From Actinospica robiniae DSM 44927 (lineage in GTDB: Bacteria; Actinomycetota; Actinomycetes; Streptomycetales; Catenulisporaceae): DNA of 64,000 nucleotides. The stretch covers positions 7,298,154 through 7,362,153 of the forward strand of contig NZ_KI632511.1 of assembly GCF_000504285.1 (NCBI RefSeq), given 5' to 3'. This document shows, piece by piece, positions 1-64,000 of this stretch (position 1 is its first letter; each line of letters starts with the position of its first letter). The notes under the pieces were generated by a model, which made no database searches, had not been told where the DNA came from, and was given only the letters and a program-made list of their open reading frames with translations. The position numbers and the translations under genes were made by a program.

Positions 1-361
1 TACCGAGCCCGTGCAGGTAGACGATCGCGATCGTCGCAGCCAGCCCCGCGCCCGCGGTCGAGCCGAGCATCCCCGAATCCACCAGGACGTTGCGGAACAC
101 GCCCTGGTAGCCCGCCCCCGCGACCGCCAGCAGCCCGCCGACCAGCAGGCTGAGCACCACCCGCGGCAGCCGGATCTGCAGCAGGATGTTCTGGTCGAGC
201 CGGGACAGCCCGGTGCCGAGGTGCACGAACGGCAGCCGGTCGAGCAGCGTCGCCAGCACGCCCCACGGTGTGAGGTCCGCGGCCCCCACGAGCGCGCCGA
301 GGAGAGTCGCGGCGATCAGGAAGACCGCCGCGACCACCATGGCCCGGACCGCGCGTGACAC
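1..361 (-). CDS. FecCD-family permease of a cobalamin-type ABC importer (N-terminal fragment)
   Basis: This is the membrane permease of a metal-chelate or vitamin B12 ABC importer, cut by the left window edge after about 120 codons. The visible part has a hydrophobic first helix, then the FecCD hallmark segment around LQIRLPRVVLSLLVGGLLAV followed by AGAGYQGVFRN and GMLGSTAGAG. I place the start at GTG 361; an ATG at 340 in frame is the alternative. It begins 11 nt after the stop of the binding protein, so the two form an operon behind the cobalamin riboswitch. B12 as substrate is inferred from that riboswitch; the family also moves siderophores and haem. Confidence 0.85.
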   Translation of the reverse strand, partial: MSRAVRAMVVAAVFLIAATLLGALVGAADLTPWGVLATLLDRLPFVHLGTGLSRLDQNILLQIRLPRVVLSLLVGGLLAVAGAGYQGVFRNVLVDSGMLGSTAGAGLAATIAIVYLHGLG

Positions 362-372
362 GTGCAGACCGC

Positions 373-1344
373 TTACTTAGCCGGAGCCTTCTCGACCGCG
401 CCCGCGATCTCGGCGATCAGCTGCGGCAGGCGCGGCCCCCAGCGGGAGGCGACGTCGTCGTTGAGGGCCACCACGTCATCCACCTTCACCGCGGTGACCG
501 TCGACCAACCCGGCCGCGCGGCCAGGCTCTTGGCCGAAGCGCCGCAGCAGACGGTGTCGGCGAGGAAGACGATGTCGGGCGAGGACTGCACGATGTACTC
601 GCTGGAGAGCTGCGGATAGCCGTAGTCAGAGGCCTTATCCGCCTTGTCGGCGATGTCCTTGAGCCCGAACAGCCCCACGATCTGCCCGATGAAGGTGGAG
701 GACGCGGCCGAGTAGTAGGTCGGGTCCAGCTCCCAGTAGTAGCTCAAGTTCGAGTGCTGCGAACCGGCCTGCTTGACCGACGTGGCGATCTGGCTCTTCA
801 TCGTCGCGACGGTCGACTGCGCGGTCGCGTCGTGCCCGGTGGCCGTGCCCAGCTGCAGGATCTGGTCGTAGGCGCCGTCGAGGCTCGTGGCCGCCGAGTC
901 GATCAGCACCGGCACGCCGACCTTCGTCAGCGCCGCCACCAGGCCGTTGGCGTCCGCCGAGGCGACCACCAGGTCCGGCTGGTACTTGAGGATCGCCTCG
1001 GCGTTCGGCGTGATCCCGTCGAGGCTGGACTTCGGCACGCCGGCCGGGTAGTCGGAGTCCTTGTCCACGGCCACGACCTGGCTCCCCGCGCCCACGGCGA
1101 ACAGGTCCTCGGTGGCGGTCGGGGAGAGCGAGACGATCCGGGCCGGGCGCGCGGACAAGGTGACCTTGCCGTTCGACGCGGTGAGCGTCACCGGGAAGTG
1201 CGCGGCGGCGGCCGTGGCGGACGCCGTGGAGGTCGAGCCGGCCGGCGAGCCGGCGGGGGAACTGGAGCTGGAACAGGCCGCGAGGCCCCCAGCCAGGAGC
1301 GGTACGGCCGATATCGCGGCCAGGAAACGGTGCAGCGGACGCAT
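373..1344 (-). CDS. Cobalamin ABC transporter substrate-binding lipoprotein, BtuF-like
   Basis: This 323-residue lipoprotein delivers substrate to the FecCD permease encoded just downstream. A signal peptide ends in the lipobox LAAC with the lipidated Cys at residue 24, followed by a Ser/Ala/Thr linker. The mature part is a class III periplasmic-binding fold: PARIVSLSPTATEDLFAVGA opens the first lobe, LKYQPDLVVAS follows, and a long helix connects the lobes. It is the first gene after an adenosylcobalamin riboswitch, so B12 or a corrinoid precursor is the likely ligand and expression should fall when cobalamin is plentiful. The ATPase subunit presumably lies beyond the left edge. Confidence 0.88.
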   Translation of the reverse strand: MRPLHRFLAAISAVPLLAGGLAACSSSSSPAGSPAGSTSTASATAAAAHFPVTLTASNGKVTLSARPARIVSLSPTATEDLFAVGAGSQVVAVDKDSDYPAGVPKSSLDGITPNAEAILKYQPDLVVASADANGLVAALTKVGVPVLIDSAATSLDGAYDQILQLGTATGHDATAQSTVATMKSQIATSVKQAGSQHSNLSYYWELDPTYYSAASSTFIGQIVGLFGLKDIADKADKASDYGYPQLSSEYIVQSSPDIVFLADTVCCGASAKSLAARPGWSTVTAVKVDDVVALNDDVASRWGPRLPQLIAEIAGAVEKAPAK

Positions 1345-1424
1345 GGCGAACTTGTCCTTCGCAAGCAGGCGAGAGCACGGCCGCCTGGAAAGGACGGGTC
1401 GACCATGCCCACGGGTCTATATCG

Positions 1425-1580
1425 TCGGCGCTCCGCAGGCGACCTGACTCCGCCGATCCCTGGCCTCCCAAGCTGCGGGTAGGTCGGGACAGGACGTCAC
1501 AGTTGCGGGACAGCGCCGGATTCCCACCGGCTTCGCTGCGGATACGCGCTTCGAAGGCTAGCACTCGTAGTTGCGCCGCC
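1425..1580 (-). promoter_or_regulatory. Adenosylcobalamin riboswitch
   Basis: Read on the minus strand, the leader of the binding-protein gene contains the conserved cobalamin-riboswitch core: AAGCCGGTGGGAATCCGGC, then GCTGTCCCGCAACTGTGA, and about 70 nt later AGTCAGGTCGCCTGC, matching the B12-box consensus. The spacing and order are those of the Rfam cobalamin family; outer limits are approximate. It lies about 80 nt before the start codon. In high-G+C actinomycetes such elements normally shut off translation or transcription when AdoCbl binds. Confidence 0.9.
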
Positions 1581-1674
1581 CGGTCCGGGACCGGAGGCGT
1601 GACCTGCGCGTGACCGCGCCGAGAGGAGTTCGGTGCCGGGGTGGCGGGGGAGGCGGCCTTCGATGTGCCTTCCC

Positions 1675-2856
1675 TCAGCCGCGGCGCGAGGTCGCCGCGA
1701 TCGCGAGCTCGCCGAGCACCTCGCGCGCTTCGTCCGTCACCGGAGCTTCCTTCAGCGCGTCGAGGGCGCGCTGCGTCCGCTGGTCGATCCGCTCCTCGAC
1801 GTCGTCGAGCGCGCCGGTCTCCACGATGACCGCCTGCAGCGCAGCGACCCCGGCCGCGTCGAGGTCCGGATCGCCGAGGCCTTCGCGCAGCGCCTTGCGC
1901 TGCATCTCGCCCGCGCGGGCGGCGGCGAGGGCGACCAGGACGGTCTGCTTGCCCTCGCGCAGGTCGTCGCCCGCGGGCTTGCCGGTCGTGGCAGGGTCGC
2001 CGAAGACGCCGAGGACGTCGTCGCGCAGCTGGAAGGCCTCGCCGAGGGGCAGGCCGTAGCCGGACAGCGCGAGGCTGAGCACGCCGGACTCGGACGCGTC
2101 GCCGGTGGCCAGCGCCGCGCCGAGCTGCAGCGGGCGCTCGATCGTGTACTTGGCGGACTTGTACCGGATCACCGTCTCCGCGCGCTCGAGGATCTCCGCG
2201 GGCGAGGCCACCGACAGTCCGCGGCTCTGCGCGAGGACGTCGAGGTACTGGCCGGCCATCACCTCGGAGCGCATCACGTCGAAGACCGGCCGGGCCGCGT
2301 GGATCCGCGCCGCGTCGAAGCCGGACCGGGTGAACATCTCGTCGCACCAGGTCAACGTGATGTCGCCGAGCAGGATGGCGGCCGCCGCGCCGAACCGGTC
2401 GGGCGCGCCCTCCCAGCCGCCGGCCTGGTGCAGCGCCTCGAAGCGCTTGTGCACGGCCGGCTTGCCGCGGCGGGTGTCCGAGCCGTCCATGTAGTCGTCG
2501 TGGATCAGCGCCGAGGCCTGCAGCAGCTCCAGCGAGGCGGAGGCGACCAACGCCGCCTCCTCGACGGCGTCCCGCGCGTCCTGGCTGCCCGATCCGTCCT
2601 GCGCGCCGCCGGCCGCACGCCAGCCCCAGTAACAGAACGCCGGCCGCATCCGCTTGCCGCCGTCCAGGAAGCTGCGCAACGCCTCGGCCGGCTCCACCAG
2701 ATCCGGGCTGATCTGCCGCAGCGCCTCCTCCTGGCGGTCCAGGAACGTCGTCAGCGCCGCGGAAACCCGGGCGCGCAGCCCGTGCCGGTCGAGCGGCGAG
2801 GAGTCGAGCGGGGACGAATCGAGCGGGGAGGCGGAGGGCGGGACGTTCACGGTCAC
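1675..2856 (-). CDS. Polyprenyl diphosphate synthase (geranylgeranyl-type)
   Basis: This trans-isoprenyl diphosphate synthase condenses isopentenyl diphosphate with an allylic primer, probably to C20 or longer. The first aspartate-rich motif DDYMD is at residues 120-124 and the second region [12 protein letters not shown] at about 278-289; GGKRMRP at 67-72 and [12 protein letters not shown] near 233-244 are also family signatures. The 393-residue length includes an unusual N-terminal run [15 protein letters not shown] built from 15-bp DNA repeats. Chain length cannot be read reliably. It is divergent from metF and may feed carotenoid, menaquinone or lipid-carrier synthesis. Confidence 0.9.
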
Positions 2857-3020
2857 GCCTTCGACCCTAAGCCATGCGTCGGCCGACGGGCCGACCGGCG
2901 TCCGAACGCCGGCCGGACCGGCGTGCGGACCAGCCCCGACACGCGCATCGGGTGGTCGCCGGCGTGAGCCTTCCGAGCGGCGTGAGCTGGACGTTCTTGT
3001 CTCACTTCATGGAATGCCGC

Positions 3021-3048
3021 TGGACACCCCTGAGGGCGCGACTAGGCT
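3021..3048 (+). promoter_or_regulatory. Candidate leaderless promoter of metF
   Basis: TGGACA (3021-3026) and TAGGCT (3043-3048) sit 16 nt apart, a housekeeping-sigma-like pair. The expected transcription start falls on or next to the ATG at 3056, so metF mRNA would be leaderless, which agrees with the absence of a clear Shine-Dalgarno sequence. This is inference from position and hexamer similarity only. Confidence 0.4.
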
Positions 3049-3055
3049 TTTCGGT

Positions 3056-3973
3056 ATGGCACTCGGCCTTCCCAGCGTCCGCCCCGATCGGGCCACGACC
3101 ATCCGCGAGCTGCTTGCAGCCGGGCGGCCGACGGTGTCGTTCGAGTTCTTCCCGGCCAAGGACCCGGAGCAGGAGCGCTCACTCTGGACCGCGCTGCGCC
3201 GGATCGAGGGCGTCGGCCCCGATTTCGTCTCGATCACCTACGGCGCGGGCGGCTCGAGCCAGGCGAACACGGCCAACGAGGCCGAGCGGGTCGCCACCGA
3301 GACGACGCTGACGCCGCTGGGCCACCTGACCGCGGTGAACCACTCCGTCGCCGACCTGCGCCGGATCATCGGCCGCTACGCCGACGCCGGTGTGCGCAAC
3401 GTGCTCGCCCTGCGCGGCGACCCGCCGGGCAACCCGGGCGGGACCTGGGTCGCGAGGCCGGACGGCCTGAACTACGCAGCCGAGCTGGTCCGGCTGGTCA
3501 AGGAGTCGGGCGACTTCTGCGTGGGCGTGGCGGCGTTCCCCGAGCGCCACCCGCGGTCGGAGGACTGGGACAGCGACGTGCGCCACTTCGTGGACAAGTG
3601 CCGCGCCGGCGCCGACTTCGCCATCACCCAGATGTTCTTCGACGTCGAGGACTACCTGCGGCTGCGCGACCGGCTCGGCGCGGCCGGGTGTGAGACGCCG
3701 GTGATCGCGGGCATCATGCCGATCACCCGCGCCGCCCAGATCGACCGGATGGTCACGCTCAGCGGCGGCAAGTTCCCGGCCGCGCTCGGCGAGCGGATCC
3801 ACGCCGTCGCCGACGACCGGGCCGCGGTGCGCGCCATCGGCATCGAGCACTGCACCCGGATGGGCGAGCGGCTGCTCGCCGAGGGTGCGCCCGGGCTGCA
3901 CTTCATCACCCTCAACACGTCCACGGCGACGCTCGAGGTCTACCGGAACCTGCCGCTCGACGCACGGGTCTGA
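3056..3973 (+). CDS. metF: Methylenetetrahydrofolate reductase
   Basis: This 305-residue FAD enzyme reduces 5,10-methylene-THF to 5-methyl-THF, supplying the methyl group for methionine synthesis. The TIM-barrel opens with [11 protein letters not shown] (catalytic Glu in FEFFP). [28 protein letters not shown] and the C-terminal half [16 protein letters not shown] plus [11 protein letters not shown] are classic MetF blocks. Length matches bacterial MetF. The ATG at 3056 is chosen because the family motif starts about 25 residues later and earlier in-frame sequence looks non-coding. It is monocistronic, divergent from the polyprenyl synthase and convergent with the oxidoreductase gene. Confidence 0.93.
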
Positions 3974-4133
3974 TGCGCGACCCGTTCTAGACGAGCCTTT
4001 CCGTTCTCCGGCGCGGCGAAACGGTTCAGTGTCCGACGAGCCTGCCTGCGGCGCCGGGGCCACGGGCTGCCGCGTCGCGTCAGAGCGGCGACGCGGCGTC
4101 CGTGCGGTCCCGACGTACGACCGGCGGGCTCGG

Positions 4134-5624
4134 TCAGATGCGGGTCGGGCGCAGCACCTCGGCCGCGTTCCATGCGGACAGCGCGGCGAACGCCAGACCG
4201 GGCCCCGGCCGGGAACTCGCTCCGACGTGCAGCAGGCCCTTGACGGGCTGCACGGTCGGCGAGCGCAGCAGGGCGCTGGAGACGGACGTGATCGCGGGCC
4301 CGTTCACCGAACCGCCGGGCACGCCGGTGAGCCGCTCCCGGTCGGCGGGCGTGACCGTGCCTTGGAGCGTCAGGGCGTTGTCCGACGACAGCCCGAGGCG
4401 TCGCGCGGCGAGTTCGACGAGCGTCGGGACGTAGCCGTGGGCGGCCTCGTCGGACAGGCCGGCGGGCACGTCGACGTGCACGAAGAACTCACGCGGTTGC
4501 TCGGGCGCGGCGGAGATGCGGAGCGTGGGGTCGGCGGGAACGCTCAGGCCGCCCGACGCGGCATACGCGGCGGGGTCGGCGAAGAGCGCATCGAGTCGGG
4601 CGTTGCTCGCATCACGTCCAGTATCACCGAAAAACACCGACTCGTGCGGAAGGTCGAGATCCTTCGACGCATGGAGGTGCGCAGAGAGCAAAGAGGGGGA
4701 GTAGCCGGCGGCTGTAGAGGCCTTCGACGCCCTCTCACCGGCCGGTGCTCCGCCCGTCAGGCGTCTGAGGATCTGTTCGTCGACCGCCGCGACGATGACG
4801 TCGGCGGTCAGACGCTCGCCGGAAGCCAGCGTCACGGCACCCGAGGCGATCGCCGTCGCCTCGGCGCCGAAGCGGAAGGTCACGTTGCGGGCGAGACAGC
4901 GTTCATACATTGCGCGAGCCAGCTCCGGGCCGCCGCCGACCACCCGCCAAGCACCGAATGCGTGCTCGATGTAAGGCCGGATCGCCAGCACCGCCGGCGC
5001 GACCCGCGGATCGGCGCCGGCGCCCAGCGCGTACTCGGCGAGGACGGCCGACATGCGCGGATCCCGGAAGCCGTAGCCTTCGCCGGCCTGCCGCAGCGTG
5101 CGGCGAGGCGTGAGAGCGCGGCGTCCGGCGCCGGATCGGTACAGGCGCCAGAGTTCGCCGCGCGTGGCGTCGGGGACCTCGACCAGCGTCGGCCGGATCG
5201 CGCTCCAAGCGCGGTTGCCGTGGTCGAGCAGGCTGAGCCAGGAAGCGCCGGCGCCATTCCCGAAGGCGGTGTCGAAGGCGTCCTTGGCGGCTCCGCGCGC
5301 GGTGTTCGGCAGCACGAGCGAGCTGCCGTCGGCGAAGACGTAGCGCCGGACCGGATCGACCGGGACGAGCGAGACGTTCTCCTCGAGCGATCCCCCGCCG
5401 CTCGCTTTGCGCCCGCCGGTCTTGACGAAGAGGTCGCGCAGGACCGCCGGGAGCGTGAGAGTGAACGGCCCGTTCAGGTTCAGTCCGCCGCCGGCGCTCG
5501 GGCCGCGTTCGAGCAGGACGACCTCGTTGGCAGCGCTCGCCATCCGGGCGGCTGCGGCCAACCCGGCCACACCAGCGCCGATGACGATGATTCTCACGGA
5601 CGGCAAGGATAGTGCCCCGGCCAT
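4134..5624 (-). CDS. CrtI/phytoene desaturase-family FAD oxidoreductase
   Basis: This 496-residue amine-oxidase/CrtI-type flavoprotein probably acts on a polyprenyl or carotenoid substrate. The N-terminal dinucleotide-binding motif IIVIGAGVAGLAAAARMA is followed by VVLLERGPSAGGGLN. The C-terminal FAD-contact motif reads LLHVGASSRPGPGLAFAALSAWNAAEVL, typical of CrtI, CrtN and CrtO. A GTG at 5597, directly before the Rossmann motif, is an alternative start; ATG 5624 is preferred because GGGAA precedes it. It lies 40 nt downstream of a GT2 gene on the same strand and close to a polyprenyl synthase. No crtB or crtY is in view, so the exact reaction is open. Confidence 0.8.
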   Translation of the reverse strand: MAGALSLPSVRIIVIGAGVAGLAAAARMASAANEVVLLERGPSAGGGLNLNGPFTLTLPAVLRDLFVKTGGRKASGGGSLEENVSLVPVDPVRRYVFADGSSLVLPNTARGAAKDAFDTAFGNGAGASWLSLLDHGNRAWSAIRPTLVEVPDATRGELWRLYRSGAGRRALTPRRTLRQAGEGYGFRDPRMSAVLAEYALGAGADPRVAPAVLAIRPYIEHAFGAWRVVGGGPELARAMYERCLARNVTFRFGAEATAIASGAVTLASGERLTADVIVAAVDEQILRRLTGGAPAGERASKASTAAGYSPSLLSAHLHASKDLDLPHESVFFGDTGRDASNARLDALFADPAAYAASGGLSVPADPTLRISAAPEQPREFFVHVDVPAGLSDEAAHGYVPTLVELAARRLGLSSDNALTLQGTVTPADRERLTGVPGGSVNGPAITSVSSALLRSPTVQPVKGLLHVGASSRPGPGLAFAALSAWNAAEVLRPTRI

Positions 5625-5664
5625 GCCGTTCCCAGCGTCGCCCCGCCCCGCGCCGCCCCTCGCC

Positions 5665-6507
5665 CTAGCGCTGCCGCCTGCCCGCTCCCCACACGGACGA
5701 GCCGCCGGACTCGCTGGAGCTCTCCTCGCCGCCGGCCGCGCGCCACGCGGCCAGCAGGCGGCGGGCCGTGGTCCCGATCGACCCGAGTGTGGCGTCGCTG
5801 TAGTCGCGCAGCCGGGCGTACGGCTCCCGGGGCTCCGCCGGGAGCTCGTCGGCGCGGGCCCGCATGTGGGCGGGAATGACGCGTCGCGCGTCGGCCAAGC
5901 CCGTCGCCACGCGGGCCTTGCGCATGGCGTAGAGCAGCGCCAGCGGGTGCGGATCGCCCGCGGCCGCACGATGGCCGCCGATCCGCCAGTACGCGTCGGT
6001 GTCCGTGGCGAAGGCATAGCGCCCGGTCCGCCGCGGTCCACCGGCGTCGAGCACGACGAGGTCGAGCGCCTCCCGTCGCATCAGGTAGGCGCCGGCCGCG
6101 GCCGCGTAGGGCCCGAGCGGAGCGGCCGGGTCGGCGAACAGCAGGACGCGTCCGCGTGCGCCGACGGCGAGCTGCTGGCAGCGGTGGGAGAAACGGGACC
6201 AGCCGATCGGCAGGCAGGACGTGTCGAGCAGCCGGATCCGCGGGTCGTCGCCGAACTCCCGGGCAAGGACCCGGTAGGTCTCCTCGGTGCAGCCGACGTC
6301 GAGCACGACGACGTCGAGCCGCGTCACGTTCCGCTGCGCCACGGCCGCCCGCACCGCGGCCAGCGCCACGGACGGCGCGTGCCGGAGCGGCAGCAGAACC
6401 GAGACCGGTTCGCTGATCAACGGCGGCCGGCGCGCGCCGGCCTCATGCAGGTGCAGAACCGGCGGTGCGACCAGGACCGGCCGGGCTGGCAGCCGCGGCG
6501 TGCGCAT
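5665..6507 (-). CDS. Family 2 glycosyltransferase-like protein
   Basis: This 280-residue protein resembles GT2 enzymes. The segment VSVLLPLRHAP, then LDVVVLDVGCTEETYRVL and DDPRIRLLD, follows the nucleotide-sugar binding pattern, though the expected DDGS is replaced by LDVGCTE. A second acidic region VLLFADPAAPLGPYA stands where the DxD or ADAD motif would be. A weaker in-frame start exists at 6615; ATG 6507 is chosen because the sequence before it looks like leader. It heads a two-gene operon with the CrtI-like gene, suggesting glycosylation of an isoprenoid product. The altered DDGS motif makes activity uncertain. Confidence 0.65.
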   Translation of the reverse strand: MRTPRLPARPVLVAPPVLHLHEAGARRPPLISEPVSVLLPLRHAPSVALAAVRAAVAQRNVTRLDVVVLDVGCTEETYRVLAREFGDDPRIRLLDTSCLPIGWSRFSHRCQQLAVGARGRVLLFADPAAPLGPYAAAAGAYLMRREALDLVVLDAGGPRRTGRYAFATDTDAYWRIGGHRAAAGDPHPLALLYAMRKARVATGLADARRVIPAHMRARADELPAEPREPYARLRDYSDATLGSIGTTARRLLAAWRAAGGEESSSESGGSSVWGAGRRQR

Positions 6508-7526
6508 AGCGCCGCTCTCGCGGGCTTCGCTGGGGGTGAGGGTGGTTCCTGGCACAATCTTGAGTATCAATGAGATTATCCGGTCATGCCATGGGATGGC
6601 AGCCGGATGGCTCAACGCCGAGAGTGACGGCCGTAGCGGTTGCGCCGCACGAGGGCTTATGCGTGTGCCCGGGATAGGCCGATCGGGCGTCGCTCAGTCG
6701 ACGCGATGCAGGGGCATCAGTTGTCCCTGGAGTCCGCGAGCGCCCTGCCGCAACCCGCTCCGGCTCCTCCGTGGCCTGGCTTTCGGCGCCAGGCCTGCGG
6801 GCGCCGATCGACCGCACCAGAGGCCTGAGGAGGGCGACCGGTGTGAAGAGCCCTGATCGGCAGGCGAAGCAGGATTCGTGGACCGCTCGGCCGGGGTCCG
6901 CTCGACGTCATCGAGGTCGGATTCGCCGGGAAAGCCAAGGCCTTCGCCGCATCGCCGGGTCGGCGGCGGCCGCGTGCCCCCACGGCGCGCGGCCACCGCT
7001 CCTTCCCACCCCGGCGAAGCCGTCCGGATCGGCGCATGGCGCCGCCGGACCCTCCGCTGGTGGGTCAGGTCGAGCCGACCCACCTGCCCCCTGCCGCCCT
7101 CCCCGGCGGCATGGCGGCCACGCCGCGTTGTACTCCCCACCGGCCGGCCTCCGGGTCGTCTCGTCGCGAACACCCGGGCCGTCCGCCTCGCGTCGTGGCG
7201 ATGCGATCCACCCGGTTGGACCCCCGGTCCGCCCGCAAGGTTGTGACGGTGAGCGGTAACGAATGCATAACTCTGCGAAAGCGCAGGTGGCGGGCCCTTT
7301 GCCGGGCCGGGCCCACCCGATCGGGTGGCGATTGGGCAAAGGCGTAGCGGCCGCCCGCCGCGACCGATAGAGTGGGCTCCGTTCGAACAAAGATTCGAAC
7401 TGCCCGCCGCCGGCGGACGCGGGGACGGACGTCGGCGTGCAGGTCCCCGGGCTCGGACCTGCACGTCGACGCGCGTCGGGGAAGCCCGCGTCCGGTCGGC
7501 GGCGCCGACCAGAAGGGCGCACGAAG
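6508..7526. other. Gene-free stretch of about 1 kb
   Basis: No frame on either strand shows sustained codon bias or recognisable domains; all long frames here are Arg/Pro/Gly-rich reading-frame shadows. It holds the upstream region of the GT2 gene, several short GC-rich inverted repeats (for example GGGCCC-type arms near 7290-7320) and a LexA-like palindrome at 7383-7398. A decayed gene cannot be excluded. Confidence 0.5.
7383..7398. promoter_or_regulatory. LexA-like SOS box
   Basis: TCGAACAAAGATTCGA matches the actinobacterial LexA operator TCGAAC-N4-GTTCGA at all but one position (A for the first G of the right half). It lies in A/T-richer sequence in an otherwise GC-rich intergenic stretch, 128 nt before the DUF6504-like gene. 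DUF6504 proteins often accompany damage-inducible DNA polymerases, so the two observations support each other. Binding is inferred. Confidence 0.5.
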
Positions 7527-7949
7527 ATGGCGGTCGAGATGACACAGGAGTTGCCCACGACCGGGCTGGCGGGTGACGAGGGGCACTGCGAAGTGCTCCA
7601 GGGCGCCGACGGACCGGTCTACTTCCTGCATCAGGGCCTGCTGTTCATCGTGCACGACCTGCTCGGCCACTGGGTCGAGCCGGGCGAGGTGCACTGGCTG
7701 GTCAGCGCCTCGGTCGGCCGCTTCGGCGAGCCCGCACTGTATCGCCTGCGCTGCCGCCACGCCGGTCTGGAGGTCGGCGAAGGCGGCGACGCGGGCGCTC
7801 TCGGTGCGAGGTCGAAGCGGCCGGCCGGCCGGCCCGATCCCTACCTCGGATCCGGGGACTTCCGCGGCCGGATCGGCCCGGCCGATCCGTATCGACGGCC
7901 GGGACCGGGCCGGTGGAGTGTGCGCCGTGCGGCGAACGGGCCATTTTGA
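7527..7949 (+). CDS. Small protein with a DUF6504-like N-terminal half
   Basis: This 140-residue protein has an N-terminal half (VYFLHQGLLFIVHDLLGHWVEP, then a Trp-containing strand and LYRLRCRHAGLEV) resembling the DUF6504 pattern: a short beta-rich unit with a conserved HW motif. DUF6504 proteins are often encoded near ImuB/DinB-type polymerases. The C-terminal 60 residues are Gly/Arg/Pro-rich and look disordered. The ATG at 7527 follows a modest AGAAGGGC ribosome site. A LexA-like box lies upstream, hinting at DNA-damage control. Function is unknown and the family link is from memory of the motif. Confidence 0.5.
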   Translation: MAVEMTQELPTTGLAGDEGHCEVLQGADGPVYFLHQGLLFIVHDLLGHWVEPGEVHWLVSASVGRFGEPALYRLRCRHAGLEVGEGGDAGALGARSKRPAGRPDPYLGSGDFRGRIGPADPYRRPGPGRWSVRRAANGPF

Positions 7950-8275
7950 TGGGCTGTCAGGATGACGTGCGGGCCTCGTGAGCTGGCGCGAGGCCGCCGG
8001 ACCGGGGGAGCGTGGGCGGGGCGGCCCGGGTGCACGGGGCTCGGGCCGCCCGTCTACCGTTCCGGTTGCCGCGGGGCCTGACTGGTCGTAGGCCGTGCGC
8101 ATCACCGTCACGCGGATCAGGATCCACCTCGGCTGACGGGTCTTAAGCAGAGGCGCACGAGTCTTAAGCAGCGCGTCCTCGCCCGCGCGAGGTCGGCCGG
8201 CTCGTGTCACTGCCGGAGAGTATCCGATCCAGCACCCTGGGTATGCGGACCCTGTCTGGCCTTGGCGGCGCCCGA
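7950..8275. other. Gene-free intergenic region with 21-bp-spaced direct repeats
   Basis: No coding sequence is apparent. GTCTTAAGCAG occurs twice, at 8140-8150 and 8161-8171, a spacing of 21 bp or two helical turns, immediately upstream of the TauE-type permease. That arrangement suits a regulator binding one face of the DNA. The repeats contain TTAA, rare in this composition. Confidence 0.4.
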
Positions 8276-9085
8276 ATGGTCTGGGATCATCTGCGAGTGC
8301 ACGCTGTCCTCTTCGCTCACCTGGCCTTTCCCTTGGTCCTCTTCGCCTGCGCCGCGGCCCTGGTCGCCGGCACCGTGGACGCCATGGTGGGAGGCGGGGG
8401 ACTGATCCAGTTACCGGTACTGCTCTTCCTGATGCCGCACACCCCCGTGCTCGCGCTCGGCACGAACAAGCTCGCCTCGGTCGTCGGCACCAGCACGGCC
8501 GCCGGGCGCTACATCCGGCGCACCAAAGTCGACTGGCGTTCGGCCGGCCCGATGGCGGCCGTGGCTTTGGGCGGTTCGTTCCTCGGCGCCGCCTCCGCCC
8601 GGCTGATGCCCGCGGCCGTGCTGGACGTGGTGGTCCTCGTCGCGATGGTCGGCATCGCGGTCCACCTGTGGCGCAACAAGACCGTCGGCCTGGTCGAGCG
8701 GATCCGCTTCGAGGGCGCCCGGCGGATCGCCGTGATGGCCGCGGGCGGAGTCGTGATCGGCTTCTGGGACGGGCTGGCCGGACCGGGCACCGGCTCGCTG
8801 CTGATCTTCTTCCTGGTCAGCGCCATAGGGCTGGAGTTCGTCGGCGCCTCGGCCGTGGCCAAGGTGGTCAACTGCGCGACGAACGTCGGGGCGTTGATCG
8901 TGTTCGCGCCGAACGGCTCCGTCGCCTGGGGACTGGCCGCGGCGATGGCGGTGTGCAACCTCTCCGGCGCGCTCATCGGGACGGCGCTGGCCACGAAGCG
9001 CGGGGCGACGTTCGTGCGCAAGGTGTTCTTCGGCGTGGTGTCGCTGCTGATCGTGAGCCTGGCGAGCAAGCTGGCGATGGGCTGA
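8276..9085 (+). CDS. TauE/SafE-family membrane permease
   Basis: This integral membrane protein of about 269 residues belongs to the TauE/SafE (DUF81) family, which exports sulfite, sulfonates or organic anions. Seven to eight hydrophobic segments are visible. The family's duplicated signatures are GTVDAMVGGGGLIQLPVLL with LGTNKLASVVGTSTAAGRY in the first half, and GFWDGLAGPGTGSLL with KVVNCATNVGALIVF in the second. The start is uncertain: ATG 8243, ATG 8276 or GTG 8297 are possible because the leader is weakly conserved. It stands alone. The substrate cannot be told from sequence. Confidence 0.88.
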   Translation: MVWDHLRVHAVLFAHLAFPLVLFACAAALVAGTVDAMVGGGGLIQLPVLLFLMPHTPVLALGTNKLASVVGTSTAAGRYIRRTKVDWRSAGPMAAVALGGSFLGAASARLMPAAVLDVVVLVAMVGIAVHLWRNKTVGLVERIRFEGARRIAVMAAGGVVIGFWDGLAGPGTGSLLIFFLVSAIGLEFVGASAVAKVVNCATNVGALIVFAPNGSVAWGLAAAMAVCNLSGALIGTALATKRGATFVRKVFFGVVSLLIVSLASKLAMG

Positions 9086-9119
9086 GCCAGGGCTCAGATG
9101 GAGGTCGGCTCCGCGCTCC

Positions 9120-14069
<4,950 letters not shown>

Positions 14070-14171
14070 GGCTCCATGGTGCAACGCGCCTCCGACAAAA
14101 GCGGCGGGTCATCGGTATGGAGGTGCGCAAAGCACAGAAAATTCCTGAATCATTTCTTTCCGGGTGCCTGG

Positions 14172-14213
14172 ATGCCCCGGACCTCGGTCGGCAAACGCCG
14201 AGGTCCGGGGCAT
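14172..14213 (-). terminator. Perfect 16-bp stem terminator after the long chaplin gene
   Basis: Arms ATGCCCCGGACCTCGG (14172-14187) and its exact complement (14198-14213) flank a 10-nt loop. It lies between the stop of the long chaplin gene and the start of lhr, both on the minus strand, so it should insulate lhr from chaplin transcription. There is no T-run, as is common in actinomycetes. Confidence 0.75.
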
Positions 14214-14283
14214 CGACATGCTCTTGGAGCGCCGTTTCGGGGCACTGAGAGGGTTGCTCGGGCGGTGGCGAGCTGACGGCCGC

Positions 14284-15237
14284 TCAGCTGCCGTAGCGAC
14301 GTGCCAGCTTGCGGACCAGCAGACCACCGCCGCCGAGCACGCCCGCGCCGAACGGGGCCATGACGGTGCCCGTGCCGACGCCGGTCTGCGCCAGGGTGCC
14401 GCCGTGCGTGCCGGTCGGGCCGGTCGAGCCGTGCGTGCCACCCGTCGGGGGGACCTTGCCGGGAGCGCTCGGAGTGGCCGGCGCGCTCGGGGTCCACGGC
14501 GCCGTCGGCGTCGCCGGCGAGGACGGTGTGCTCGGCGCGGTCGGCGTCGTCGAGGTCGGCGTCGGCGTCGGGTGGCAGCCGCACGTCGGCGGGGCCAGGG
14601 TGCGCGGCGGACTCACCGGCGGGGAGGGCGGACGCACCGAGCCGCCGTTGGAGCAGGTGTTGTCGAACGCCGCGTCACCCACGCCGACACCGCTGGCGGA
14701 GTTGCCGCAGACGTTGAGCGGCGTGCTGATGGGCAGCTGGACGGTGTTCCCGGAGCCCAGGCCGGGCGAGCTGTGTGAGCCGCCGTGCGCGCTCGCGCCG
14801 TTCGAGCCGTGGCCGCCGCCGTTCGAGCACGTGTTGTCGAACGCCGCGTCACCCACGCCGACACCGCTGGCGGAGTTGCCGCAGATGTTGACGGGGACGT
14901 CGATCGGGGCCTGGACCAGGTTGCCCGAGACGGCGCCGGGTGAGTCCTTCGCCGCACCGTGCGCGCTCGACGCGTTCCCACCCGGCGCGCCCGCGTTGCC
15001 GCAGTGGTTCCCGGCCGCCGTGTCGAACGCGCCGATCACGTCGATGACGTTGCCGCAGACGTTGATCGGGGCGTCGACCGGGGCCTGGACCAGGTTGCCG
15101 GACAGCAGGCCGGGCGAGTGCGCGGCGCCGCCCTCGGCCGAGGCGTCGGCCTGGGCCACGCTCATGCCGACGCCGGTGAGCAGCAGCCCGCCGGTGGTCA
15201 TGCCGAGCACGACGCGCCGTTTCGTCGAGTGGTGCAT
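14284..15237 (-). CDS. Long chaplin with three chaplin domains and a sortase signal
   Basis: This secreted, wall-anchored chaplin contributes to the hydrophobic amyloid sheath of aerial hyphae and spores. A signal peptide of about 30 residues ends at AQADA. Three chaplin domains follow, each with SPG-SGN-VQ-P, a VCGN or ICGN strand and a second Cys in NxC. A Pro/Thr linker leads to the sortase motif LAQTG, a hydrophobic stretch and the basic tail KLARRYGS. The start at 15237 has the ribosome site AGAGGTAGG. Long chaplins ChpA-C of S. coelicolor have two domains; three is unusual. A short chaplin gene lies upstream on the same strand. Confidence 0.9.
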   Translation of the reverse strand: MHHSTKRRVVLGMTTGGLLLTGVGMSVAQADASAEGGAAHSPGLLSGNLVQAPVDAPINVCGNVIDVIGAFDTAAGNHCGNAGAPGGNASSAHGAAKDSPGAVSGNLVQAPIDVPVNICGNSASGVGVGDAAFDNTCSNGGGHGSNGASAHGGSHSSPGLGSGNTVQLPISTPLNVCGNSASGVGVGDAAFDNTCSNGGSVRPPSPPVSPPRTLAPPTCGCHPTPTPTSTTPTAPSTPSSPATPTAPWTPSAPATPSAPGKVPPTGGTHGSTGPTGTHGGTLAQTGVGTGTVMAPFGAGVLGGGGLLVRKLARRYGS

Positions 15238-15424
15238 GATGCCTACCTCTGGATGGATGGGAGAGGGGCGCTGCCGCCCTTTATTGCTTTCATAAGACTG
15301 GAACGAGGTATGACGATCGGAGTTACTACGGCGCGGCAAGAATCCCGCTGGCGAGTGATTGACTGATCGTCATACAACCTTTGGCCACGCTCGGGTGTCC
15401 GCGCGCGATCCGGGGGAAAGACCG

Positions 15425-15463
15425 GGGCCCGGCCGCCGCATACGCGATGCGGCGGCCGGGCCC
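15425..15463 (-). terminator. 17-bp stem terminator after the short chaplin gene
   Basis: GGGCCCGGCCGCCGCAT (15425-15441) pairs exactly with 15447-15463 across a 5-nt loop. It sits 31 nt beyond the stop of the short chaplin on the minus strand, separating it from the long chaplin transcript. Confidence 0.8.
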
Positions 15464-15493
15464 GGACGGCGCCGATGCGCCGGAGAGCGTGGA

Positions 15494-15727
15494 TCAGTTC
15501 CAGCTCGTATTGCCGAAGGCGGAGTTCAGCAGGCCGATGACGGAGATGGTGTTGCCGGTGACGTTGACCGGGATGTGCAGCGGCGCCTGCACGTTGTTGC
15601 CGGACAGCAGCCCGGGGGAATCCGCGGCGAAGCCTTGGGCGGAGGTGTCGGCCATGGCCGCCCCCGCGCCGCCGACGACGAGGGCGCCGGTCACGCCGGC
15701 CAGCGCGGTGATCTTCTTGACGTTCAT
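15494..15727 (-). CDS. Short chaplin lacking the cysteine pair (ChpE-like)
   Basis: This 77-residue secreted short chaplin self-assembles at air-water interfaces. The signal peptide ends at AAMADTSA; the mature chaplin domain runs SPGLLSGNNVQAPLHIPVN to the C terminus. Positions normally occupied by the two conserved cysteines read NVTGN and GNTSWN, so no disulfide can form. In S. coelicolor ChpE is the short chaplin without these cysteines. Start 15727 has a perfect AGGAGG ribosome site. The 17-bp hairpin downstream isolates it from the long chaplin gene. Confidence 0.93.
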   Translation of the reverse strand: MNVKKITALAGVTGALVVGGAGAAMADTSAQGFAADSPGLLSGNNVQAPLHIPVNVTGNTISVIGLLNSAFGNTSWN

Positions 15728-16210
15728 TGCACATCCTCCTTGGCGCGGCCGATCAGGCCGCGGCGCGTTACAGGGCGTGTGGCCGCCGTCGTGAGCCGCG
15801 TCCGGGGTTCGCATCCGACGCAGCTCGGGCCACGCCAGGAGAAACGAGGGCGGGCCGCTCCGAGGTACGCATCTGATCTGATCGTCCGCCTTAAAGGGTG
15901 AACGCATCATCATTCTGCCTGCCGCTGATCGGACCTCAGCTGACCGGTAATCAAAAAATCTTCGCTGCTCAATCGACATCCGGCCGTTTGCATGTGTGCC
16001 GCGCAATCGTCCGGGTACCTCTCCTAGACGAGCCCGCCACTCCTGCGTACGGATGGACGCCATGGTCCGCCAGCGCCGGTCGGGGCAGGTGCGCGGCGCG
16101 TCGCGGATCCTTCGTCGGGGAAAACCGGTAGCGTTGGCTGCGACACTCGATTGAGTGAATTGTGCTACCCGTCACAACAGCGGGTCTGCCGTGGAGAGAG
16201 GAGGCGTTCG
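15728..16210. other. Gene-free divergent region between short chaplin and sepF-like gene
   Basis: No coding frame is credible. It must contain both divergent promoters. The stretch 15895-15990 is less GC-rich than its surroundings (AATCAAAAAATCTTCG), which fits a regulated promoter. Chaplin promoters in Streptomyces depend on the developmental sigma factor BldN, but I cannot assign a BldN site with confidence. Confidence 0.4.
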
Positions 16211-16576
16211 ATGGTTTCGAGCCGCAGGGCTACGGCCCCGCATCTGGTCCCGGTCGACGATGGCGAGCGGTGGTACGGGGAGGAGGCTGCCGGGGTCGGC
16301 CAGCGGATCGCCACCGTGCGGCCGCGCAGTTTCACCGACGCCAAGGTGATCGGTGAGTACTTCCGGGCCGGCGTTCCCGTCATCATGAATCTCGCCGATC
16401 TGGAGGAGTCCGACGCCAAGCGGATCGTCGACTTCGCCTCCGGTCTGATCTTCTCGCTACGCGGTGGAATAGAGCGTGTGGCGGCCCGGGTGTTCTTGTT
16501 GACCCCGGCCGGCCTGGAGATCGTGGACGGCGCGGACAACCCGTCGCAGGATCCCGGCTTTTTCAACCAGGGCTGA
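16211..16576 (+). CDS. SepF-like cell-division protein (DUF552)
   Basis: This 121-residue protein carries the SepF core almost throughout: [47 protein letters not shown] is the diagnostic block, with the FtsZ-binding fold and Gly essential for dimerisation. It lacks the N-terminal amphipathic membrane helix and long linker of canonical SepF (about 150-210 residues), resembling the extra SepF paralogues of Streptomyces. ATG 16211 follows a strong GAGAGGAGG. It is not next to ftsZ or ylmE, which supports paralogue status. It probably modulates Z-ring assembly during sporulation; that is inference. Confidence 0.88.
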
Positions 16577-16612
16577 TTCCCTCTCTCCTTGTCAGAACAT
16601 TTCCTTCACCGT

Positions 16613-16665
16613 CCGACGGCCGTCTCCGCTCGCCCCTGCCCGGGCCGCGGCGGGACGGCCGTCGG
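16613..16665. terminator. Bidirectional terminator between convergent genes
   Basis: CCGACGGCCGTC (16613-16624) pairs exactly with 16654-16665. It lies between the convergent sepF-like and PNPOx-like genes and can serve both strands. Confidence 0.7.
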
Positions 16666-16679
16666 CGTTCGTCCGGCCG

Positions 16680-17327
16680 TCAGCGCAGACCCGCCGGAAG
16701 CGGGACGGCCGGGTCGAGGTCCGGCGCCGGCACCGCTTCGCCGCGCACGGTGCGCACGGCGATCGAACCGGCCCAGTACGGGCTGCCCTCGAGATCGGCC
16801 TCGTCGTCGGCGACGTGGTCGCCGCGGTGCTTGAGCGAGACCGCTTCCAGATCCAGCGCGACGATGGCGGTCGCGGCCAGCTCCTTGGCCGTCGGCGGCC
16901 GCGAATCGGCGGTCCGGCCGAGGTAGAGCTTGTCCACCAGGGCGGCCATCGCGGCGTAGCGCTCGTCCTCGTCCTGCACCACCCGTGCCTCGCCGATGGC
17001 GACGACGCTGCGGTAGCCGAGTGAGTGGTGCATCCAGGAGCGCGCGAGCACGAGGGCGTCGAGCAGGGTCACGCTGATGCTGATCGGCTCGCCGTCCAGC
17101 AGCGCGAAGCGGCCGCCGGTGGATCCGTGCACGTAGACGGTCTCGCCCACGCGCGCGTGCAGGGTCGGCAGGTTCATCGGGCGTCCGTCGCGCAGAAAGG
17201 CGATGGTGCAGTGCAGCGCCTCGTCGAGGACGGCGTGCACGGCTTGTTTGTCATAGGCGGCGCGGTCGCGGTAACGCCTGGGCACAGTCAGTTCCGTCGG
17301 AACGTACGATGGCGTGGCTTGCGTCAT
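16680..17327 (-). CDS. Pyridoxamine 5'-phosphate oxidase-family flavoprotein
   Basis: This 215-residue split-barrel FMN-binding protein is of the type annotated as pyridoxamine-phosphate oxidase-related or NimA-like. Typical blocks are an N-terminal helix AAYDKQAVHAVLDEALHCTIAFL, strands RPMNLPTLHARVGETVYVHGSTGG, and the Ser/His region ARSWMHHSLGYRSVVAIGEARVV. It may reduce or bind a flavin-dependent small molecule rather than make PLP. It starts only 19 bp from a divergent MocR/PdxR regulator whose relatives control pyridoxal genes, so regulation by that protein is likely. Confidence 0.85.
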   Translation of the reverse strand: MTQATPSYVPTELTVPRRYRDRAAYDKQAVHAVLDEALHCTIAFLRDGRPMNLPTLHARVGETVYVHGSTGGRFALLDGEPISISVTLLDALVLARSWMHHSLGYRSVVAIGEARVVQDEDERYAAMAALVDKLYLGRTADSRPPTAKELAATAIVALDLEAVSLKHRGDHVADDEADLEGSPYWAGSIAVRTVRGEAVPAPDLDPAVPLPAGLR

Positions 17328-17346
17328 GATTACGTCCTAGTACATA

Positions 17347-18792
17347 ATGTCGATTGTGTCAGAACAATCTGCGTGGTGGGAACGCTACAAGCTCGCCGGG
17401 TCCGGGGCAAGCGAGATCGTCTTCGGCGTCGAGACGGCCGTGACGGCCGGCCTGCTCGCGCCCGGCGAATCCCTGCCGCCGGTGCGCGAACTGGCCGGGC
17501 ATCTGCACGTCAACCCGAACACGGTCGCCTCCGCGTATCGCACCCTGCGCGACCGGGGCACGGTGGAGACGCGCGGCCGGGCCGGCACGCGCGTGCGCGA
17601 GCGGCCGGGCACCAGCAACCGGATGCGCTCGTACGAGCTGCCCGAGGGAGTGCGGGACCTGACGTCCGGCGAGCCGGCGCCGCGCCTGCTCCCACGGCTC
17701 AAGCCCCCGGCCAGCATCGACGTGTCCGGATACCGCTACGCCCCGGTCGAGCCGGACCTCGAGGAGCAGCTGCGGCGGCGGGTGGGCCGGCTCTTCGAGG
17801 GCGCGGGTACGGACGACACGGGCGGCGCGGCGGCGGGGGTGGGCGCGGACGCGGCTGAATCGGCCGAGTCGGCCGAGTTGCTCGGCACCTCCCGCATGCT
17901 CGCGGTCTTCGGCTCGCTCGACGGCATCGAGCGCCTGCTGGCCACGCACACCCGCCCCGGCGACAAGATCGCCGTGGAGGATCCGGCCTGGGGCAACATG
18001 CTCGACCTGGCCGCCGCGCGCGGGCTCACGGTCGTACCGATGCGCATGGACGACGAGGGCCCCGATCCGACCGATCTGCGAGCAGCGCTCGGGGCCGGCG
18101 TGAACGCGGTGGTGGTCACCACGCGGGCGCAGAATCCGTACGGCGCCGTCGTCTCGGCCCGCCGCGCGAGCGCGCTGCGCACGGTCCTCGCGACGCACCC
18201 GGAAGTGCTCACGATCGACGACGACCACGGGGCCGACCTCACGTCCGGCGTCCCACACCTGCTCTGCGGCGCGACGCGGCAGTGGGCTTATCTGTATTCG
18301 GCCTCGAAGGCGTACGGCCCGGACATGCGCATCGCCGCGCTGATAGGGGACGCCGACACGACCGACCGCGTCGCCGGGCAGCTCCGGCACAGCTCACGCC
18401 GCGTCCCCGGGGTGATGCAGCTGCTGTGGGCGCAGGCGCTGGCCGACCGAGGCAACGACGCGGTGCTGGCCGAGGCCGCGTCGGTCTACGCCGAGAATCG
18501 CAAGACGCTGATCAGTGAGCTGGCCGCGCGCGGGGTCGCGGCGCACGGTGAGAGCGGTCTGAGCGTGTGGATCCCGGTGCCGGACGAGACGGCCGCCGCC
18601 ACCGGCCTGCTCGCGCGTGGCTGGGCAGTGGCGCCGGGCTCCTGGTACCGCGTGCGCAGCGGGCCGGGCATCCGCGTGACGGTGGCGACGATGCACCTGG
18701 AGGAGATGGCGGCGCTGGCCGAGGCGGTGGCCTCCACGCTGAACCGGGGGAAGGGGGTGCGGCCGGACGCGCGCGCGGCGGAGTCGGTCTGA
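17347..18792 (+). CDS. MocR/PdxR-type GntR regulator with aminotransferase domain
   Basis: This 481-residue regulator fuses a winged-helix GntR DNA-binding domain (residues 20-85; LLAPGESLPPVRELAGHLHVNPNTVASAYRTL) to a class I aminotransferase fold that binds PLP. The Schiff-base motif SASKAYGPDMR and DDDHGAD/NPYGAVVSARR substrate-fold segments are visible. MocR proteins sense PLP or amino compounds and often control pyridoxine genes. It is divergent from a PNPOx-family gene with only 19 bp between start codons, implying overlapping promoters and probably leaderless or near-leaderless mRNA. No good Shine-Dalgarno precedes ATG 17347, consistent with that. Confidence 0.9.
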   Translation: MSIVSEQSAWWERYKLAGSGASEIVFGVETAVTAGLLAPGESLPPVRELAGHLHVNPNTVASAYRTLRDRGTVETRGRAGTRVRERPGTSNRMRSYELPEGVRDLTSGEPAPRLLPRLKPPASIDVSGYRYAPVEPDLEEQLRRRVGRLFEGAGTDDTGGAAAGVGADAAESAESAELLGTSRMLAVFGSLDGIERLLATHTRPGDKIAVEDPAWGNMLDLAAARGLTVVPMRMDDEGPDPTDLRAALGAGVNAVVVTTRAQNPYGAVVSARRASALRTVLATHPEVLTIDDDHGADLTSGVPHLLCGATRQWAYLYSASKAYGPDMRIAALIGDADTTDRVAGQLRHSSRRVPGVMQLLWAQALADRGNDAVLAEAASVYAENRKTLISELAARGVAAHGESGLSVWIPVPDETAAATGLLARGWAVAPGSWYRVRSGPGIRVTVATMHLEEMAALAEAVASTLNRGKGVRPDARAAESV

Positions 18793-18980
18793 GGGAAAGA
18801 GAAGGCCGGCGGGCGCCGGCGGACAGCTGGTGCGGATCACGGGAGTCCGGACGCGGTTGGATGGCGCGGTTGGATGGAGAGCGCGTCCTCGCGGGGCGCG
18901 TGTCCCTCCACCTCTTCTCCACCCGGGTCTCGAACTAGGGGTTGATCACTTCTGCCCAGGTCCGGGCCATAGTCGAAGAC

Positions 18981-19559
18981 ATGACCACTACGGACTGGAT
19001 CCTCGACCTCGCGCTCATCCTCGTCGTGCTGCGGCAGATCCGGGAGAGCCGGATCGACACGATCTTCCTCATCGTCCCGCTCGCCCTGACCGGGTACGTC
19101 GCGCACAAGTACCTCACCCCGATCCCCACCGCCGGCAACGACCTCCTGCTCATCGGTGCGTTCGCCGCGATCGGCACGGTGCTCGGCGTCGCAGGTGGAC
19201 TGACCACGCGGGTGCGGGTCGCGGAGGGGCACGCCTTCGTGCGGGCCGGGTTCGCCGCGGCTTCCCTGTGGGTGCTCGGCATGGGCGGGCGACTGGCCTT
19301 CGTGTACTGGACCGAGCACGGCGGCACGCGGACGCTGGGTCGGTTCAGCGAGCAGCACCACATCACCAGCGGGCAGGCGTGGGCCAGTGCCCTGATCCTG
19401 ATGGTGCTCGCCGAGGTCGTCACCCGGATCGGCACGGTCCTGATCCGCGCCGAGGTGGCCAAGCGCGCCGTGCGCAACACCGGCTTCGGCGCAGGCAACG
19501 GCGCCGGCGCGCTGGGCGGCTCCGGCTCGGCAGCCGACCGGGCCCGCGTCGGAGTGTGA
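18981..19559 (+). CDS. CcdC/DUF1453-like integral membrane protein
   Basis: This 192-residue protein has four or five hydrophobic segments: WILDLALILVVLRQIRESRID at the start, IFLIVPLALTGYVAHKYL, LLLIGAFAAIGTVLGVAGGL, FAAASLWVLGMGG and ALILMVLAEVVTRIG. The pattern, with a charged loop after the first helix and conserved polar residues between helices, resembles small CcdC-type membrane proteins. The last 30 residues are Gly/Ala-rich and soluble. ATG 18981 is chosen because it directly precedes the first helix; GTG/ATC options upstream lack support. Function is unknown. A long inverted repeat lies downstream. Confidence 0.65.
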   Translation: MTTTDWILDLALILVVLRQIRESRIDTIFLIVPLALTGYVAHKYLTPIPTAGNDLLLIGAFAAIGTVLGVAGGLTTRVRVAEGHAFVRAGFAAASLWVLGMGGRLAFVYWTEHGGTRTLGRFSEQHHITSGQAWASALILMVLAEVVTRIGTVLIRAEVAKRAVRNTGFGAGNGAGALGGSGSAADRARVGV

Positions 19560-19645
19560 CGCGGCGAGGTCGTGGGCGGCGTCGCCGACGCGGCGCGCCG
19601 AGCCTCCTGATAAGCGCAGCGAGCCACCTGGGCAGCACGGCGAAC

Positions 19646-19710
19646 CAGCCGAGAAGCATCGAGACCGTGGCGAAGTTCCTCAGCGCGACGGTCTCGATGC
19701 TTCTCGGCTG
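19646..19710. repeat. Perfect 23-bp inverted repeat, probable bidirectional terminator
   Basis: Positions 19646-19668 are exactly complementary to 19688-19710 with a 19-nt loop (core AGAAGCATCGAGACCGT). The stem is longer than others in the window and less GC-rich than the background. It lies between convergent genes, so bidirectional termination is the simplest reading; a mobile-element remnant is the alternative. Confidence 0.75.
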
Positions 19711-19826
19711 TTGCCGCGTCAGATCGGACGATCAAGAGCCCTGATGGGTGAAGAAGCCGGGCGGTGCGACCGCGAAGGTCGCCCCACACCAGCCTCGCCA
19801 TCGCCTACCGGACGGCCCAGCGGGAT

Positions 19827-19855
19827 GACGCTCCACCGATAGCCGGCGGAGCGTC
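19827..19855 (-). terminator. Hairpin after the WXG-like gene
   Basis: GACGCTCC (19827-19834) pairs with GGAGCGTC (19848-19855) four bases beyond the stop of the minus-strand gene. The short stem is placed as a terminator would be. Confidence 0.55.
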
Positions 19856-19858
19856 GCT

Positions 19859-21268
19859 CTACTGGATGACCGGCGGGACGACCCGCTGCGCGCCGCCCCA
19901 GAACTCGTCCTCGGTCAGGTACTTGGGCCGCTTGCCGCGCTCTTCTTCCTCGTCCTCGCCGGCGCTGCCGCGGCGGCCGCCCATCATGTTCACCTTGTTG
20001 CCCTCGCCGTCGGTGGCGTTCTCGAACGCCGACCGGACCGGGGAGAGCGAGGGACGCTCGCCCTCCTCCAGCTCGCCGTCGAAGTAGCGGCCGCGCGAGT
20101 ACTTGGAGGACAGTTCCTCCTCGCTCTCGCCGCCCATGCCACGGCCGCCGCCCCCGCGGCCGCCGCCCATGCCCATCGCCTCGGGGTTCTCGACCTCTCC
20201 CTCGCCGATCACGCCGCCGCGGGAGGAGCGGCCGGTGCTCTCTTCCTCGTCCAGAACGCCGGCCCCCGAGCGCAGCTTCGTGCCGGTGCCCCGGCCGCCG
20301 GTGAGCTCGCCGTCGCTGAAGCCTTCCTCGTCGAACACGCCGGCCTTCGAGTTGAAGCGCCGGTTCTCCTCCTCCGGCGAGTCGACGGCCATGTTCCCGG
20401 TGGAGTTGTTCCCGCCGAGCTCGTCCGTGATCAATTCCGCGCCGCCACCGACCGGAGAGAGCTCCGGCTCGGGCTCGGTCGGGAACGGCTCGCCCTCGCC
20501 GGGCGGGGTGCCCACCGGCACCGGGATCGGGTCGGGGTTCAGCGAGGCGGTGACGGTCGGGGACGGGTTGCCGATGGTCGCGGTGGAGGTGCCGTTGCCG
20601 GGCGGCGGCACGAAGCCGGCCTCCACCGTCCCACCGCCGCCGCCGACCCGCTGGCCGTAGGCGCCGGCCTCCCCGTTGCCGGAGCTGCCGCCGGCCACGC
20701 CCGGGTCGTAGGTCCCGCCGGCCGAGCCGGGGTCGCCGCCGCCCGAGACGGCCAGGTGCATCTCGCCGGCGGACTGCTCGTACGAGCTCGAGAGCTTGTT
20801 CAGCGCGTTCGCCGTCTCGGTGCGCACGGCGGTGTTGTGCGTCTGCGCCACCTCCGAGGGCAGCGGGGTGCCGAAGAAGAAGTGGCTGGCCTCGTCGCCG
20901 ACCGAGTTCGAGGGCACCGACTTCTCGCTCTGGATGCCCTTCATCGTGGTGACGAACTCGACCTGGGCGGCCTTCGCGTTCTGCAGCGGCGGCACCACGG
21001 CCTGGATGGTGTCGTGCGCTTGGACCGCGTGGTCGATCGAGGCCTGGAACGAGGTCTGCGCCTGGTCCGCGGCGTCTCCGGTCCAGGAGGCGGCCAGGTT
21101 GTTCTTCACGTTCTGCAGGGTCGCCTGGACCTTCTGCAGCTGCGCAGCCGCCTGCTGGTAGCTCTGGATCTGCTGGTCGAGCGCGTCGGTCTCCATGCTG
21201 TCCGCGACCTGCTTGGCCCAGGCCACGCCGCCGTTCGAGTCCACCGACTGCTGGTTGAAGCCGCCCAT
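19859..21268 (-). CDS. WXG100-like type VII secretion protein with long acidic tail
   Basis: This 469-residue protein begins with a WXG100-like helical hairpin: helices around 25-60 and 75-125, separated by AASWTGDAADQAQTSF (WTG in the WXG position, residues ~61-63). After residue 185 it becomes a long Gly/Pro/Glu-rich tail with repeated R/K-x-GVxDEEE and SGRGR-type segments, probably disordered. Such chimeras of an Esx helical domain and low-complexity tail occur among actinobacterial ESX substrates. It follows a smaller Esx-like gene by 13 nt on the same strand; the two may form a secreted heterodimer. No EccC ATPase is in the window. Confidence 0.7.
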   Translation of the reverse strand: MGGFNQQSVDSNGGVAWAKQVADSMETDALDQQIQSYQQAAAQLQKVQATLQNVKNNLAASWTGDAADQAQTSFQASIDHAVQAHDTIQAVVPPLQNAKAAQVEFVTTMKGIQSEKSVPSNSVGDEASHFFFGTPLPSEVAQTHNTAVRTETANALNKLSSSYEQSAGEMHLAVSGGGDPGSAGGTYDPGVAGGSSGNGEAGAYGQRVGGGGGTVEAGFVPPPGNGTSTATIGNPSPTVTASLNPDPIPVPVGTPPGEGEPFPTEPEPELSPVGGGAELITDELGGNNSTGNMAVDSPEEENRRFNSKAGVFDEEGFSDGELTGGRGTGTKLRSGAGVLDEEESTGRSSRGGVIGEGEVENPEAMGMGGGRGGGGRGMGGESEEELSSKYSRGRYFDGELEEGERPSLSPVRSAFENATDGEGNKVNMMGGRRGSAGEDEEEERGKRPKYLTEDEFWGGAQRVVPPVIQ

Positions 21269-21281
21269 CCCCGTCTCCCGC

Positions 21282-21719
21282 TCAGATGTTCTTCTGCACC
21301 GAGAGCACGCTCACGTGCAGCTCGTCCTCGGTCCGGGCATAGATCTGGTGGGTCTTGGTGGCCCGGTCGTTCAGGTCGGTGATCTGCTGGTTGATGTCGG
21401 CGAGCAGGGCGACGACGGCGGCGTGGGCCGATCCGTGGGCGTTGTTGAGCGCGGTGATCGCCGGCACGGCCTGGTTGAGCGGGCCGAAGTTCGAGTCCTG
21501 CGTGCCGCCGTCGAAGCTGGCCTCTTTGTAGACGATCGAGCTGTAGTGGCCCTGGCCCAGGCTCGAGGCCGTGTTGTTCTGAAAGGTCACCGGATGCAGT
21601 GCGCTCGACGCGTCGTTGAACACGTCTTGCAGCAGCCCCTGCAGCGTGGCGCGAGCCTGCTCCAGTTCCTCGAGTTCGACCTTGAAACTCGTGCCCATGC
21701 GCTCGGCACCCCCAGTCAT
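21282..21719 (-). CDS. Small Esx/EspC-like helical protein
   Basis: This protein of about 145 residues is almost entirely helical: FKVELEELEQARATLQGLLQDVFND, then PLNQAVPAITALNNAHGSAHAAVVALLADINQQITDL and a C-terminal charged helix. The size and two-helix pattern resemble type VII secretion targets, although no WXG triplet is present. It immediately precedes the WXG-like gene (13-nt gap) and is likely its partner. Start ATG 21719 is taken; ATG 21698, with a GGGGGTG ribosome site, is equally plausible. Function beyond this is inference. Confidence 0.6.
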   Translation of the reverse strand: MTGGAERMGTSFKVELEELEQARATLQGLLQDVFNDASSALHPVTFQNNTASSLGQGHYSSIVYKEASFDGGTQDSNFGPLNQAVPAITALNNAHGSAHAAVVALLADINQQITDLNDRATKTHQIYARTEDELHVSVLSVQKNI

Positions 21720-22076
21720 GTCCGTCCGTCGCGCCTTCGCGAGCCGGTTCCCCGCGGCCGCGCACACCGATTACCCATCGCAGCGTACCGACAAAGGGTG
21801 CCGGGTTGCCACTGTCCGGGGCGTCGAGGACGGGTTTGTTAGTAAACCGATAGGCTCGGCCGCGGCCAGCGCGTTCGCTGCGCGCCGAGCATGTTCGAGC
21901 TCGGATTCACCGGGGGCGCCGGGCGCGCCGCTCCGGCGGCGCCACCTGTCACGATCCCGTGCCGAATGCGGCATCGCGCTGGCGGCGGACCGTGGCACTC
22001 CGTAGGATCGAGCGCCACGGCCTTACCGGGACCGCCCTGGCCGCCGGAGTCCGTGCCGAGACCGGGGTGCAGGGAT
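21720..22076. other. Divergent intergenic region
   Basis: This 357-bp region contains the promoters of the Esx-like operon (minus) and the DUF4190 gene (plus). A short hairpin-forming stretch GTTTGTTAGTAAAC is at 21835-21848. I see no gene. Confidence 0.4.
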
Positions 22077-23342
22077 ATGTCAGACCAGTGGGGCGCTCCG
22101 GCGTCGCAGCCGGACGGGTCCTGGCCGCCGCAGCCCACGCCCACCTCGCCGTATCCCCACGGGCCGTCGCAGCAGTATCCGTCGCAGCCGCCGGCGCCGG
22201 CCGCGCCCGCAGGGCCCTATGCCGCGGACCCTTACTCCGGCCAGTACTCCGCCCAGCACGCCGGTCCCTATGCGCAGCAGCAGCCCGCGTCGGGCCTGAA
22301 CTGGGGGCCCGCCCAGGACCCGCAGCCGTCGTATGGTCAGACCGGCTACCCGACGCCGGACCCGTACGCCTCGTCCGCGTACGCGGCGCCGGCACCGCCG
22401 GCCGCGCCGGCGAACCCGATGGCGCAGCCCCAGCAGGCGCCGCCGCGCGCACCCCAGCACGCTCAGGCTCCGCAGGCCCAGCCGCAACCCCGACCGCGGC
22501 CTCAACCGCAGCCCGAGCCGCAGTACCAATATCAGCAGTCCGCGCAGTCCGCGTCGCACTACACGTCCGTCCCGCCGGCGCCCTCGGCCTACCCGCCCGA
22601 GACCTCGTACCCGTCGCAACCGGCCGAGTACGCGCAGCCATCCGAGTACTCACAGCCGGCCGAATACCCCCAGCCGGCCGCGTTCCCGCAGTCGGTGCCG
22701 TATCCGCAGGCGCCGGGCGGCCTGCCGATCGAGGCTCCCGCCGGTCAGAACGCCCGGCCGACCAACCCCTTCGCGGTCATCGGCGCGGTCACGTCCATCG
22801 TGCCCTTCGTCGGCCTGATCTTCTCGATCATCGGTCTGGGCAAGGCGAAGGTCATCGGCGGTATCGGCCGGGGCGTCGCCACCCTGGGCGTCGTGCTCTC
22901 CCTGATCTTCATACCGGGCTGGTCGGTCGCCGGATACCTTGTCTATAAGGCCGTCGACGCGGCCCCGACCGATCCCGCGTGCGTCACCGCGGAGGCCGAC
23001 TACCTCTCCTCGAGCCGCACCCTCGACGCCGACGCGGCGGCCATGGCCAAGACCACCTACGGCACTCGGCAGTTCACCAACGCCGTCAAGACCTACGAGT
23101 CCGACTTCCAGGTGCTCATCGAGAAGCTTGAAGCGGACTCCGGCCGGGCCGAAAGCGCCGACGTCCACACCGCGATCACGTCGCTGACGGCTGATCTGCA
23201 GCAGCTCAAGACCGTGATGGGCGACCTCGCCTCCGGCGACTTCACCTCGGCGAGCCGTCTCGGCGACATCTCCACGCTCAGCGACAAGATGTTCACCGAC
23301 TACGAGCACACCCAGAACGTGTGCGCCGGCCACGCCGGCTGA
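22077..23342 (+). CDS. DUF4190-domain membrane protein with Pro/Gln-rich N terminus
   Basis: This 421-residue protein has about 220 residues rich in Pro, Gln, Tyr and Ser (repeats such as QPAEYAQP/SEYSQP), then a DUF4190 module with two helices: NPFAVIGAVTSIVPFVGLIFSIIGL and GVATLGVVLSLIFIPGWSVAGYL. An extracytoplasmic alpha-helical domain of about 130 residues follows. Pro-rich cytoplasmic tails of this kind are common in actinomycete envelope proteins. ATG 22077 with AGGGAT upstream is chosen; the upstream in-frame sequence is Arg/Ala noise. It is divergent from the Esx-like genes. Role unknown. Confidence 0.85.
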   Translation: MSDQWGAPASQPDGSWPPQPTPTSPYPHGPSQQYPSQPPAPAAPAGPYAADPYSGQYSAQHAGPYAQQQPASGLNWGPAQDPQPSYGQTGYPTPDPYASSAYAAPAPPAAPANPMAQPQQAPPRAPQHAQAPQAQPQPRPRPQPQPEPQYQYQQSAQSASHYTSVPPAPSAYPPETSYPSQPAEYAQPSEYSQPAEYPQPAAFPQSVPYPQAPGGLPIEAPAGQNARPTNPFAVIGAVTSIVPFVGLIFSIIGLGKAKVIGGIGRGVATLGVVLSLIFIPGWSVAGYLVYKAVDAAPTDPACVTAEADYLSSSRTLDADAAAMAKTTYGTRQFTNAVKTYESDFQVLIEKLEADSGRAESADVHTAITSLTADLQQLKTVMGDLASGDFTSASRLGDISTLSDKMFTDYEHTQNVCAGHAG

Positions 23343-23358
23343 CCCTGTGGCCCAGGCC

Positions 23359-24066
23359 TCAGGCCGGGCGACCCGCCAGGCCGTGCTGGTAGGCGAAGCG
23401 CACGGCCTGGGCGCGGTCTCGGGCCCCGGTCTTCGCGAACACGTGGTTGACGTGCGTCTTCACCGTCGCCTCGGAGACGAACAGCTCGCGCGCGATCTCC
23501 AGATTCGACTTCCCGGCCGCGATCAGCTGCAGCACCTCGACCTCCCGCGCAGTCAGGCCGTTCGGCGGCGCGGCGGGAGCGTCCTCGGGGCCGGCCGGCC
23601 GGTTGTTCACGGATGCGTCGGGGGACGCCGCGGCTGAGCCCGTCAGCGCGGCGATCAGCTTGCGCTGCACCGCCTCATCGAGCACGGACTGGCCGTTCGC
23701 GGCAGCCTGCACGGCCCGCGCGATCTGCACGCGGTCCGCATCCTTGGTCAGGTAGCCGAGTGCACCGGCCCGCAGAGCGCCCTGGATCGAACTGTCGTCG
23801 GCGTACGTCGTGAGCACGACCACGCGCGTGCCCGGATGCTCGGCGGTGAGCCGCTCGGTCGCGGCGATGCCGTCCATTCCCGGCATATGAAGGTCCATCA
23901 GGACCACGTCCGGATTGTGCTCGACCACCAACTGCAACGCCTGCGCACCGTCCCGGGCCTGGCCGACCACCTCTATCCCGGGCGTCAGATCGAGGAGCGT
24001 CGCCAGTCCCTCGCGCACCGCCGCCTGATCGTCCGCCACCAGCACCCGAATCGACTCGCCCGCCAT
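23359..24066 (-). CDS. NarL/LuxR-type response regulator
   Basis: This 235-residue response regulator has a receiver domain (VLVADDQ acidic pocket at 8-13, phosphoacceptor Asp58 in VVLMDLHMPG, Thr in VLTTYADD, Lys in LTKDAD) and a C-terminal LuxR helix-turn-helix from about 170 (NGLTAREVEVLQLIAAGKSNLEIARELFVSEATVKTHVNHVFAKTG). It lies 34 nt downstream of the histidine kinase and is its evident partner. A Pro/Ala linker of about 35 residues between the domains is longer than usual. Confidence 0.95.
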   Translation of the reverse strand: MAGESIRVLVADDQAAVREGLATLLDLTPGIEVVGQARDGAQALQLVVEHNPDVVLMDLHMPGMDGIAATERLTAEHPGTRVVVLTTYADDSSIQGALRAGALGYLTKDADRVQIARAVQAAANGQSVLDEAVQRKLIAALTGSAAASPDASVNNRPAGPEDAPAAPPNGLTAREVEVLQLIAAGKSNLEIARELFVSEATVKTHVNHVFAKTGARDRAQAVRFAYQHGLAGRPA

Positions 24067-24100
24067 ACTGAGAGGATATCCGCGGCGGCGATCGTGGGCC

Positions 24101-25423
24101 CTATCCGTGCAGACGCAGCGTCACTCGCCAACCCGCCTCGGCGCCGGCGCCCTCGCCCGGTCCCGCATCGGTCGACGTCGAGCCCGTCGAGGCCGGACCG
24201 GCCTCCAACGTCCCGCCGATCAGCTCGGCCCGCTCCTTGAGCCCGGACAAGCCGTACCCGCCACCGGATTCGGCCAGCGCAGTCGGCGGAGAGGTCGGGG
24301 CGCCGTTGGACACGGACAGCTCCAACTCGCCGTCGCCGTAGACCAGGCGGATCCACACCAGGGCACCCGGCGCGTGCTTGCGCACGTTCGTCAACGACTC
24401 CTGCGCGGCCCGATAGACAGTCAGGCCCGCGTCGGCGGCCAGCGGCCGTGGCAGGCCGCTGATCTTGACCTCCGCGTGCGCGCCGGTGTCGCCCTCGTAG
24501 GCGTCGGCCAGCGCGTGCAGCAGCTCCGGCAGCGGCGGGGCGTCCTCGCGCAACGCGGCGATGGCCCGCCTGGTCTCGATCAGCCCTTCCCGGGCGATGC
24601 GGCGCGACTTGGCGACATAGTCGTGCGCCTTGGCCACGCCGGCGTCGCCGCCCGCCTCGAGCAGCGCGTCCGCCGCTTCGAGCTGGACCGTCAACGCGGC
24701 GAGCGAGTGCGCCAGCACGTCGTGGATCTCGCGCGCGATCCGGCTGCGCTCGGCCAGCGCCGCGGCGTGCGCCTCCTCGTGGTTGGCGCGCTCCGTCTCC
24801 ACCAGCAGCTGCTCCGCGCTCTCCGCGCGCAGGATGTACGAGCGCCGGCCGACGCCCAGCCCGTACATGCCCACGAGCATGCACGCGTAGCCCAGGCCGG
24901 TGGTGGTGAACTGGTGCCAGCCCTGCGAGGCCGCGCTCAGTAGCAGCACGAGCTCGAACCAGCCGACCACCACTGCCGCGCGCAGGGCCGACCAGCGCAC
25001 CGAGATGACGACGCTCGCCATCGCCGGGAACACCGGGCTCACCCCGACGTTGTCGGTCAGTATCCCGGTCAGCAGCGCTCCGCCGGTGCCCACCGTCAGC
25101 AGGCCGATCATCGCGAGGTACGGGCTCAGCCGCCAGGGGATGCCCCAGCCGAGCACCCACAGGGCCCAGCCGAGCACGCTGACCGCGCTCACGATCCCGG
25201 CCAGCAGCCCTGCGCCCTGCCAGCCGTCGTGGCCCACGTCGTTGAACTGGATCAGTGCCAGCAGCAGCAGGACTACGAACCGCGAGGTGACCTGGGCCGG
25301 CCGGCGCTCGGTCGACGGGCCGGCCGGCGACCCGGGCGCGGGGGGAAGCATCGACTCGGCCGCGTTCAGCGCATGCCGACGCCCCAGCAGTTCACGTAGG
25401 AGCACGACCCGTCCACCCGCCAT
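24101..25423 (-). CDS. NarX/DesK-type sensor histidine kinase
   Basis: This kinase of about 440 residues has five or six N-terminal transmembrane helices and no large sensor domain, then a HisKA_3 dimerisation helix with phosphoacceptor His in AREIHDVLAHSLAALTVQLE (residue ~234). The HATPase domain shows N-box ESLTNVRKHAPG and G-box GGYGLSGLKERAELIGG. Intramembrane-sensing kinases of this design often respond to cell-envelope stress. The start is uncertain (GTG 25456 or ATG 25423). The adjacent MprF-like gene on the same strand fits an envelope-stress theme, but that is inference. Confidence 0.92.
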   Translation of the reverse strand: MAGGRVVLLRELLGRRHALNAAESMLPPAPGSPAGPSTERRPAQVTSRFVVLLLLALIQFNDVGHDGWQGAGLLAGIVSAVSVLGWALWVLGWGIPWRLSPYLAMIGLLTVGTGGALLTGILTDNVGVSPVFPAMASVVISVRWSALRAAVVVGWFELVLLLSAASQGWHQFTTTGLGYACMLVGMYGLGVGRRSYILRAESAEQLLVETERANHEEAHAAALAERSRIAREIHDVLAHSLAALTVQLEAADALLEAGGDAGVAKAHDYVAKSRRIAREGLIETRRAIAALREDAPPLPELLHALADAYEGDTGAHAEVKISGLPRPLAADAGLTVYRAAQESLTNVRKHAPGALVWIRLVYGDGELELSVSNGAPTSPPTALAESGGGYGLSGLKERAELIGGTLEAGPASTGSTSTDAGPGEGAGAEAGWRVTLRLHG

Positions 25424-25568
25424 CACCCGAAAGTTTCGCCCCCATGCGCCTACCATACCGGCCCGTGTCCAGTGCCAGGACGGCTGCTGACGCGGCGGAA
25501 GTCATGTTCCGAGACTAAGGCGGCCCCCGGCCCGCGGGATCCACCCGAGGGTGGAGACGGGGTGGATG

Positions 25569-27356
25569 TCAGTCGGACGGCAACCCGGGGCCGCTCGGGC
25601 CCGAGCCGCCGCGCCGCCAGGGCAGCTGCGGCGGCGCCAGGAAGCCCTCGACCCGGGCGTAGGCCAAGCCGATCCGGGGCAGGTCGGCCGAGCGCGCGTA
25701 GAGCACGAACCGCGGCTCCCAGATCGGGCGGTACTTCGCGTTGGCGCGGTAGAGCGACTCGATCTGCCACCAGCGGGAGAAGAACAGCAGCACACTGCGC
25801 CACAGCCGCAGCACCGGTCCGGCGCCGAGCTTCGAGCCGCGCTCGAACACCGCCCGGAACATGGCGAAGTTGAGCGACACGCGCGCCACGCCGTACTCGT
25901 CCGCGCGCTGGAGCAGTTCGATCACCATGAACTCGACCAGGCCGTTGTCGCTGTCCTTGTCCCGGCGCATCAGATCGAGCGAGAGCCCGTCCATGCCCCA
26001 CGGCACGTAGGAGAGCAGGGCGCGCATCCGGCCGTCCGGATCGAAGCACTCGATCATCATGCACTCGCCGTCGGCCGGGTCGCCCAGCCGGTTGAGCGCC
26101 ATGGAGAACCCGCGCTCGGGCTGGCCGTAGCGCCAGTGGTCGGCCGCGGTGCCCAGAGCCGACATCTCCTCCGGCGGGATGTCCTTGTGCCGGCGGATCC
26201 GCGCGGTGTACCCGGCGCGCTTGACCTTGTTCACGGCCTGCCGGACCGTGCGCATCGCCCGGCCGTCCAAGGTGAACTCGGGTACCTCCACGATCGCCTC
26301 GTCGCCGAGTTCGAGCGCCGTCAGCCCGTGCCGGGCGTAGATCTCGCCGGCCTGCTCGCTCGCGCCCGCCACGGCCGGGGACCAGGCGTGCTCGGCGGCC
26401 TCGCGCAGCCACAGTTCGATCGCGCCCGGCCACGCCTCCGGGTCGCCGAGCGGATCGCCCGAGGCCAGCGAGACCCCGCCGACCGCGCGGTAGGCGATCG
26501 CCGCCTTGCCGCTGGGCGAGAAGATCACCGACTTGTCCCGGCGCAGCGCGAAGTAGCCCAGGGAATCCGGCTCGGGCTCGCGGGCGAGCAGTTCGCGCAG
26601 CCGCTCCTCGTCCTGCTCGCTGCGTCGCACCTGGCCGCGGGGCGAACGGAACAGGGCGTAGACCACGGTGAGAAAGAGCACCAGGCTCATCACGTTGATC
26701 AGCAGGTCGAGCCAGTGCGGGCTGTTGATGCCGAGCCCGGAGACGTCCTGCTTGTCCACCGTCCCGAGCCGCAGCAGCACGTACTCGATCCGGTCCGCCA
26801 ACCCGCTGTCGCCGACCGTGCCGAACCAAGTCAGCATCGCCGTGCCGACGGCCGTGGCCACGGCCGCGCCGATGACGAGCACCGCGAGGGCGGTCTTAGG
26901 GTTCGAGTCCTCGCCCTTGGCGTAGAAGTCCTTCCGGGCCCACACCAGGCACAGCAGCAGCGCCACGGTCACGGCCGCGGCGACCCAGTTCATCCAGTGC
27001 GCCCGGTACCCGTATTCGCTCAGCCAGTACACGTCGGCGAGGCTGGTGAAGGCGACGAGCAGGATCGTGCAGACCCAGGCGACGTGCTTGCGCCGGCGCA
27101 GAGTGACGGCCAGGAACGCGGCGAGGGCGGCCGAGACCAGGCTCGCGGTGAGCAGGAACGGGGTGAAGAAGAAGCCGCCGTAGCCGCCGTCGTGCTCGTG
27201 CCGGTGCACCTCGCGGCCGACGCTGAAGGAGATCACGGCGACGAGGTCGAAGAGCACGACCAGGCGGAGATACCAGACCGCGATCTTGCCGGGCAGGCTC
27301 AGTGGCCCCGGACCCCGGTTCGCCTCGGCGAACGTCGTCGTCGTGCCCGCTGCCAT
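25569..27356 (-). CDS. MprF-like phosphatidylglycerol aminoacyltransferase (DUF2156)
   Basis: This protein of about 595 residues has six or seven transmembrane helices in its first half and a C-terminal DUF2156 double-GNAT domain that transfers an amino acid, typically lysine, from tRNA to phosphatidylglycerol. Family motifs visible are FFALR-type LGYFALRRDKSVIFSPSGKAAIAYR, GVSLASGDPLGD, AWSPAV, KVKRAGYTARI, ECMMIECFDPDGRMRALLSYVPWG and SLYRANAKYRPIWEPRFVLY. Lipid lysinylation lowers surface charge and gives resistance to cationic peptides. ATG 27356 is preferred; ATG 27410 is possible. It resembles the membrane half of mycobacterial LysX without a LysRS domain. Confidence 0.88.
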   Translation of the reverse strand: MAAGTTTTFAEANRGPGPLSLPGKIAVWYLRLVVLFDLVAVISFSVGREVHRHEHDGGYGGFFFTPFLLTASLVSAALAAFLAVTLRRRKHVAWVCTILLVAFTSLADVYWLSEYGYRAHWMNWVAAAVTVALLLCLVWARKDFYAKGEDSNPKTALAVLVIGAAVATAVGTAMLTWFGTVGDSGLADRIEYVLLRLGTVDKQDVSGLGINSPHWLDLLINVMSLVLFLTVVYALFRSPRGQVRRSEQDEERLRELLAREPEPDSLGYFALRRDKSVIFSPSGKAAIAYRAVGGVSLASGDPLGDPEAWPGAIELWLREAAEHAWSPAVAGASEQAGEIYARHGLTALELGDEAIVEVPEFTLDGRAMRTVRQAVNKVKRAGYTARIRRHKDIPPEEMSALGTAADHWRYGQPERGFSMALNRLGDPADGECMMIECFDPDGRMRALLSYVPWGMDGLSLDLMRRDKDSDNGLVEFMVIELLQRADEYGVARVSLNFAMFRAVFERGSKLGAGPVLRLWRSVLLFFSRWWQIESLYRANAKYRPIWEPRFVLYARSADLPRIGLAYARVEGFLAPPQLPWRRGGSGPSGPGLPSD

Positions 27357-27466
27357 GCGCTGTCGTCCGCCTCGCTTCCCGGTCCGGCCCCTGAGACTAT
27401 CGTGCTCCATCCCGGGCGGATCGCAGTGACCGGCGCGCCTCGAGGGCCCGGCGGGCAGCACGACGC

Positions 27467-27481
27467 TGACAACCGTTGTCA
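27467..27481. promoter_or_regulatory. Zur/Fur-type operator upstream of the CDF gene
   Basis: TGACAACCGTTGTCA is a perfect 7-1-7 palindrome, and the flank continues TTATCATA, giving an additional half-site. This matches the Fur-family box layout TGATAAT-N-ATTATCA used by actinobacterial Zur. It lies about 54 bp upstream of the inferred start of the CDF transcript, a position suited to activation. In S. coelicolor, Zur activates the zinc exporter gene zitB at high zinc. Which gene of the divergent pair it serves is inferred. Confidence 0.7.
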
Positions 27482-27515
27482 TTATCATATCTCAAGGTAC
27501 TGTCACTCCTTCGGG

Positions 27516-27521
27516 TACACT
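27516..27521 (+). promoter_or_regulatory. Candidate -10 element of the CDF promoter
   Basis: TACACT ends 7 nt before the ATG at 27529, so transcription would start at or next to the start codon (leaderless). No good -35 hexamer is found at 16-18 nt, which is consistent with a promoter needing an activator at the upstream Zur-type box. Confidence 0.5.
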
Positions 27522-27528
27522 CGCGCGT

Positions 27529-28563
27529 ATGGCAGAGGGGCACGAGGATCACCACGGGCACGACGATCACGGCGCGCACCGCGGCGGCGACCGCTCCGAG
27601 CCCGGCCGGCGAGGCCGCGGCGGCCACTCCGGCCACGACCACGGCGCGGCGGTGACCGCGCACACCGACCGGCGCTATCTGATGTGGGCGCTCGGCCTGA
27701 TCCTCGCCTACATGGCGGTCGAGGTGGCCTTCGGCATCACGGCCAGTTCGCTGGCGCTGATCTCCGACGCCGGCCACATGCTCACCGACGCCTTCTCGCT
27801 GGTGCTGGCGATCGTGGCGATGCGCCTCGCCGCGCGGCCCGCCTACGGCCGGTGGACCTTCGGGTTCAAGCGGGCCGAGATCCTCTCCGCCCAGGCCAAC
27901 GGCATCACCCTGCTCGTGCTGGTCGGCGTGTTCTGCTACGAGGCGGTGACCCGGCTGATCAACCCGCCGCCGGTGGACGGCGGGCTGGTGCTCGCCACCG
28001 CGGTGGCCGGCATCGGGGTCAACGCCGCGGCGGCGCTGCTGATCAGCCGGGCGAACCGGGACAGCCTGAACGTCGAGGGCGCCTTCCAGCACATCCTCAA
28101 CGACGCCTGGGCCTTCATCGCCACCGCCATCTCCGGCCTGATCGTGCTGCTCACCGGATTCGACCGGGCGGACGCGCTGGCCTCGCTGGTGGTGGCCGGG
28201 CTGATGGCGCGGGCCGGCTACGGGCTGGTGCGCGAATCCTGGAAGATCTTCCTGGAGGCCGCGCCGGAGGGCGTCGACCCGGCCGCGGTGGCCGGCGGGA
28301 TGCGCGCGCTCGACGGCGTCGTGCAGGTGCACGACCTGCACGTGTGGACCATCACCTCGGGCTTCCCGGCGCTCTCCGCGCACGTGCTCGTCTCCCCGGG
28401 CCACGACTGCCACGGCGTCCGGCTCGAGCTCGAGGCGCTGGTGCGCAAGGAGTACGGGATCGAACACACCACCCTCCAGGTCGAGCACGCGGCCTCCGAC
28501 ATACTCACCATCGGCCGCGGGGCCCTGGACGCCGGCCCCCGCCGGGAGGGCCACTGCTCGTGA
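27529..28563 (+). CDS. Cation diffusion facilitator, zinc exporter (ZitB/CzcD type)
   Basis: This 344-residue CDF antiporter expels Zn2+ or related metals in exchange for protons. A His-rich N terminus (HEDHHGHDDHGAH, HSGHDH) is followed by six helices. The transport-site motifs are SLALISDAGHMLTDAFSL (HxxxD) in helix II and FQHILNDAWAFIATAIS (HxxxD) in helix V; the cytoplasmic domain has VHDLHVWTITSG and HVLV. The first ATG is accepted because the promoter seems leaderless. The Zur/Fur-type palindrome upstream supports zinc as substrate. It is divergent from the MprF-like gene. Confidence 0.93.
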   Translation: MAEGHEDHHGHDDHGAHRGGDRSEPGRRGRGGHSGHDHGAAVTAHTDRRYLMWALGLILAYMAVEVAFGITASSLALISDAGHMLTDAFSLVLAIVAMRLAARPAYGRWTFGFKRAEILSAQANGITLLVLVGVFCYEAVTRLINPPPVDGGLVLATAVAGIGVNAAAALLISRANRDSLNVEGAFQHILNDAWAFIATAISGLIVLLTGFDRADALASLVVAGLMARAGYGLVRESWKIFLEAAPEGVDPAAVAGGMRALDGVVQVHDLHVWTITSGFPALSAHVLVSPGHDCHGVRLELEALVRKEYGIEHTTLQVEHAASDILTIGRGALDAGPRREGHCS

Positions 28564-28829
28564 CCGACGGCGCGCCGGGAGTGGCCGTGCGGGGCGGCCC
28601 AATCCGTGTCAAGAGGGTGGAATTCGACGCCGATGTTCCTGGTCGATAACGGAATGGTAACTGTCACGCCCTGGTCTTGCCCGGATGGGGATCATTGGGG
28701 GAAAGTCGCTTCACCGGCCTTGGCACGAGTTGTCCAGATTCGCCGGTCGAGTGCCTTGCGCAGCACGAGGACTTCCGGACCACGAGGCGGTTCCGGCGGA
28801 GACGCCGGCCGGCCGAGGGAGGCGCGTAC

Positions 28830-29216
28830 GTGATCGAGTTCCCCGAGGAGCCGCGCGCGTCCTCGTCCGGGTCCCACGGGTCCGGCCGCGCGGCCCAGCC
28901 CGCCACCGAGGCCGAGCTCTGGCTGCGCCGCGAACTGGCCTTCCTGCACCGGGTGGAGCGGCGCATCCTGCGCCGGGCCCACTGGCGCCGGGAGGCCTGG
29001 CGGCTGGTCGCCGTCGGGTCCATACTCGCGGTATTCGCGCTCTGCTGGTACCTGGCCGCGGCCGCCACCGGCAGCCCGACGAACAGCGCCTGCCCGAGCA
29101 AGGCGGCCACGACCGCGGCCGCGCACAGTTCCACCGACCAAGGCTCCACGCACCCGTCCGGTCCGACATCGAACACGAAGGCCGCCCCGGGCACCGCAGC
29201 ATCCTGCGGTTCCTAG
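28830..29216 (+). CDS. Small single-span membrane protein of unknown function
   Basis: This protein of about 128 residues has a charged cytoplasmic helix (TEAELWLRRELAFLHRVERRILRRAHWRREAWRL), one transmembrane segment (LVAVGSILAVFALCWYLAAAAT) and a Ser/Thr/Pro/Gly-rich external tail with two cysteines (SACPS, ASCGS) that may form a disulfide. GTG 28830 follows GAGGGAGG. I recognise no family. It stands alone between the CDF and DUF3145 genes. Confidence 0.6.
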   Translation: MIEFPEEPRASSSGSHGSGRAAQPATEAELWLRRELAFLHRVERRILRRAHWRREAWRLVAVGSILAVFALCWYLAAAATGSPTNSACPSKAATTAAAHSSTDQGSTHPSGPTSNTKAAPGTAASCGS

Positions 29217-29691
29217 TTCCAGGCCTGACGCACGTTCCGCTCCGGCCGCGGGCACCCGCCCGCGGTTCCGCAGGGTTCTGCCGGTCCGGCGGCGGGCGGC
29301 GAGTTGCTCCGTACGGGTGTCCGCGGGGCCTTGTCGTCACTCTTACGGGCGCCTGACAGGACTAGCGGCCCTCGCGTAAGGTCATCGAGGTATCGAGAAG
29401 AGCTTGTACGAGGCATGATGCGCACGGTGCCCGGCTAGACTGACCCCGGCCGAGCACACCGGTTCCGGGCCCGAGGGCGTCGAAGGCCGGAGCCGGCACT
29501 CGGGCACCGAGAGCACCGCCGAGCACGAAAACCGCATCACATCACAACTTCAACCAACCGAATCAGGGTAGACGTATCAGGCACCGTGGTGCTGACAGCG
29601 ACGTCACCGACGGTATGGCAAGGCCGCTGGGGAAGGCGAACCTCGTCCGTACGCCGTGGAGTAGACGCTGTTGCTATCTAAGGAGCCCGAC
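29217..29691. other. Gene-free region upstream of the DUF3145 gene
   Basis: This 475-bp region shows no credible frame. From 29340 the sequence is less GC-rich (CTTACGGGCGCC, CGAGAAGAGCTTGTACGAGG), consistent with a promoter region, and a long mixed-composition leader precedes AAGGAG at 29680. I cannot assign specific boxes. Confidence 0.35.
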
Positions 29692-30192
29692 GTGCCCACC
29701 CGTGTCACTCGTGGAGTGCTGTACATCCACTCGGCGCCCCGCGCACTGTGCCCGCACGTCGAGTGGGCGGTCGCCGGGGTACTCGGCGTGCGCGTGAGCC
29801 TGGACTGGACCCGGCAACCCGCCTCGCCGGCGCTCTGGCGCTCCGAGCTGTCCTGGGAGTCCCAGCCCGGCACCGCCACCCGGCTGACCTCCGCCCTGCG
29901 CGGCTGGGAGCAGCTGCGCTTCGAGGTCACCGAGGAGCCCTCGCAGGGCGCCGAGGGGGAACGTTACTCCTCCACGCCCGAACTCGGGGTGTTCCACGCG
30001 GTGACGGGCGTGCACGGGGACATCATGATCACCGAGGACCGGCTGCGCACCGCCATGCTGCACGCCACCCGGGGCGCGGATCTGCTGGAGGAGCTGAGCG
30101 CGCTGCTCGGCCGGCCCTGGGACGACGAGCTCGAGCCCTTCCGCTGCGCGGGCGACGGCGCGCCGGTGCGCTGGCTGCACCAGGTCGGCTGA
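29692..30192 (+). CDS. DUF3145 protein
   Basis: This 166-residue protein matches the actinobacterial DUF3145 family end to end: VLYIHSAPRALCPHVEWAVAGVLG, LDWTRQPASP, ALRGWEQLRFEVTEEPSQGAEGERYSSTPELGVFHA, TEDRLRTAM and WDDELEPFRCAGDGAPVRWLHQVG are its blocks. No function is known for the family. GTG 29692 with AAGGAG 8 nt upstream is a clear start. In Streptomyces the orthologue is, as I recall, near the fab genes; here it is separate from them. Confidence 0.9.
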   Translation: MPTRVTRGVLYIHSAPRALCPHVEWAVAGVLGVRVSLDWTRQPASPALWRSELSWESQPGTATRLTSALRGWEQLRFEVTEEPSQGAEGERYSSTPELGVFHAVTGVHGDIMITEDRLRTAMLHATRGADLLEELSALLGRPWDDELEPFRCAGDGAPVRWLHQVG

Positions 30193-30240
30193 GCATCCGG
30201 GCCGCGCCGTCCTGGCGGCGGTCCGCGGCCGTTCTCGCCG

Positions 30241-30564
30241 CTACTTCGCCTTCACGGCCATCCGCTGGCCGCGCTCGGCCAGGGTCTGCGCCGCCGCCGG
30301 GGACAGGCCGATGCGCTCGCCGAGCTCGGCGAAGGTGAGCCGGTCGAACCGGCGCGGATCGGTCAGCTCGGCCGCCGCCAGCGCCTGGTACGCGGCGGCA
30401 CGCTCGGCCGCCGCCTTGAACGCCTCGGTCAGCTTGGTCGCCCGCTCGAGCAGCTCGGCGGGATCGGCCAGATCCTCCAGTCCGAAGAACCTGGCCCGAT
30501 CGGCTTCCGGCACGGCAGGGTCGAACAGCAAGGGGACCGGGCTGGATTTGGGCTGCTGCTTCAC
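30241..30564 (-). CDS. Small alpha-helical protein, possible DNA-binding
   Basis: This protein of 107 residues is highly charged and Ala-rich. Its C-terminal part LTFAELGERIGLSPAAAQTLAERGQRM has the length and pattern of a helix-turn-helix. The N-terminal FDPAVPEADRARFFGLEDLADPAELLERATKLTEAFKAAAE is a predicted helix pair. I do not recognise a named family. It lies convergent to the DUF3145 gene with 48 bp between stops. Confidence 0.55.
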   Translation of the reverse strand: MKQQPKSSPVPLLFDPAVPEADRARFFGLEDLADPAELLERATKLTEAFKAAAERAAAYQALAAAELTDPRRFDRLTFAELGERIGLSPAAAQTLAERGQRMAVKAK

Positions 30565-30837
30565 TCGTCCACAGTCTCACGGGTGAGCGGTCCCGTTCAA
30601 CGACGGCGGTGGGAACGCTCCGCACGGGTGGCCGCCGTTGCAGATGCAACAACCTGCCGGTGCTCCGCGGCCGCGGGTGAAGCGGACGGCCCGGCCGTGG
30701 CCTGCTCGGCCCGCTCCTTGCTCCGCGCCCGCTCCGACCTGCTCCGAGACGGCGCCAAACCCGCTCGAACCCGCGCGTCGGTGCTTTCCCGCGCAGGTCG
30801 CTCCCGCAGTGCTCCCGAAACTCCAGACACCCGCGGC

Positions 30838-31620
30838 TCAACTGGCCCGCAGCAGCCGGCGGACCAGCCCCGGCACCTCCTGCGGACCCTCCAGCATCAG
30901 ATCGGCCAGGTCGCCCAGCGGATCGCCCTCCGTGTTCGCCACGGCCACCCGCACCGCGGTGAACTGCGGAGCCCGCTCGGCCCGCTCGGACAGCGCCTCG
31001 AAGCCGGGACGATCGCCCAGGTCGTCGCCGAAGAACCAGGCGCCGGCCAGCTCCGGCAGCCGCGTCAGCGCGTCGCGCACCACGGCACCCTTGTCCCGCT
31101 GCACCGGCGGCTTGAGCTCCACCACCATCCGGCCGCGCTGCACCTTCAGCCCGTGCTCGCGCGCGTACTGCTCGACCCACTCCTCGGCGGCCTCGGCCAG
31201 GTCGGGCGAGTTGCGGTAGTGCACCGCGCAGGAAAGCCCCTTGTCCTCGATCAGCGCACCCGGCAGCGCCCGCTTCGCCTCCTCCACCGCCACGCCCATC
31301 ACCTCGCGGTAGGGCGCCGCCTCGGGCAGCGTGTGCACGGTGGCCCCGCCGTCCGGCGAGAACTCCAGGCCGTACAGGCCGTGCAGCTCCGGCCCCTCGC
31401 CGCTCGCGCCGGCCTCGGACGACGCGCCGACCTGCCGGGCCAGGAACGCCACCGGCCGGGCCGAGACCACGGCGCAGTAGCCGCAGTGCGCGGCCAGCTC
31501 CCGCAGCGCCTCGGGCGCGTCCGGCACCGGCCCGACCTTCTCCGGATCCGGCCCGATGGCGCTGAGCGTGCCGTCGAAGTCGAAGAAGAACGCGGTGCGG
31601 CGCAGCTGTTCCCTGTTCAT
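30838..31620 (-). CDS. otsB: Trehalose-6-phosphate phosphatase
   Basis: This 260-residue HAD-superfamily phosphatase completes trehalose synthesis by dephosphorylating trehalose 6-phosphate. Motif I is FFFDFDGTL (Asp14 nucleophile, Asp16 acid/base); CAVVSARPVAFL is motif II; ALIEDKGLSCAVHYR and MVVELKPPVQRDKGAVV are OtsB substrate-cap signatures with Lys; FFGDDLGDRPGFE is motif IV. ATG 31620 has GAGGGG upstream. No otsA is adjacent; in actinomycetes the synthase is often unlinked. Confidence 0.9.
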   Translation of the reverse strand: MNREQLRRTAFFFDFDGTLSAIGPDPEKVGPVPDAPEALRELAAHCGYCAVVSARPVAFLARQVGASSEAGASGEGPELHGLYGLEFSPDGGATVHTLPEAAPYREVMGVAVEEAKRALPGALIEDKGLSCAVHYRNSPDLAEAAEEWVEQYAREHGLKVQRGRMVVELKPPVQRDKGAVVRDALTRLPELAGAWFFGDDLGDRPGFEALSERAERAPQFTAVRVAVANTEGDPLGDLADLMLEGPQEVPGLVRRLLRAS

Positions 31621-31735
31621 CAGACCCCTCATGCTGCGTGCGGAAACACGGCTGGATGCAGCCGGGTCAACGGTATACGGGGGAGCGGCGGGTGCGTGCC
31701 CCCGGCACGCCGGGCCCGGACCTACTATCGGCCTA

Positions 31736-32989
31736 TCAGCCCGCGTCGGCGCCGACCTGACGGACCGCCGGCTCCTCGGCCGCGGGCTTCGGCAGCGTCC
31801 GCAGCAGCCCCTGCGCCACCGGGTTGCGGATCAGCCGGGCCGGCGAGGTGCGGCCCCGGCAGAAGTCCGCGAACATCCGCCAGGCCACCGGAATGCGCGT
31901 CACCACCCGGTGGAAGAACGCCGGGTGCCGCTCGAACAGCGCCAGCATGGACCGGCCCGCCTGCATCTCCGGGCCCAGCAGATGCTCCACCGCCGCGGTG
32001 TACCCGGCGTCGGCCGACCCGCCGTCCTGCCCGACCCGGGCCCGCCGGGCCAGCTCCGCCGCGCTGTGCCCGGCCAGCGCCCCCGACCGCAGCGCGAACG
32101 AGATGCCCTCGCGCGTCCACGGCTCGAGCAGGCCCGCGGCGTCCCCGGCCACCAGCACCCGGCCCCGGCTGAGCGGCGAACCGGCCTCCCGGCACCGGGT
32201 CAGGTGGCCCGAGTCCGAGACGGTCGGGAAGCTCTCGAGCCCGAGCCGCTTGATGAAGTCGCGGTAGTACTTGCGCGTCCCCTCGCCCTCGCCGCGCGCG
32301 GATATCACCCCGACCGTGAGCACGTCGCCCTTCGGGAACACCCAGCCGTACGAGCCCGGCAGCGGCCCCCAGTCCACCAGCACCCGGTGCGCCCACTCCC
32401 CGGCCACCGCCGGCGGCACCTGGATCTCGGCCTCCAGCCCCAGATCGACCTGCTCGCAGCGCACGCCGACGTAGCGCCCGATCCGGCTGGCCGACCCGTC
32501 CGCGCCCACCACCGCGCGCGCCCGCACCGACGTGCCGTCAGCCAGGTTCAACGTCACCGGTCCGGTCGATGAAGGTTGGTCCACCATGCTGACGGAGGCA
32601 CCCGTCCGCAGCACCGCCCCGGCGTCCACCGCGGCCTTCGCCAGAGCCAGGTCGAACTCCGCCCGGTTCACCAGCACCAGCAGGTCCCCGGCCTTGTCCC
32701 GGCGGGTGCGCTCCTTGGCGCCGTCGTGGGTGAAGGTGATCGCGTCGATCCGCTGGCGCACCGGGACGTCGAAGCCCTCCGGCAGCGCGCGGCGGGAGTA
32801 GCCGATCAGGCCGCCGCCGCAGGTCTTGTAGCGCGGCAGCTCCGCCTTCTCCAGCAGCAGCACCCGCCCGGCTCCGGCCTCGGCGGCGCTGCGCGCGGCG
32901 TTGGCGCCGGCGGGCCCGGCGCCCACCACCACCACGTCCCACAGGTCCGATTCCGCCGTCTCGCTGAGGTCTTTCGGAGCTTCGATCAC
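31736..32989 (-). CDS. Geranylgeranyl reductase-family FAD oxidoreductase
   Basis: This 417-residue enzyme is a GGR-type flavoprotein that saturates isoprenoid side chains (geranylgeranyl or menaquinone). It begins with the FAD motif VVVVGAGPAGANAARSAAEAG and LLLEKAELPRYKTCGGG, a GGR hallmark. GADGSASRIGRYVG and the second FAD motif RVLVAGDAAGLLEPWTREGISFALRSG follow. In actinobacteria the MenJ-like members reduce the beta-isoprene unit of menaquinone. It is divergent from the rhomboid-like gene and 115 bp upstream of otsB on the same strand. Confidence 0.92.
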   Translation of the reverse strand: MIEAPKDLSETAESDLWDVVVVGAGPAGANAARSAAEAGAGRVLLLEKAELPRYKTCGGGLIGYSRRALPEGFDVPVRQRIDAITFTHDGAKERTRRDKAGDLLVLVNRAEFDLALAKAAVDAGAVLRTGASVSMVDQPSSTGPVTLNLADGTSVRARAVVGADGSASRIGRYVGVRCEQVDLGLEAEIQVPPAVAGEWAHRVLVDWGPLPGSYGWVFPKGDVLTVGVISARGEGEGTRKYYRDFIKRLGLESFPTVSDSGHLTRCREAGSPLSRGRVLVAGDAAGLLEPWTREGISFALRSGALAGHSAAELARRARVGQDGGSADAGYTAAVEHLLGPEMQAGRSMLALFERHPAFFHRVVTRIPVAWRMFADFCRGRTSPARLIRNPVAQGLLRTLPKPAAEEPAVRQVGADAG

Positions 32990-33059
32990 GGGTGAAGGGT
33001 AATCGGCGTTCGGCGGGGTGCGCAGCTTGACGACGCAGGGTCGGTTAAGGTCACCGAAT

Positions 33060-33737
33060 GTGACGCTGACCCGGGCGGCCGCGGGCGTGCGGCACTACGT
33101 GAGCCGCGCCCCGGCGACGTTCATCTGGCTGGTGGTCCTGACCATCACCACGTACATCATCAGCCGCTTCCACCCCGCCTTCCGCGACCACTTCCTGCGC
33201 CAGCGCTCCACCAACCTGCACGAGCTCGGCCGCAACCCGATCAGGGTCCTGGTGAGCAGCGCGATGTGGATCGACGGCGGCGGCCTGTGGATCTACTACC
33301 TCCTCTACAACCTCTTCCACGTCCCGGTGGAGCGGATCCTGGGCACCGGACGCTGGCTGGTGGTGGTCATCTCGGCGCACGTGGGCGCGACGTACCTGAG
33401 CGAGGGCGTCGTCTACTGGGAGGTGAGCCACGGCTACATGTCCTCGCGCGCGATCTTCACCCTCGACGTGGGCGTCAGCTACGCCCTCGCCGGATCCGCC
33501 GCGGTGCTCGCCTTCCTGATGGCGAAGCCGTGGTGCTATCTGTACGGCGGGATGCTGCTCGCCTTCTACGCGTACAACCTGATCACCGGCGACACGTTCA
33601 CCGACCTCGGCCACTTCACCGCGGTGCTGATCGGCTTCTCCTGCTACCCGCTGACCCGGATCACCGACTACCGCTGGGACCCGATCGCCGTCTACCGGTC
33701 ACTGCGCGCCCGAGCAGCGGCGAAGCTCTCGCAGTAA
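33060..33737 (+). CDS. Rhomboid-like membrane protein
   Basis: This 225-residue protein with six hydrophobic segments matches the actinobacterial rhomboid-like group. The L1/helix2 region WIDGGGLWIYYLLYNLFHVPVERILG, the fourth-helix motif YALAGSAAVLAFLMA (Ser in AGSA where GxSG is expected) and the last-helix His in TDLGHFTAVLIGF are all present. Ser and His are retained but GxSG is degenerate, so protease activity is doubtful. GTG 33060 is chosen over an upstream start since the preceding 14 codons look non-coding. Next gene 30 bp downstream is an EamA exporter. Confidence 0.8.
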   Translation: MTLTRAAAGVRHYVSRAPATFIWLVVLTITTYIISRFHPAFRDHFLRQRSTNLHELGRNPIRVLVSSAMWIDGGGLWIYYLLYNLFHVPVERILGTGRWLVVVISAHVGATYLSEGVVYWEVSHGYMSSRAIFTLDVGVSYALAGSAAVLAFLMAKPWCYLYGGMLLAFYAYNLITGDTFTDLGHFTAVLIGFSCYPLTRITDYRWDPIAVYRSLRARAAAKLSQ

Positions 33738-33767
33738 CAGGCTTGTGGGGTCCCGTACCCTTTCCGC

Positions 33768-34766
33768 ATGAGCCCCCGTTCCACGAGCCGAAGTGTCGGC
33801 GTCAGCCTCGGCGTCGCGTCCTCGACCTGCTTCAGCGCCTCCGGCACCTTCGCCAAGGCGTTGACGGACGCAGGCTTCAGCCCGCTCGAAGCGGTGTGGA
33901 TGCGGGTGCTCGGCGCCTGCGCGCTCCTCGTCGTGGCCACGCTCGTGCTGCGCGGGCCCGCGGCGTTCACCCGGATGTGGCGGGACCGCACGGTCGGACG
34001 CGCGGTGGTCACGTTCGGACTCGTCGTCGTGGCATCGTGTCAGGGCCTGTACTTCGTCGCGGCGAGCCGGCTGCCGGTGGGCATAGCGATCCTGCTCGAG
34101 TTCACCGGCCCGGTCCTGGTGGTGTGTTACCTGCGCCTGATCCGCCGTCAGCACGTACGCCCCGCCGCGTTCGCCGGCATCGGCCTGGCAATGGTCGGCC
34201 TATGTTGCGTTGTCCAGATCTGGACCGGCATGCAGCTCGACGCGGTAGGCCTCGCCTGCGGCCTAGGCGCGGCCGCGGGCAACGCCACGTACTTCGTCAT
34301 ACTCGACAAACTCACCGGCACCGTGGACGCACTCACACTCACGTCGGGCGGCATGGTGGTCGGAACGGTGGCGCTCGCGCCCCTGGCCACCCCGTGGGAC
34401 GCGCCCTGGCACCTGCTCGGAGGCACGGTGGACATCGGCAGCAACCACGTCGCCGGCTGGCTCGTGGTCGCGCTGCTCATACTGGTGAGCACGGTGATCG
34501 CCTACGTCATCGGCGGCATGGCCGTCCAGCGCCTCTCCGCCCCCGTGGCCGCGGGCGTGTCCTACGTCGAGCCCGTCAGCGCCTGCATCCTCGCCTGGAT
34601 CCTCCTCGGCGAGCGCCTCGACGCCGTCCAGATCATCGGCGGCCTCGTCGTCCTCACCGGCGCCTACATCGCCCAGAGCGCCGCCCAGCCCAGGGTTGGC
34701 GAGGTGCTCATGCCCGACGCCCTCATCCCCACCCCCGCCGAATCCCCGCGCAGCGGAGCGAAGTGA
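33768..34766 (+). CDS. EamA/DMT-family metabolite exporter (RhtA-like)
   Basis: This 332-residue drug/metabolite transporter has ten helices in two EamA repeats. The first covers ASSTCFSASGTFAKALTDAGFSPLEAVWMRVLG to RLIRR; the second opens with VGLACGLGAAAGNATYFVILDKL and ends VEPVSACILAWILLGERLDAVQIIGGLVVLTGAYIAQ, the classic C-terminal block. RhtA-like members export threonine, homoserine or other amino acids; the substrate here is unknown. Its 3' end runs into a repeated GC-rich hairpin that acts as terminator. Confidence 0.9.
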   Translation: MSPRSTSRSVGVSLGVASSTCFSASGTFAKALTDAGFSPLEAVWMRVLGACALLVVATLVLRGPAAFTRMWRDRTVGRAVVTFGLVVVASCQGLYFVAASRLPVGIAILLEFTGPVLVVCYLRLIRRQHVRPAAFAGIGLAMVGLCCVVQIWTGMQLDAVGLACGLGAAAGNATYFVILDKLTGTVDALTLTSGGMVVGTVALAPLATPWDAPWHLLGGTVDIGSNHVAGWLVVALLILVSTVIAYVIGGMAVQRLSAPVAAGVSYVEPVSACILAWILLGERLDAVQIIGGLVVLTGAYIAQSAAQPRVGEVLMPDALIPTPAESPRSGAK

Positions 34767-34785
34767 CGTAGCGCGGGGGATCGGG
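34742..34785 (+). terminator. Terminator overlapping the 3' end of the exporter gene
   Basis: ATCCCCGCGC near 34742 pairs with GCGCGGGGGAT near 34770-34783 (one bulge), flanking AGCGGAGCGAAGTGACG. The last codons of the exporter lie in the stem. Two further hairpins (AGGGC/GCCCT and GGGGGC/GCCCCC) follow at 34790-34840 before the tRNA. Confidence 0.6.
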
Positions 34786-34854
34786 AGTCCAGAGGGCGGA
34801 GCCCTTTGGTGTGAGGGGCGCGGGGGCCATGCCCCCCGACCAGCACGGCGTGGG

Positions 34855-34926
34855 TGGGCGCTACTGGGTTCGAACCAGTGACATCCGCCTTGTAAGGGCG
34901 GCGCTCTACCGCTGAGCTAAGCGCCC
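34855..34926 (-). tRNA. tRNA-Val (anticodon TAC)
   Basis: On the minus strand the acceptor stem GGGCGC pairs with GCGCCC. The D-arm reads AGCTCAGCGGTAGAGC, the anticodon arm CCGCC-CTTACAA-GGCGG places TAC at positions 34-36, and the T-arm CTGGTTCGAACCCAG is canonical. Discriminator is A; CCA is not encoded. This is a standard class I tRNA of 72 nt. Confidence 0.96.
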
Positions 34927-35030
34927 GGAACGGCCCGTCGGGGCCGGTGCAGTGCCCCAGTGTAGCGGCACGGGTGTGGGGCCTGGCCACGCCACTTTCC
35001 CGGTTGTCCGGGATGTGGACGGCCGGCCGG

Positions 35031-35723
35031 CTAAATCCGGACTTTCCCCGGCCCGGGCGCCCAGTGCAGGCCCCAGCCGTAGGCGGCGTCGATCTCGCTC
35101 TGGTAGCCGGGGAAGAACTTGCTCTCGGTGCGCAGGGCGAACTCGGCGCCGCCGCGCTGGATCATCACCGCGGCGCAGCTCCTGGCCTTGCTGGTGCTCT
35201 GGCGGTCCAGGTTCAGGCTCAGCGCGGGACCGCTGCTGGGGTAGAGGGTCAGGGTCGCGCCGACCTTGGTCAGGTCGTCGGAGCCGCCGGCCAGCAGGAC
35301 GAAGATCAGCACGCGCTGGAAGTGGCCGCTGTGGTCCATGTTGACGAACAGGTTCTCGCCGGTGGACGAGCCGGTGCGGTCGTCCCGGTCGAGGCGGATG
35401 TAGGGCGGGCGGGCGAAGTCGCCGTTGCGCTGGCCGGCGGCCTGGACGACGCCGCGCTGGCCGTCGGTGAACTGGTAGAGGCAGCCGAGGTCGAGGTCCA
35501 CCTTCGGGCCGGCCGCGCCGCCGGCGCCCATCGCCGGCTCGATCCGGCGGCGGAACGGACGGCCGCGGCCGCCGGCCTCCTCGGGGCCGCTCCAGCGCAG
35601 GTTGACCCGCAGCGTGCCGCTGGCCGCGCCGATGCGCGAGAGCGGGATGTCGCCGACCGCGGCGTTCAGACCCAGCCGGTTGAACGGCGCCTGGCCGCCG
35701 CTGTTCCAGTCGATCCCGGACAC
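35031..35723 (-). CDS. TerD-family stress-resistance protein
   Basis: This 230-residue protein is of the tellurium-resistance TerD/TerA type. KVDLDLGCLYQFTDGQRGVVQAAGQ, the acidic DRDDRTGSSTGENLFVNMDH metal-binding stretch, RVLIFVLLAGG and CAAVMIQRGGAEFALRTE are family features, while the N-terminal segment is diverged. GTG 35723 with AGGTGGGGG upstream is chosen. In Streptomyces a similar gene sits beside the peroxiredoxin and DUF3052 genes ahead of aceE, as here. The precise function of single TerD proteins is unknown; Ca2+ binding is usual. Confidence 0.82.
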   Translation of the reverse strand: MSGIDWNSGGQAPFNRLGLNAAVGDIPLSRIGAASGTLRVNLRWSGPEEAGGRGRPFRRRIEPAMGAGGAAGPKVDLDLGCLYQFTDGQRGVVQAAGQRNGDFARPPYIRLDRDDRTGSSTGENLFVNMDHSGHFQRVLIFVLLAGGSDDLTKVGATLTLYPSSGPALSLNLDRQSTSKARSCAAVMIQRGGAEFALRTESKFFPGYQSEIDAAYGWGLHWAPGPGKVRI

Positions 35724-35911
35724 GGGCCCCCACCTTCGCCACTCGGCCGCTCGGCTCCGGGCCCGCACGGGCCCAGGCACAGTATGCCCGCCGCGGACGC
35801 CCGGGACGCCTCGCGCGTGGCGTACGCGGGCGCGTGGGGGGCGTGCGGAAAGGAAGTACGGCGGCTCCGGATCTGCCGGAGCCGCCGTGGATGAGCCTTC
35901 TCTCGCCTTCG

Positions 35912-36379
35912 CTACGCGGCCAGGCCGGTCAGCGCCTCGCGGTACGCGGACAACGGCCTGGCCTCGCTGATCGGATTGACCAGGGACCAGCGCAACACGC
36001 CGTCCGGGTCGATCAGGAAGCTGCCGCGCCCGGCGCAGCCGCGGGACTCGTCGAACACGCCGTAGCTACGCGCGACCGCGCCGTGCGGCCAGAAGTCGGA
36101 GAGCAGCGGGAAGCCGAAGCCCTCCTGGTCCGCGTAGCCGCGCAGGGCGTGCATCGGGTCGCAGGAGACGGCCACCAACCGCACCCGCTCCCCGTCGAAC
36201 TCCGCTCCGGCATCCCGCAGCGCCGCCAGCTCGCTGCCGCACACCCCGGAGAAGGCGAACGGGTAGAACACCACCAGCGTCGACCGGCCGTCCGGCGCCT
36301 TGCCGCCGACCTCGGTCTCCGCTCCGTGCTGGTCCTTGAGCGCGAATCGCGGTGCCGGCCGACCCGCCGGCAAGCTCAC
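35912..36379 (-). CDS. AhpE-like peroxiredoxin
   Basis: This 155-residue thiol peroxidase reduces hydroperoxides. The peroxidatic Cys47 lies in YPFAFSGVCGSEL, a PxxxSxxC variant of the Prx active site; Arg in RGYADQEGFGFPLLSDF and the GSFLIDPDGVLRW strand complete the fold. A further Cys in ESRGCAGRGS could be resolving. It starts at a GTG that overlaps the stop of the DUF3052 gene (GTGA), so translation is coupled. Confidence 0.9.
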   Translation of the reverse strand: MSLPAGRPAPRFALKDQHGAETEVGGKAPDGRSTLVVFYPFAFSGVCGSELAALRDAGAEFDGERVRLVAVSCDPMHALRGYADQEGFGFPLLSDFWPHGAVARSYGVFDESRGCAGRGSFLIDPDGVLRWSLVNPISEARPLSAYREALTGLAA

Positions 36380-36819
36380 CGCTTGCCCACCTTGGCCTTG
36401 GGCGCGACCAGCCGGGTACCGGCCCAGTCCCTCCCGGCCGAGACCGAGCTGGTCTGGGTCAGCCCCGCGGTGGGCGCGGCCTCGCCGATGTCGCTCGGTT
36501 CGATATGGCCGGGCCGCCCCGCCTTGGGGGTGAGCAGCCAGATGTGGCCGCCGTCGGCGAGCGCGGTCAAGGCGTCGACCAAGACGTCCACCAGGTCGCC
36601 GTCGTCCTCGCGGTACCAGAGCAGAACGGCGTCGGCGACGTCCTCGTAGTCCTCGTCGAAGAGCTCGCCGCCGGTGACCGCCTCGATCTCGGAGCGCAGC
36701 TCCTCGTCGCAGTCCTCGTCGTAGCCGATCTCCTGGACCACCTGACCGTCGGTGAACCCGAGGCGGCGGGCCGCCTGGTGCTCACCGTCGGTCTCCGCGC
36801 GGTCCGCGGTGGCGCTCAC
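36376..36819 (-). CDS. DUF3052 protein
   Basis: This 147-residue acidic protein matches DUF3052: AARRLGFTDGQVVQEIGYDEDCDEELRSEIE, ELFDEDYEDVADAVLLWYREDDGDLVDVLVDALTALADGGHIWLLTPKAGRPGHIEPSDI and VAPKAKVGKR. The family is restricted to actinobacteria and its function is unknown. GTG 36819 follows GGGGAGG. It is translationally coupled to the peroxiredoxin and divergent from aceE, the familiar Streptomyces order. Confidence 0.9.
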   Translation of the reverse strand: MSATADRAETDGEHQAARRLGFTDGQVVQEIGYDEDCDEELRSEIEAVTGGELFDEDYEDVADAVLLWYREDDGDLVDVLVDALTALADGGHIWLLTPKAGRPGHIEPSDIGEAAPTAGLTQTSSVSAGRDWAGTRLVAPKAKVGKR

Positions 36820-36955
36820 GAAGGTGTTCCTCCCCGTCTGGGTGCCGGGCGTCGCGTCCTGCGCGGCCCGGATGCTGTTTTCATCCACGCGGCTAGTCCA
36901 CACGGGCAACGCCCAGGACGCAAGTACCCCGCACCCGTTGCGCTCACAATGCGGC

Positions 36956-37252
36956 TCACCAACCCGGCCTGGTGTGGATCCGGCGGGCCGAGTTCGCCAC
37001 CTGCGGGCCCGACGGCGCGGGGGTGAGGACCGGGGCGGGGACGGGGTTCGGCGGGGCCGCGACCGCGGCCGCCGGATGTTCGATCACCGCGTCCGGACCC
37101 GGGTAGAGCAGCTTCGTGCTCCCGTCGCGGAACTGGACCAGATAGGGCGGCGCGCCGTCGCTGCCGCGCACTTCGAGGATCTTGCCGAGCTGTTCCGTGG
37201 TGCCCAGGTGGTTGGTGTGGATGTGGAGGGTGTCGCCGATCACTGCACGCAT
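36956..37252 (-). CDS. DUF1918 protein with Pro-rich tail
   Basis: This 98-residue protein has an N-terminal DUF1918 domain (MRAVIGDTLHIHTNHLGT, GKILEVRGSDGAPPYLVQFRDG, LLYPGPDAVIEH), a small beta-barrel like an SH3/KOW fold that may bind nucleic acid. The last 40 residues are Pro/Ala-rich. Start 37252 is the Met of the domain. It lies in the divergent spacer before aceE. Confidence 0.85.
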   Translation of the reverse strand: MRAVIGDTLHIHTNHLGTTEQLGKILEVRGSDGAPPYLVQFRDGSTKLLYPGPDAVIEHPAAAVAAPPNPVPAPVLTPAPSGPQVANSARRIHTRPGW

Positions 37253-37712
37253 GTGAGCCGCCTCTCGCGCGCTTTGGTTCCGATACTTGTGCCCCGGTGG
37301 TGCGGGCTCATGCCGTTCGCCGCGTCCGTTCACTCCAGTGTCGGGGCAGCGGCCGGGGGGCGCGCGCTGCGCGCAGTGACCGAGTGGTCACCACCCGCGC
37401 GCGACCCTTCCTCCTGGAATACAGCGCAACCGGGCCATTGCCAACACTTCGGCGCCGATCGGTCCAAAGCCCGCGCTCGGGCGGCGGTTCCGCCGAGGAA
37501 TACGAGGACGTCCGACAATCGGACTCGACGCGCCCCGAAGCGGCCATTCGGAGTGGCATGTGACCCGATAAGGGTCGGTTACCCCCCGGTAGAGATGACG
37601 AGGGGAGCTCGTCCGTACGACCATGGGGAGGAACGAGGTACCGAACAGTAGGACGCACGCGGCGGCCCGAACCGCCGACCCGCGCGCTTCGCGATCACTT
37701 CTAAGGACGAAC
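37253..37712. other. Gene-free region between DUF1918 and aceE
   Basis: This 460-bp region has no credible gene. The stretch 37540-37600 (GGCATGTGACCCGATAAGG) is a plausible promoter area for aceE, whose ribosome site AAGGACG is at 37703. Confidence 0.4.
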
Positions 37713-40466
37713 GTGGCTAGCGGACGAGAGCGCTTCTCGATCATCAGTGACGGCCTGCCGAGCCAGCTGCCGGACATCGACCCGGCCGAGACCGGCGAGT
37801 GGATCGACTCCCTGGACGCGGTCGTCAACGAACAGGGGCGCCAGCGGGCCCGCTACCTGATGCTGCGCATGCTCGAGCGCGCCCGCGAGCACCAGGTGGG
37901 CGTCCCGGGCCTGCGCTCGACCGACTACATCAACACGATCGCGCCCGAGCGCGAGCCGTGGTTCCCGGGCGACGAGGACATCGAGCGCCGCATCCGCGCG
38001 TACATCCGGTGGAACGCGGCCATCATGGTCTCCCGGGCGAACCGGCCGGGCATGGGCGTGGGCGGGCACATCGCCACCTACGCCTCGGCCGCCTCGCTCT
38101 ACGAGGTCGGCTTCAACCACTTCTTCCGCGGCAAGGACCACGGCGAGGCGGGCGACCAGGTCTACTTCCAGGGCCACGCCGCGCCGGGCATCTACTCCCG
38201 CGCCTACCTCGAGGGCCGGCTCACCGAGGCGCACCTCGACGGCTTCCGGCAGGAGCACAGCCACACCCCGGGCCTGCCGTCCTACCCGCACCCGCGGCTG
38301 ATGCCGGGCTTCTGGGAGTTCCCGACCGTGTCGATGGGCCTCGGCCCGATCAGCGCGATCTACCAGGCCCGGTTCAACAAGTACCTGTACAACCGCGGCC
38401 TGTCCGACACCTCCCGCTCGCACGTGTGGGCCTTCCTCGGCGACGGCGAGACGGACGAGCCCGAGTCGCTCGGCGCCCTGTCCATCGCGGCGCGCGAGGA
38501 GCTGGACAACCTCACCTTCGTGATCAACTGCAACCTGCAGCGCCTCGACGGTCCGGTACGCGGCAACGGCAAGATCATCCAGGAGCTCGAGTCCACCTTC
38601 CGCGGCGCGGGCTGGAACGTGATCAAGGTCATCTGGGGCCGCGACTGGGACAACCTGCTGGCCCAGGACGTCGACGGCGCGCTGGTGAACAAGATGAACA
38701 CCACCCCGGACGGCCAGTTCCAGACCTACTCGGTGGAGTCCGGCGCGTACATCCGGGAGAACTTCTTCGGCGGCGACGCGCGGCTGCGCAAGATGGTCGC
38801 CGGGATGAGCGACGAGGAGCTGCGCCACCTCTCCCGCGGCGGCCACGACTACCGCAAGGTGTACGCGGCGTTCAAGGCGGCCCGCGAGCACGTGGGCCAG
38901 CCCACCGTGATCCTCGCCCACACCATCAAGGGATGGACGCTGGGCAAGGACTTCGAGGGCCGCAACGCCACGCACCAGATGAAGAAGCTGACCAAGGCGG
39001 AGCTCAAGGAGTTCCGCGACCGGCTGCACCTGCCGATCACCGACGAGCAGCTCGCCGCCGACCTGCCGCCGTACTTCCACCCGGGCGCCGACTCGGAGGA
39101 GCTGCAGTACCTCAAGGAGCGGCGCGCGGCCCTCGGCGGCTACCTGCCCACCCGCCAGGTGCGGCCCAAGGCGCTCAAGCTGCCGGGCGACGCGGTCTAC
39201 GCGGACCTGAAGAAGGGCTCGGGCAAGCAGTCGGTGGCCACCACCATGGCCTTCGTGCGGCTGCTCAAGGACCTGATGAAGGACAAGGAGATCGGCGCCC
39301 ACTTCGTGCCGATCATCCCGGACGAGGCGCGCACCTTCGGCATGGACTCGCTCTTCCCGACGGCGAAGATCTACTCGCCGCACGGGCAGACCTACGAGGC
39401 CGTGGACCGCGAGCTGCTGCTGTCCTACAAGGAGTCGAAGCAGGGCCAGATCCTGCACGAGGGCATCAGCGAGGCCGGCGCCACCGCGTCGCTGGTCGCG
39501 GCCGGCACCTCGTACGCGACGCACGGCGTGCAGATGATCCCGATCTACATCTTCTACTCGATGTTCGGGTTCCAGCGCACCGGCGACCAGTTCTGGCAGT
39601 TCGCCGACCAGATGGGCCGCGGCTTCGTGCTCGGCGCGACGGCCGGGCGCACCACGCTGGCCGGTGAGGGCCTGCAGCACGCGGACGGCCACTCGCACCT
39701 GATCGCCTCGACCAACCCGGCCGTGGTGGCCTACGACCCGGCGTTCGGGTTCGAGATCAGCCACATCGTGCAGGAGGGCCTGCGCCGGATGTACGGCTCC
39801 TCGGCCGAGCACCCGCACGGCGAGGACGTGTTCTACTACGTCACGGTCTACAACGAGCCGGGCGTGCAGCCCGCCGAGCCGGCCGGGATCGACGTGGACG
39901 GCCTGCTCAAGGGCCTCTACCGGTTCCAGGCGGCGCCGGAGGGCCCGGCCGACCGGCCGCGCGCCCAGCTGCTCGCCTCCGGTGTGGGCCTGCCCTGGAT
40001 CCTCAAGGCGCAGCAGCTGCTGGCCGACGACTGGGGCGTGTCCGCGGACGTCTGGTCGGCCACGTCGTGGACCGAGCTGCGGCGCGAGGCGCTGGCGGTG
40101 GACGAGCACAACTTCCTGCACCCGGAGGAGCCGGCGCGCACCCCGTACGTCACCGAGATCCTCGGCGCCACCGATGGCCCGGTCGTCGCGGTGTCCGACT
40201 TCATGCGCGCGGTGCCGGACCAGATCGCCCAGTGGGTGCCCGGGGACTACACCTCGCTCGGTGCGGACGGCTTCGGCTTCGCCGACACCCGCGGCGCGGC
40301 CCGGCGCTTCTTCCACATCGACGCCGAGTCCGTGGTCGTGGCCACCCTCGCCCAGCTCGCCAAGCGCGGCGAGGTCAAGCGGGACGCGGTGGCCGAGGCG
40401 ATCAACCGCTACCAGCTGCACGACGTGAAGGCGGCCGGCGCCGGCCCGACCGGCGGCGACGCCTGA
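37713..40466 (+). CDS. aceE: Pyruvate dehydrogenase E1 component, homodimeric
   Basis: This 917-residue thiamine-diphosphate enzyme decarboxylates pyruvate and passes the acetyl group to E2. The TPP motif GDGETDEP (243-250) to NCN (272-274) is intact, with [32 protein letters not shown] for substrate and inter-subunit contact. The transketolase-like half includes [19 protein letters not shown] and [17 protein letters not shown]. Length equals other actinobacterial AceE. GTG 37713 with AAGGACG is chosen over an upstream in-frame ATG at 37623. A long hairpin ends the transcript. E2 and E3 are not here, as is usual in actinomycetes. Confidence 0.96.
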
Positions 40467-40489
40467 TCCACGGCTCTTCGAGCGCACCC

Positions 40490-40534
40490 CGCCGCGGGTG
40501 ACGGGTTCCCCTCACGGACCCGTCGCCCGCGGCG
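40490..40534 (+). terminator. Terminator of aceE
   Basis: A 17-bp stem (40490-40506 with 40518-40534, one G-U pair), core CGCCGCGGGTGACGGGT, and an 11-nt loop lie 24 nt after the aceE stop. Confidence 0.8.
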
Positions 40535-40721
40535 TTCGCGTTCTCCCACCATCGGGTCGTGCTCAGTGCATGCAGGTACCAGACGTTCCGCACGTGGCGG
40601 GCCGGTGAACTCCGGTGTGCATCCACGGGTTCTTTGAATGTCAGGATCGTGATGCCGGCTGCGCGAATCAGGGCACACCGAGCCAGAAGCGGACACGACA
40701 CGTGACGCGCGGCTCTGATGT

Positions 40722-40731
40722 CAGACGTCTG
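40722..40731. promoter_or_regulatory. Palindrome ahead of the membrane protein gene
   Basis: CAGACGTCTG is a perfect 10-bp palindrome with TGATG-type sequence on both sides (GATGT before, GACTGATG after), 35 nt before the start. It may be an operator; the evidence is positional only. Confidence 0.3.
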
Positions 40732-40766
40732 TTGACTGATGCGGGAGGTCCCGCCATCCTGGCTGG

Positions 40767-41525
40767 ATGCTCGACATCCGACTGATCGAGGGCTTGGCGC
40801 TCGCGGTCCTCCTACCCTTGTGTTTCAGCCGGATCCGCGGCTCCGACTGGGCCTCGGCGGCACTGGCCGCGGCCTACGCGAGCTATACCGTGCTCCCGAT
40901 ATACGCGCGCTGGCAGGCCTGGGTCGCCGTGTGCATGTCAGCGTTCTGCGCACCGGTTGTCCGTCGGCTGCTGGTGTCCAGGGGTTCGGCCCGGACCGCA
41001 GAACATCAGGGCACTGAGGAACCCGGTCCGAGCCGGCGGGAGCGGGCGGCGGCGGCCGCGGCCGGGGTCGGCCGCTCGGTGGTCTTCGCGCTGCCTGCCG
41101 CGTTCGCCGCGCTGACCTTGGGCGCCACCCCGCTGTGGCGCTCGCTCGGGCGCGCGCTGGAGAACGACCGGCTCGCGGTCACCGTCAACGGCGCCGCTGC
41201 CGCGCTCTTCCTCGGCGGCCTGGCCACCGGCGTGGTGCTGCGCCGCTTCTCCAGCGTCACCACCGGCCGCGCGCAGGCCGTGCTGGGCGGCGGGACGCTG
41301 TTGGGCTGGCTCGAACGCACGCTCTACTTCGCCTTCCTGCTGGCCGGGCAGCCGACGGCGGCCGCGTTCGCGCTCACCGCGAAGTCCGCGGCCCGCTTCC
41401 CGGCGCTGCAGCGCGACGAGGAGGGCCTGGCCGAGTACTACCTGATCGGCAGCCTCAGCTCCTTGGTGATCGCCGTGGTCTCCGCCCTGCTCACAAGGCT
41501 GGCGCTCGGGATGGCAGCCGTTTAG
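40767..41525 (+). CDS. Integral membrane protein of unknown function
   Basis: This 252-residue protein has about six hydrophobic segments, with a charged cytoplasmic loop (ARTAEHQGTEEPGPSRRER) after the first pair. The C-terminal half has a recognisable signature: GWLERTLYFAFLLAGQPTAAAFALTAKSAARF, then EYYLIGSLSSLVIAV. A similar LER...AKSAxRF...EYYLIG arrangement occurs in uncharacterised membrane proteins of several phyla. ATG 40767 is the first of the helix. It ends 25 bp before the nucleotidyltransferase-like gene, so an operon is likely. Confidence 0.7.
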   Translation: MLDIRLIEGLALAVLLPLCFSRIRGSDWASAALAAAYASYTVLPIYARWQAWVAVCMSAFCAPVVRRLLVSRGSARTAEHQGTEEPGPSRRERAAAAAAGVGRSVVFALPAAFAALTLGATPLWRSLGRALENDRLAVTVNGAAAALFLGGLATGVVLRRFSSVTTGRAQAVLGGGTLLGWLERTLYFAFLLAGQPTAAAFALTAKSAARFPALQRDEEGLAEYYLIGSLSSLVIAVVSALLTRLALGMAAV

Positions 41526-41550
41526 TCGGCTTTTGCAGCATGATGTATGC

Positions 41551-41973
41551 ATGGTTCTTTCCGACCACGTGCTCATCCGACTGTTGGCGGAGCTTCGACT
41601 ACCTCCGAGTGACTATGTCGTCACAGGGAGCGGACCTCTGCTCGCATACGGGTTGAAGACAACCGTCCACGATCTGGACCTGGTGGCCCGCGGAGAGGCC
41701 TGGCGCCGCGCCACCGAGCAGGGCCGGGTCACCTTCGCCGCCTCCGGCCTGGGCCTTCGCGTCGAGTTGTTCGAGGGCCGTATCGAAGTGTTCGACCATT
41801 GGCTGGCCGGATTCACCGACGTGGACGCGATGATCGACGCCGCCGTGCGCGTCGAGGGCATCCCATTCATGTCACTCGCCGACACCCTGCGCTGGAAGCG
41901 CGGCCTCGGCCGGGCGAAAGATCTGCCCGACATCGCGCTGCTCGAGCACAGCCTGGCCGTCGCGGCCGGCTGA
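41551..41973 (+). CDS. Small nucleotidyltransferase-fold protein
   Basis: This 140-residue protein has a minimal nucleotidyltransferase fold: VVTGSGPLLAYGL (GS motif), then HDLDLVARG (DxD), a later ELFEGRIEVFDHW strand, and the C-terminal pair FMSLADTLRWKRGLGRAKDLPDIALLEH. These features match AbiEii/MNT-like and DUF6036-type proteins. Such proteins act as antitoxins or toxins, or in nucleotide transfer; no HEPN or AbiEi partner is adjacent. It follows a membrane protein gene by 25 bp. Function is open. Confidence 0.7.
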   Translation: MVLSDHVLIRLLAELRLPPSDYVVTGSGPLLAYGLKTTVHDLDLVARGEAWRRATEQGRVTFAASGLGLRVELFEGRIEVFDHWLAGFTDVDAMIDAAVRVEGIPFMSLADTLRWKRGLGRAKDLPDIALLEHSLAVAAG

Positions 41974-41995
41974 CCTGCCCGATCGCCGCGCCGCG

Positions 41996-42478
41996 CTAGA
42001 GATCGAACTGCATGGAGATGTTCGTCTCCCGGAAGCCGAGTGAGGTGTAGAGCTCCCTCGCGGCCGTGTTGTGGCCGAACACGTGCAGGCCGACGCTCGC
42101 GGTGCCGTGCTCGCGGGCCCAGTGGAACGAGGCCCGCATCATCGCGCGGCCGTAGCCGCGCCGGCGCTCCTGCTCGTCCACGACGATGTTGAAGACGAAG
42201 GTCTCCATCGCCTCGGCCCGGTGGCGCAGCATCAGGAAGAGCGAACCCACCCGCCGGCCGGTCGCGGCGTCGCGGACGGTGTAGAGATACGAACCCTGAG
42301 TCTGCAGGCCGTCCGGAAGGGCAAGCAGGTACTCGCCTTTGGCGTAGTCCAGCGCCGTCTCCGGCGTGCATTTTCCGGTTCTGATGTGGTGGGCCGCCTG
42401 CTCCCGCACCGCCCACACGACGAAGTGCGCGAACTCGTCCTGTGACATGGGGTCCAGCACGATCGCGGGGGAGTCCAT
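41996..42478 (-). CDS. GNAT-family N-acetyltransferase
   Basis: This 160-residue protein has the GNAT fold. The acetyl-CoA loop is RRRGYGRAMMRASFHWAREHG (Q/RxxGxG/A), preceded by strand VFNIVVDEQE and followed by SVGLHVFGHNTAARELYTSLGFRETNISM, the typical N-A-x-x-L-Y-x-x-x-G-F motif. The substrate is unknown. ATG 42478 is chosen because the sequence before it has no domain match. It is convergent with the nucleotidyltransferase-like gene and divergent from fasR. Confidence 0.9.
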   Translation of the reverse strand: MDSPAIVLDPMSQDEFAHFVVWAVREQAAHHIRTGKCTPETALDYAKGEYLLALPDGLQTQGSYLYTVRDAATGRRVGSLFLMLRHRAEAMETFVFNIVVDEQERRRGYGRAMMRASFHWAREHGTASVGLHVFGHNTAARELYTSLGFRETNISMQFDL

Positions 42479-42668
42479 GGCCGAGAGTCTACGCAGCCGG
42501 CGGATCCCGGCCGTGGGCTTCACGACGGTGCTAACGACGCGGCGGGAGCCCTCGGCATGAGACGGACGTCACGTTCCGGAGCGGCGGCGTCGGCGGGTCG
42601 GCGCGCGCAGGAGTCGCGGGCGCCACCCGCGGCGTCGAGGCGGTCGGCGGATCTGCGAAAGTAGAGCC

Positions 42669-43922
42669 GTGGACACCTCGCAAGCGCATGCGCAGCCGGA
42701 TCTCGGCGACGAACAGCCCGGTCGGGAGAGTCGGGAGAACCGGGTAGCGATGGTGCGTCGGCTGGAGAAGGCCACCGGTTCGCTGGCCGCCGCGGCGATC
42801 GCGCGGATGGAGGAGAAGTTCGCCTGGTACCGCAACATGCCGCCGGAGAACCGGTCCTGGGTGGGCCTGGTCGCGCAGGCCGGCATCGCCGCGTTCACCG
42901 AGTGGTTCCGCCACCCCGACCAGCGCGCCGCCGTGTCCGCCGACGTCTTCGGCACCGCGCCGCGGGAGCTGACCCGGGCGGTCACCCTGCAGCAGACCGT
43001 GCAGATGGTGCGCACGACGATAGAGGTGGTCGAGGACCGGATCGACGCGCTCGCCGAGTCGCCCGAGGAGAGCCGGATCCTGCGCGAGGGCATGCTGCGC
43101 TACTCCCGCGAGATCGCCTTCGCCACCGCGCAGATCTACGCGCAGACCGCGGAGCTGCGCGGCGCCTGGGACGCCCGGCTCGAAGCGCTGATCGTGGACG
43201 CGGTGCTGCGCGGCGAGGAGGACGACGCGCTGCTCTCCCGCGCCTCGACGCTGGGCTGGGCCGCGCACACCGACATCACCGTCATGGTCGGGCTCGCCCC
43301 GGACGACGACCCGGAGGCGGTGGTCGACGGCATGCACCGGGCCGGGCGGCACAAGCCCGTCTCCGGCTACGAGGGTCCGGGCCTGTCCGTGCTGGCCGGG
43401 GTCCAGGGCGACCGGCTGATCGCGATCGTGGGCGGGGTCACCGGGGATCCGGTCAGCACGCTGCGGGCGCTGGCCGGGCAGTTCGCCCCGGGGCCGGTGG
43501 TGATAGGCCCGGTGGTGGCCGAGCTGACCGCCGCGTCCCACTCGGCCGAAGCGGCGCTCTCCGGTCTGCGCGCCGCGGTCGCCTGGCCGGACGCGCCCCG
43601 GCCGGTGCTCGCCGACGACCTGTTGCCCGAACGGGCCATCGCCGGGGACGAACTGGCCCGGGTGGTGCTGCTGGAGGAGATCTACAGGCCGCTCTCGGAG
43701 GCCGGCTCGGCCCTGCTCGAGACGCTCTCGGTCTACCTGGAGCAGGCGGCCAGCCTGGAAGCGGCCGCGCGCATCCTGTTCGTTCACCCGAACACCGTCC
43801 GCTACCGGCTCCGACGCGTGACCGACATCACAGGCTTGACGCCATCTCAGGCCCGCAGCGCCTTCACCCTGCAGATCGCGCTGGTCCTCGGCCGGCTCGC
43901 GGAATCCGGCAAACCGGTATAG
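42669..43922 (+). CDS. fasR: FasR-like PucR-family transcriptional regulator
   Basis: This 417-residue protein has a GGDEF-like central domain and a C-terminal PucR helix-turn-helix (LEQAASLEAAARILFVHPNTVRYRLRRVTDITGLTPSQARSAFTLQIAL). In Streptomyces coelicolor, FasR occupies exactly this place upstream of fabD-fabH-acpP-fabF and activates them, controlling fatty acid synthesis. GTG 42669 precedes a charged leader. Identity rests on synteny plus the family, so the name is probable rather than proven. Two palindromic candidates for its operator lie in the gap before fabD. Confidence 0.85.
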   Translation: MDTSQAHAQPDLGDEQPGRESRENRVAMVRRLEKATGSLAAAAIARMEEKFAWYRNMPPENRSWVGLVAQAGIAAFTEWFRHPDQRAAVSADVFGTAPRELTRAVTLQQTVQMVRTTIEVVEDRIDALAESPEESRILREGMLRYSREIAFATAQIYAQTAELRGAWDARLEALIVDAVLRGEEDDALLSRASTLGWAAHTDITVMVGLAPDDDPEAVVDGMHRAGRHKPVSGYEGPGLSVLAGVQGDRLIAIVGGVTGDPVSTLRALAGQFAPGPVVIGPVVAELTAASHSAEAALSGLRAAVAWPDAPRPVLADDLLPERAIAGDELARVVLLEEIYRPLSEAGSALLETLSVYLEQAASLEAAARILFVHPNTVRYRLRRVTDITGLTPSQARSAFTLQIALVLGRLAESGKPV

Positions 43923-43972
43923 GGGCCTTGTAGGGGTTCCACAAATACTGACCTGAGATCTTCGTGTCCGTC

Positions 43973-43985
43973 GTGGGGGCCCCAC
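43973..43985. promoter_or_regulatory. Palindrome in the fasR-fabD gap, candidate FasR operator
   Basis: GTGGGGGCCCCAC is a perfect 6-1-6 palindrome in the 181-bp gap between fasR and fabD. A second imperfect inverted repeat, TTGTAGG at 43928 with TCCACAA at 43938-43944, lies 29 bp upstream. Either could bind FasR; the assignment is inference. Confidence 0.4.
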
Positions 43986-44103
43986 AGCGCGCTCGCGAGG
44001 CATGGTGGAAGGGTGCTCGCGTCAGCTGCTTCCGGTCGGGGAAGGCGACGGCGCGGTCGCACCACCGGAGCTTTCTTCACCCGCTCACGAGAAAGTTACT
44101 TGG

Positions 44104-45297
44104 GTGCTCGTACTCGTTGCTCCCGGGCAGGGGGCGCAGACCCCCGGATTCCTCACGCCCTGGCTTGAACTGCCCGGCGTCGCCGACCGGCTGACCTGGT
44201 GGTCCGCCGTCGCCGACCTCGACCTGGTGCACTACGGCACCGAAGCCGACGCCGACACCATCCGCGACACCGCGATCGCGCAGCCGCTGCTGGTCGCCTC
44301 CGGCCTGGCCGCCGCGCTCGCCCTGTTCCCGCACCCCGGCGAGGCCTTCGGCCTGGTCGGCGCCGTGGCCGGACACTCGGTCGGCGAGCTCACCGCGGCG
44401 GCGGGCACCGGTGCGATCACCGCCGAGTCCGCGATGGCGCTGGTCCGCGAGCGCGGCCGGGCCATGGCAGCGGCCGCCGCGGCCACCGCCACCTCGATGA
44501 CCGCGGTCCTCGGCGGCGACCCGGACGAGGTGCTGGCCAAGATCGCCGAGCACGGGCTGACCCCCGCCAACAACAACGGCCCCGGCCAGATCGTGGCGGC
44601 CGGCACGGTCGAGCAGCTCGAGGCGTTCAAGGCGGACCCCCCGGCCAAGGCGCGGCTGGTCCCGCTCTCGGTGGCCGGCGCGTTCCACACCGAGCACATG
44701 GCCCCGGCGGTCGAGCGCATGGCGCAGCTGGCCAAGGGCGTGACCGCGCACGACCCGCGGGTGCGCTACCTCTCCAACCGGGACGGGCAGGTGGTGCACT
44801 CCGGCCGCGAACTGCTCGACCGGATCGTGCGCCAGATCGCCAACCCGGTGCGCTGGGACCTGTGCATGGACACCATGCGCGAGCTCGGCGTCACCGGCAT
44901 CCTCGAGGTGCCGCCGGCCGGCACCCTCAGCGGCATCGCCAAGCGGGCCCTGAAGGGCGTGGAGACCTTCGCGCTCAAGACCCCGGACCAGCTCGACGAG
45001 GCCCGCGCCTTCGTGCAGCGGCATGCCGAGCAGACGCCCAACGCGATGGACGCGGCGCCGACCTGGCGGCTGGTGGTCGCGCCGTTCTCCGGCACGGTCC
45101 AGCGCGGCACGGCCGTCGAGGGCAGCGTCCTGGAGCCGGGCGAGCACCTGGGCCTGGTCGTCTCGCGGCACGAGGAGCGCAAGCTCGTCGCGGAGCACGG
45201 CGGTACGGTGCTGGAGTGGCTCGTCGAGGACGGCGACCCGGTCTCCCCGGGCCAGCCCCTCGTCCGCATCCATCCGCGACCCGAGGCCTTCGTGTGA
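44104..45297 (+). CDS. fabD: Malonyl-CoA:ACP transacylase with a C-terminal biotinyl/lipoyl-like domain
   Basis: This 397-residue protein transfers malonate from CoA to ACP. Catalytic Ser92 is in GHSVGE (90-95) and His195 in AFHTEHMA; GQIVAAG and the C-terminal VRQIANPVRW segment complete the acyltransferase fold, which ends near residue 310. Residues 320-397 form an extra domain with the biotinyl/lipoyl hammerhead pattern (VVAPFSGTV, EPGEHLGLVV, KLVAEHGGTVLEWLVEDGDPVSPGQPLVRI). The position of the modified lysine (EAMKM in BCCP) reads SRHEE, so it cannot be biotinylated. S. coelicolor FabD is about 316 residues. GTG 44104 is the accepted start; fabH follows after 58 bp. Confidence 0.93.
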   Translation: MLVLVAPGQGAQTPGFLTPWLELPGVADRLTWWSAVADLDLVHYGTEADADTIRDTAIAQPLLVASGLAAALALFPHPGEAFGLVGAVAGHSVGELTAAAGTGAITAESAMALVRERGRAMAAAAAATATSMTAVLGGDPDEVLAKIAEHGLTPANNNGPGQIVAAGTVEQLEAFKADPPAKARLVPLSVAGAFHTEHMAPAVERMAQLAKGVTAHDPRVRYLSNRDGQVVHSGRELLDRIVRQIANPVRWDLCMDTMRELGVTGILEVPPAGTLSGIAKRALKGVETFALKTPDQLDEARAFVQRHAEQTPNAMDAAPTWRLVVAPFSGTVQRGTAVEGSVLEPGEHLGLVVSRHEERKLVAEHGGTVLEWLVEDGDPVSPGQPLVRIHPRPEAFV

Positions 45298-45355
45298 CGA
45301 CGAGGCCCCTCGTCCGCTTCCCCTCCCCGTTCGTGACTGCCGAGGTCTTCAGCTG

Positions 45356-46360
45356 ATGCCGGTTCAGATTCAGTCCCCCACGGGCGCTCCCCACGCCCGC
45401 ATCCTCGGGGTGGGCGGCTACCGCCCGTCCCGCGTCGTCACCAACGAGCAGATCTGCCAGGTGATCGACTCCACCGACGAGTGGATCACCACCCGCACCG
45501 GGATCAGGGAGCGGCGGTGGGCGACGGCCGAGGAGACCGTCGCCATGATGTCGGTCAGCGCCGCGGGCAAGGCCCTGGCCGCGGCCGGGATCGAGGCCGA
45601 GCAGATCGGCCTGGTCATCATCTCCACGGTCACGCACCTGGCGCAGACCCCTTCGCTGGCCGCGATGGTGGCCAACGAGCTCGGCGCCCTGAACGCCGCC
45701 GCCTTCGACATCTCGGCCGCCTGCGCCGGCTTCTGCCACGGCCTGGCGCTGGCCCAGGACGCGGTGCGCGGCGGTTCGGCCGAGCACGTGCTGGTGATCG
45801 GGGTCGAGCGGCTGTCCGACCTGACCGACATGAACGACCGCTCCACCGCGTTCATCTTCGGCGACGGCGCGGGCGCGGCCGTGGTCGGGCCGTCCGATAC
45901 CCCGGCCATCGGCCCGGTGGTGTGGGGCGCCGACGGCGCCCAGTACGAGGCGATCGGCCAGACCTTCGACTGGGACGCGCTGCGCGAGCAGCCCGAGCTC
46001 GGCTTCCCGGCGCTGCGGATGAGCGGCCAGCAGGTCTTCCGCTGGGCCTCGTACCAGATGGTGCCGGTGGCCAAGACGGCCCTGGAGCGGGCCGGGATCA
46101 CCGCCGACGACCTCGACGCGTTCATCCCGCACCAGGCCAACATGCGCATCACGGACGCGATGATCAAGGCGCTCAAGCTGCCCGAGCACGTCCCGGTCGC
46201 GCGCGACATCGCCCGCACCGGCAACACCTCGGCCGCCTCGATCCCGTTGGCCATGGAGCGGATGCTGGAGGAGGGCGAGGCCCCGCACGACGGCGTCGCG
46301 CTGCTCATCGGCTTCGGCGCCGGCCTGGTGTACGCGGCTCAGGTCGTCGTGCTTCCCTAG
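45356..46360 (+). CDS. fabH: Beta-ketoacyl-ACP synthase III
   Basis: This 334-residue enzyme starts each fatty acid chain by condensing an acyl-CoA with malonyl-ACP. The thiolase-fold triad is complete: Cys123 in ISAACAGFC, His259 in IPHQANMRI and Asn290 in ARTGNTSAAS. In actinomycetes FabH often takes branched acyl-CoA starters. Start ATG 45356. It lies between fabD and acpP in the FasR regulon. Confidence 0.95.
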   Translation: MPVQIQSPTGAPHARILGVGGYRPSRVVTNEQICQVIDSTDEWITTRTGIRERRWATAEETVAMMSVSAAGKALAAAGIEAEQIGLVIISTVTHLAQTPSLAAMVANELGALNAAAFDISAACAGFCHGLALAQDAVRGGSAEHVLVIGVERLSDLTDMNDRSTAFIFGDGAGAAVVGPSDTPAIGPVVWGADGAQYEAIGQTFDWDALREQPELGFPALRMSGQQVFRWASYQMVPVAKTALERAGITADDLDAFIPHQANMRITDAMIKALKLPEHVPVARDIARTGNTSAASIPLAMERMLEEGEAPHDGVALLIGFGAGLVYAAQVVVLP

Positions 46361-46468
46361 CCGTCCACTGGCGGCACACACGCTGAATGTAGGCTTTCCC
46401 AGTCCCTCTGGCCGCGACCGCACGGTAACGGCCGACACCCCGCAGCAACACAGGTTAGGAGCCAGGTC

Positions 46469-46714
46469 ATGGCCACGCAGGAAGAGATCCTCCAGGGGCT
46501 CGCCGAGATCGTCAACGAGGTCGCGGGCATCGACGTCGAGGACGTTCAGTCGGACAAGTCCTTCACCGAGGACCTCGACGTCGACTCGCTGACCATGGTC
46601 GAAGTCGTCGTCGCGGCCGAGGAGAAGTTCGGCGTCAAGATTCCGGACGAGGAGGTCAAGAACCTCTCGACCGTCGGCGACGCCGTCAGCTACATCCAGT
46701 CCCACCAGGGCTGA
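46469..46714 (+). CDS. acpP: Acyl carrier protein
   Basis: This 81-residue, highly acidic four-helix carrier protein holds growing acyl chains on a phosphopantetheine at Ser40 of the motif DVDSLTMVE. EEKFGVKIPDEEVKNLSTVGDAVSYI is the typical third and fourth helix. The ribosome site TTAGGAG is strong, in keeping with high expression. The 108-bp gap from fabH may hold an internal promoter. Confidence 0.96.
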   Translation: MATQEEILQGLAEIVNEVAGIDVEDVQSDKSFTEDLDVDSLTMVEVVVAAEEKFGVKIPDEEVKNLSTVGDAVSYIQSHQG

Positions 46715-46835
46715 CCCGTACCACCCGCGCGCAGCCGCCGTGGCCGCCCGGCGCAGCCCGGGCCGGCCGGGCGGCTGCGCCGGAGCCGTTCCGGCGCAGG
46801 ACCGAGCCGGCATCGACGAGTAGATAGGTAAGAGC

Positions 46836-48086
46836 GTGAACAAGACCGTGGTCGTCACCGGCCTCGGAGCGACGACGCCCCTGGGCGGGGACGTCGCGTC
46901 CACCTGGGAGTCGTTGCTGGCCGGGGATTCCGGCATCGTCCCGCTGACCGAGCAGTGGGCGGCCGAGCTCCCGGTGCGGATGGCGGGCCGGGTCAAGGTC
47001 GAGCCGTCCGAGGTGATGAAGCCGGTCGAGCGCCGCCGCCTCGACCGCTCCGCCCAGTTCGCCCTGACCGCGGCGCGGGAGGCCTGGCAGGACGCGGGCC
47101 TCGCCGGCGTCGAGGTGGACCACGAGCGGCTCGGCGCGGTGGTCGGCTCCGGCATCGGCGGGGTGACCACGCTGCTGGACAACTACGATCTGCTGCTGGC
47201 CAAGGGCGCCCGCGGGGTCAGCCCGCGCGCGGTGCCGATGCTCATGCCCAACAGCCCGGCCGCGTACGTGGGCCTGGAGTTCGGCGCGCGGGCCGGCGTG
47301 CACACCCCGGTCTCGGCCTGTGCCACCGGTTCCGAGGCCATCGGCTACGCCATGAACATGATCCGCACCGGCCGCGCCGACATCGTGGTGTGCGGCGGCA
47401 CCGAGGCGGCGATCCACCCGCTGCCGATCTCCGCGTTCGCCAACATGATGGCGATGTCGAAGAACAACGAGGACCCCAAGGGCGCCTCGCGGCCCTACGA
47501 CAAGGGACGCGACGGCTTCGTCCTCGGCGAGGGCGCGGGCATCCTGGTGCTCGAGTCCGCCGAGCACGCCGCCGCCCGCGGTGCCCGCGTGTACGCCGAG
47601 ATCGCCGGCGTGGGCATGTCCGCCGACTCGCACGACATCGCGCAGCCGGACCCCAGCGGCGAGGGCATCGCGGCCGCGATCCGCAAGGCGGTCGAGGACG
47701 CCGGCATCGCCCCGGCCCAGATCGTGCACCTGAACGCGCACGCCACCTCCACTCCGCTGGGCGACACCGGCGAACTCAGGGCCCTGCGGATGGCGCTGGG
47801 CGAGGACGCCGAGCACATCGCCATCTCGGCCACCAAGTCGATGACCGGGCACCTGCTCGGCGGCGCGGGCGGCATCGAGACGGTGTTCGCGGTCAAGGCC
47901 GTGCACGATCTCGTGGCCCCGCCGACGATCAACATCGTCGAGCTCGATGAAGAGGCCGACCTCGACATCGTCCGGGACGAGCCGCGCAAGCTGCCGGCCG
48001 AGACCTCCGCCGGGCCGATCGTGGCGCTGAACAACTCCTTCGGCTTCGGCGGCCACAACGTCGTGCTCGCGGTGCGCCGCGCGTAA
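46836..48086 (+). CDS. fabF: Beta-ketoacyl-ACP synthase II
   Basis: This 416-residue condensing enzyme elongates acyl-ACP. The catalytic triad is complete: Cys162 in VSACATGSE, His302 in LNAHATSTPLGD and His339 in SMTGHLLGGAGG, with Lys334 in SATKS; NNSFGFGGHN closes the protein. It is the last of the fabD-fabH-acpP-fabF set and is followed at 30 bp by a carboxyltransferase gene on the same strand. GTG 46836 is the start. Confidence 0.95.
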   Translation: MNKTVVVTGLGATTPLGGDVASTWESLLAGDSGIVPLTEQWAAELPVRMAGRVKVEPSEVMKPVERRRLDRSAQFALTAAREAWQDAGLAGVEVDHERLGAVVGSGIGGVTTLLDNYDLLLAKGARGVSPRAVPMLMPNSPAAYVGLEFGARAGVHTPVSACATGSEAIGYAMNMIRTGRADIVVCGGTEAAIHPLPISAFANMMAMSKNNEDPKGASRPYDKGRDGFVLGEGAGILVLESAEHAAARGARVYAEIAGVGMSADSHDIAQPDPSGEGIAAAIRKAVEDAGIAPAQIVHLNAHATSTPLGDTGELRALRMALGEDAEHIAISATKSMTGHLLGGAGGIETVFAVKAVHDLVAPPTINIVELDEEADLDIVRDEPRKLPAETSAGPIVALNNSFGFGGHNVVLAVRRA

Positions 48087-48116
48087 GAGTCCGGCCCGGT
48101 CTGGGAGGATCGCCGG

Positions 48117-49535
48117 ATGACCGCCACCGAGACCGCTCCATCCGCCGCCCCGGCCCGCGAGGACGATCCGCGCGGGCCGCGCGCGCGGCTGGCCCGGCTC
48201 TTCGACGGCGGCGCCTTCGAGCTGCTCACCCCGCTCGACGACGCCGGCTTCGCCGCCGCGGCCGGCCGGGTCGAGGGCGCGCGGGCGGTCGCCTACGCGT
48301 CCGACCCGACCGTCCAGGGCGGGGCGATGGGCTCGGCGGGCTGCAAGGCCATCCTGGCGGCCTACGAGCGCGCGCTGGACGAGCAGGTGCCGGTGATCGG
48401 TCTGCTGCACTCCGGCGGCGCACGGCTGGCCGAGGGCGTGCTCTCGCTGCACGCGGTCGGCGAGGTGTTCGCCGCCATGACCCGGGCCTCGGGCAAGGTG
48501 CCGCAGATCTCGGTGGTGCTCGGCCCGGCGGCGGGCGGCGCGGCCTACGGCCCGGCGCTGACCGACCTGGTCGTGATGGGACCGGCCGGCCGGGTGTTCG
48601 TCACCGGCCCGGACGTGGTCCGCTCGGTCACCGGCGAGGCCGTGGACATGGACCGGCTCGGCGGCCCCGAGCCGCACGGACGCCGCTCCGGCGTCGTGCA
48701 CGTGATCGCCCCGACCGACGACGCCGCGTTCGCCGAGGCCCGCCGGCTTGCCTCGTTGCTCGGCGCCCAGGGCGAGCTGGACTTGGTCGCGGTGGAGAAC
48801 CGCGATCTGGCCGGACTGCTGCCCGAGTCGCCCAAGCGCGCCTACGACGTGCATCCGCTGGTCGACGGGATTCTGGACGGCCCGGGCGTCGAGCTGCATC
48901 CGCGCTGGGCGCCCAACATCGTCACCAAGCTCGGCCGTTTCGGCGGCCGCACCGTCGGGGTGATCGCGAACAACCCGCTGCGCCTCGGCGGCTGCCTGGA
49001 CTCGGCCTCGGCCGAGAAGGCGGCGAGGTTCGTGCGCATGTGCGACGCGTTCGGAGTGCCGCTGGTGGTGCTGGTGGACGTGCCCGGCTACCTGCCGGGC
49101 GTCGGCCAGGAGTGGGACGGCGTGGTGCGCCGCGGAGCGAAGCTGCTGCACGCCTTCGCCGAGGCCGTGGTCCCGAGGGTGACCCTGGTCACGCGCAAGG
49201 CCTACGGGGGCGCCTACATCGCCATGAACTCCCGCGCCCTCGGCGCCACCCGCGTGTTCGCGTGGCCGGGCGCGCAGGTCGCGGTCATGGGTGCGGTCGC
49301 CGCGGTGCGGGTGCTGCACCGGCGCAAGCTCTCCGAGGTGCCCGAGGACCTGCGTCCGCAGGTCGAGCTGGAGCTCGCGGCCGAGCACGAGATCATCGCC
49401 GGCGGCCTGGAGAAGGCGCGCGAGATCGGCGTGGTGGACGAGGTGGTCGATCCGGCCGCCACCCGCCGGGCGCTGGCCGCCGCCCTCGCCGCGGCACCGC
49501 AGCGGCGCGGCCTGCACGGCAACATCCCGCTGTAG
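48117..49535 (+). CDS. Acyl-CoA carboxylase carboxyltransferase subunit
   Basis: This 472-residue protein moves a carboxyl group from biotin to acetyl-, propionyl- or another acyl-CoA, providing malonyl-CoA for the preceding fab genes. Both crotonase-like halves are present. The first has GCKAILAAYERALDEQVPVIGLLHSGGARLAEGV and GPAAGGAAYGPALTDLVVM. The second has VPLVVLVDVPGYLPGVGQEWDGVVRRGAKLLHAF and RKAYGGAYIAMNSRALGATRVFAWPGAQVAVMG, a PccB/AccD hallmark. It is shorter than most PccB (~520). Its position 30 bp after fabF suggests fatty acid supply. Confidence 0.9.
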   Translation: MTATETAPSAAPAREDDPRGPRARLARLFDGGAFELLTPLDDAGFAAAAGRVEGARAVAYASDPTVQGGAMGSAGCKAILAAYERALDEQVPVIGLLHSGGARLAEGVLSLHAVGEVFAAMTRASGKVPQISVVLGPAAGGAAYGPALTDLVVMGPAGRVFVTGPDVVRSVTGEAVDMDRLGGPEPHGRRSGVVHVIAPTDDAAFAEARRLASLLGAQGELDLVAVENRDLAGLLPESPKRAYDVHPLVDGILDGPGVELHPRWAPNIVTKLGRFGGRTVGVIANNPLRLGGCLDSASAEKAARFVRMCDAFGVPLVVLVDVPGYLPGVGQEWDGVVRRGAKLLHAFAEAVVPRVTLVTRKAYGGAYIAMNSRALGATRVFAWPGAQVAVMGAVAAVRVLHRRKLSEVPEDLRPQVELELAAEHEIIAGGLEKAREIGVVDEVVDPAATRRALAAALAAAPQRRGLHGNIPL

Positions 49536-49818
49536 CACGGGCGATCCGACCCGCACTTCGGCCTGGAAGAGGGCTGACTGCACGTCAGACGCGGGCAGTG
49601 GTCACGATTTCGCTTCCGCCGCGGGCGGGCGCGCGGTCGTGGCCGTTTCGCGTTTACCGTCCCACCACCACGTAAATCCGCGAAACAGTGGACGGGGGGT
49701 AGCGTCTAGGGGTCACAATCGGGTAAAGACTCTAGGAGGAAGGATCAAGCCGGGAGGCTTTTCGGCTCCGGGTGCGGCTGCCGCACCCCCGCCGTCCGCC
49801 GCGAGGGAGGGATACGTC

Positions 49819-51303
49819 ATGTGGGTCGGGTACCGGTCGGTGTTCGGCGTCGACTGGAAGGAGGCAGGGCACGGCGCGCAGATCGGCGCTGACCGCATGG
49901 CCGCCTGGCTGCGGGCGGAGGGTTTCGAAGAACCCTTCGACTCCGTGCCGGGCCGCTACAAGGTCGGCGGCGGTGCCGTACTGACGGTGACCGAGGGAAT
50001 GGCGCCAGGGCGCTTCAAAGCCGTGCGGTATCGGCTTAAAGAGGCCCCCCGGGCCGGTGTGCACTGGTATACCTCGCTGACCTCCGTGTCGCTCTCCCGA
50101 AGGCCCGACAAGGAACTCAAGGAGAGCGGTTACTTCCTGATCGAGGTCAGCGCCCGGGCCGAGGACGGCGTCGGCGCGATCGACGAGCGCGTGCGCACCC
50201 CCGACCTGACCGGCCTGGTCCTCGACGCGGTCACCGCCTTCGACGGCCCGGCCCGGCTGACCACCTCGCCCCAGGTGCTCGCCGTGCGCGACATCGACGA
50301 GCTGATCACGGTGCTGTGCGACCCGGGCCGGCGGCTGCCGGCCATCGTCGCGGTGCCGGGGGAGGGCGAGGACCTGGAGCCTTGGCGATTGAGATTCACC
50401 GAGGCCACCCGCTACTTACCTGGAATCGCCTCGCTCTACCTGCTGGAGGAGGAAGCCGGGCGAAAACTCAACGGGGACTTCGAATACCACTGGACCATGG
50501 CCGCGCTGCGCACCTTCAAACCGGGCGTGGACCCGGCCAGCCGCGAGGACGCCGAGCGGCACCGGGTGCTCAAGGGCGAGCGGCTCGAGCACGAGATGGA
50601 CGCGGTGCAGGCGATCCTGACCCACCGGATCAGAGCCGAGGCCGCCGCCGCGCCCCTGCCGCGCCCGCTCGACGACGTCGCCGACGTGCTCTACGAGGCC
50701 GGCGAGGCCCAGCGCGCGGACGCGGCCCGGCTGCGCCGCACCTTCATGGAGATGGGCGTGGAGCCGGTGCGCCCGGCCTCCGACGAGCGCGACGCGCACC
50801 TGGAGGCCGAGCCGAGCCCGTTCGACCTGCTGGCCGACTCCTTCGGCGACTACCCCAACCTGCTGATCACCGCCGAGGCCGGCCCGATGGGCGTGCTCGA
50901 CCGGCACAAGGACGCCACCACCTTCGCCGGCAAGGCCCGCGAGGCGCTGGCCGCGCTCGACTCGTACGCCGCGCAGCGCCGCTCCGGCAACTGGGAGGGC
51001 GGCGGATTCCGGCGCTACTGCGAGGATTCCCGCCACGGCGGCCGGATCTACCCGGCCACCCAGGTCGCCTCGCTGGAGTCGGACACGGTCCGGCAGGACC
51101 CGCGGCTGGCCGAGCAGCGCAGATTCCGGGTGCCCCGGCAGATCGACCCCACCGGCTACGCCGAGTTCTGGGCACATGTGAAGATCGGCAACTCCGGGCA
51201 GACGGCTCCGCGGCTGCACTACTACGACGACACCTCCGGGCCCACCGGGGCTGTCGTCGTCGGCTATATCGGCCCGCATCTTCGCAATACCCGATCAAGC
51301 TGA
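49819..51303 (+). CDS. Large soluble protein of unknown function
   Basis: I recognise no named family for this 494-residue protein. The N-terminal ~110 residues (MWVGYRSVFGVDWKEAGHG, WYTSLTSVSLSRRPDKEL) form an alpha/beta domain. Residues 130-225 alternate strands and helices (TTSPQVLAVRDIDELITVLCDPGRR, PAIVAVPGEGEDLEPWRLRF, LPGIASLYLLEE, FEYHWTMAALRTFKPGVD). The C terminus ends with PRLHYYDDTSGP and VVVGYIGPHLRNTRSS, a signature I associate with uncharacterised actinomycete proteins. ATG 49819 has GGGAGG upstream. A methyltransferase follows after 67 bp. Function is unknown. Confidence 0.75.
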   Translation: MWVGYRSVFGVDWKEAGHGAQIGADRMAAWLRAEGFEEPFDSVPGRYKVGGGAVLTVTEGMAPGRFKAVRYRLKEAPRAGVHWYTSLTSVSLSRRPDKELKESGYFLIEVSARAEDGVGAIDERVRTPDLTGLVLDAVTAFDGPARLTTSPQVLAVRDIDELITVLCDPGRRLPAIVAVPGEGEDLEPWRLRFTEATRYLPGIASLYLLEEEAGRKLNGDFEYHWTMAALRTFKPGVDPASREDAERHRVLKGERLEHEMDAVQAILTHRIRAEAAAAPLPRPLDDVADVLYEAGEAQRADAARLRRTFMEMGVEPVRPASDERDAHLEAEPSPFDLLADSFGDYPNLLITAEAGPMGVLDRHKDATTFAGKAREALAALDSYAAQRRSGNWEGGGFRRYCEDSRHGGRIYPATQVASLESDTVRQDPRLAEQRRFRVPRQIDPTGYAEFWAHVKIGNSGQTAPRLHYYDDTSGPTGAVVVGYIGPHLRNTRSS

Positions 51304-51370
51304 CGTCGGGTACTGTGACCCTCGACCCAAAGTAACGGCCGGTGTACGCCGTCGGCCCGACCTAGGCGAG

Positions 51371-52279
51371 GTGGACGGCATGGCGGCGCCTCCGCGCGCG
51401 GACGCGTTCGACGATCCCACGGTGCCGCACCCGGCCCGCCGGTACAACTACTGGCTCGGCGGCCGGGAGAACTACCGGGTGGATCGCGCGTCCGGCGACG
51501 CGGTCGCGGCGGCCATGCCCTCGGTGCGCGTCGGCATCCAGGAGAACCGGGCGTTCCTGCGCCGGGCCGTGCGCTTCATGATCGGCGAGGGGATAAGGCA
51601 GCTGATCGACATCGGCCCCGGCATCCCGGCGCCGGACTGCTCGCACGAGGTGGCCCAGGCCCTCGCCCCGGAGACCAGGGTGCTCTACGTCGACAACGAC
51701 CCCATCGTGATCGCCTACTCCCGCGCCCTGCTGCGCAGCGCCGCGCTGCCGGAGCTCGACGAGGAGACCGGCGAACCCGTCGACGGCTCCGTCGCCGAGG
51801 CGGATCTGGAGCAGGTGGCTCAGGACGGCCGCGGCCTGATCGGCCACGTCTTATCAGATCTCTGCGACCCAGAGCGGATACTCGGCAACGCCGAACTGCG
51901 CGCCGTCATCGACTTCGACCAGCCGGTGGGCCTGCTGCTGGTGGCCGTCGCGCACTTCTGCATCGAGGACGAGAGGGTCTACGAGGCGGTGAGCCGGCTC
52001 ATCGACGTGCTCCCGCAGGGCAGCCTAGTCGCGTTCAGCCACGCCTCCACGGACTACCTGGACCCGCGCACCAAGGGCCGAGTCGACGCGGCGAACCGCG
52101 ACCACAACTCACCCTTCGCGTTCCGCTACAGCTTCGAGATCGCGCGCTTCGCCGCCGGCCTCGACATCCTCGACCCCGGTGTCGTGCCCATCTCCATCTG
52201 GCGCGCCGAAGACGAGCCGCAGCCCCGGCCCACGGCCGCCGACACGGGCATCGCCTGCTGGGTCGGGCGGCGGCCCTAA
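51371..52279 (+). CDS. SAV2177/DUF574-family SAM-dependent methyltransferase
   Basis: This 302-residue protein belongs to the actinomycete SAM-dependent methyltransferase family DUF574. The opening DDPTVPHPARRYNYWLGGRENYRVDR is its signature, followed by the SAM loop LIDIGPGIPAPDCSHEVAQ and VLYVDNDPIVIAYSRALL. Substrates of the family are unknown, and members are expanded in developing actinomycetes. ATG 51380 is an alternative start. The stop overlaps that of the convergent HxlR gene by 4 bp. Confidence 0.9.
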   Translation: MDGMAAPPRADAFDDPTVPHPARRYNYWLGGRENYRVDRASGDAVAAAMPSVRVGIQENRAFLRRAVRFMIGEGIRQLIDIGPGIPAPDCSHEVAQALAPETRVLYVDNDPIVIAYSRALLRSAALPELDEETGEPVDGSVAEADLEQVAQDGRGLIGHVLSDLCDPERILGNAELRAVIDFDQPVGLLLVAVAHFCIEDERVYEAVSRLIDVLPQGSLVAFSHASTDYLDPRTKGRVDAANRDHNSPFAFRYSFEIARFAAGLDILDPGVVPISIWRAEDEPQPRPTAADTGIACWVGRRP

Positions 52280-52638
52280 CGCTCCTGCGCGTCGAGGAGT
52301 TCGTCCCAGTGCTCGACGGTCCAGGCACAGGCGGCGGCTAAGGGTTCGAGCATGCTGCGGCCGAGCGGGGTGAGCGCGTACTCGACGGCGCGGGCGGGCT
52401 CCGTCTGGACGCTGCGGGTGATGAAGCCGTCCTGCTCGAGTTTGCGCAGCGACCGGGTGAGCACCTTCGGGGTCACGCGGGCGAGTGGCACCCGCAGTTC
52501 GCAGTAGCGGCGCGGCCCGTCCTGAAGGCAGCGGATGATCAGGGCCGACCACTTGTCGCCGAAGCGGAACGGCACCAGGGACGAAGGGCACAGCTCGTCG
52601 AACAGATCGGGCGGGAGGGCGGCGGGCTTCTGGATCAT
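52276..52638 (-). CDS. HxlR-family winged-helix regulator
   Basis: This 120-residue regulator has the HxlR core: FRFGDKWSALIIRCLQDGPRRYCELRVPLARVTPKVLTRSLRKLEQDGFITRSVQTEPARAVEYALTPLG. A Cys in CLQDG and a second in CEL could sense thiol stress, as in several HxlR relatives. AGGAG lies before ATG 52638. It is divergent from an NAD(P)-binding protein, its likely target, with a short inverted repeat between them. Confidence 0.93.
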   Translation of the reverse strand: MIQKPAALPPDLFDELCPSSLVPFRFGDKWSALIIRCLQDGPRRYCELRVPLARVTPKVLTRSLRKLEQDGFITRSVQTEPARAVEYALTPLGRSMLEPLAAACAWTVEHWDELLDAQER

Positions 52639-52692
52639 GGCGCTCCTGCTGGGTGACCTGGGCGGTATCCCGGAGGAAACCAGGCGTCTGAC

Positions 52693-52709
52693 TACTGTGC
52701 CAAGCAGTA
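52693..52709. promoter_or_regulatory. Inverted repeat in the HxlR divergent promoter
   Basis: TACTG-TGCCAAG-CAGTA lies in the 91-bp divergent gap, 21 bp before the oxidoreductase start. HxlR-family regulators bind short TACT/AGTA-type inverted repeats at this position, so it is the probable operator. Confidence 0.55.
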
Positions 52710-52729
52710 CTCGACGAAAGGTATTCCGA

Positions 52730-53398
52730 ATGAGCAGCGGGCAGAGCGGCAAGGCGATCGTGGTCTTCGGCGCGGGCGGCCGGGCCGGGCGGGCGGCGGT
52801 GGGGGAGGGACGGCGGCGGGGGTATCAGGTCACGGCGGTGGTCCGCGATCCGGGCAGGCACCCGGGGCTCGGCGACTCCGGGGCGCGGGTGGTCGCGGGC
52901 GACGTCACGGATCCAGCCCGCGTCGCCGCCCTCGCCGCCGGGCACGACGCGGCGATCCATGCGGCGGCCGTCTACGGCGAGGGCACCGATCCGGACGCGT
53001 TCTTCACCTCGGCCGCGCACGCCCTGGTCGAGGGGCTGAGCTCGGCCGAGGTGCCCAGGCTCGTCGCGATCGGGCTGTCCACGCTCGTGCCGGGCGGCGA
53101 CGGGGTGCGGCCGGTGGACGCCGCCTCGTTCCCGGCGGAGTACCGGCCCTTCAGCCTGGCGCACGCCGCGGGTTTGGAGGTCCTGCGGGAACATGCGGAC
53201 GGGCGGGCCCTGGACTGGGTCTGCCTCGCCCCGGCCGGCGACTTCGACCATGACGCAGGGCGCTCCGGCCGGTACGTCATCCGCGCGCACGGCGATCCGG
53301 CGGCCCGGATCTCCTACCCGGACTTCGCCATAGCGCTGCTCGACCAGATCGACGCGGCCGCCGGGAATCGGAGCCTCGTGGCCGTCAGCCGCGACTAG
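52730..53398 (+). CDS. NmrA-like NAD(P)-binding protein
   Basis: This 222-residue atypical short-chain reductase-like protein has the Rossmann motif IVVFGAGGRAGRAAVGEGRRRG, then VTAVVRDPGRHPGL and DVTDPARVAALAAGHDAAIHAAA, as in NmrA and SDR-a family proteins that reduce quinones or sense NADP. ATG 52730 has GAAAGG upstream. Divergent HxlR regulation suits a stress-inducible reductase. Its stop overlaps the convergent phosphatase stop by 4 bp. Confidence 0.88.
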   Translation: MSSGQSGKAIVVFGAGGRAGRAAVGEGRRRGYQVTAVVRDPGRHPGLGDSGARVVAGDVTDPARVAALAAGHDAAIHAAAVYGEGTDPDAFFTSAAHALVEGLSSAEVPRLVAIGLSTLVPGGDGVRPVDAASFPAEYRPFSLAHAAGLEVLREHADGRALDWVCLAPAGDFDHDAGRSGRYVIRAHGDPAARISYPDFAIALLDQIDAAAGNRSLVAVSRD

Positions 53399-53988
53399 CC
53401 GACCTGGTTCCAGCCCGTGATGACCCGGATCTCGTGTTCGAAGCCGAGCCGGGAGACCGAGGCGGTGTCCAGCTTGAGCCGGCTGCCGTGGACCGGCGGC
53501 TGCTCGATCCAGCGCGCGGACAGGATGCGCAGCAGGTGGCCGTGCGCGACCAGCACCACGTCGCCCTCGGCGGCGAGCGGGAGCACCCGGGCGATCACGC
53601 GGTCGCAGCGCTCGCCCACCTGCTCCACCGTCTCGCCGGGGAAGCCGGCCGGGCCGCCGGGCACGACCCCGTCGCGCCACAGGAACCAGCCGGGGCGCTG
53701 CGTCTGGATCTGGGCGGAGGTGATGCCCTCGTAGCCGCCGTAGTCCCATTCCCACAGGTCCGGGTCGGTGCCGTCCGGCTCCAGGCCGGCCAGCTTGGCG
53801 GTCTCCACGGCCCGCTGCGCCGGGCTGGTCCAGCACGGCGTGCCGGCCGGCAGCTCGCCCAGCAGGGCGCCGGCGGCCTTGGCCTGCCGGCGCCCCTCAT
53901 CGGTCAGCGGGAGGTCGGTGCGCCCGGTGTGACGCCCGTCCCGCGACCAGGCCGTCTCGCCGTGACGCAGCAGGATGATCTCGCCCAT
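53395..53988 (-). CDS. Histidine phosphatase-family protein
   Basis: This 197-residue phosphoglycerate-mutase-like phosphatase has the catalytic LLRHGETAWSRDGRHTGRTDLPLTDEG (RHG with His), SPAQRAVETAKLAG, the acid LWEWDYGGYEG (Glu) and the second His in VLVAHGHLLRILSARW. Length and motifs fit broad-specificity phosphatases. ATG 53988 begins the domain. The substrate is unknown. Confidence 0.92.
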   Translation of the reverse strand: MGEIILLRHGETAWSRDGRHTGRTDLPLTDEGRRQAKAAGALLGELPAGTPCWTSPAQRAVETAKLAGLEPDGTDPDLWEWDYGGYEGITSAQIQTQRPGWFLWRDGVVPGGPAGFPGETVEQVGERCDRVIARVLPLAAEGDVVLVAHGHLLRILSARWIEQPPVHGSRLKLDTASVSRLGFEHEIRVITGWNQVG

Positions 53989-54058
53989 GCCTGTCACGGT
54001 AACGGGTGGCGGGCTCGTGCGCAGTCCGAGAACGCGGATCGGGCGTGGCGGGATGTGA

Positions 54059-54745
<687 letters not shown>

Positions 54746-54799
54746 CCGAAGCGGCTCTGACCGCGACGGGTCTGACCGCGGCGGGTCCTGCAGGGCGGG

Positions 54800-55696
54800 T
54801 CAGAGCTTGATCACGCCGCCGAGGGTGGCCGCGCGCTCGGCCATCTCCGGGCCGGGGCCGTCGTCCCAGCCCACGGCCTCGGCCGGGGTGTCCTCGCGCC
54901 GCCAGAGCGGCAGCTGTACCAGGCCCGGGTAGATCAGGTCGTAGCCCTCGACGATGGCGGCGATGTCCTGCGGGGACCGCGGCGTCAGCTCGATCTGGTC
55001 CTGGGCCATGATCAGGTCCACGGCCTCGTCGATGTCGCTCTGGCCGACCTCCTCGACGTGCTGGAAGGCGATCATGCTGCCCGCGGGCAGCCAGCGGGCC
55101 AGCACGGCCAGCGCCGCGCGGGCCTGCTCGCGTTCCCTGATGTAGTCGAGCATGCCGAGCAGCAGCACGCCGACCGGCCGGTTCAGGTCGAGGTGCCCGG
55201 TGACGGAGCGGTCGGCCAGCACGTCCTCGGCCTTGCGGAAGTTGCCCTGCACCACGGTCACGTCGCTGCCGGGGCGGCCGACGAGCAGGGCCCGCGCGTG
55301 CGCGAGCGTGATCGGGTCGTCGGCCACATAGACGAAGCGGCAGTCCGGCTCGACCGAGCGGGCGATCTGGTCGTGGCTGTTGGCCACCGAGATCGCGGTG
55401 CCCAGCTGGAGGAACTGGGTGATGCCGGCGCCGGCGAGGTAGCGCACCACCCGGCGGTTGAACGCCTCCACCGCCCGGGCGCTGATGACGGTGTCCGGCC
55501 GGGCGCGCAGCAGCACCTCGACCGCGTCCCGGTCGGCCTGGTAGTTGTCCTTGCCCCCGATGAGGTAGTTGTACATCCGGAACGGATGCGGCACGGTCGG
55601 ATCGATCACCGGCGGATCCCAGTCACCCCCGATGGAGACCGTCCAGTCGCTGCCCGGCAAGGGGCCGACCGATTCCTGATCGCCGTCCGCGGACAT
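54800..55696 (-). CDS. SAV2177/DUF574-family SAM-dependent methyltransferase (second copy)
   Basis: This protein of about 298 residues is the second DUF574 member. DPTVPHPFRMYNYLIGGKDNYQADRDAVE is the signature; ITQFLQLGTAISVANSHDQIARSVEPDCRFVYVADDP replaces the DIGPG loop with QLGTA, and VGVLLLGMLDYI follows. ATG 55696 with GGGAGG at a good spacing is preferred over ATG 55756 or 55747. Paralogue of the gene at 51371; role unknown. Confidence 0.9.
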   Translation of the reverse strand: MSADGDQESVGPLPGSDWTVSIGGDWDPPVIDPTVPHPFRMYNYLIGGKDNYQADRDAVEVLLRARPDTVISARAVEAFNRRVVRYLAGAGITQFLQLGTAISVANSHDQIARSVEPDCRFVYVADDPITLAHARALLVGRPGSDVTVVQGNFRKAEDVLADRSVTGHLDLNRPVGVLLLGMLDYIREREQARAALAVLARWLPAGSMIAFQHVEEVGQSDIDEAVDLIMAQDQIELTPRSPQDIAAIVEGYDLIYPGLVQLPLWRREDTPAEAVGWDDGPGPEMAERAATLGGVIKL

Positions 55697-55885
55697 CTCG
55701 TCCTCCCGATTCCGGGCGGACGCGGGCTGATTCTCCCGATCCGCCATGGCCGTCATGATAGGTCGTCAATCGCCCGGAGGGAACGGCGATGCCAGGTCTT
55801 TGCCGTCCCGCGACCGAGCCGGTTCACGGCTGAATCCCTTTCCGCGGAAATACGGGCGGTCCCGGGTTTCCCGCACACGCAAGCG

Positions 55886-55922
55886 GCTTGCCCCGCTCCG
55901 GCGGTCCAGGAGCGGGGCAAGC
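55886..55922 (-). terminator. Terminator of the DUF397 gene
   Basis: GCTTGCCCCGCTCC (55886-55899) pairs exactly with 55909-55922 over a 9-nt loop, 37 nt after the DUF397 stop on the minus strand. Confidence 0.8.
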
Positions 55923-55959
55923 CTGTCTAGGGGGCGGCGATCAGCCTTACCGGGGTGCG

Positions 55960-56196
55960 TCAGGCGAGGTCGTCGAACTCGCCGTCTTTGACGCCGGCCA
56001 GCAGCGCCTGGATCTCGGCCCGGGTGTAGACCAGGGCGGGACCGGTGGCGTCACGGGAGTTGCGCACGGCCACGCTGCCGTCGGGCAGCGCGGCGAACTC
56101 GACACAGTTGCCCTGGGAGTTGCTGTAGCTGCTCTTACGCCAGGCGGCGCCGAAAAGCTCGGTCGCCGCGATCCCGTTACGGGGGGTGCTGGACAT
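55960..56196 (-). CDS. DUF397 protein
   Basis: This 78-residue protein has the DUF397 core AAWRKSSYSNSQGNCVEFAALPDGSVAVRNSRDATGPALVYT and a helical end AEIQALLAGVKDGEFDDL. DUF397 proteins are paired with XRE-DUF5753 regulators of the WhiJ/Scr1 type in Streptomyces and act as small partners or modulators. GAGGAG precedes ATG 56196. Its promoter region carries the palindrome GATGCACGTGCATC also seen near the regulator gene. Confidence 0.92.
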   Translation of the reverse strand: MSSTPRNGIAATELFGAAWRKSSYSNSQGNCVEFAALPDGSVAVRNSRDATGPALVYTRAEIQALLAGVKDGEFDDLA

Positions 56197-56590
56197 CGCT
56201 GCTCTCCTCACGGATCTTCCGGATCTTCGAGTGCTGTTTCCCTGCTCTTCGACCATAGCGCTGATTCCCTTGCCGATGCACGTGCATCTGCCAAAGAAAG
56301 TGCATATTCGCGGAGTCGCGGGGGGCGCTCGGGCGGCGCTCGAGGAGCGCGCCCACGCCCCGGCGAAGCGGGTATCGACGGGTATTCGAACACGAATAAG
56401 CCCAGGCCCGGACATGATCCCGGCAGGGCGGCGGAAAGGGGGCGCGAAGCCGCCGCGGGCGCGCGGGACGTCGGCGTACGGCGCCGAATCCGAGGCGGGG
56501 GCGCGGAAAACCGTGCAACACGCCAGGGTGGCGCCAGGGGGCGGATACGTCCTGGACGGAGGATCGAGCCGGAAGATCCAGGCAGAGGAT
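56197..56590. other. Gene-free region upstream of the DUF397 gene
   Basis: This 394-bp region contains a perfect palindrome at 56275-56288 and a further TGCAT half-site at 56301-56305, then GC-rich non-coding sequence to 56590. I see no gene. Confidence 0.5.
56275..56288. promoter_or_regulatory. Palindromic operator candidate, copy 1
   Basis: GATGCACGTGCATC is a perfect 14-bp palindrome about 80 bp upstream of the DUF397 start. The near-identical GATGCACTTGCATC occurs in the HATPase/XRE divergent promoter. Shared sites suggest one regulator, probably the XRE protein encoded here. Confidence 0.6.
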
Positions 56591-57043
56591 CTAGACGGCG
56601 GACAGCAGGAAGCGCGCCCAGACGGCCTTGCCCTCGGGCAGGTCCTCCCAGTCCCAGGCGTCGGCCAGCGCCTCGACCAGGATCAGCCCGCGGCCGGACT
56701 CGGCGTCGTGGTCCGCTTCTTCCGGCTGCGGCGGCAGCGGGCTCGAGTCGACGACGCGGCAGGTCAGCGCGTCCCCGTCCAGTTCCAGTTCGAGCCGCAC
56801 CGGGGTGGGCGCGCCACCCGGCCCGAGGCCGGTGTGCAGCAACGCGTTGGTGATCAGCTCGGAGACGACCAGGTCCACGTCCTCGCAGAGCGCCTGCAGA
56901 CCCCACGTGCTCAGCACGGTCCGGGCGGAGCGCCGTGCCTTGCCGGCGGACTCCGGGACCGGGTCGAACCGGAACATGGCGGTGCGCACGGTCTCGGCCG
57001 AACCGGCAGCGCCGCAGGTTTCTGCGGAGGTCGCGAGCGCCAT
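56591..57043 (-). CDS. RsbW-like HATPase-fold protein
   Basis: This 150-residue ATP-binding protein is of the anti-sigma-factor/histidine-kinase-like type. The N-box VDLVVSELITNALLHTG and G-boxes RLELELDGDALTCRVVDSSP and AESGRGLILVEALADAWDW are present; a dimerisation helix of full kinases is absent. Such proteins are encoded beside XRE-DUF5753 and DUF397 genes in Streptomyces. ATG 57043 is chosen. It is divergent from the regulator gene. Confidence 0.9.
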   Translation of the reverse strand: MALATSAETCGAAGSAETVRTAMFRFDPVPESAGKARRSARTVLSTWGLQALCEDVDLVVSELITNALLHTGLGPGGAPTPVRLELELDGDALTCRVVDSSPLPPQPEEADHDAESGRGLILVEALADAWDWEDLPEGKAVWARFLLSAV

Positions 57044-57188
57044 GTGGGCATCCGTGGGGAGTCGGGATGGAGAGTGAGGCGGACCTGTTCTTGTCACGGT
57101 GGAACGCGCTGACGGGCGCGTACGCTCGGCATTCGCCCGGTCGTCCGGTATTGCAAGGGTCGATGCAAATGCCGATGGTTCGCGTGCC

Positions 57189-57202
57189 GATGCACTTGCA
57201 TC
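57189..57202. promoter_or_regulatory. Palindromic operator candidate, copy 2
   Basis: GATGCACTTGCATC in the HATPase/XRE gap matches the DUF397-upstream site at 12 of 14 bases in its arms and centre. A related GATGCAAATGC lies 27 bp to the left at 57162-57172, so the region may bind several dimers. Confidence 0.6.
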
Positions 57203-57315
57203 GTAGCGCCGAAGTAGCGGTCTGTACGGCATCTTCGGCAAAGGCTCTTCAAATCGCCGTGACCAGGTGGCAGACTTGCGGTCACAGACAGCGAGGGCGG
57301 GAAACGGGAGTGCGG

Positions 57316-58179
57316 ATGGACGGCGAGGGAGACAACTCCACCGTGCGCCGCATCCTGCTCGGCACGGTGCTGCGCAAATTGCGGGCCAAGAAGCAGATCT
57401 CGGCGAAAGAGGCCGGCTACCACATCCGCGGCACCGAGTCGAAGATCAGCCGGATGGAGACCGGGAAGGTCTCGTTCAAGGAGCGCGACGTCGCGGATCT
57501 GCTGACGCTCTACGGGGTCACCGACGCCAAGGAGCGCGAGCAGATCCTGAACCTGGTCAACGAGGCCAACACGCTCGGCTGGTGGCACACCTACGGCGAG
57601 AGCCTGCCCGGCTGGTTCGAGGCCTTCGTCGGTCTGGAGACCGCGGCCTCGATCGTGCGCACCTATGAGGTGCAGTACATCCCGGGCCTCCTGCAGTGCC
57701 GCGAGTACGCGCGGTCCGTGATCGGCAACAACCGCTCGCTGAGCCAGGAAGAGGTCGAGCGCCGGGTCGAGGTGCGCATCCGCCGCCAGGACGTGCTCGA
57801 CCGGCCGGGCGCGCCGGTGTTCTGGACCGTGCTGGACGAGGCGGCGCTGCGCCGGCCGATCGGCGGCGCGGAATCGATGCAGCCTCAGATCGAGCACCTG
57901 ATCGAGCAGACCCAGCGGGCGAACGTCACCATCCAGCTGCTGCCCTTCTCCGTCGGCGCGCACGCGGCCGAGGGCGGCGCCTTCGTGCTGCTGCGGTTCG
58001 CCGAGCCCGAACTCGCCGACCTGGTCTACCTCGAGCACCTGACCGGGGCCCAGTACCTCGACCGTCCGGAGGACGTCGAGCAGTACTCGCGGGTCATGGA
58101 CCGGATCTCGGTCGACGCGCTGACCCCGGAGGACACGCTGCGGGCGCTCAAGCAGTTCGCCATGCTCTCCCGGCACTGA
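57316..58179 (+). CDS. XRE regulator with DUF5753 (WhiJ/Scr1 type)
   Basis: This 287-residue protein has an XRE helix-turn-helix (VRRILLGTVLRKLRAKKQISAKEAGYHIRGTESKISRMETGK, residues 9-50) and a DUF5753 domain (EAFVGLETAASIVRTYEVQYIPGLLQCREYARSV, later VTIQLLPFSVGAHAAEGGAFVLLRF). This class regulates development or antibiotic production in Streptomyces, working with DUF397 proteins. ATG 57316 follows GGGAG. The palindromes upstream of the DUF397 and HATPase genes are probably its sites. Confidence 0.93.
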   Translation: MDGEGDNSTVRRILLGTVLRKLRAKKQISAKEAGYHIRGTESKISRMETGKVSFKERDVADLLTLYGVTDAKEREQILNLVNEANTLGWWHTYGESLPGWFEAFVGLETAASIVRTYEVQYIPGLLQCREYARSVIGNNRSLSQEEVERRVEVRIRRQDVLDRPGAPVFWTVLDEAALRRPIGGAESMQPQIEHLIEQTQRANVTIQLLPFSVGAHAAEGGAFVLLRFAEPELADLVYLEHLTGAQYLDRPEDVEQYSRVMDRISVDALTPEDTLRALKQFAMLSRH

Positions 58180-58186
58180 GGCGGAT

Positions 58187-58780
58187 ATGCCCTCGCGTGG
58201 ATCTCGCGCGCTCGTCGCGGCGCTGTCGGTGGGCGCGGTTACCCTTCTCGCAGTGGGAGCCTGCTCGAGCTCGGCGCATCCTCGGGCCGCGGCGAGCTCG
58301 GCCGCGCCCACGCCCACTCCCGCGCCCACTCCCGCGCCCAGGAGTTCGCCGGTGTCGATGACGCTGACGAGCTCGGCGTTCCACGGCTACGGCAAGATCC
58401 CGGCCGCCTACACCTGCGACGCCCCGAGCGGCGCGGCCGCCTCGCCCCCGCTGAAGTGGAGTGGCATGCCCGCGGGCACGGCCTGGCAGGCGCTTTACGC
58501 CTACGACAACACCGGATCGGTGGTGCACTGGGTCCTGATGGACCTCAAGCCGGCCGTCAGCAACCTGCCGGCCGACACCACCGGGAGCGCCGTGGTGGTC
58601 ACGAACTACCTGCCGATGTGCCCGGGGGCGGGCAACACGGACCAGTACCAGTTCACGGTCTACGCCGAGCCCGCCGACTACCATCCGCCCAAGGTCGCCG
58701 GGATGTACGCGGTGGATCCGGATCAGCTCGCCGCGCACGCGCTGGGTATCGGCACCCTGCTCGGGTACTACTCGCAGTAG
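58187..58780 (+). CDS. YbhB/YbcL-type PEBP lipoprotein
   Basis: This 197-residue lipoprotein has a lipobox VGACSS with Cys at about residue 26, a Pro/Thr/Ala linker, and the Raf-kinase-inhibitor (PEBP) fold: SAFHGYGKIPAAYTCD, SPPLKWSGMPAGT, GSVVHWVLMDLKP and QYQFTVYA. The usual ligand pocket DPDAP is not clear. It starts 7 nt after the XRE gene stop, so co-transcription is likely. Function in bacteria is unknown. Confidence 0.9.
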   Translation: MPSRGSRALVAALSVGAVTLLAVGACSSSAHPRAAASSAAPTPTPAPTPAPRSSPVSMTLTSSAFHGYGKIPAAYTCDAPSGAAASPPLKWSGMPAGTAWQALYAYDNTGSVVHWVLMDLKPAVSNLPADTTGSAVVVTNYLPMCPGAGNTDQYQFTVYAEPADYHPPKVAGMYAVDPDQLAAHALGIGTLLGYYSQ

Positions 58781-58796
58781 GCCGCGGGTCGCGGCG

Positions 58797-59885
58797 TCAT
58801 GCCGTCAGAACCGTTGCCCGGACGGGCAATGCCGCCGGCAGCCGGCTCCCGCCGAACACCGCGCGGCTGGCCGGTTCCCCGCCGAGCACGGCGAGCGCGA
58901 GCAGCAGCGAGCCTGCCGTCCAGGACGTCTTCTCCTCGGGCCACACCGCCTTGTCGGTGAAGACATAGCCGGTCCAGTACAGCCCGTCCTGATCGCGCAG
59001 GTGCTGCGCGTCCGCCAGCAGGCGCTTGGCCTGCCCGGAACGCCCCATCGCCCACAGGGCGATGCAGAGCTCGAATGTCTCACCGCCGGTCACCCACGGG
59101 CGATCCGCCACACAGCGCGTGCCGAGTCCGGGCACCACGAACCGGTCCCAGCCCTCGTCGATGCGCGCGTGCGCGGCCTCGCCCCGCAGGGCCGTGCCGA
59201 GCACCGGGTAGTACCAGTCCATCGAGTAGCGGTCCTTGGGGGCGAACACCCCGGGCGCCTCGTCCCGGCCGGCCGCGGCCACCGTTTCGCCGAGGCGCAC
59301 CGCCGCGTCGGTCCAGTCGCCGGCCAGCCGTCGCCCGGCGACCCCGCCCACGCGCAGGGCCAGCGCCACCGCGCAGCGCAGCGCCTGGTACATCGAGCTC
59401 GACCCGGTCAGCAGCGCCTCGTCCGTGTCCGGGTTCCACCGGATCGCGCCGTCCGGACGCTGGAGTTCGAGCACGAACTCGGTCGCCTGCCGCACCGTCG
59501 GCCACAGCTGCGTCGCCAGGTCCATGTCGCCGGTGGCCACCAGGTGGTGGTACGCGCCGACGGCGAGGTACGCGCTGAAGTTCGCGTCCTTCGTCTTGTC
59601 CGCGGCCTCGGCGGCGCCCTCGGCGGTGTCGGCGTAGTTGGCGTACCAGGAGCCGTCGCAGTTCTGGCGGCTCGCCAGCCAGCGGTACGCGTCGGCCGCC
59701 AGCCCCGGCAGGCCCGCGGCGGTCAGCGCCATCGCGGACTCGACGTGGTCCCAGGGATCGGTCTTGTCGCCGTGGAACCACGGGATCGAGCCGTCCGGCC
59801 GCTGCAGCGCGACGATTCGCCGGACGGTGCGGTCGATCGCGGGCCGGTCGAGCAGCCCGGCGCGGGCCAGTAGCGCGACGCTCAT
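58797..59885 (-). CDS. Alpha/alpha-barrel protein of the prenyltransferase/six-hairpin type
   Basis: This 362-residue protein shows repeated helical hairpins with QRPDGSIPWFHGDKTDPWDHVE, RQNCDGSWYANY, LQRPDGAIRWN and WVTGGETFELCIALWAMGR. The QxxDGSW-type repeats occur in squalene/prenyltransferase-like and six-hairpin glycosidase folds; Streptomyces copies are labelled prenyltransferase. It is the last gene of the glycosyltransferase-methyltransferase operon. Its ATG 59885 overlaps the stop of the third mini-ORF of the upstream repeat (ATGA), so translation is coupled through the repeat. Confidence 0.75.
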   Translation of the reverse strand: MSVALLARAGLLDRPAIDRTVRRIVALQRPDGSIPWFHGDKTDPWDHVESAMALTAAGLPGLAADAYRWLASRQNCDGSWYANYADTAEGAAEAADKTKDANFSAYLAVGAYHHLVATGDMDLATQLWPTVRQATEFVLELQRPDGAIRWNPDTDEALLTGSSSMYQALRCAVALALRVGGVAGRRLAGDWTDAAVRLGETVAAAGRDEAPGVFAPKDRYSMDWYYPVLGTALRGEAAHARIDEGWDRFVVPGLGTRCVADRPWVTGGETFELCIALWAMGRSGQAKRLLADAQHLRDQDGLYWTGYVFTDKAVWPEEKTSWTAGSLLLALAVLGGEPASRAVFGGSRLPAALPVRATVLTA

Positions 59886-59962
59886 GACACCGCCTCGCCG
59901 ACGCTCGCCGGGCGCATTCGCGCAAGCACTGTGTTCACCGATTCGCTCGCAAGCTCGCTCAT
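59882..59962 (-). CDS. Mini-ORF 3 of the repeat
   Basis: This copy differs from the other two by VG for AS near its C terminus. Its stop overlaps the ATG of the alpha/alpha-barrel gene. Confidence 0.5.
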   Translation of the reverse strand: MSELASESVNTVLARMRPASVGEAVS

Positions 59963-60039
59963 GACACCGCCTCGCTGGCGCTCGCCGGGCGCATTCGCGC
60001 AAGCACTGTGTTCACCGATTCGCTCGCAAGCTCGCTCAT
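59959..60039 (-). CDS. Mini-ORF 2 of the repeat
   Basis: The encoded peptide is identical to mini-ORF 1, with ATGA overlaps at both ends and GAGGCGG before its ATG. Confidence 0.5.
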   Translation of the reverse strand: MSELASESVNTVLARMRPASASEAVS

Positions 60040-60116
60040 GACACCGCCTCGCTGGCGCTCGCCGGGCGCATTCGCGCAAGCACTGTGTTCACCGATTCGC
60101 TCGCAAGCTCGCTCAT
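60036..60116 (-). CDS. Mini-ORF 1 of the repeat
   Basis: This 26-codon frame starts at the ATG overlapping the methyltransferase stop (ATGA) and ends overlapping the next mini-ORF. Whether the peptide accumulates or only serves as a translational relay is unknown. Confidence 0.5.
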   Translation of the reverse strand: MSELASESVNTVLARMRPASASEAVS

Positions 60117-60826
60117 GCGCGCTTGGCCGCGTAGACGACCAGGCTCTTGCCCAGCACCGGATTGAGCAGGGACTCGCCGATCCTGGTGGTCTTCGGGCCC
60201 TTCATGATGTCCCACACCAGCATCCGGTGGTACGCCTGGACCATGCGCGAGGCGTCGTTGTCCACCCCCACCGCGCATTTGAGCCACCAGTACGGCGAGT
60301 GCAGCGCGTGCGCGTGGTGCGAACCGTAGGGGGCGAGCTTGACCGCGCGCAGCCGCTCCAGGATCTGACCGCGCCGGTAGATCCGCACATGCCCGCCCTC
60401 GACCTCGTGGTACGCGTCCGACAGCGACCAGCAGACTTTCTCCGGGAACCAGCGCGGCACCGTGACGGCCAGTTTCCCGCCGGGTTTGAGCACCCGTTCG
60501 AGCTCTGCGAAAGCGCGTTCGTCCTCCGGCAGGTGCTCGAGCACCTCGGCCGCCACCACCTTGTCGAAGCTGCCGTCCGGGAACGGCAGCCGGTAGGCGT
60601 CGCCGCGCACGGCCAGGTACGCGGCCGACTCCGGCACCTCTCCGGCCTCGCGCATGGCCGCGAACATCGCGGCCACCGACTCCATCTCCGACATCGAGTG
60701 ATCGAGGGCGACGACGTCGGCTCCCTTGCGCAGCAAGGCGAAGGAGTGCCGGCCCGCGCCGGCGCCGAGGTCGAGCACCCGCTCGCCGGGCATGATCGGG
60801 AAGCGGTCGAAGTCGACGGTCAGCAT
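60113..60826 (-). CDS. Class I SAM-dependent methyltransferase
   Basis: This 237-residue methyltransferase has the UbiE-like SAM loop RVLDLGAGAGRHSFALLRKGADVVALDHS, then LPFPDGSFDKVVAAEVLEHLPEDERAFAELERVLKPGGKLAVTVP, textbook Methyltransf_11. The C-terminal half has Trp/Tyr-rich segments (HHAHALHSPYWWLKCA) that may set substrate choice. It lies 85 bp downstream of the GT4 gene, and its stop overlaps the first mini-ORF. It may methylate a glycosylated product of the operon. Confidence 0.92.
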   Translation of the reverse strand: MLTVDFDRFPIMPGERVLDLGAGAGRHSFALLRKGADVVALDHSMSEMESVAAMFAAMREAGEVPESAAYLAVRGDAYRLPFPDGSFDKVVAAEVLEHLPEDERAFAELERVLKPGGKLAVTVPRWFPEKVCWSLSDAYHEVEGGHVRIYRRGQILERLRAVKLAPYGSHHAHALHSPYWWLKCAVGVDNDASRMVQAYHRMLVWDIMKGPKTTRIGESLLNPVLGKSLVVYAAKRA

Positions 60827-60911
60827 GCGGTCTCCGGAGTGGGTCGGTGACGGATTGCCGTGCGTGGTGCCGATCGCCGGTGCGCGGGCGAGGCGGCGCC
60901 CGCGCGGCGGC

Positions 60912-62201
60912 TCAGCACGTCTGGTCCAGCACGGCGCGGTAGCGCTCGGCCGTGGCCGCGGCGGCGGCCCGCCAGGTGAACCGGGTCGCCGCGCGCTCGC
61001 GCGCCGCGGCACCGAGCCGCTCGCGCAGGGCGGCGTCGCGCAGCAGCCGGGTGAGTGCTCCGGCCAGCGCCTCGGCGTCGCCGGGGGGCACCGCGAGCGT
61101 GGTGTGGCCGTCCTGGCCGGCCACCTCGGGGATCGCGCCGCCGGTGGTGGACACCAGGGGCAGCCCCACGGCCATCGCCTCCACCGCGGGCAGCGAGAAA
61201 CCCTCGTACAACGAGGGTACACAGGCGATCTCGGCGGAGCGCAAGGTATGTACGAGCTCTTCTTCGCTCAGCCCGGACACGAACCGGACCCGGCCGCCGA
61301 GCCCGTAGCGCTCGATCGCGCGCTCCACCGTGCCGCCCGGCTTCGGCTTGCCGATCACGGTCAGCTCGGCGTGGTCGAACTCGGCGCGCACCTTGGCGAA
61401 CGCCTCCACCAGCACGCCCAGGCCCTTGAGCGGGGAGTCGGCGCTGGCGGTGGTCACGATCCGCCCGGGCACCCGCGCGACGGACGCGTCGGGGCTGAAC
61501 CGCTCCACGTCCGTGCCGATCGGAATGGTGCTGATCCGCTCGGGGCGCACCCCGTAGTGCTCGGTGATCTGCGCGGCCGAGCTGGAGGAGACGGTGATCA
61601 CCTCGGGCAGCCGGCGCGCGACGCGCCCCTGCATCTTGGTGAAGCCGTACCAGCGCCGCAGCGTCACCCGGCGCAACCCGGTCACGGTGGCGAGCTCGAG
61701 CGCGCGGTCGACCTGGATCGGATGATGGATGGTGGCTATCGTCGGCAGGCCGAGCCGCGGCAGGCGCAGCAGGCCGTAGCCGAGGCACTGGTTGTCGTGT
61801 ACGAGGTCGAACTCGCGCCGGCGCACCGCGAGCAGCCGGGCCGCCCGCAGCGAGAAGGTGGTGGGCTCGGGGAAGCCCGCGGTCCACATCGTGCCGACCT
61901 CGAGCAGGTCGATCAGGTCGCGGTACTCGCGCAGGCCGGGCGTGCGGAACGGGTCCGGCTCGCGGTACAGGTCGAGGCTCGGCACCGGGGTGAAGCCCAC
62001 ACCCGGGTCGAGTTCGGGGTAGGGCTGTCCGGCGAACACCTCGACGGCGTGGCCGAGCGCGGCGAGCTCCCGGGAGAGATTGCGGGTGTAGACCCCCTGG
62101 CCGCCCGAGTAGGGGTTGCCCCGATAACACAACAGCGCGATGCGCAGCGCGTTCTCATCGAACGCGGCACGACGTGTCACGCCCGACTCCTCGCTACCCA
62201 T
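60912..62201 (-). CDS. Family 4 glycosyltransferase
   Basis: This 429-residue GT-B enzyme starts with the donor-independent N-domain YRGNPYSGGQGVYTRNLSRELAALGHAVEVF and has the GT4 C-domain PLKGLGVLVEAFAKV, CVPSLYEGFSLPAVEAMAVGLPLVSTTGGAIPEV (EX7E-type motif). It heads the operon with the methyltransferase and alpha/alpha-barrel protein. ATG 62201 is chosen. The sugar and acceptor are unknown; synthesis of a methylated surface or storage glycan is one possibility. Confidence 0.92.
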   Translation of the reverse strand: MGSEESGVTRRAAFDENALRIALLCYRGNPYSGGQGVYTRNLSRELAALGHAVEVFAGQPYPELDPGVGFTPVPSLDLYREPDPFRTPGLREYRDLIDLLEVGTMWTAGFPEPTTFSLRAARLLAVRRREFDLVHDNQCLGYGLLRLPRLGLPTIATIHHPIQVDRALELATVTGLRRVTLRRWYGFTKMQGRVARRLPEVITVSSSSAAQITEHYGVRPERISTIPIGTDVERFSPDASVARVPGRIVTTASADSPLKGLGVLVEAFAKVRAEFDHAELTVIGKPKPGGTVERAIERYGLGGRVRFVSGLSEEELVHTLRSAEIACVPSLYEGFSLPAVEAMAVGLPLVSTTGGAIPEVAGQDGHTTLAVPPGDAEALAGALTRLLRDAALRERLGAAARERAATRFTWRAAAAATAERYRAVLDQTC

Positions 62202-62533
62202 GGCTCTTCCGGTTCGGCGGACGGCCCGAGGCCGCCGCGTCCGGGCGCCGATCCTATCGTCCGCCAATCTTACCAGTCAGTAACTATCCGGCCCAGGACA
62301 CGTTACGCCGGTCCGGAAGCCCCGGCCGTACGTCACCCGCGCCGGTGCGCCGCCCGGCGCCCGGGCGGCGCATCGGTACCGGCGTTCGCGCGGTTCCGGA
62401 CGGCCGGGCGGGCCGGCGCGCCCGTTCGCGCGGACGTTCGATCGCGCGTCGTTGCGAAGCTGTGACCTGGGCCCCGCCCGACGCGGCCGTCCGGAACGCG
62501 GCGGCCGGGCGGGGCCGGGCACCGCCGGCGGGG
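62202..62533. other. Gene-free region upstream of the GT4 operon
   Basis: This 332-bp region is mostly very GC-rich and non-coding. A less GC-rich stretch (CCAATCTTACCAGTCAGTAAC, given as 62264-62284) is the likely promoter area of the operon. Confidence 0.4.
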
Positions 62534-62860
62534 CTAGAACATGTTCCCCAGCAGCCGGTTGATCAGGCCCTCCGGGTTGTGCTGGTTCAGCAGGCACGGG
62601 CAGGGCTCGGGCAGCAGCGGCGGCTCCGGGGCGGGAGCCGGGCCCATGCCCGGCAGTTCGACCACCACGGCGCCGAGCGGCGGCCGGATCGGCGGGGCGG
62701 CGAGGGCGTCGGCGGCCGTGCGGGCGCCGAGGACCACCACCGCGGCCGCGTCGGACGTGTCGTCCGGGGCCACCGCCGAGGCGAGGGCGCCGAGTCCGGC
62801 CAAGGTGCCGGCGGCGGCCATCACCGCGACGCGGTGCACGGGGGCGCGAGTTCGCGCCAT
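62534..62860 (-). CDS. Small secreted or membrane-anchored protein
   Basis: This 108-residue protein has a signal-like N terminus (RVAVMAAAGTLAGLGALASAV), a hydrophobic Ala/Val middle, a Pro-rich stretch and a C terminus PCPCLLNQHNPEGLINRLLGNMF with a CPC pair. AAGGAG precedes ATG 62860. I recognise no family. It lies downstream of the marR hairpin on the same strand. Confidence 0.65.
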   Translation of the reverse strand: MARTRAPVHRVAVMAAAGTLAGLGALASAVAPDDTSDAAAVVVLGARTAADALAAPPIRPPLGAVVVELPGMGPAPAPEPPLLPEPCPCLLNQHNPEGLINRLLGNMF

Positions 62861-62950
62861 GGGAATCACTCCTTCGGGCCGGCCGGTCCCCTGTCCGGGA
62901 CCGTCGAACCGGCGTGGCGGACAGATGGCCCGAGCGCGGGGGTGCACAAA

Positions 62951-63001
62951 CCCGCGTTCCCCCGGCCAGGCTGACAAAGGCCCTGGACGGGGGAACGCGG
63001 G
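62951..63001 (-). terminator. Branched hairpin after marR
   Basis: CCCGCGTTCCCCCG (62951-62964) pairs exactly with 62988-63001, and an inner CCAGG/CCTGG stem closes a 15-nt gap. It lies 99 nt after the marR stop and before the secreted-protein gene, so it terminates or attenuates read-through. Confidence 0.7.
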
Positions 63002-63099
63002 AGCGGCCGGGTTGCGCGCGTCCGTGGCGCGCGGCGGCGCGGTGATCGAGGGAAGTGGCCGAAGGCGGCGGTCGAAGGCGGCCGAGTGCGGCCGACGGG

Positions 63100-63525
63100 T
63101 CAGTCGGTGGACGGGTTGATCTTGCGCAGCAGGTCGCGCAGCGCCACCCGCTCGGGCTCGGCCAGGGCGGCCAGCGGCTCGGCGGCGAAGTCGAGGTCGG
63201 CCCACACCTCGCCGGACAGGTGCACGCCCTCCGTCGTCGGCGCGATCAGCTTCACCCGCCGGTCCGCCGGGTTCGGCCGGCGTTCGACCAGGCCGCGCCG
63301 CTCGAGCTTGTCCACCAGGCCGGTCACGTTCGAGGGCTCGCAGTGCATGGACACGGCCAGCCGGCTCATCGGCCGCGGCTCGGTCACCACCAGGGCGAGC
63401 AGCCGGGCCTGGGCTCCGGTGAGCTCGTGCGCGGCCGCGGCCTCGTCGTAGTCGGCGATGAACCGGCCGGTCACCTCGGCGAGCGAGCTGATCACCTCGA
63501 GGCTGAGCGGGTCGCGTCGGGTCAT
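63100..63525 (-). CDS. MarR-family regulator
   Basis: This 141-residue winged-helix protein has the MarR core: HELTGAQARLLALVVTEPRPMSRLAVSMHCEPSNVTGLVDKLERRGLVERRPNPADRRVKLIAPTTEG. It is divergent from an MFS transporter gene, the usual MarR/drug-exporter pairing, and the gap holds palindromes. It probably represses the transporter until a small ligand binds. Confidence 0.94.
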   Translation of the reverse strand: MTRRDPLSLEVISSLAEVTGRFIADYDEAAAAHELTGAQARLLALVVTEPRPMSRLAVSMHCEPSNVTGLVDKLERRGLVERRPNPADRRVKLIAPTTEGVHLSGEVWADLDFAAEPLAALAEPERVALRDLLRKINPSTD

Positions 63526-63592
63526 GGCCTCAGCCTAGCCCAATAGTTAAGCAACTGAAATGTTTGACGGCCTGAGGATTCTCCGCGCATAC

Positions 63593-63605
63593 TTCAGTGA
63601 CTGAA
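63593..63605. promoter_or_regulatory. Candidate MarR operator
   Basis: TTCAGTGACTGAA is a perfect 13-bp palindrome in the marR-MFS gap. A second, AGTTAAGCAACT, is at 63545-63556, and CTGAAGTAACTGAAG lies at 63617-63631. Repeated ACTGAA half-sites suggest cooperative MarR binding. Confidence 0.65.
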
Positions 63606-63643
63606 CCTTAGCCTCGCTGAAGTAACTGAAGGAGCCAGCCTGC

Positions 63644-64000
63644 ATGAGTGCCACGCTGACCGGCCGCGGCCGCGGCCGCGGCCACGCGCGCGCCGCCGAA
63701 GCCCGCAAGCCCTCGGCCTCGCCTCGGCCCGGGCTCATCCTCGGTGCCCTGGTGCTGGCCATGATGGCCTTCACCGTGGTGCAGACCTCGGTGGTGCCGA
63801 TCCTCCCGACGCTCGGCGAGGCCTTCCACCTGACCACGGCCACCGTCGCCTGGATGATGACCGCCAACCTGCTCGCCGCGGCCGTGCTCACCCCGCTGCT
63901 CGGGCGGATGGGCGACCTCTACGGGCGCAAGTGGGTGCTCGTGCTCTCCGTGCTCGGCCTGGTCGCCGGCTCGGCGCTGGCCTACTCCGTGCACAGCTGG
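63644..64000 (+). CDS. MFS drug-efflux transporter (N-terminal fragment)
   Basis: This fragment of at least 119 residues begins with an Arg/Gly-rich cytoplasmic tail (TGRGRGRGHARAAEARK), then helix 1 (LILGALVLAMMAFTVVQTSVVPILPTLGEAFHL), helix 2 (TVAWMMTANLLAAAVLTPLLGRMGDLYGRKWVL, the MFS motif A with GRMGDLYGRK). It is cut by the right edge. This matches the DHA2/14-spanning efflux type usually controlled by an adjacent MarR. Confidence 0.9.
   Translation, partial: MSATLTGRGRGRGHARAAEARKPSASPRPGLILGALVLAMMAFTVVQTSVVPILPTLGEAFHLTTATVAWMMTANLLAAAVLTPLLGRMGDLYGRKWVLVLSVLGLVAGSALAYSVHSW

Follow-up and report, generated by a model that had tools for sequence, protein, structure and literature searches.

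A MIRU-like family of short, probably mobile repeats at start codons in Actinospica robiniae and other actinobacteria

Why should three nearly identical 77-bp units stand in tandem between two bacterial genes, with reading frames that appear to join one gene to the other? The question is raised by a 64,000-nucleotide stretch of the Actinospica robiniae DSM 44927 genome, referred to here as the window. On its minus strand, TRF reported a repeat with a period of 77, 3.1 copies, 98% matches, and a score of 464, and exact reading of the units placed the array at positions 59886 to 60116. Unit 1 (60040 to 60116) and unit 2 (59963 to 60039) are identical in sequence; unit 3 (59886 to 59962) carries 2 substitutions. 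Each unit is a 26-codon open reading frame (ORF) running from an ATG to the TGA inside the next ATGA (mini-ORF of unit 1, MSELASESVNTVLARMRPASASEAVS). Read along the minus strand, the end of a methyltransferase gene, GCGC-ATGA, is followed by the three units of 77 bp and then by ATGAGCGTCGCG, the start of a gene for 362 amino acids. The upstream gene, a SAM-dependent methyltransferase (60113 to 60829, minus strand; Pfam Methyltransf_11; start codon placed by eye), ends in the first ATGA of the array, with its stop inside the ATGA of unit 1 in a -4 overlap. The TGA of unit 3 overlaps the ATG at 59885 of the downstream gene (58797 to 59885, minus strand), for which matches to oligosaccharide amylase and squalene-hopene cyclase stayed below the curated cutoffs. 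A Shine-Dalgarno-like GAGG lies 7 nt ahead of all three next ATGs (in unit 1, nt67 to 70, positions 60047 to 60050), and none precedes the first ATG. An earlier note on this DNA had claimed three 77-bp copies with 26-residue peptides and ATGA overlaps, which TRF and the unit reading confirmed, and a GAGGCGG before the next ATG, which contains the GAGG just described. Its placement of the array between the methyltransferase stop and the next gene start also stood, but its span of 59881 to 60116 is corrected to the one given above. Two further repeats were observed: one with a 174-bp period at window positions 14641 to 15118 (2.7 copies, 77% matches; TRF), and an array of four 77-bp units (L043, G000:C1:7297154-7297465) about 0.7 kb ahead of the first base of the window, flanked by genes that were named by eye as ABC permease-like and ABC ATPase.

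Tandem repeats are common in the window, for which TRF lists 36 rows, and the array could in principle be a chance tandem duplication or an assembly artefact without function. The first 36 nt of the unit had no match with up to 3 mismatches in 100 shuffles of the window. With 40 of 107 candidates scored, a BLASTN search for the array gave at least 42 matches in the genome, a single contig of 9.92 Mb. A model built from the sequences of 43 units (A1/R1) returned 72 matches in the same genome at E values up to 1; the 57 with E values up to 0.0022 were retained, and 15 weaker ones were left out. These 57 units are distributed over 39 loci: 27 loci have a single hit, 7 have two, 4 have three, and 1 has four, and one of the two-hit loci consists of a unit and a 38-nt fragment. 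Unit sizes range from 71 to 80 bp, with 1 to 4 copies per locus. Because the units lie at 39 loci of a single-contig genome and occur in many genera, and because sites are empty in a relative (see below), the artefact reading can be practically dismissed. The earlier note would have been undermined by a lack of other copies in the genome or in relatives; 57 units at 39 loci and copies in further actinobacteria were found.

At 37 of the 39 loci, the units form mini-ORF chains whose last stop overlaps, as RTGA, the start of an ORF of at least 90 codons; four such downstream ORFs extend past the locus end, and at one locus a GTG four bases inside a decayed start was used. One of the remaining two loci is fused in frame to the gene, and the other stops elsewhere. 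As a control, the same succession of mini-ORF, RTGA, and ORF of at least 90 codons was found at 11 of 480 RTGAGC sites (2.3%) in 400 kb of the A. robiniae genome. At 21 of the 39 loci, the first RTGA holds the stop of a coding-like ORF lying upstream, compared with 28 of 330 coding-like ORF ends generally; this looser baseline replaced a gene caller that was too strict (it called 223 genes over 400 kb and placed 8 of 124 same-direction pairs at -4). Two further loci have long upstream ORFs that fail the GC3 filter, and at one of them, L002, a relative supports the overlap. Some other loci lie directly 3' of a -10-like hexamer, as at leaderless starts (by eye). Since not all loci have an upstream ORF ending in the first RTGA and some look leaderless, the target seems to be the start codon and not the stop-start overlap alone. 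The downstream genes look unrelated (nuoC, nuoD, nuoH, hemA, asd, purH, and transporters; names by eye). Three separate insertions were seen in what is apparently a single complex I operon, at nuoB/nuoC (L015), nuoC/nuoD (L024), and nuoG/nuoH (L018), likewise named by eye.

Sixteen A. robiniae junctions were compared with two genus-mates, G001 and G002, the latter being more distant by protein identity. Fourteen could be aligned in G001; the joined query of L040 gave no match and that of L027 a weak one (73%), and neither was used. Twelve of the 14 junctions are empty in G001, 11 of them clean with colinear flanks and one (L020) with diverged flanks. Of the other two, L033 shows an element-like gene start, and L023 was called neither empty nor occupied. 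The empty window junction (L284) reads AAGCGCGC-ATGAGCGTC, the empty nuoC/nuoD junction (L240) GAGCTACCG-ATGAGCGTG, and the empty rex/hemA junction (L262) GTTGCCGGC-ATGAGCCTG, with gene names assigned by eye. Genus g2 likewise shows nothing but an ATGA overlap at the window junction (e.g., L287 and L294). Because 12 of the 14 alignable junctions of the sister species are without the insert, the unit is, judged from these alignments, mobile and lands precisely at start codons. G002 has element sequence at four junctions occupied in A. robiniae (window, L002, L039, and nuoB/nuoC), which at the window and L002 junctions reads in frame into the gene (by eye). Its presence at the same junctions implies that these sites were hit repeatedly or that the element was lost in G001. 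Sites occupied in A. robiniae account for two of the seven loci fetched in G001 (7 hits) and four of the 14 fetched in G002 (16 hits). At a site occupied in both species, which precedes a dop-like gene (by eye) and whose flanks are about 95% alike, A. robiniae has 3 units and G001 has 1. Copy number can therefore change, as the earlier note had claimed, here between two species at an orthologous site; the search of the complete genome and of relatives that it had proposed yielded this difference together with the dispersed copies and the empty sites.

The family extends well beyond the genus. A 23-nt pattern was found in at least 119 stretches of named genomes, and all 80 among the matches listed are actinobacterial, with Kutzneria, Pseudonocardia, Actinoplanes, Nocardia, Rhodococcus, Mycolicibacterium, Trebonia, Blastococcus, and Acidimicrobiales MAGs represented among them. 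The unit is present in Actinospica durhamensis (NZ_JAGSOG010000230.1). A wider model, R2, had hits with E values up to 1e-4 in at least 44 of 393 sampled class members including A. robiniae itself (at least 43 of the 392 others), a lower bound with at most 11 candidates scored per genome. Distribution within the actinobacteria is patchy. Ten genomes of genus g2, probably Catenulispora, comprised nine without a hit and one with a single marginal hit, and G036 and G054 (f2/g4; Streptomyces by inference) and G015 carry a type mostly beginning with MSERSER, 77 or 80 bp long. In an Acidimicrobiales MAG (L130), units that share the 5' end measure 101 and 95 bp, representing longer forms in a distant order, and two Phytohabitans loci, L115 and L119, also resemble a longer form. 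When the 74- and 77-bp units of listed, named loci were compared together with the A. robiniae 77-mers, the nearest neighbour was of the same genus in 79 of 83 cases. In A. robiniae, the variable part of the units differed by 0.13 within arrays and by 0.28 between arrays (9 and 694 pairs, respectively). As neighbours are mostly of the same genus and differences within arrays are smaller, it is to be concluded from these comparisons that arrays grow locally and that bursts are lineage specific.

The 119 stretches hold 138 occurrences of the pattern, and RTGA at -4 closes 111 of these. They lead into an ORF of at least 90 codons in 86 cases, another unit in 14, an ORF truncated by the end of the locus in 2, and a short ORF in 9. 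Among the other 27, 22 either read through into a long ORF or stay open to the locus end, and the remaining 5 show neither behaviour. These 22 occurrences indicate that strict coupling is not needed everywhere. At 19 of the 138 occurrences, the element start leads directly into an ORF of at least 100 codons, so that the protein gains an N-terminal extension of the MSELASES type (L094, L126, L136, L167, and others).

If the units are translated, either the peptide or the reading frame itself could be what matters. Extraction that was independent of frame, requiring only the tail and RTGA, recovered 53 A. robiniae units (the fused and the odd locus are absent from this set), and all 52 with a start codon are open to the junction, at lengths of 77, 71, 74, and 80. 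In the variable part of the 43 A1 units, the mini-ORF frame has no stop in 728 codons, compared with 20.1 expected from a first-order model, while the other two frames have 26 (17.6 expected) and 17 (17.8 expected). The 95 distinct units from other loci, obtained with the 23-nt pattern, which fixes neither length nor frame, and after dropping units without a tail, have 1 in-frame stop in 1,578 codons (27.8 expected) and 32 and 19 stops in the other frames (23.2 expected in each). Because the copies are related, these expectations are guides and not exact probabilities. Length modulo 3 was 2 in 85 of these 95 units, 0 in 6, and 1 in 4. In a second frame-free test, 48 of the 138 occurrences had no recognisable tail, and the other 90 fell into 80 with 2 modulo 3, 7 with 0, and 3 with 1, one of these three being a mis-called tail. 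One set of lengths that is 2 modulo 3 by construction was kept out of the evidence.

An open ORF in 52 of 52 units with an intact start would suit a family of functional 26-amino-acid peptides upstream of many genes, as would the somewhat more variable third positions in nt61 to 77 of the A. robiniae 77-mers (0.73 bits, compared with 0.57 and 0.56 at first and second positions). Between nt25 and nt60, however, variability at codon positions 1, 2, and 3 is 0.79, 0.86, and 0.55 bits in A. robiniae and 1.46, 1.46, and 1.31 bits in other genera, the reverse of what a conserved peptide would leave. Pairs of +1 and -1 changes keep the length and alter the peptide, and the first 18 nt are conserved with their wobble positions included. 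Small proteins of this kind are thus very improbable, and this reading was set aside because middle third positions are less variable than first and second ones. What is preserved, with no stop in 728 in-frame codons, is the reading frame and not the peptide.

The unit also has structure in the nucleic acid. RNAalifold alone gave almost no consensus fold, and a structure surfaced through a scan of column-pair covariation. In alignment columns, it comprises 14 pairs, on the left within 1 to 22 and on the right within 46 to 82 and 52 to 73, with 93.0% of cells paired. We counted 38 double changes, compared with 10.3 in shuffled alignments (reached in 0 of 500) and 2 to 10 in slid controls, a comparison biased in favour of the structure, which was named after viewing the same sequences. 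Further pair types numbered 18, compared with 15.2 when shuffled, a value that 11 of 500 shuffles attained. In two copies, the left stem shows compensated changes, A-U at 5-18 in one and U-A at 6-17 in the other (L017 and L033, by eye). The right hairpin, which spans nt52 to 73 (60044 to 60065, minus strand, in unit 1, where 55-70 is the single mismatch), carries the GAGG in its 3' arm. Its median RNA energy is -9.4 kcal/mol (38 units; range, -11.8 to 4.8), and it is kept in the minimum-energy fold of nt42 to 81 in 30 of the 38 units; the median for the left hairpin is -0.2 kcal/mol. U-G is the commonest pair at 53-72 (27 of 43). Folded as single-stranded DNA, five of seven whole units were no more stable than shuffles (z values of 1.53, 0.84, 0.83, -0.20, -1.78, 0.56, and -1.41). 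Taken together, the covariation indicates that the Shine-Dalgarno site is held in a compensated hairpin.

A hairpin of this stability over a Shine-Dalgarno site, in units that sit at gene starts, is also what a regulatory leader would look like, an attenuator or uORF switch that controls the genes downstream. Those genes look unrelated by their names (assigned by eye), a close relative lacks the insert at these sites, and Rfam returned no match up to an E value of 1 at the window site (58700 to 61200). Such a leader is accordingly an unlikely account, and the attenuator was set aside for the unrelated genes and the missing Rfam match.

A scan of 725 column pairs in 40 distinct A. robiniae 77-mers revealed a second kind of covariation, which involves the start codons themselves. 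The pairs nt47-nt78 and nt1-nt22 top all other long-range pairs, and only short-range pairs around nt42 to 48 score higher. On the left, the first base of RTGA (nt1) covaries with the last base of an internal GAAY motif (nt22); in unit 1, this left guide is ATGAGC...GCGAAT, nt1 to 22 (60095 to 60116, minus strand). A. robiniae has 36 A-T, 12 G-C, 2 A-C, and 2 G-T pairs and one unit with C, the four exceptions being inner units of tandem arrays (by eye). Other genera have 82 A-T, 42 G-C, 6 A-C, and 8 G-T (P = 8e-21). On the right, nt47, the last base of a second guide (GCGAAT in unit 1, nt42 to 47, positions 60070 to 60075, minus strand), covaries with the R of the right RTGA, nt78, with 22 A-T, 11 G-C, and 7 other combinations in A. 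robiniae, 4 of these 7 having the motif shifted by one base. In nine A. robiniae units the two ends differ; the left motif agrees with the left start in 9 of 9 and the right motif with the right start in 8 of 9, and neither motif agrees with the opposite end in any. On trees built without the test columns, and with units dropped whose test bases are not A/G and C/T (for the right side, 32 of 38 A. robiniae units and 66 of all 94 were kept), joint changes were fewer than in shuffles. A. robiniae units required 10 on the left (8 and 9 singly; shuffled mean, 16.2) and 6 on the right (5 and 6; 13.1), and all units together required 22 (17 and 19; 39.6) and 14 (11 and 13; 29.8), respectively. In other genera, 43 of 54 motif-bearing units follow the right-hand rule (P = 8.5e-6), the motif is absent in 41 of 95 units, and the association is not significant when split by the left base (P = 0.15 and 0.11). 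Since the motif is often missing there and the stratified association is not significant, evidence for a right guide outside Actinospica is weak.

Which of the two start codons belonged to the gene before insertion can be read where the ends are unlike. At eight such loci with a readable relative, the start codon of the relative matches the right end in seven (L005, L014, L020, L023, L031, L032, and L039) and the left end in one (L002), as judged by eye. It appears from these matches that the unit brings its own left RTGA and inserts ahead of that of the gene, whose first base agrees with the internal right motif. A guided choice at insertion would explain this agreement directly; the alternative is later compensation in the RNA hairpin. 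The left exceptions, as often A-C as G-T, lean against a constraint on RNA only at that end, and the common U-G inside the right hairpin leans towards RNA.

Derivatives of IS200/IS605 and REP/RAYT elements have hairpins, a fixed tetranucleotide at the insertion site, and an internal motif that pairs with the tetranucleotide. The Actinospica unit resembles them in its hairpins, its fixed site tetranucleotide, and an apparently matching internal motif. It could accordingly be imagined as a non-autonomous single-stranded DNA element of the IS200/IS605 type that depends on a Y1 (HUH) transposase for its movement, RTGA being cleaved and GAAY serving as the guide. The covariation of the tetranucleotide at both ends with internal motifs speaks for this, as do the tandem G-A pairs and GNA-type loops seen in hairpins of the Streptomyces-like and G015 type (by eye) and left exceptions that are A-C and G-T in about equal numbers (6 and 8 in other genera, 2 and 2 in A. 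robiniae). For an internal guide matching both ends, as in IS200/IS605, the record is mixed: in the A. robiniae units with unlike ends the motifs agree (9 of 9 left, 8 of 9 right), and in other genera the agreement is strong on the left, and the missing motifs and stratified P values given above apply to the right side. Unlike those elements, the unit encodes a mini-ORF overlapping the next start, is located at start codons, and lacks a Y1 transposase (PF01797) in the three genus members: A. robiniae, G001, and G002 gave no hit in a search in which 17 of 60 genomes, A. robiniae counted among the 60, did. IS200/IS605 elements retain their target on the 5' side of the strand that moves; here the original start appears at the right end in 7 of 8 cases (by eye), opposite to a simple top-strand model, and would be compatible only with the other strand. 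In addition, the prevalence of U-G at 53-72 fits RNA at least as well. We regard this origin as doubtful. Comparison with MITEs, which are short, dispersed, and without an enzyme gene, gives a similarly mixed picture: the Actinospica unit is short, enzyme-less, and dispersed, but terminal inverted repeats were not seen by eye in its consensus, and a target duplication would be indistinguishable from the shared RTGA(GC).

The closest parallel is offered by the mycobacterial interspersed repetitive units (MIRUs), reportedly described by Supply et al. in 1997. MIRUs are units of roughly 50 to 100 bp that lie singly or in tandem between genes, and their insertion sites are stop/start DTGA sequences. 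We know of no explanation for how they move. Actinospica units, at 71 to 80 bp and 1 to 4 copies between genes, are like them; they also share the RTGA overlap with the next start (37 of 39 loci), empty sites in a relative, and a copy number that differs, 3 versus 1, between two species at one orthologous site. The earlier note had drawn this analogy from size, overlapping mini-ORFs, intercistronic position, and variable copy number, and it is borne out genome-wide. The sequences differ. Seventeen loci were picked with a pattern taken to be the MIRU core; this pattern occurs in 13 genomes of genus g8, taken as Mycobacterium by inference, and at one place each in two others, and the reversed pattern had no hits. 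R2 matches the core in 17 of 17 loci, only over about 30 nt around GAGCGNAGCGA, with scores of 4.0 to 10.7 bits (best E value, 0.036) that are at noise level, an unrelated place scoring 10.1 bits. Membership of the family in the MIRUs by sequence was therefore set aside. Core spacing is 51 in one array with the MIRU core, and unlike MIRUs, the Actinospica family is found far outside the mycobacteria. The MIRU-core matches L333 to L351 read CAGAGC-GNA-GCGATG with all four bases at N, in the same GA/GNA style as the 3' end of the family (by eye). Passages of a 2025 review describe MIRUs as apparently mobile short mycobacterial repeats with insertion at start codons and an inner ORF coupled at -4, and insertion as probably having little effect on the gene, so that harm is limited (PMC12548453). 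According to a paper on an M. tuberculosis gene, what exactly such repeats do is poorly understood (PMC2734929). Among the literature matches listed, no title or opening of an abstract described such repeats outside mycobacteria or the unit sequence, and one could have been missed; the accessible portion of PMC4633059 mentions no such repeats, and that of PMC4255298 is unrelated. The comparison supports the view that the family works like MIRUs, and MIRUs could conceivably represent a diverged line of such elements, both having a GA-GC-GNA-GC-GA hairpin motif (by eye).

We therefore consider it highly probable that the array consists of copies of a unit of about 77 bp, mobile and non-autonomous, whose points of insertion are exactly the RTGA start codons, often also the stop of the preceding gene; the coupling of translation is inferred. 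Support at the level of sequence comes from precise insertion, dispersed copies, tandem copy change, a mini-ORF open to the next RTGA, the Shine-Dalgarno-like GAGG, a covarying hairpin, and RTGA start codons that at both ends covary with internal GAAY motifs. The mini-ORF would be translated by a ribosome that has just completed the upstream gene or has begun on a leaderless mRNA; in doing so, the ribosome would open the Shine-Dalgarno hairpin and re-initiate at the overlapping RTGA with which the next unit or gene begins. Insertion would then be nearly silent for expression, and copies could be added in steps of 77, 74, 80, or 71, all 2 modulo 3. The right GAAY motif would help to choose or fit the target start codon. 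Because the start codon covaries with GAAY, also on the tree, and the compensated hairpin holds the Shine-Dalgarno site, the data suggest guide-like targeting together with coupling-dependent re-initiation. A more specific proposal, which we put forward only tentatively, is a guide-directed, start-codon-seeking element in which GCGAAY pairs with the target RTGAGC, one base picking ATG or GTG, and in which this pairing and the Shine-Dalgarno hairpin tie translation of the gene to ribosomes that have read the mini-ORF.

These findings have a bearing on annotation, where "proteins" of about 26 amino acids and N-terminal extensions such as MSELASES or MSERSERI are probably element sequence. What is new here beyond the MIRU kind is the covariation of the start codon with GAAY and the compensated Shine-Dalgarno hairpin. 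A MIRU-like family in soil actinobacteria, with dozens of copies, empty sites, and clues to the target at the level of single bases, makes both the coupling model and the mobility of such units testable.
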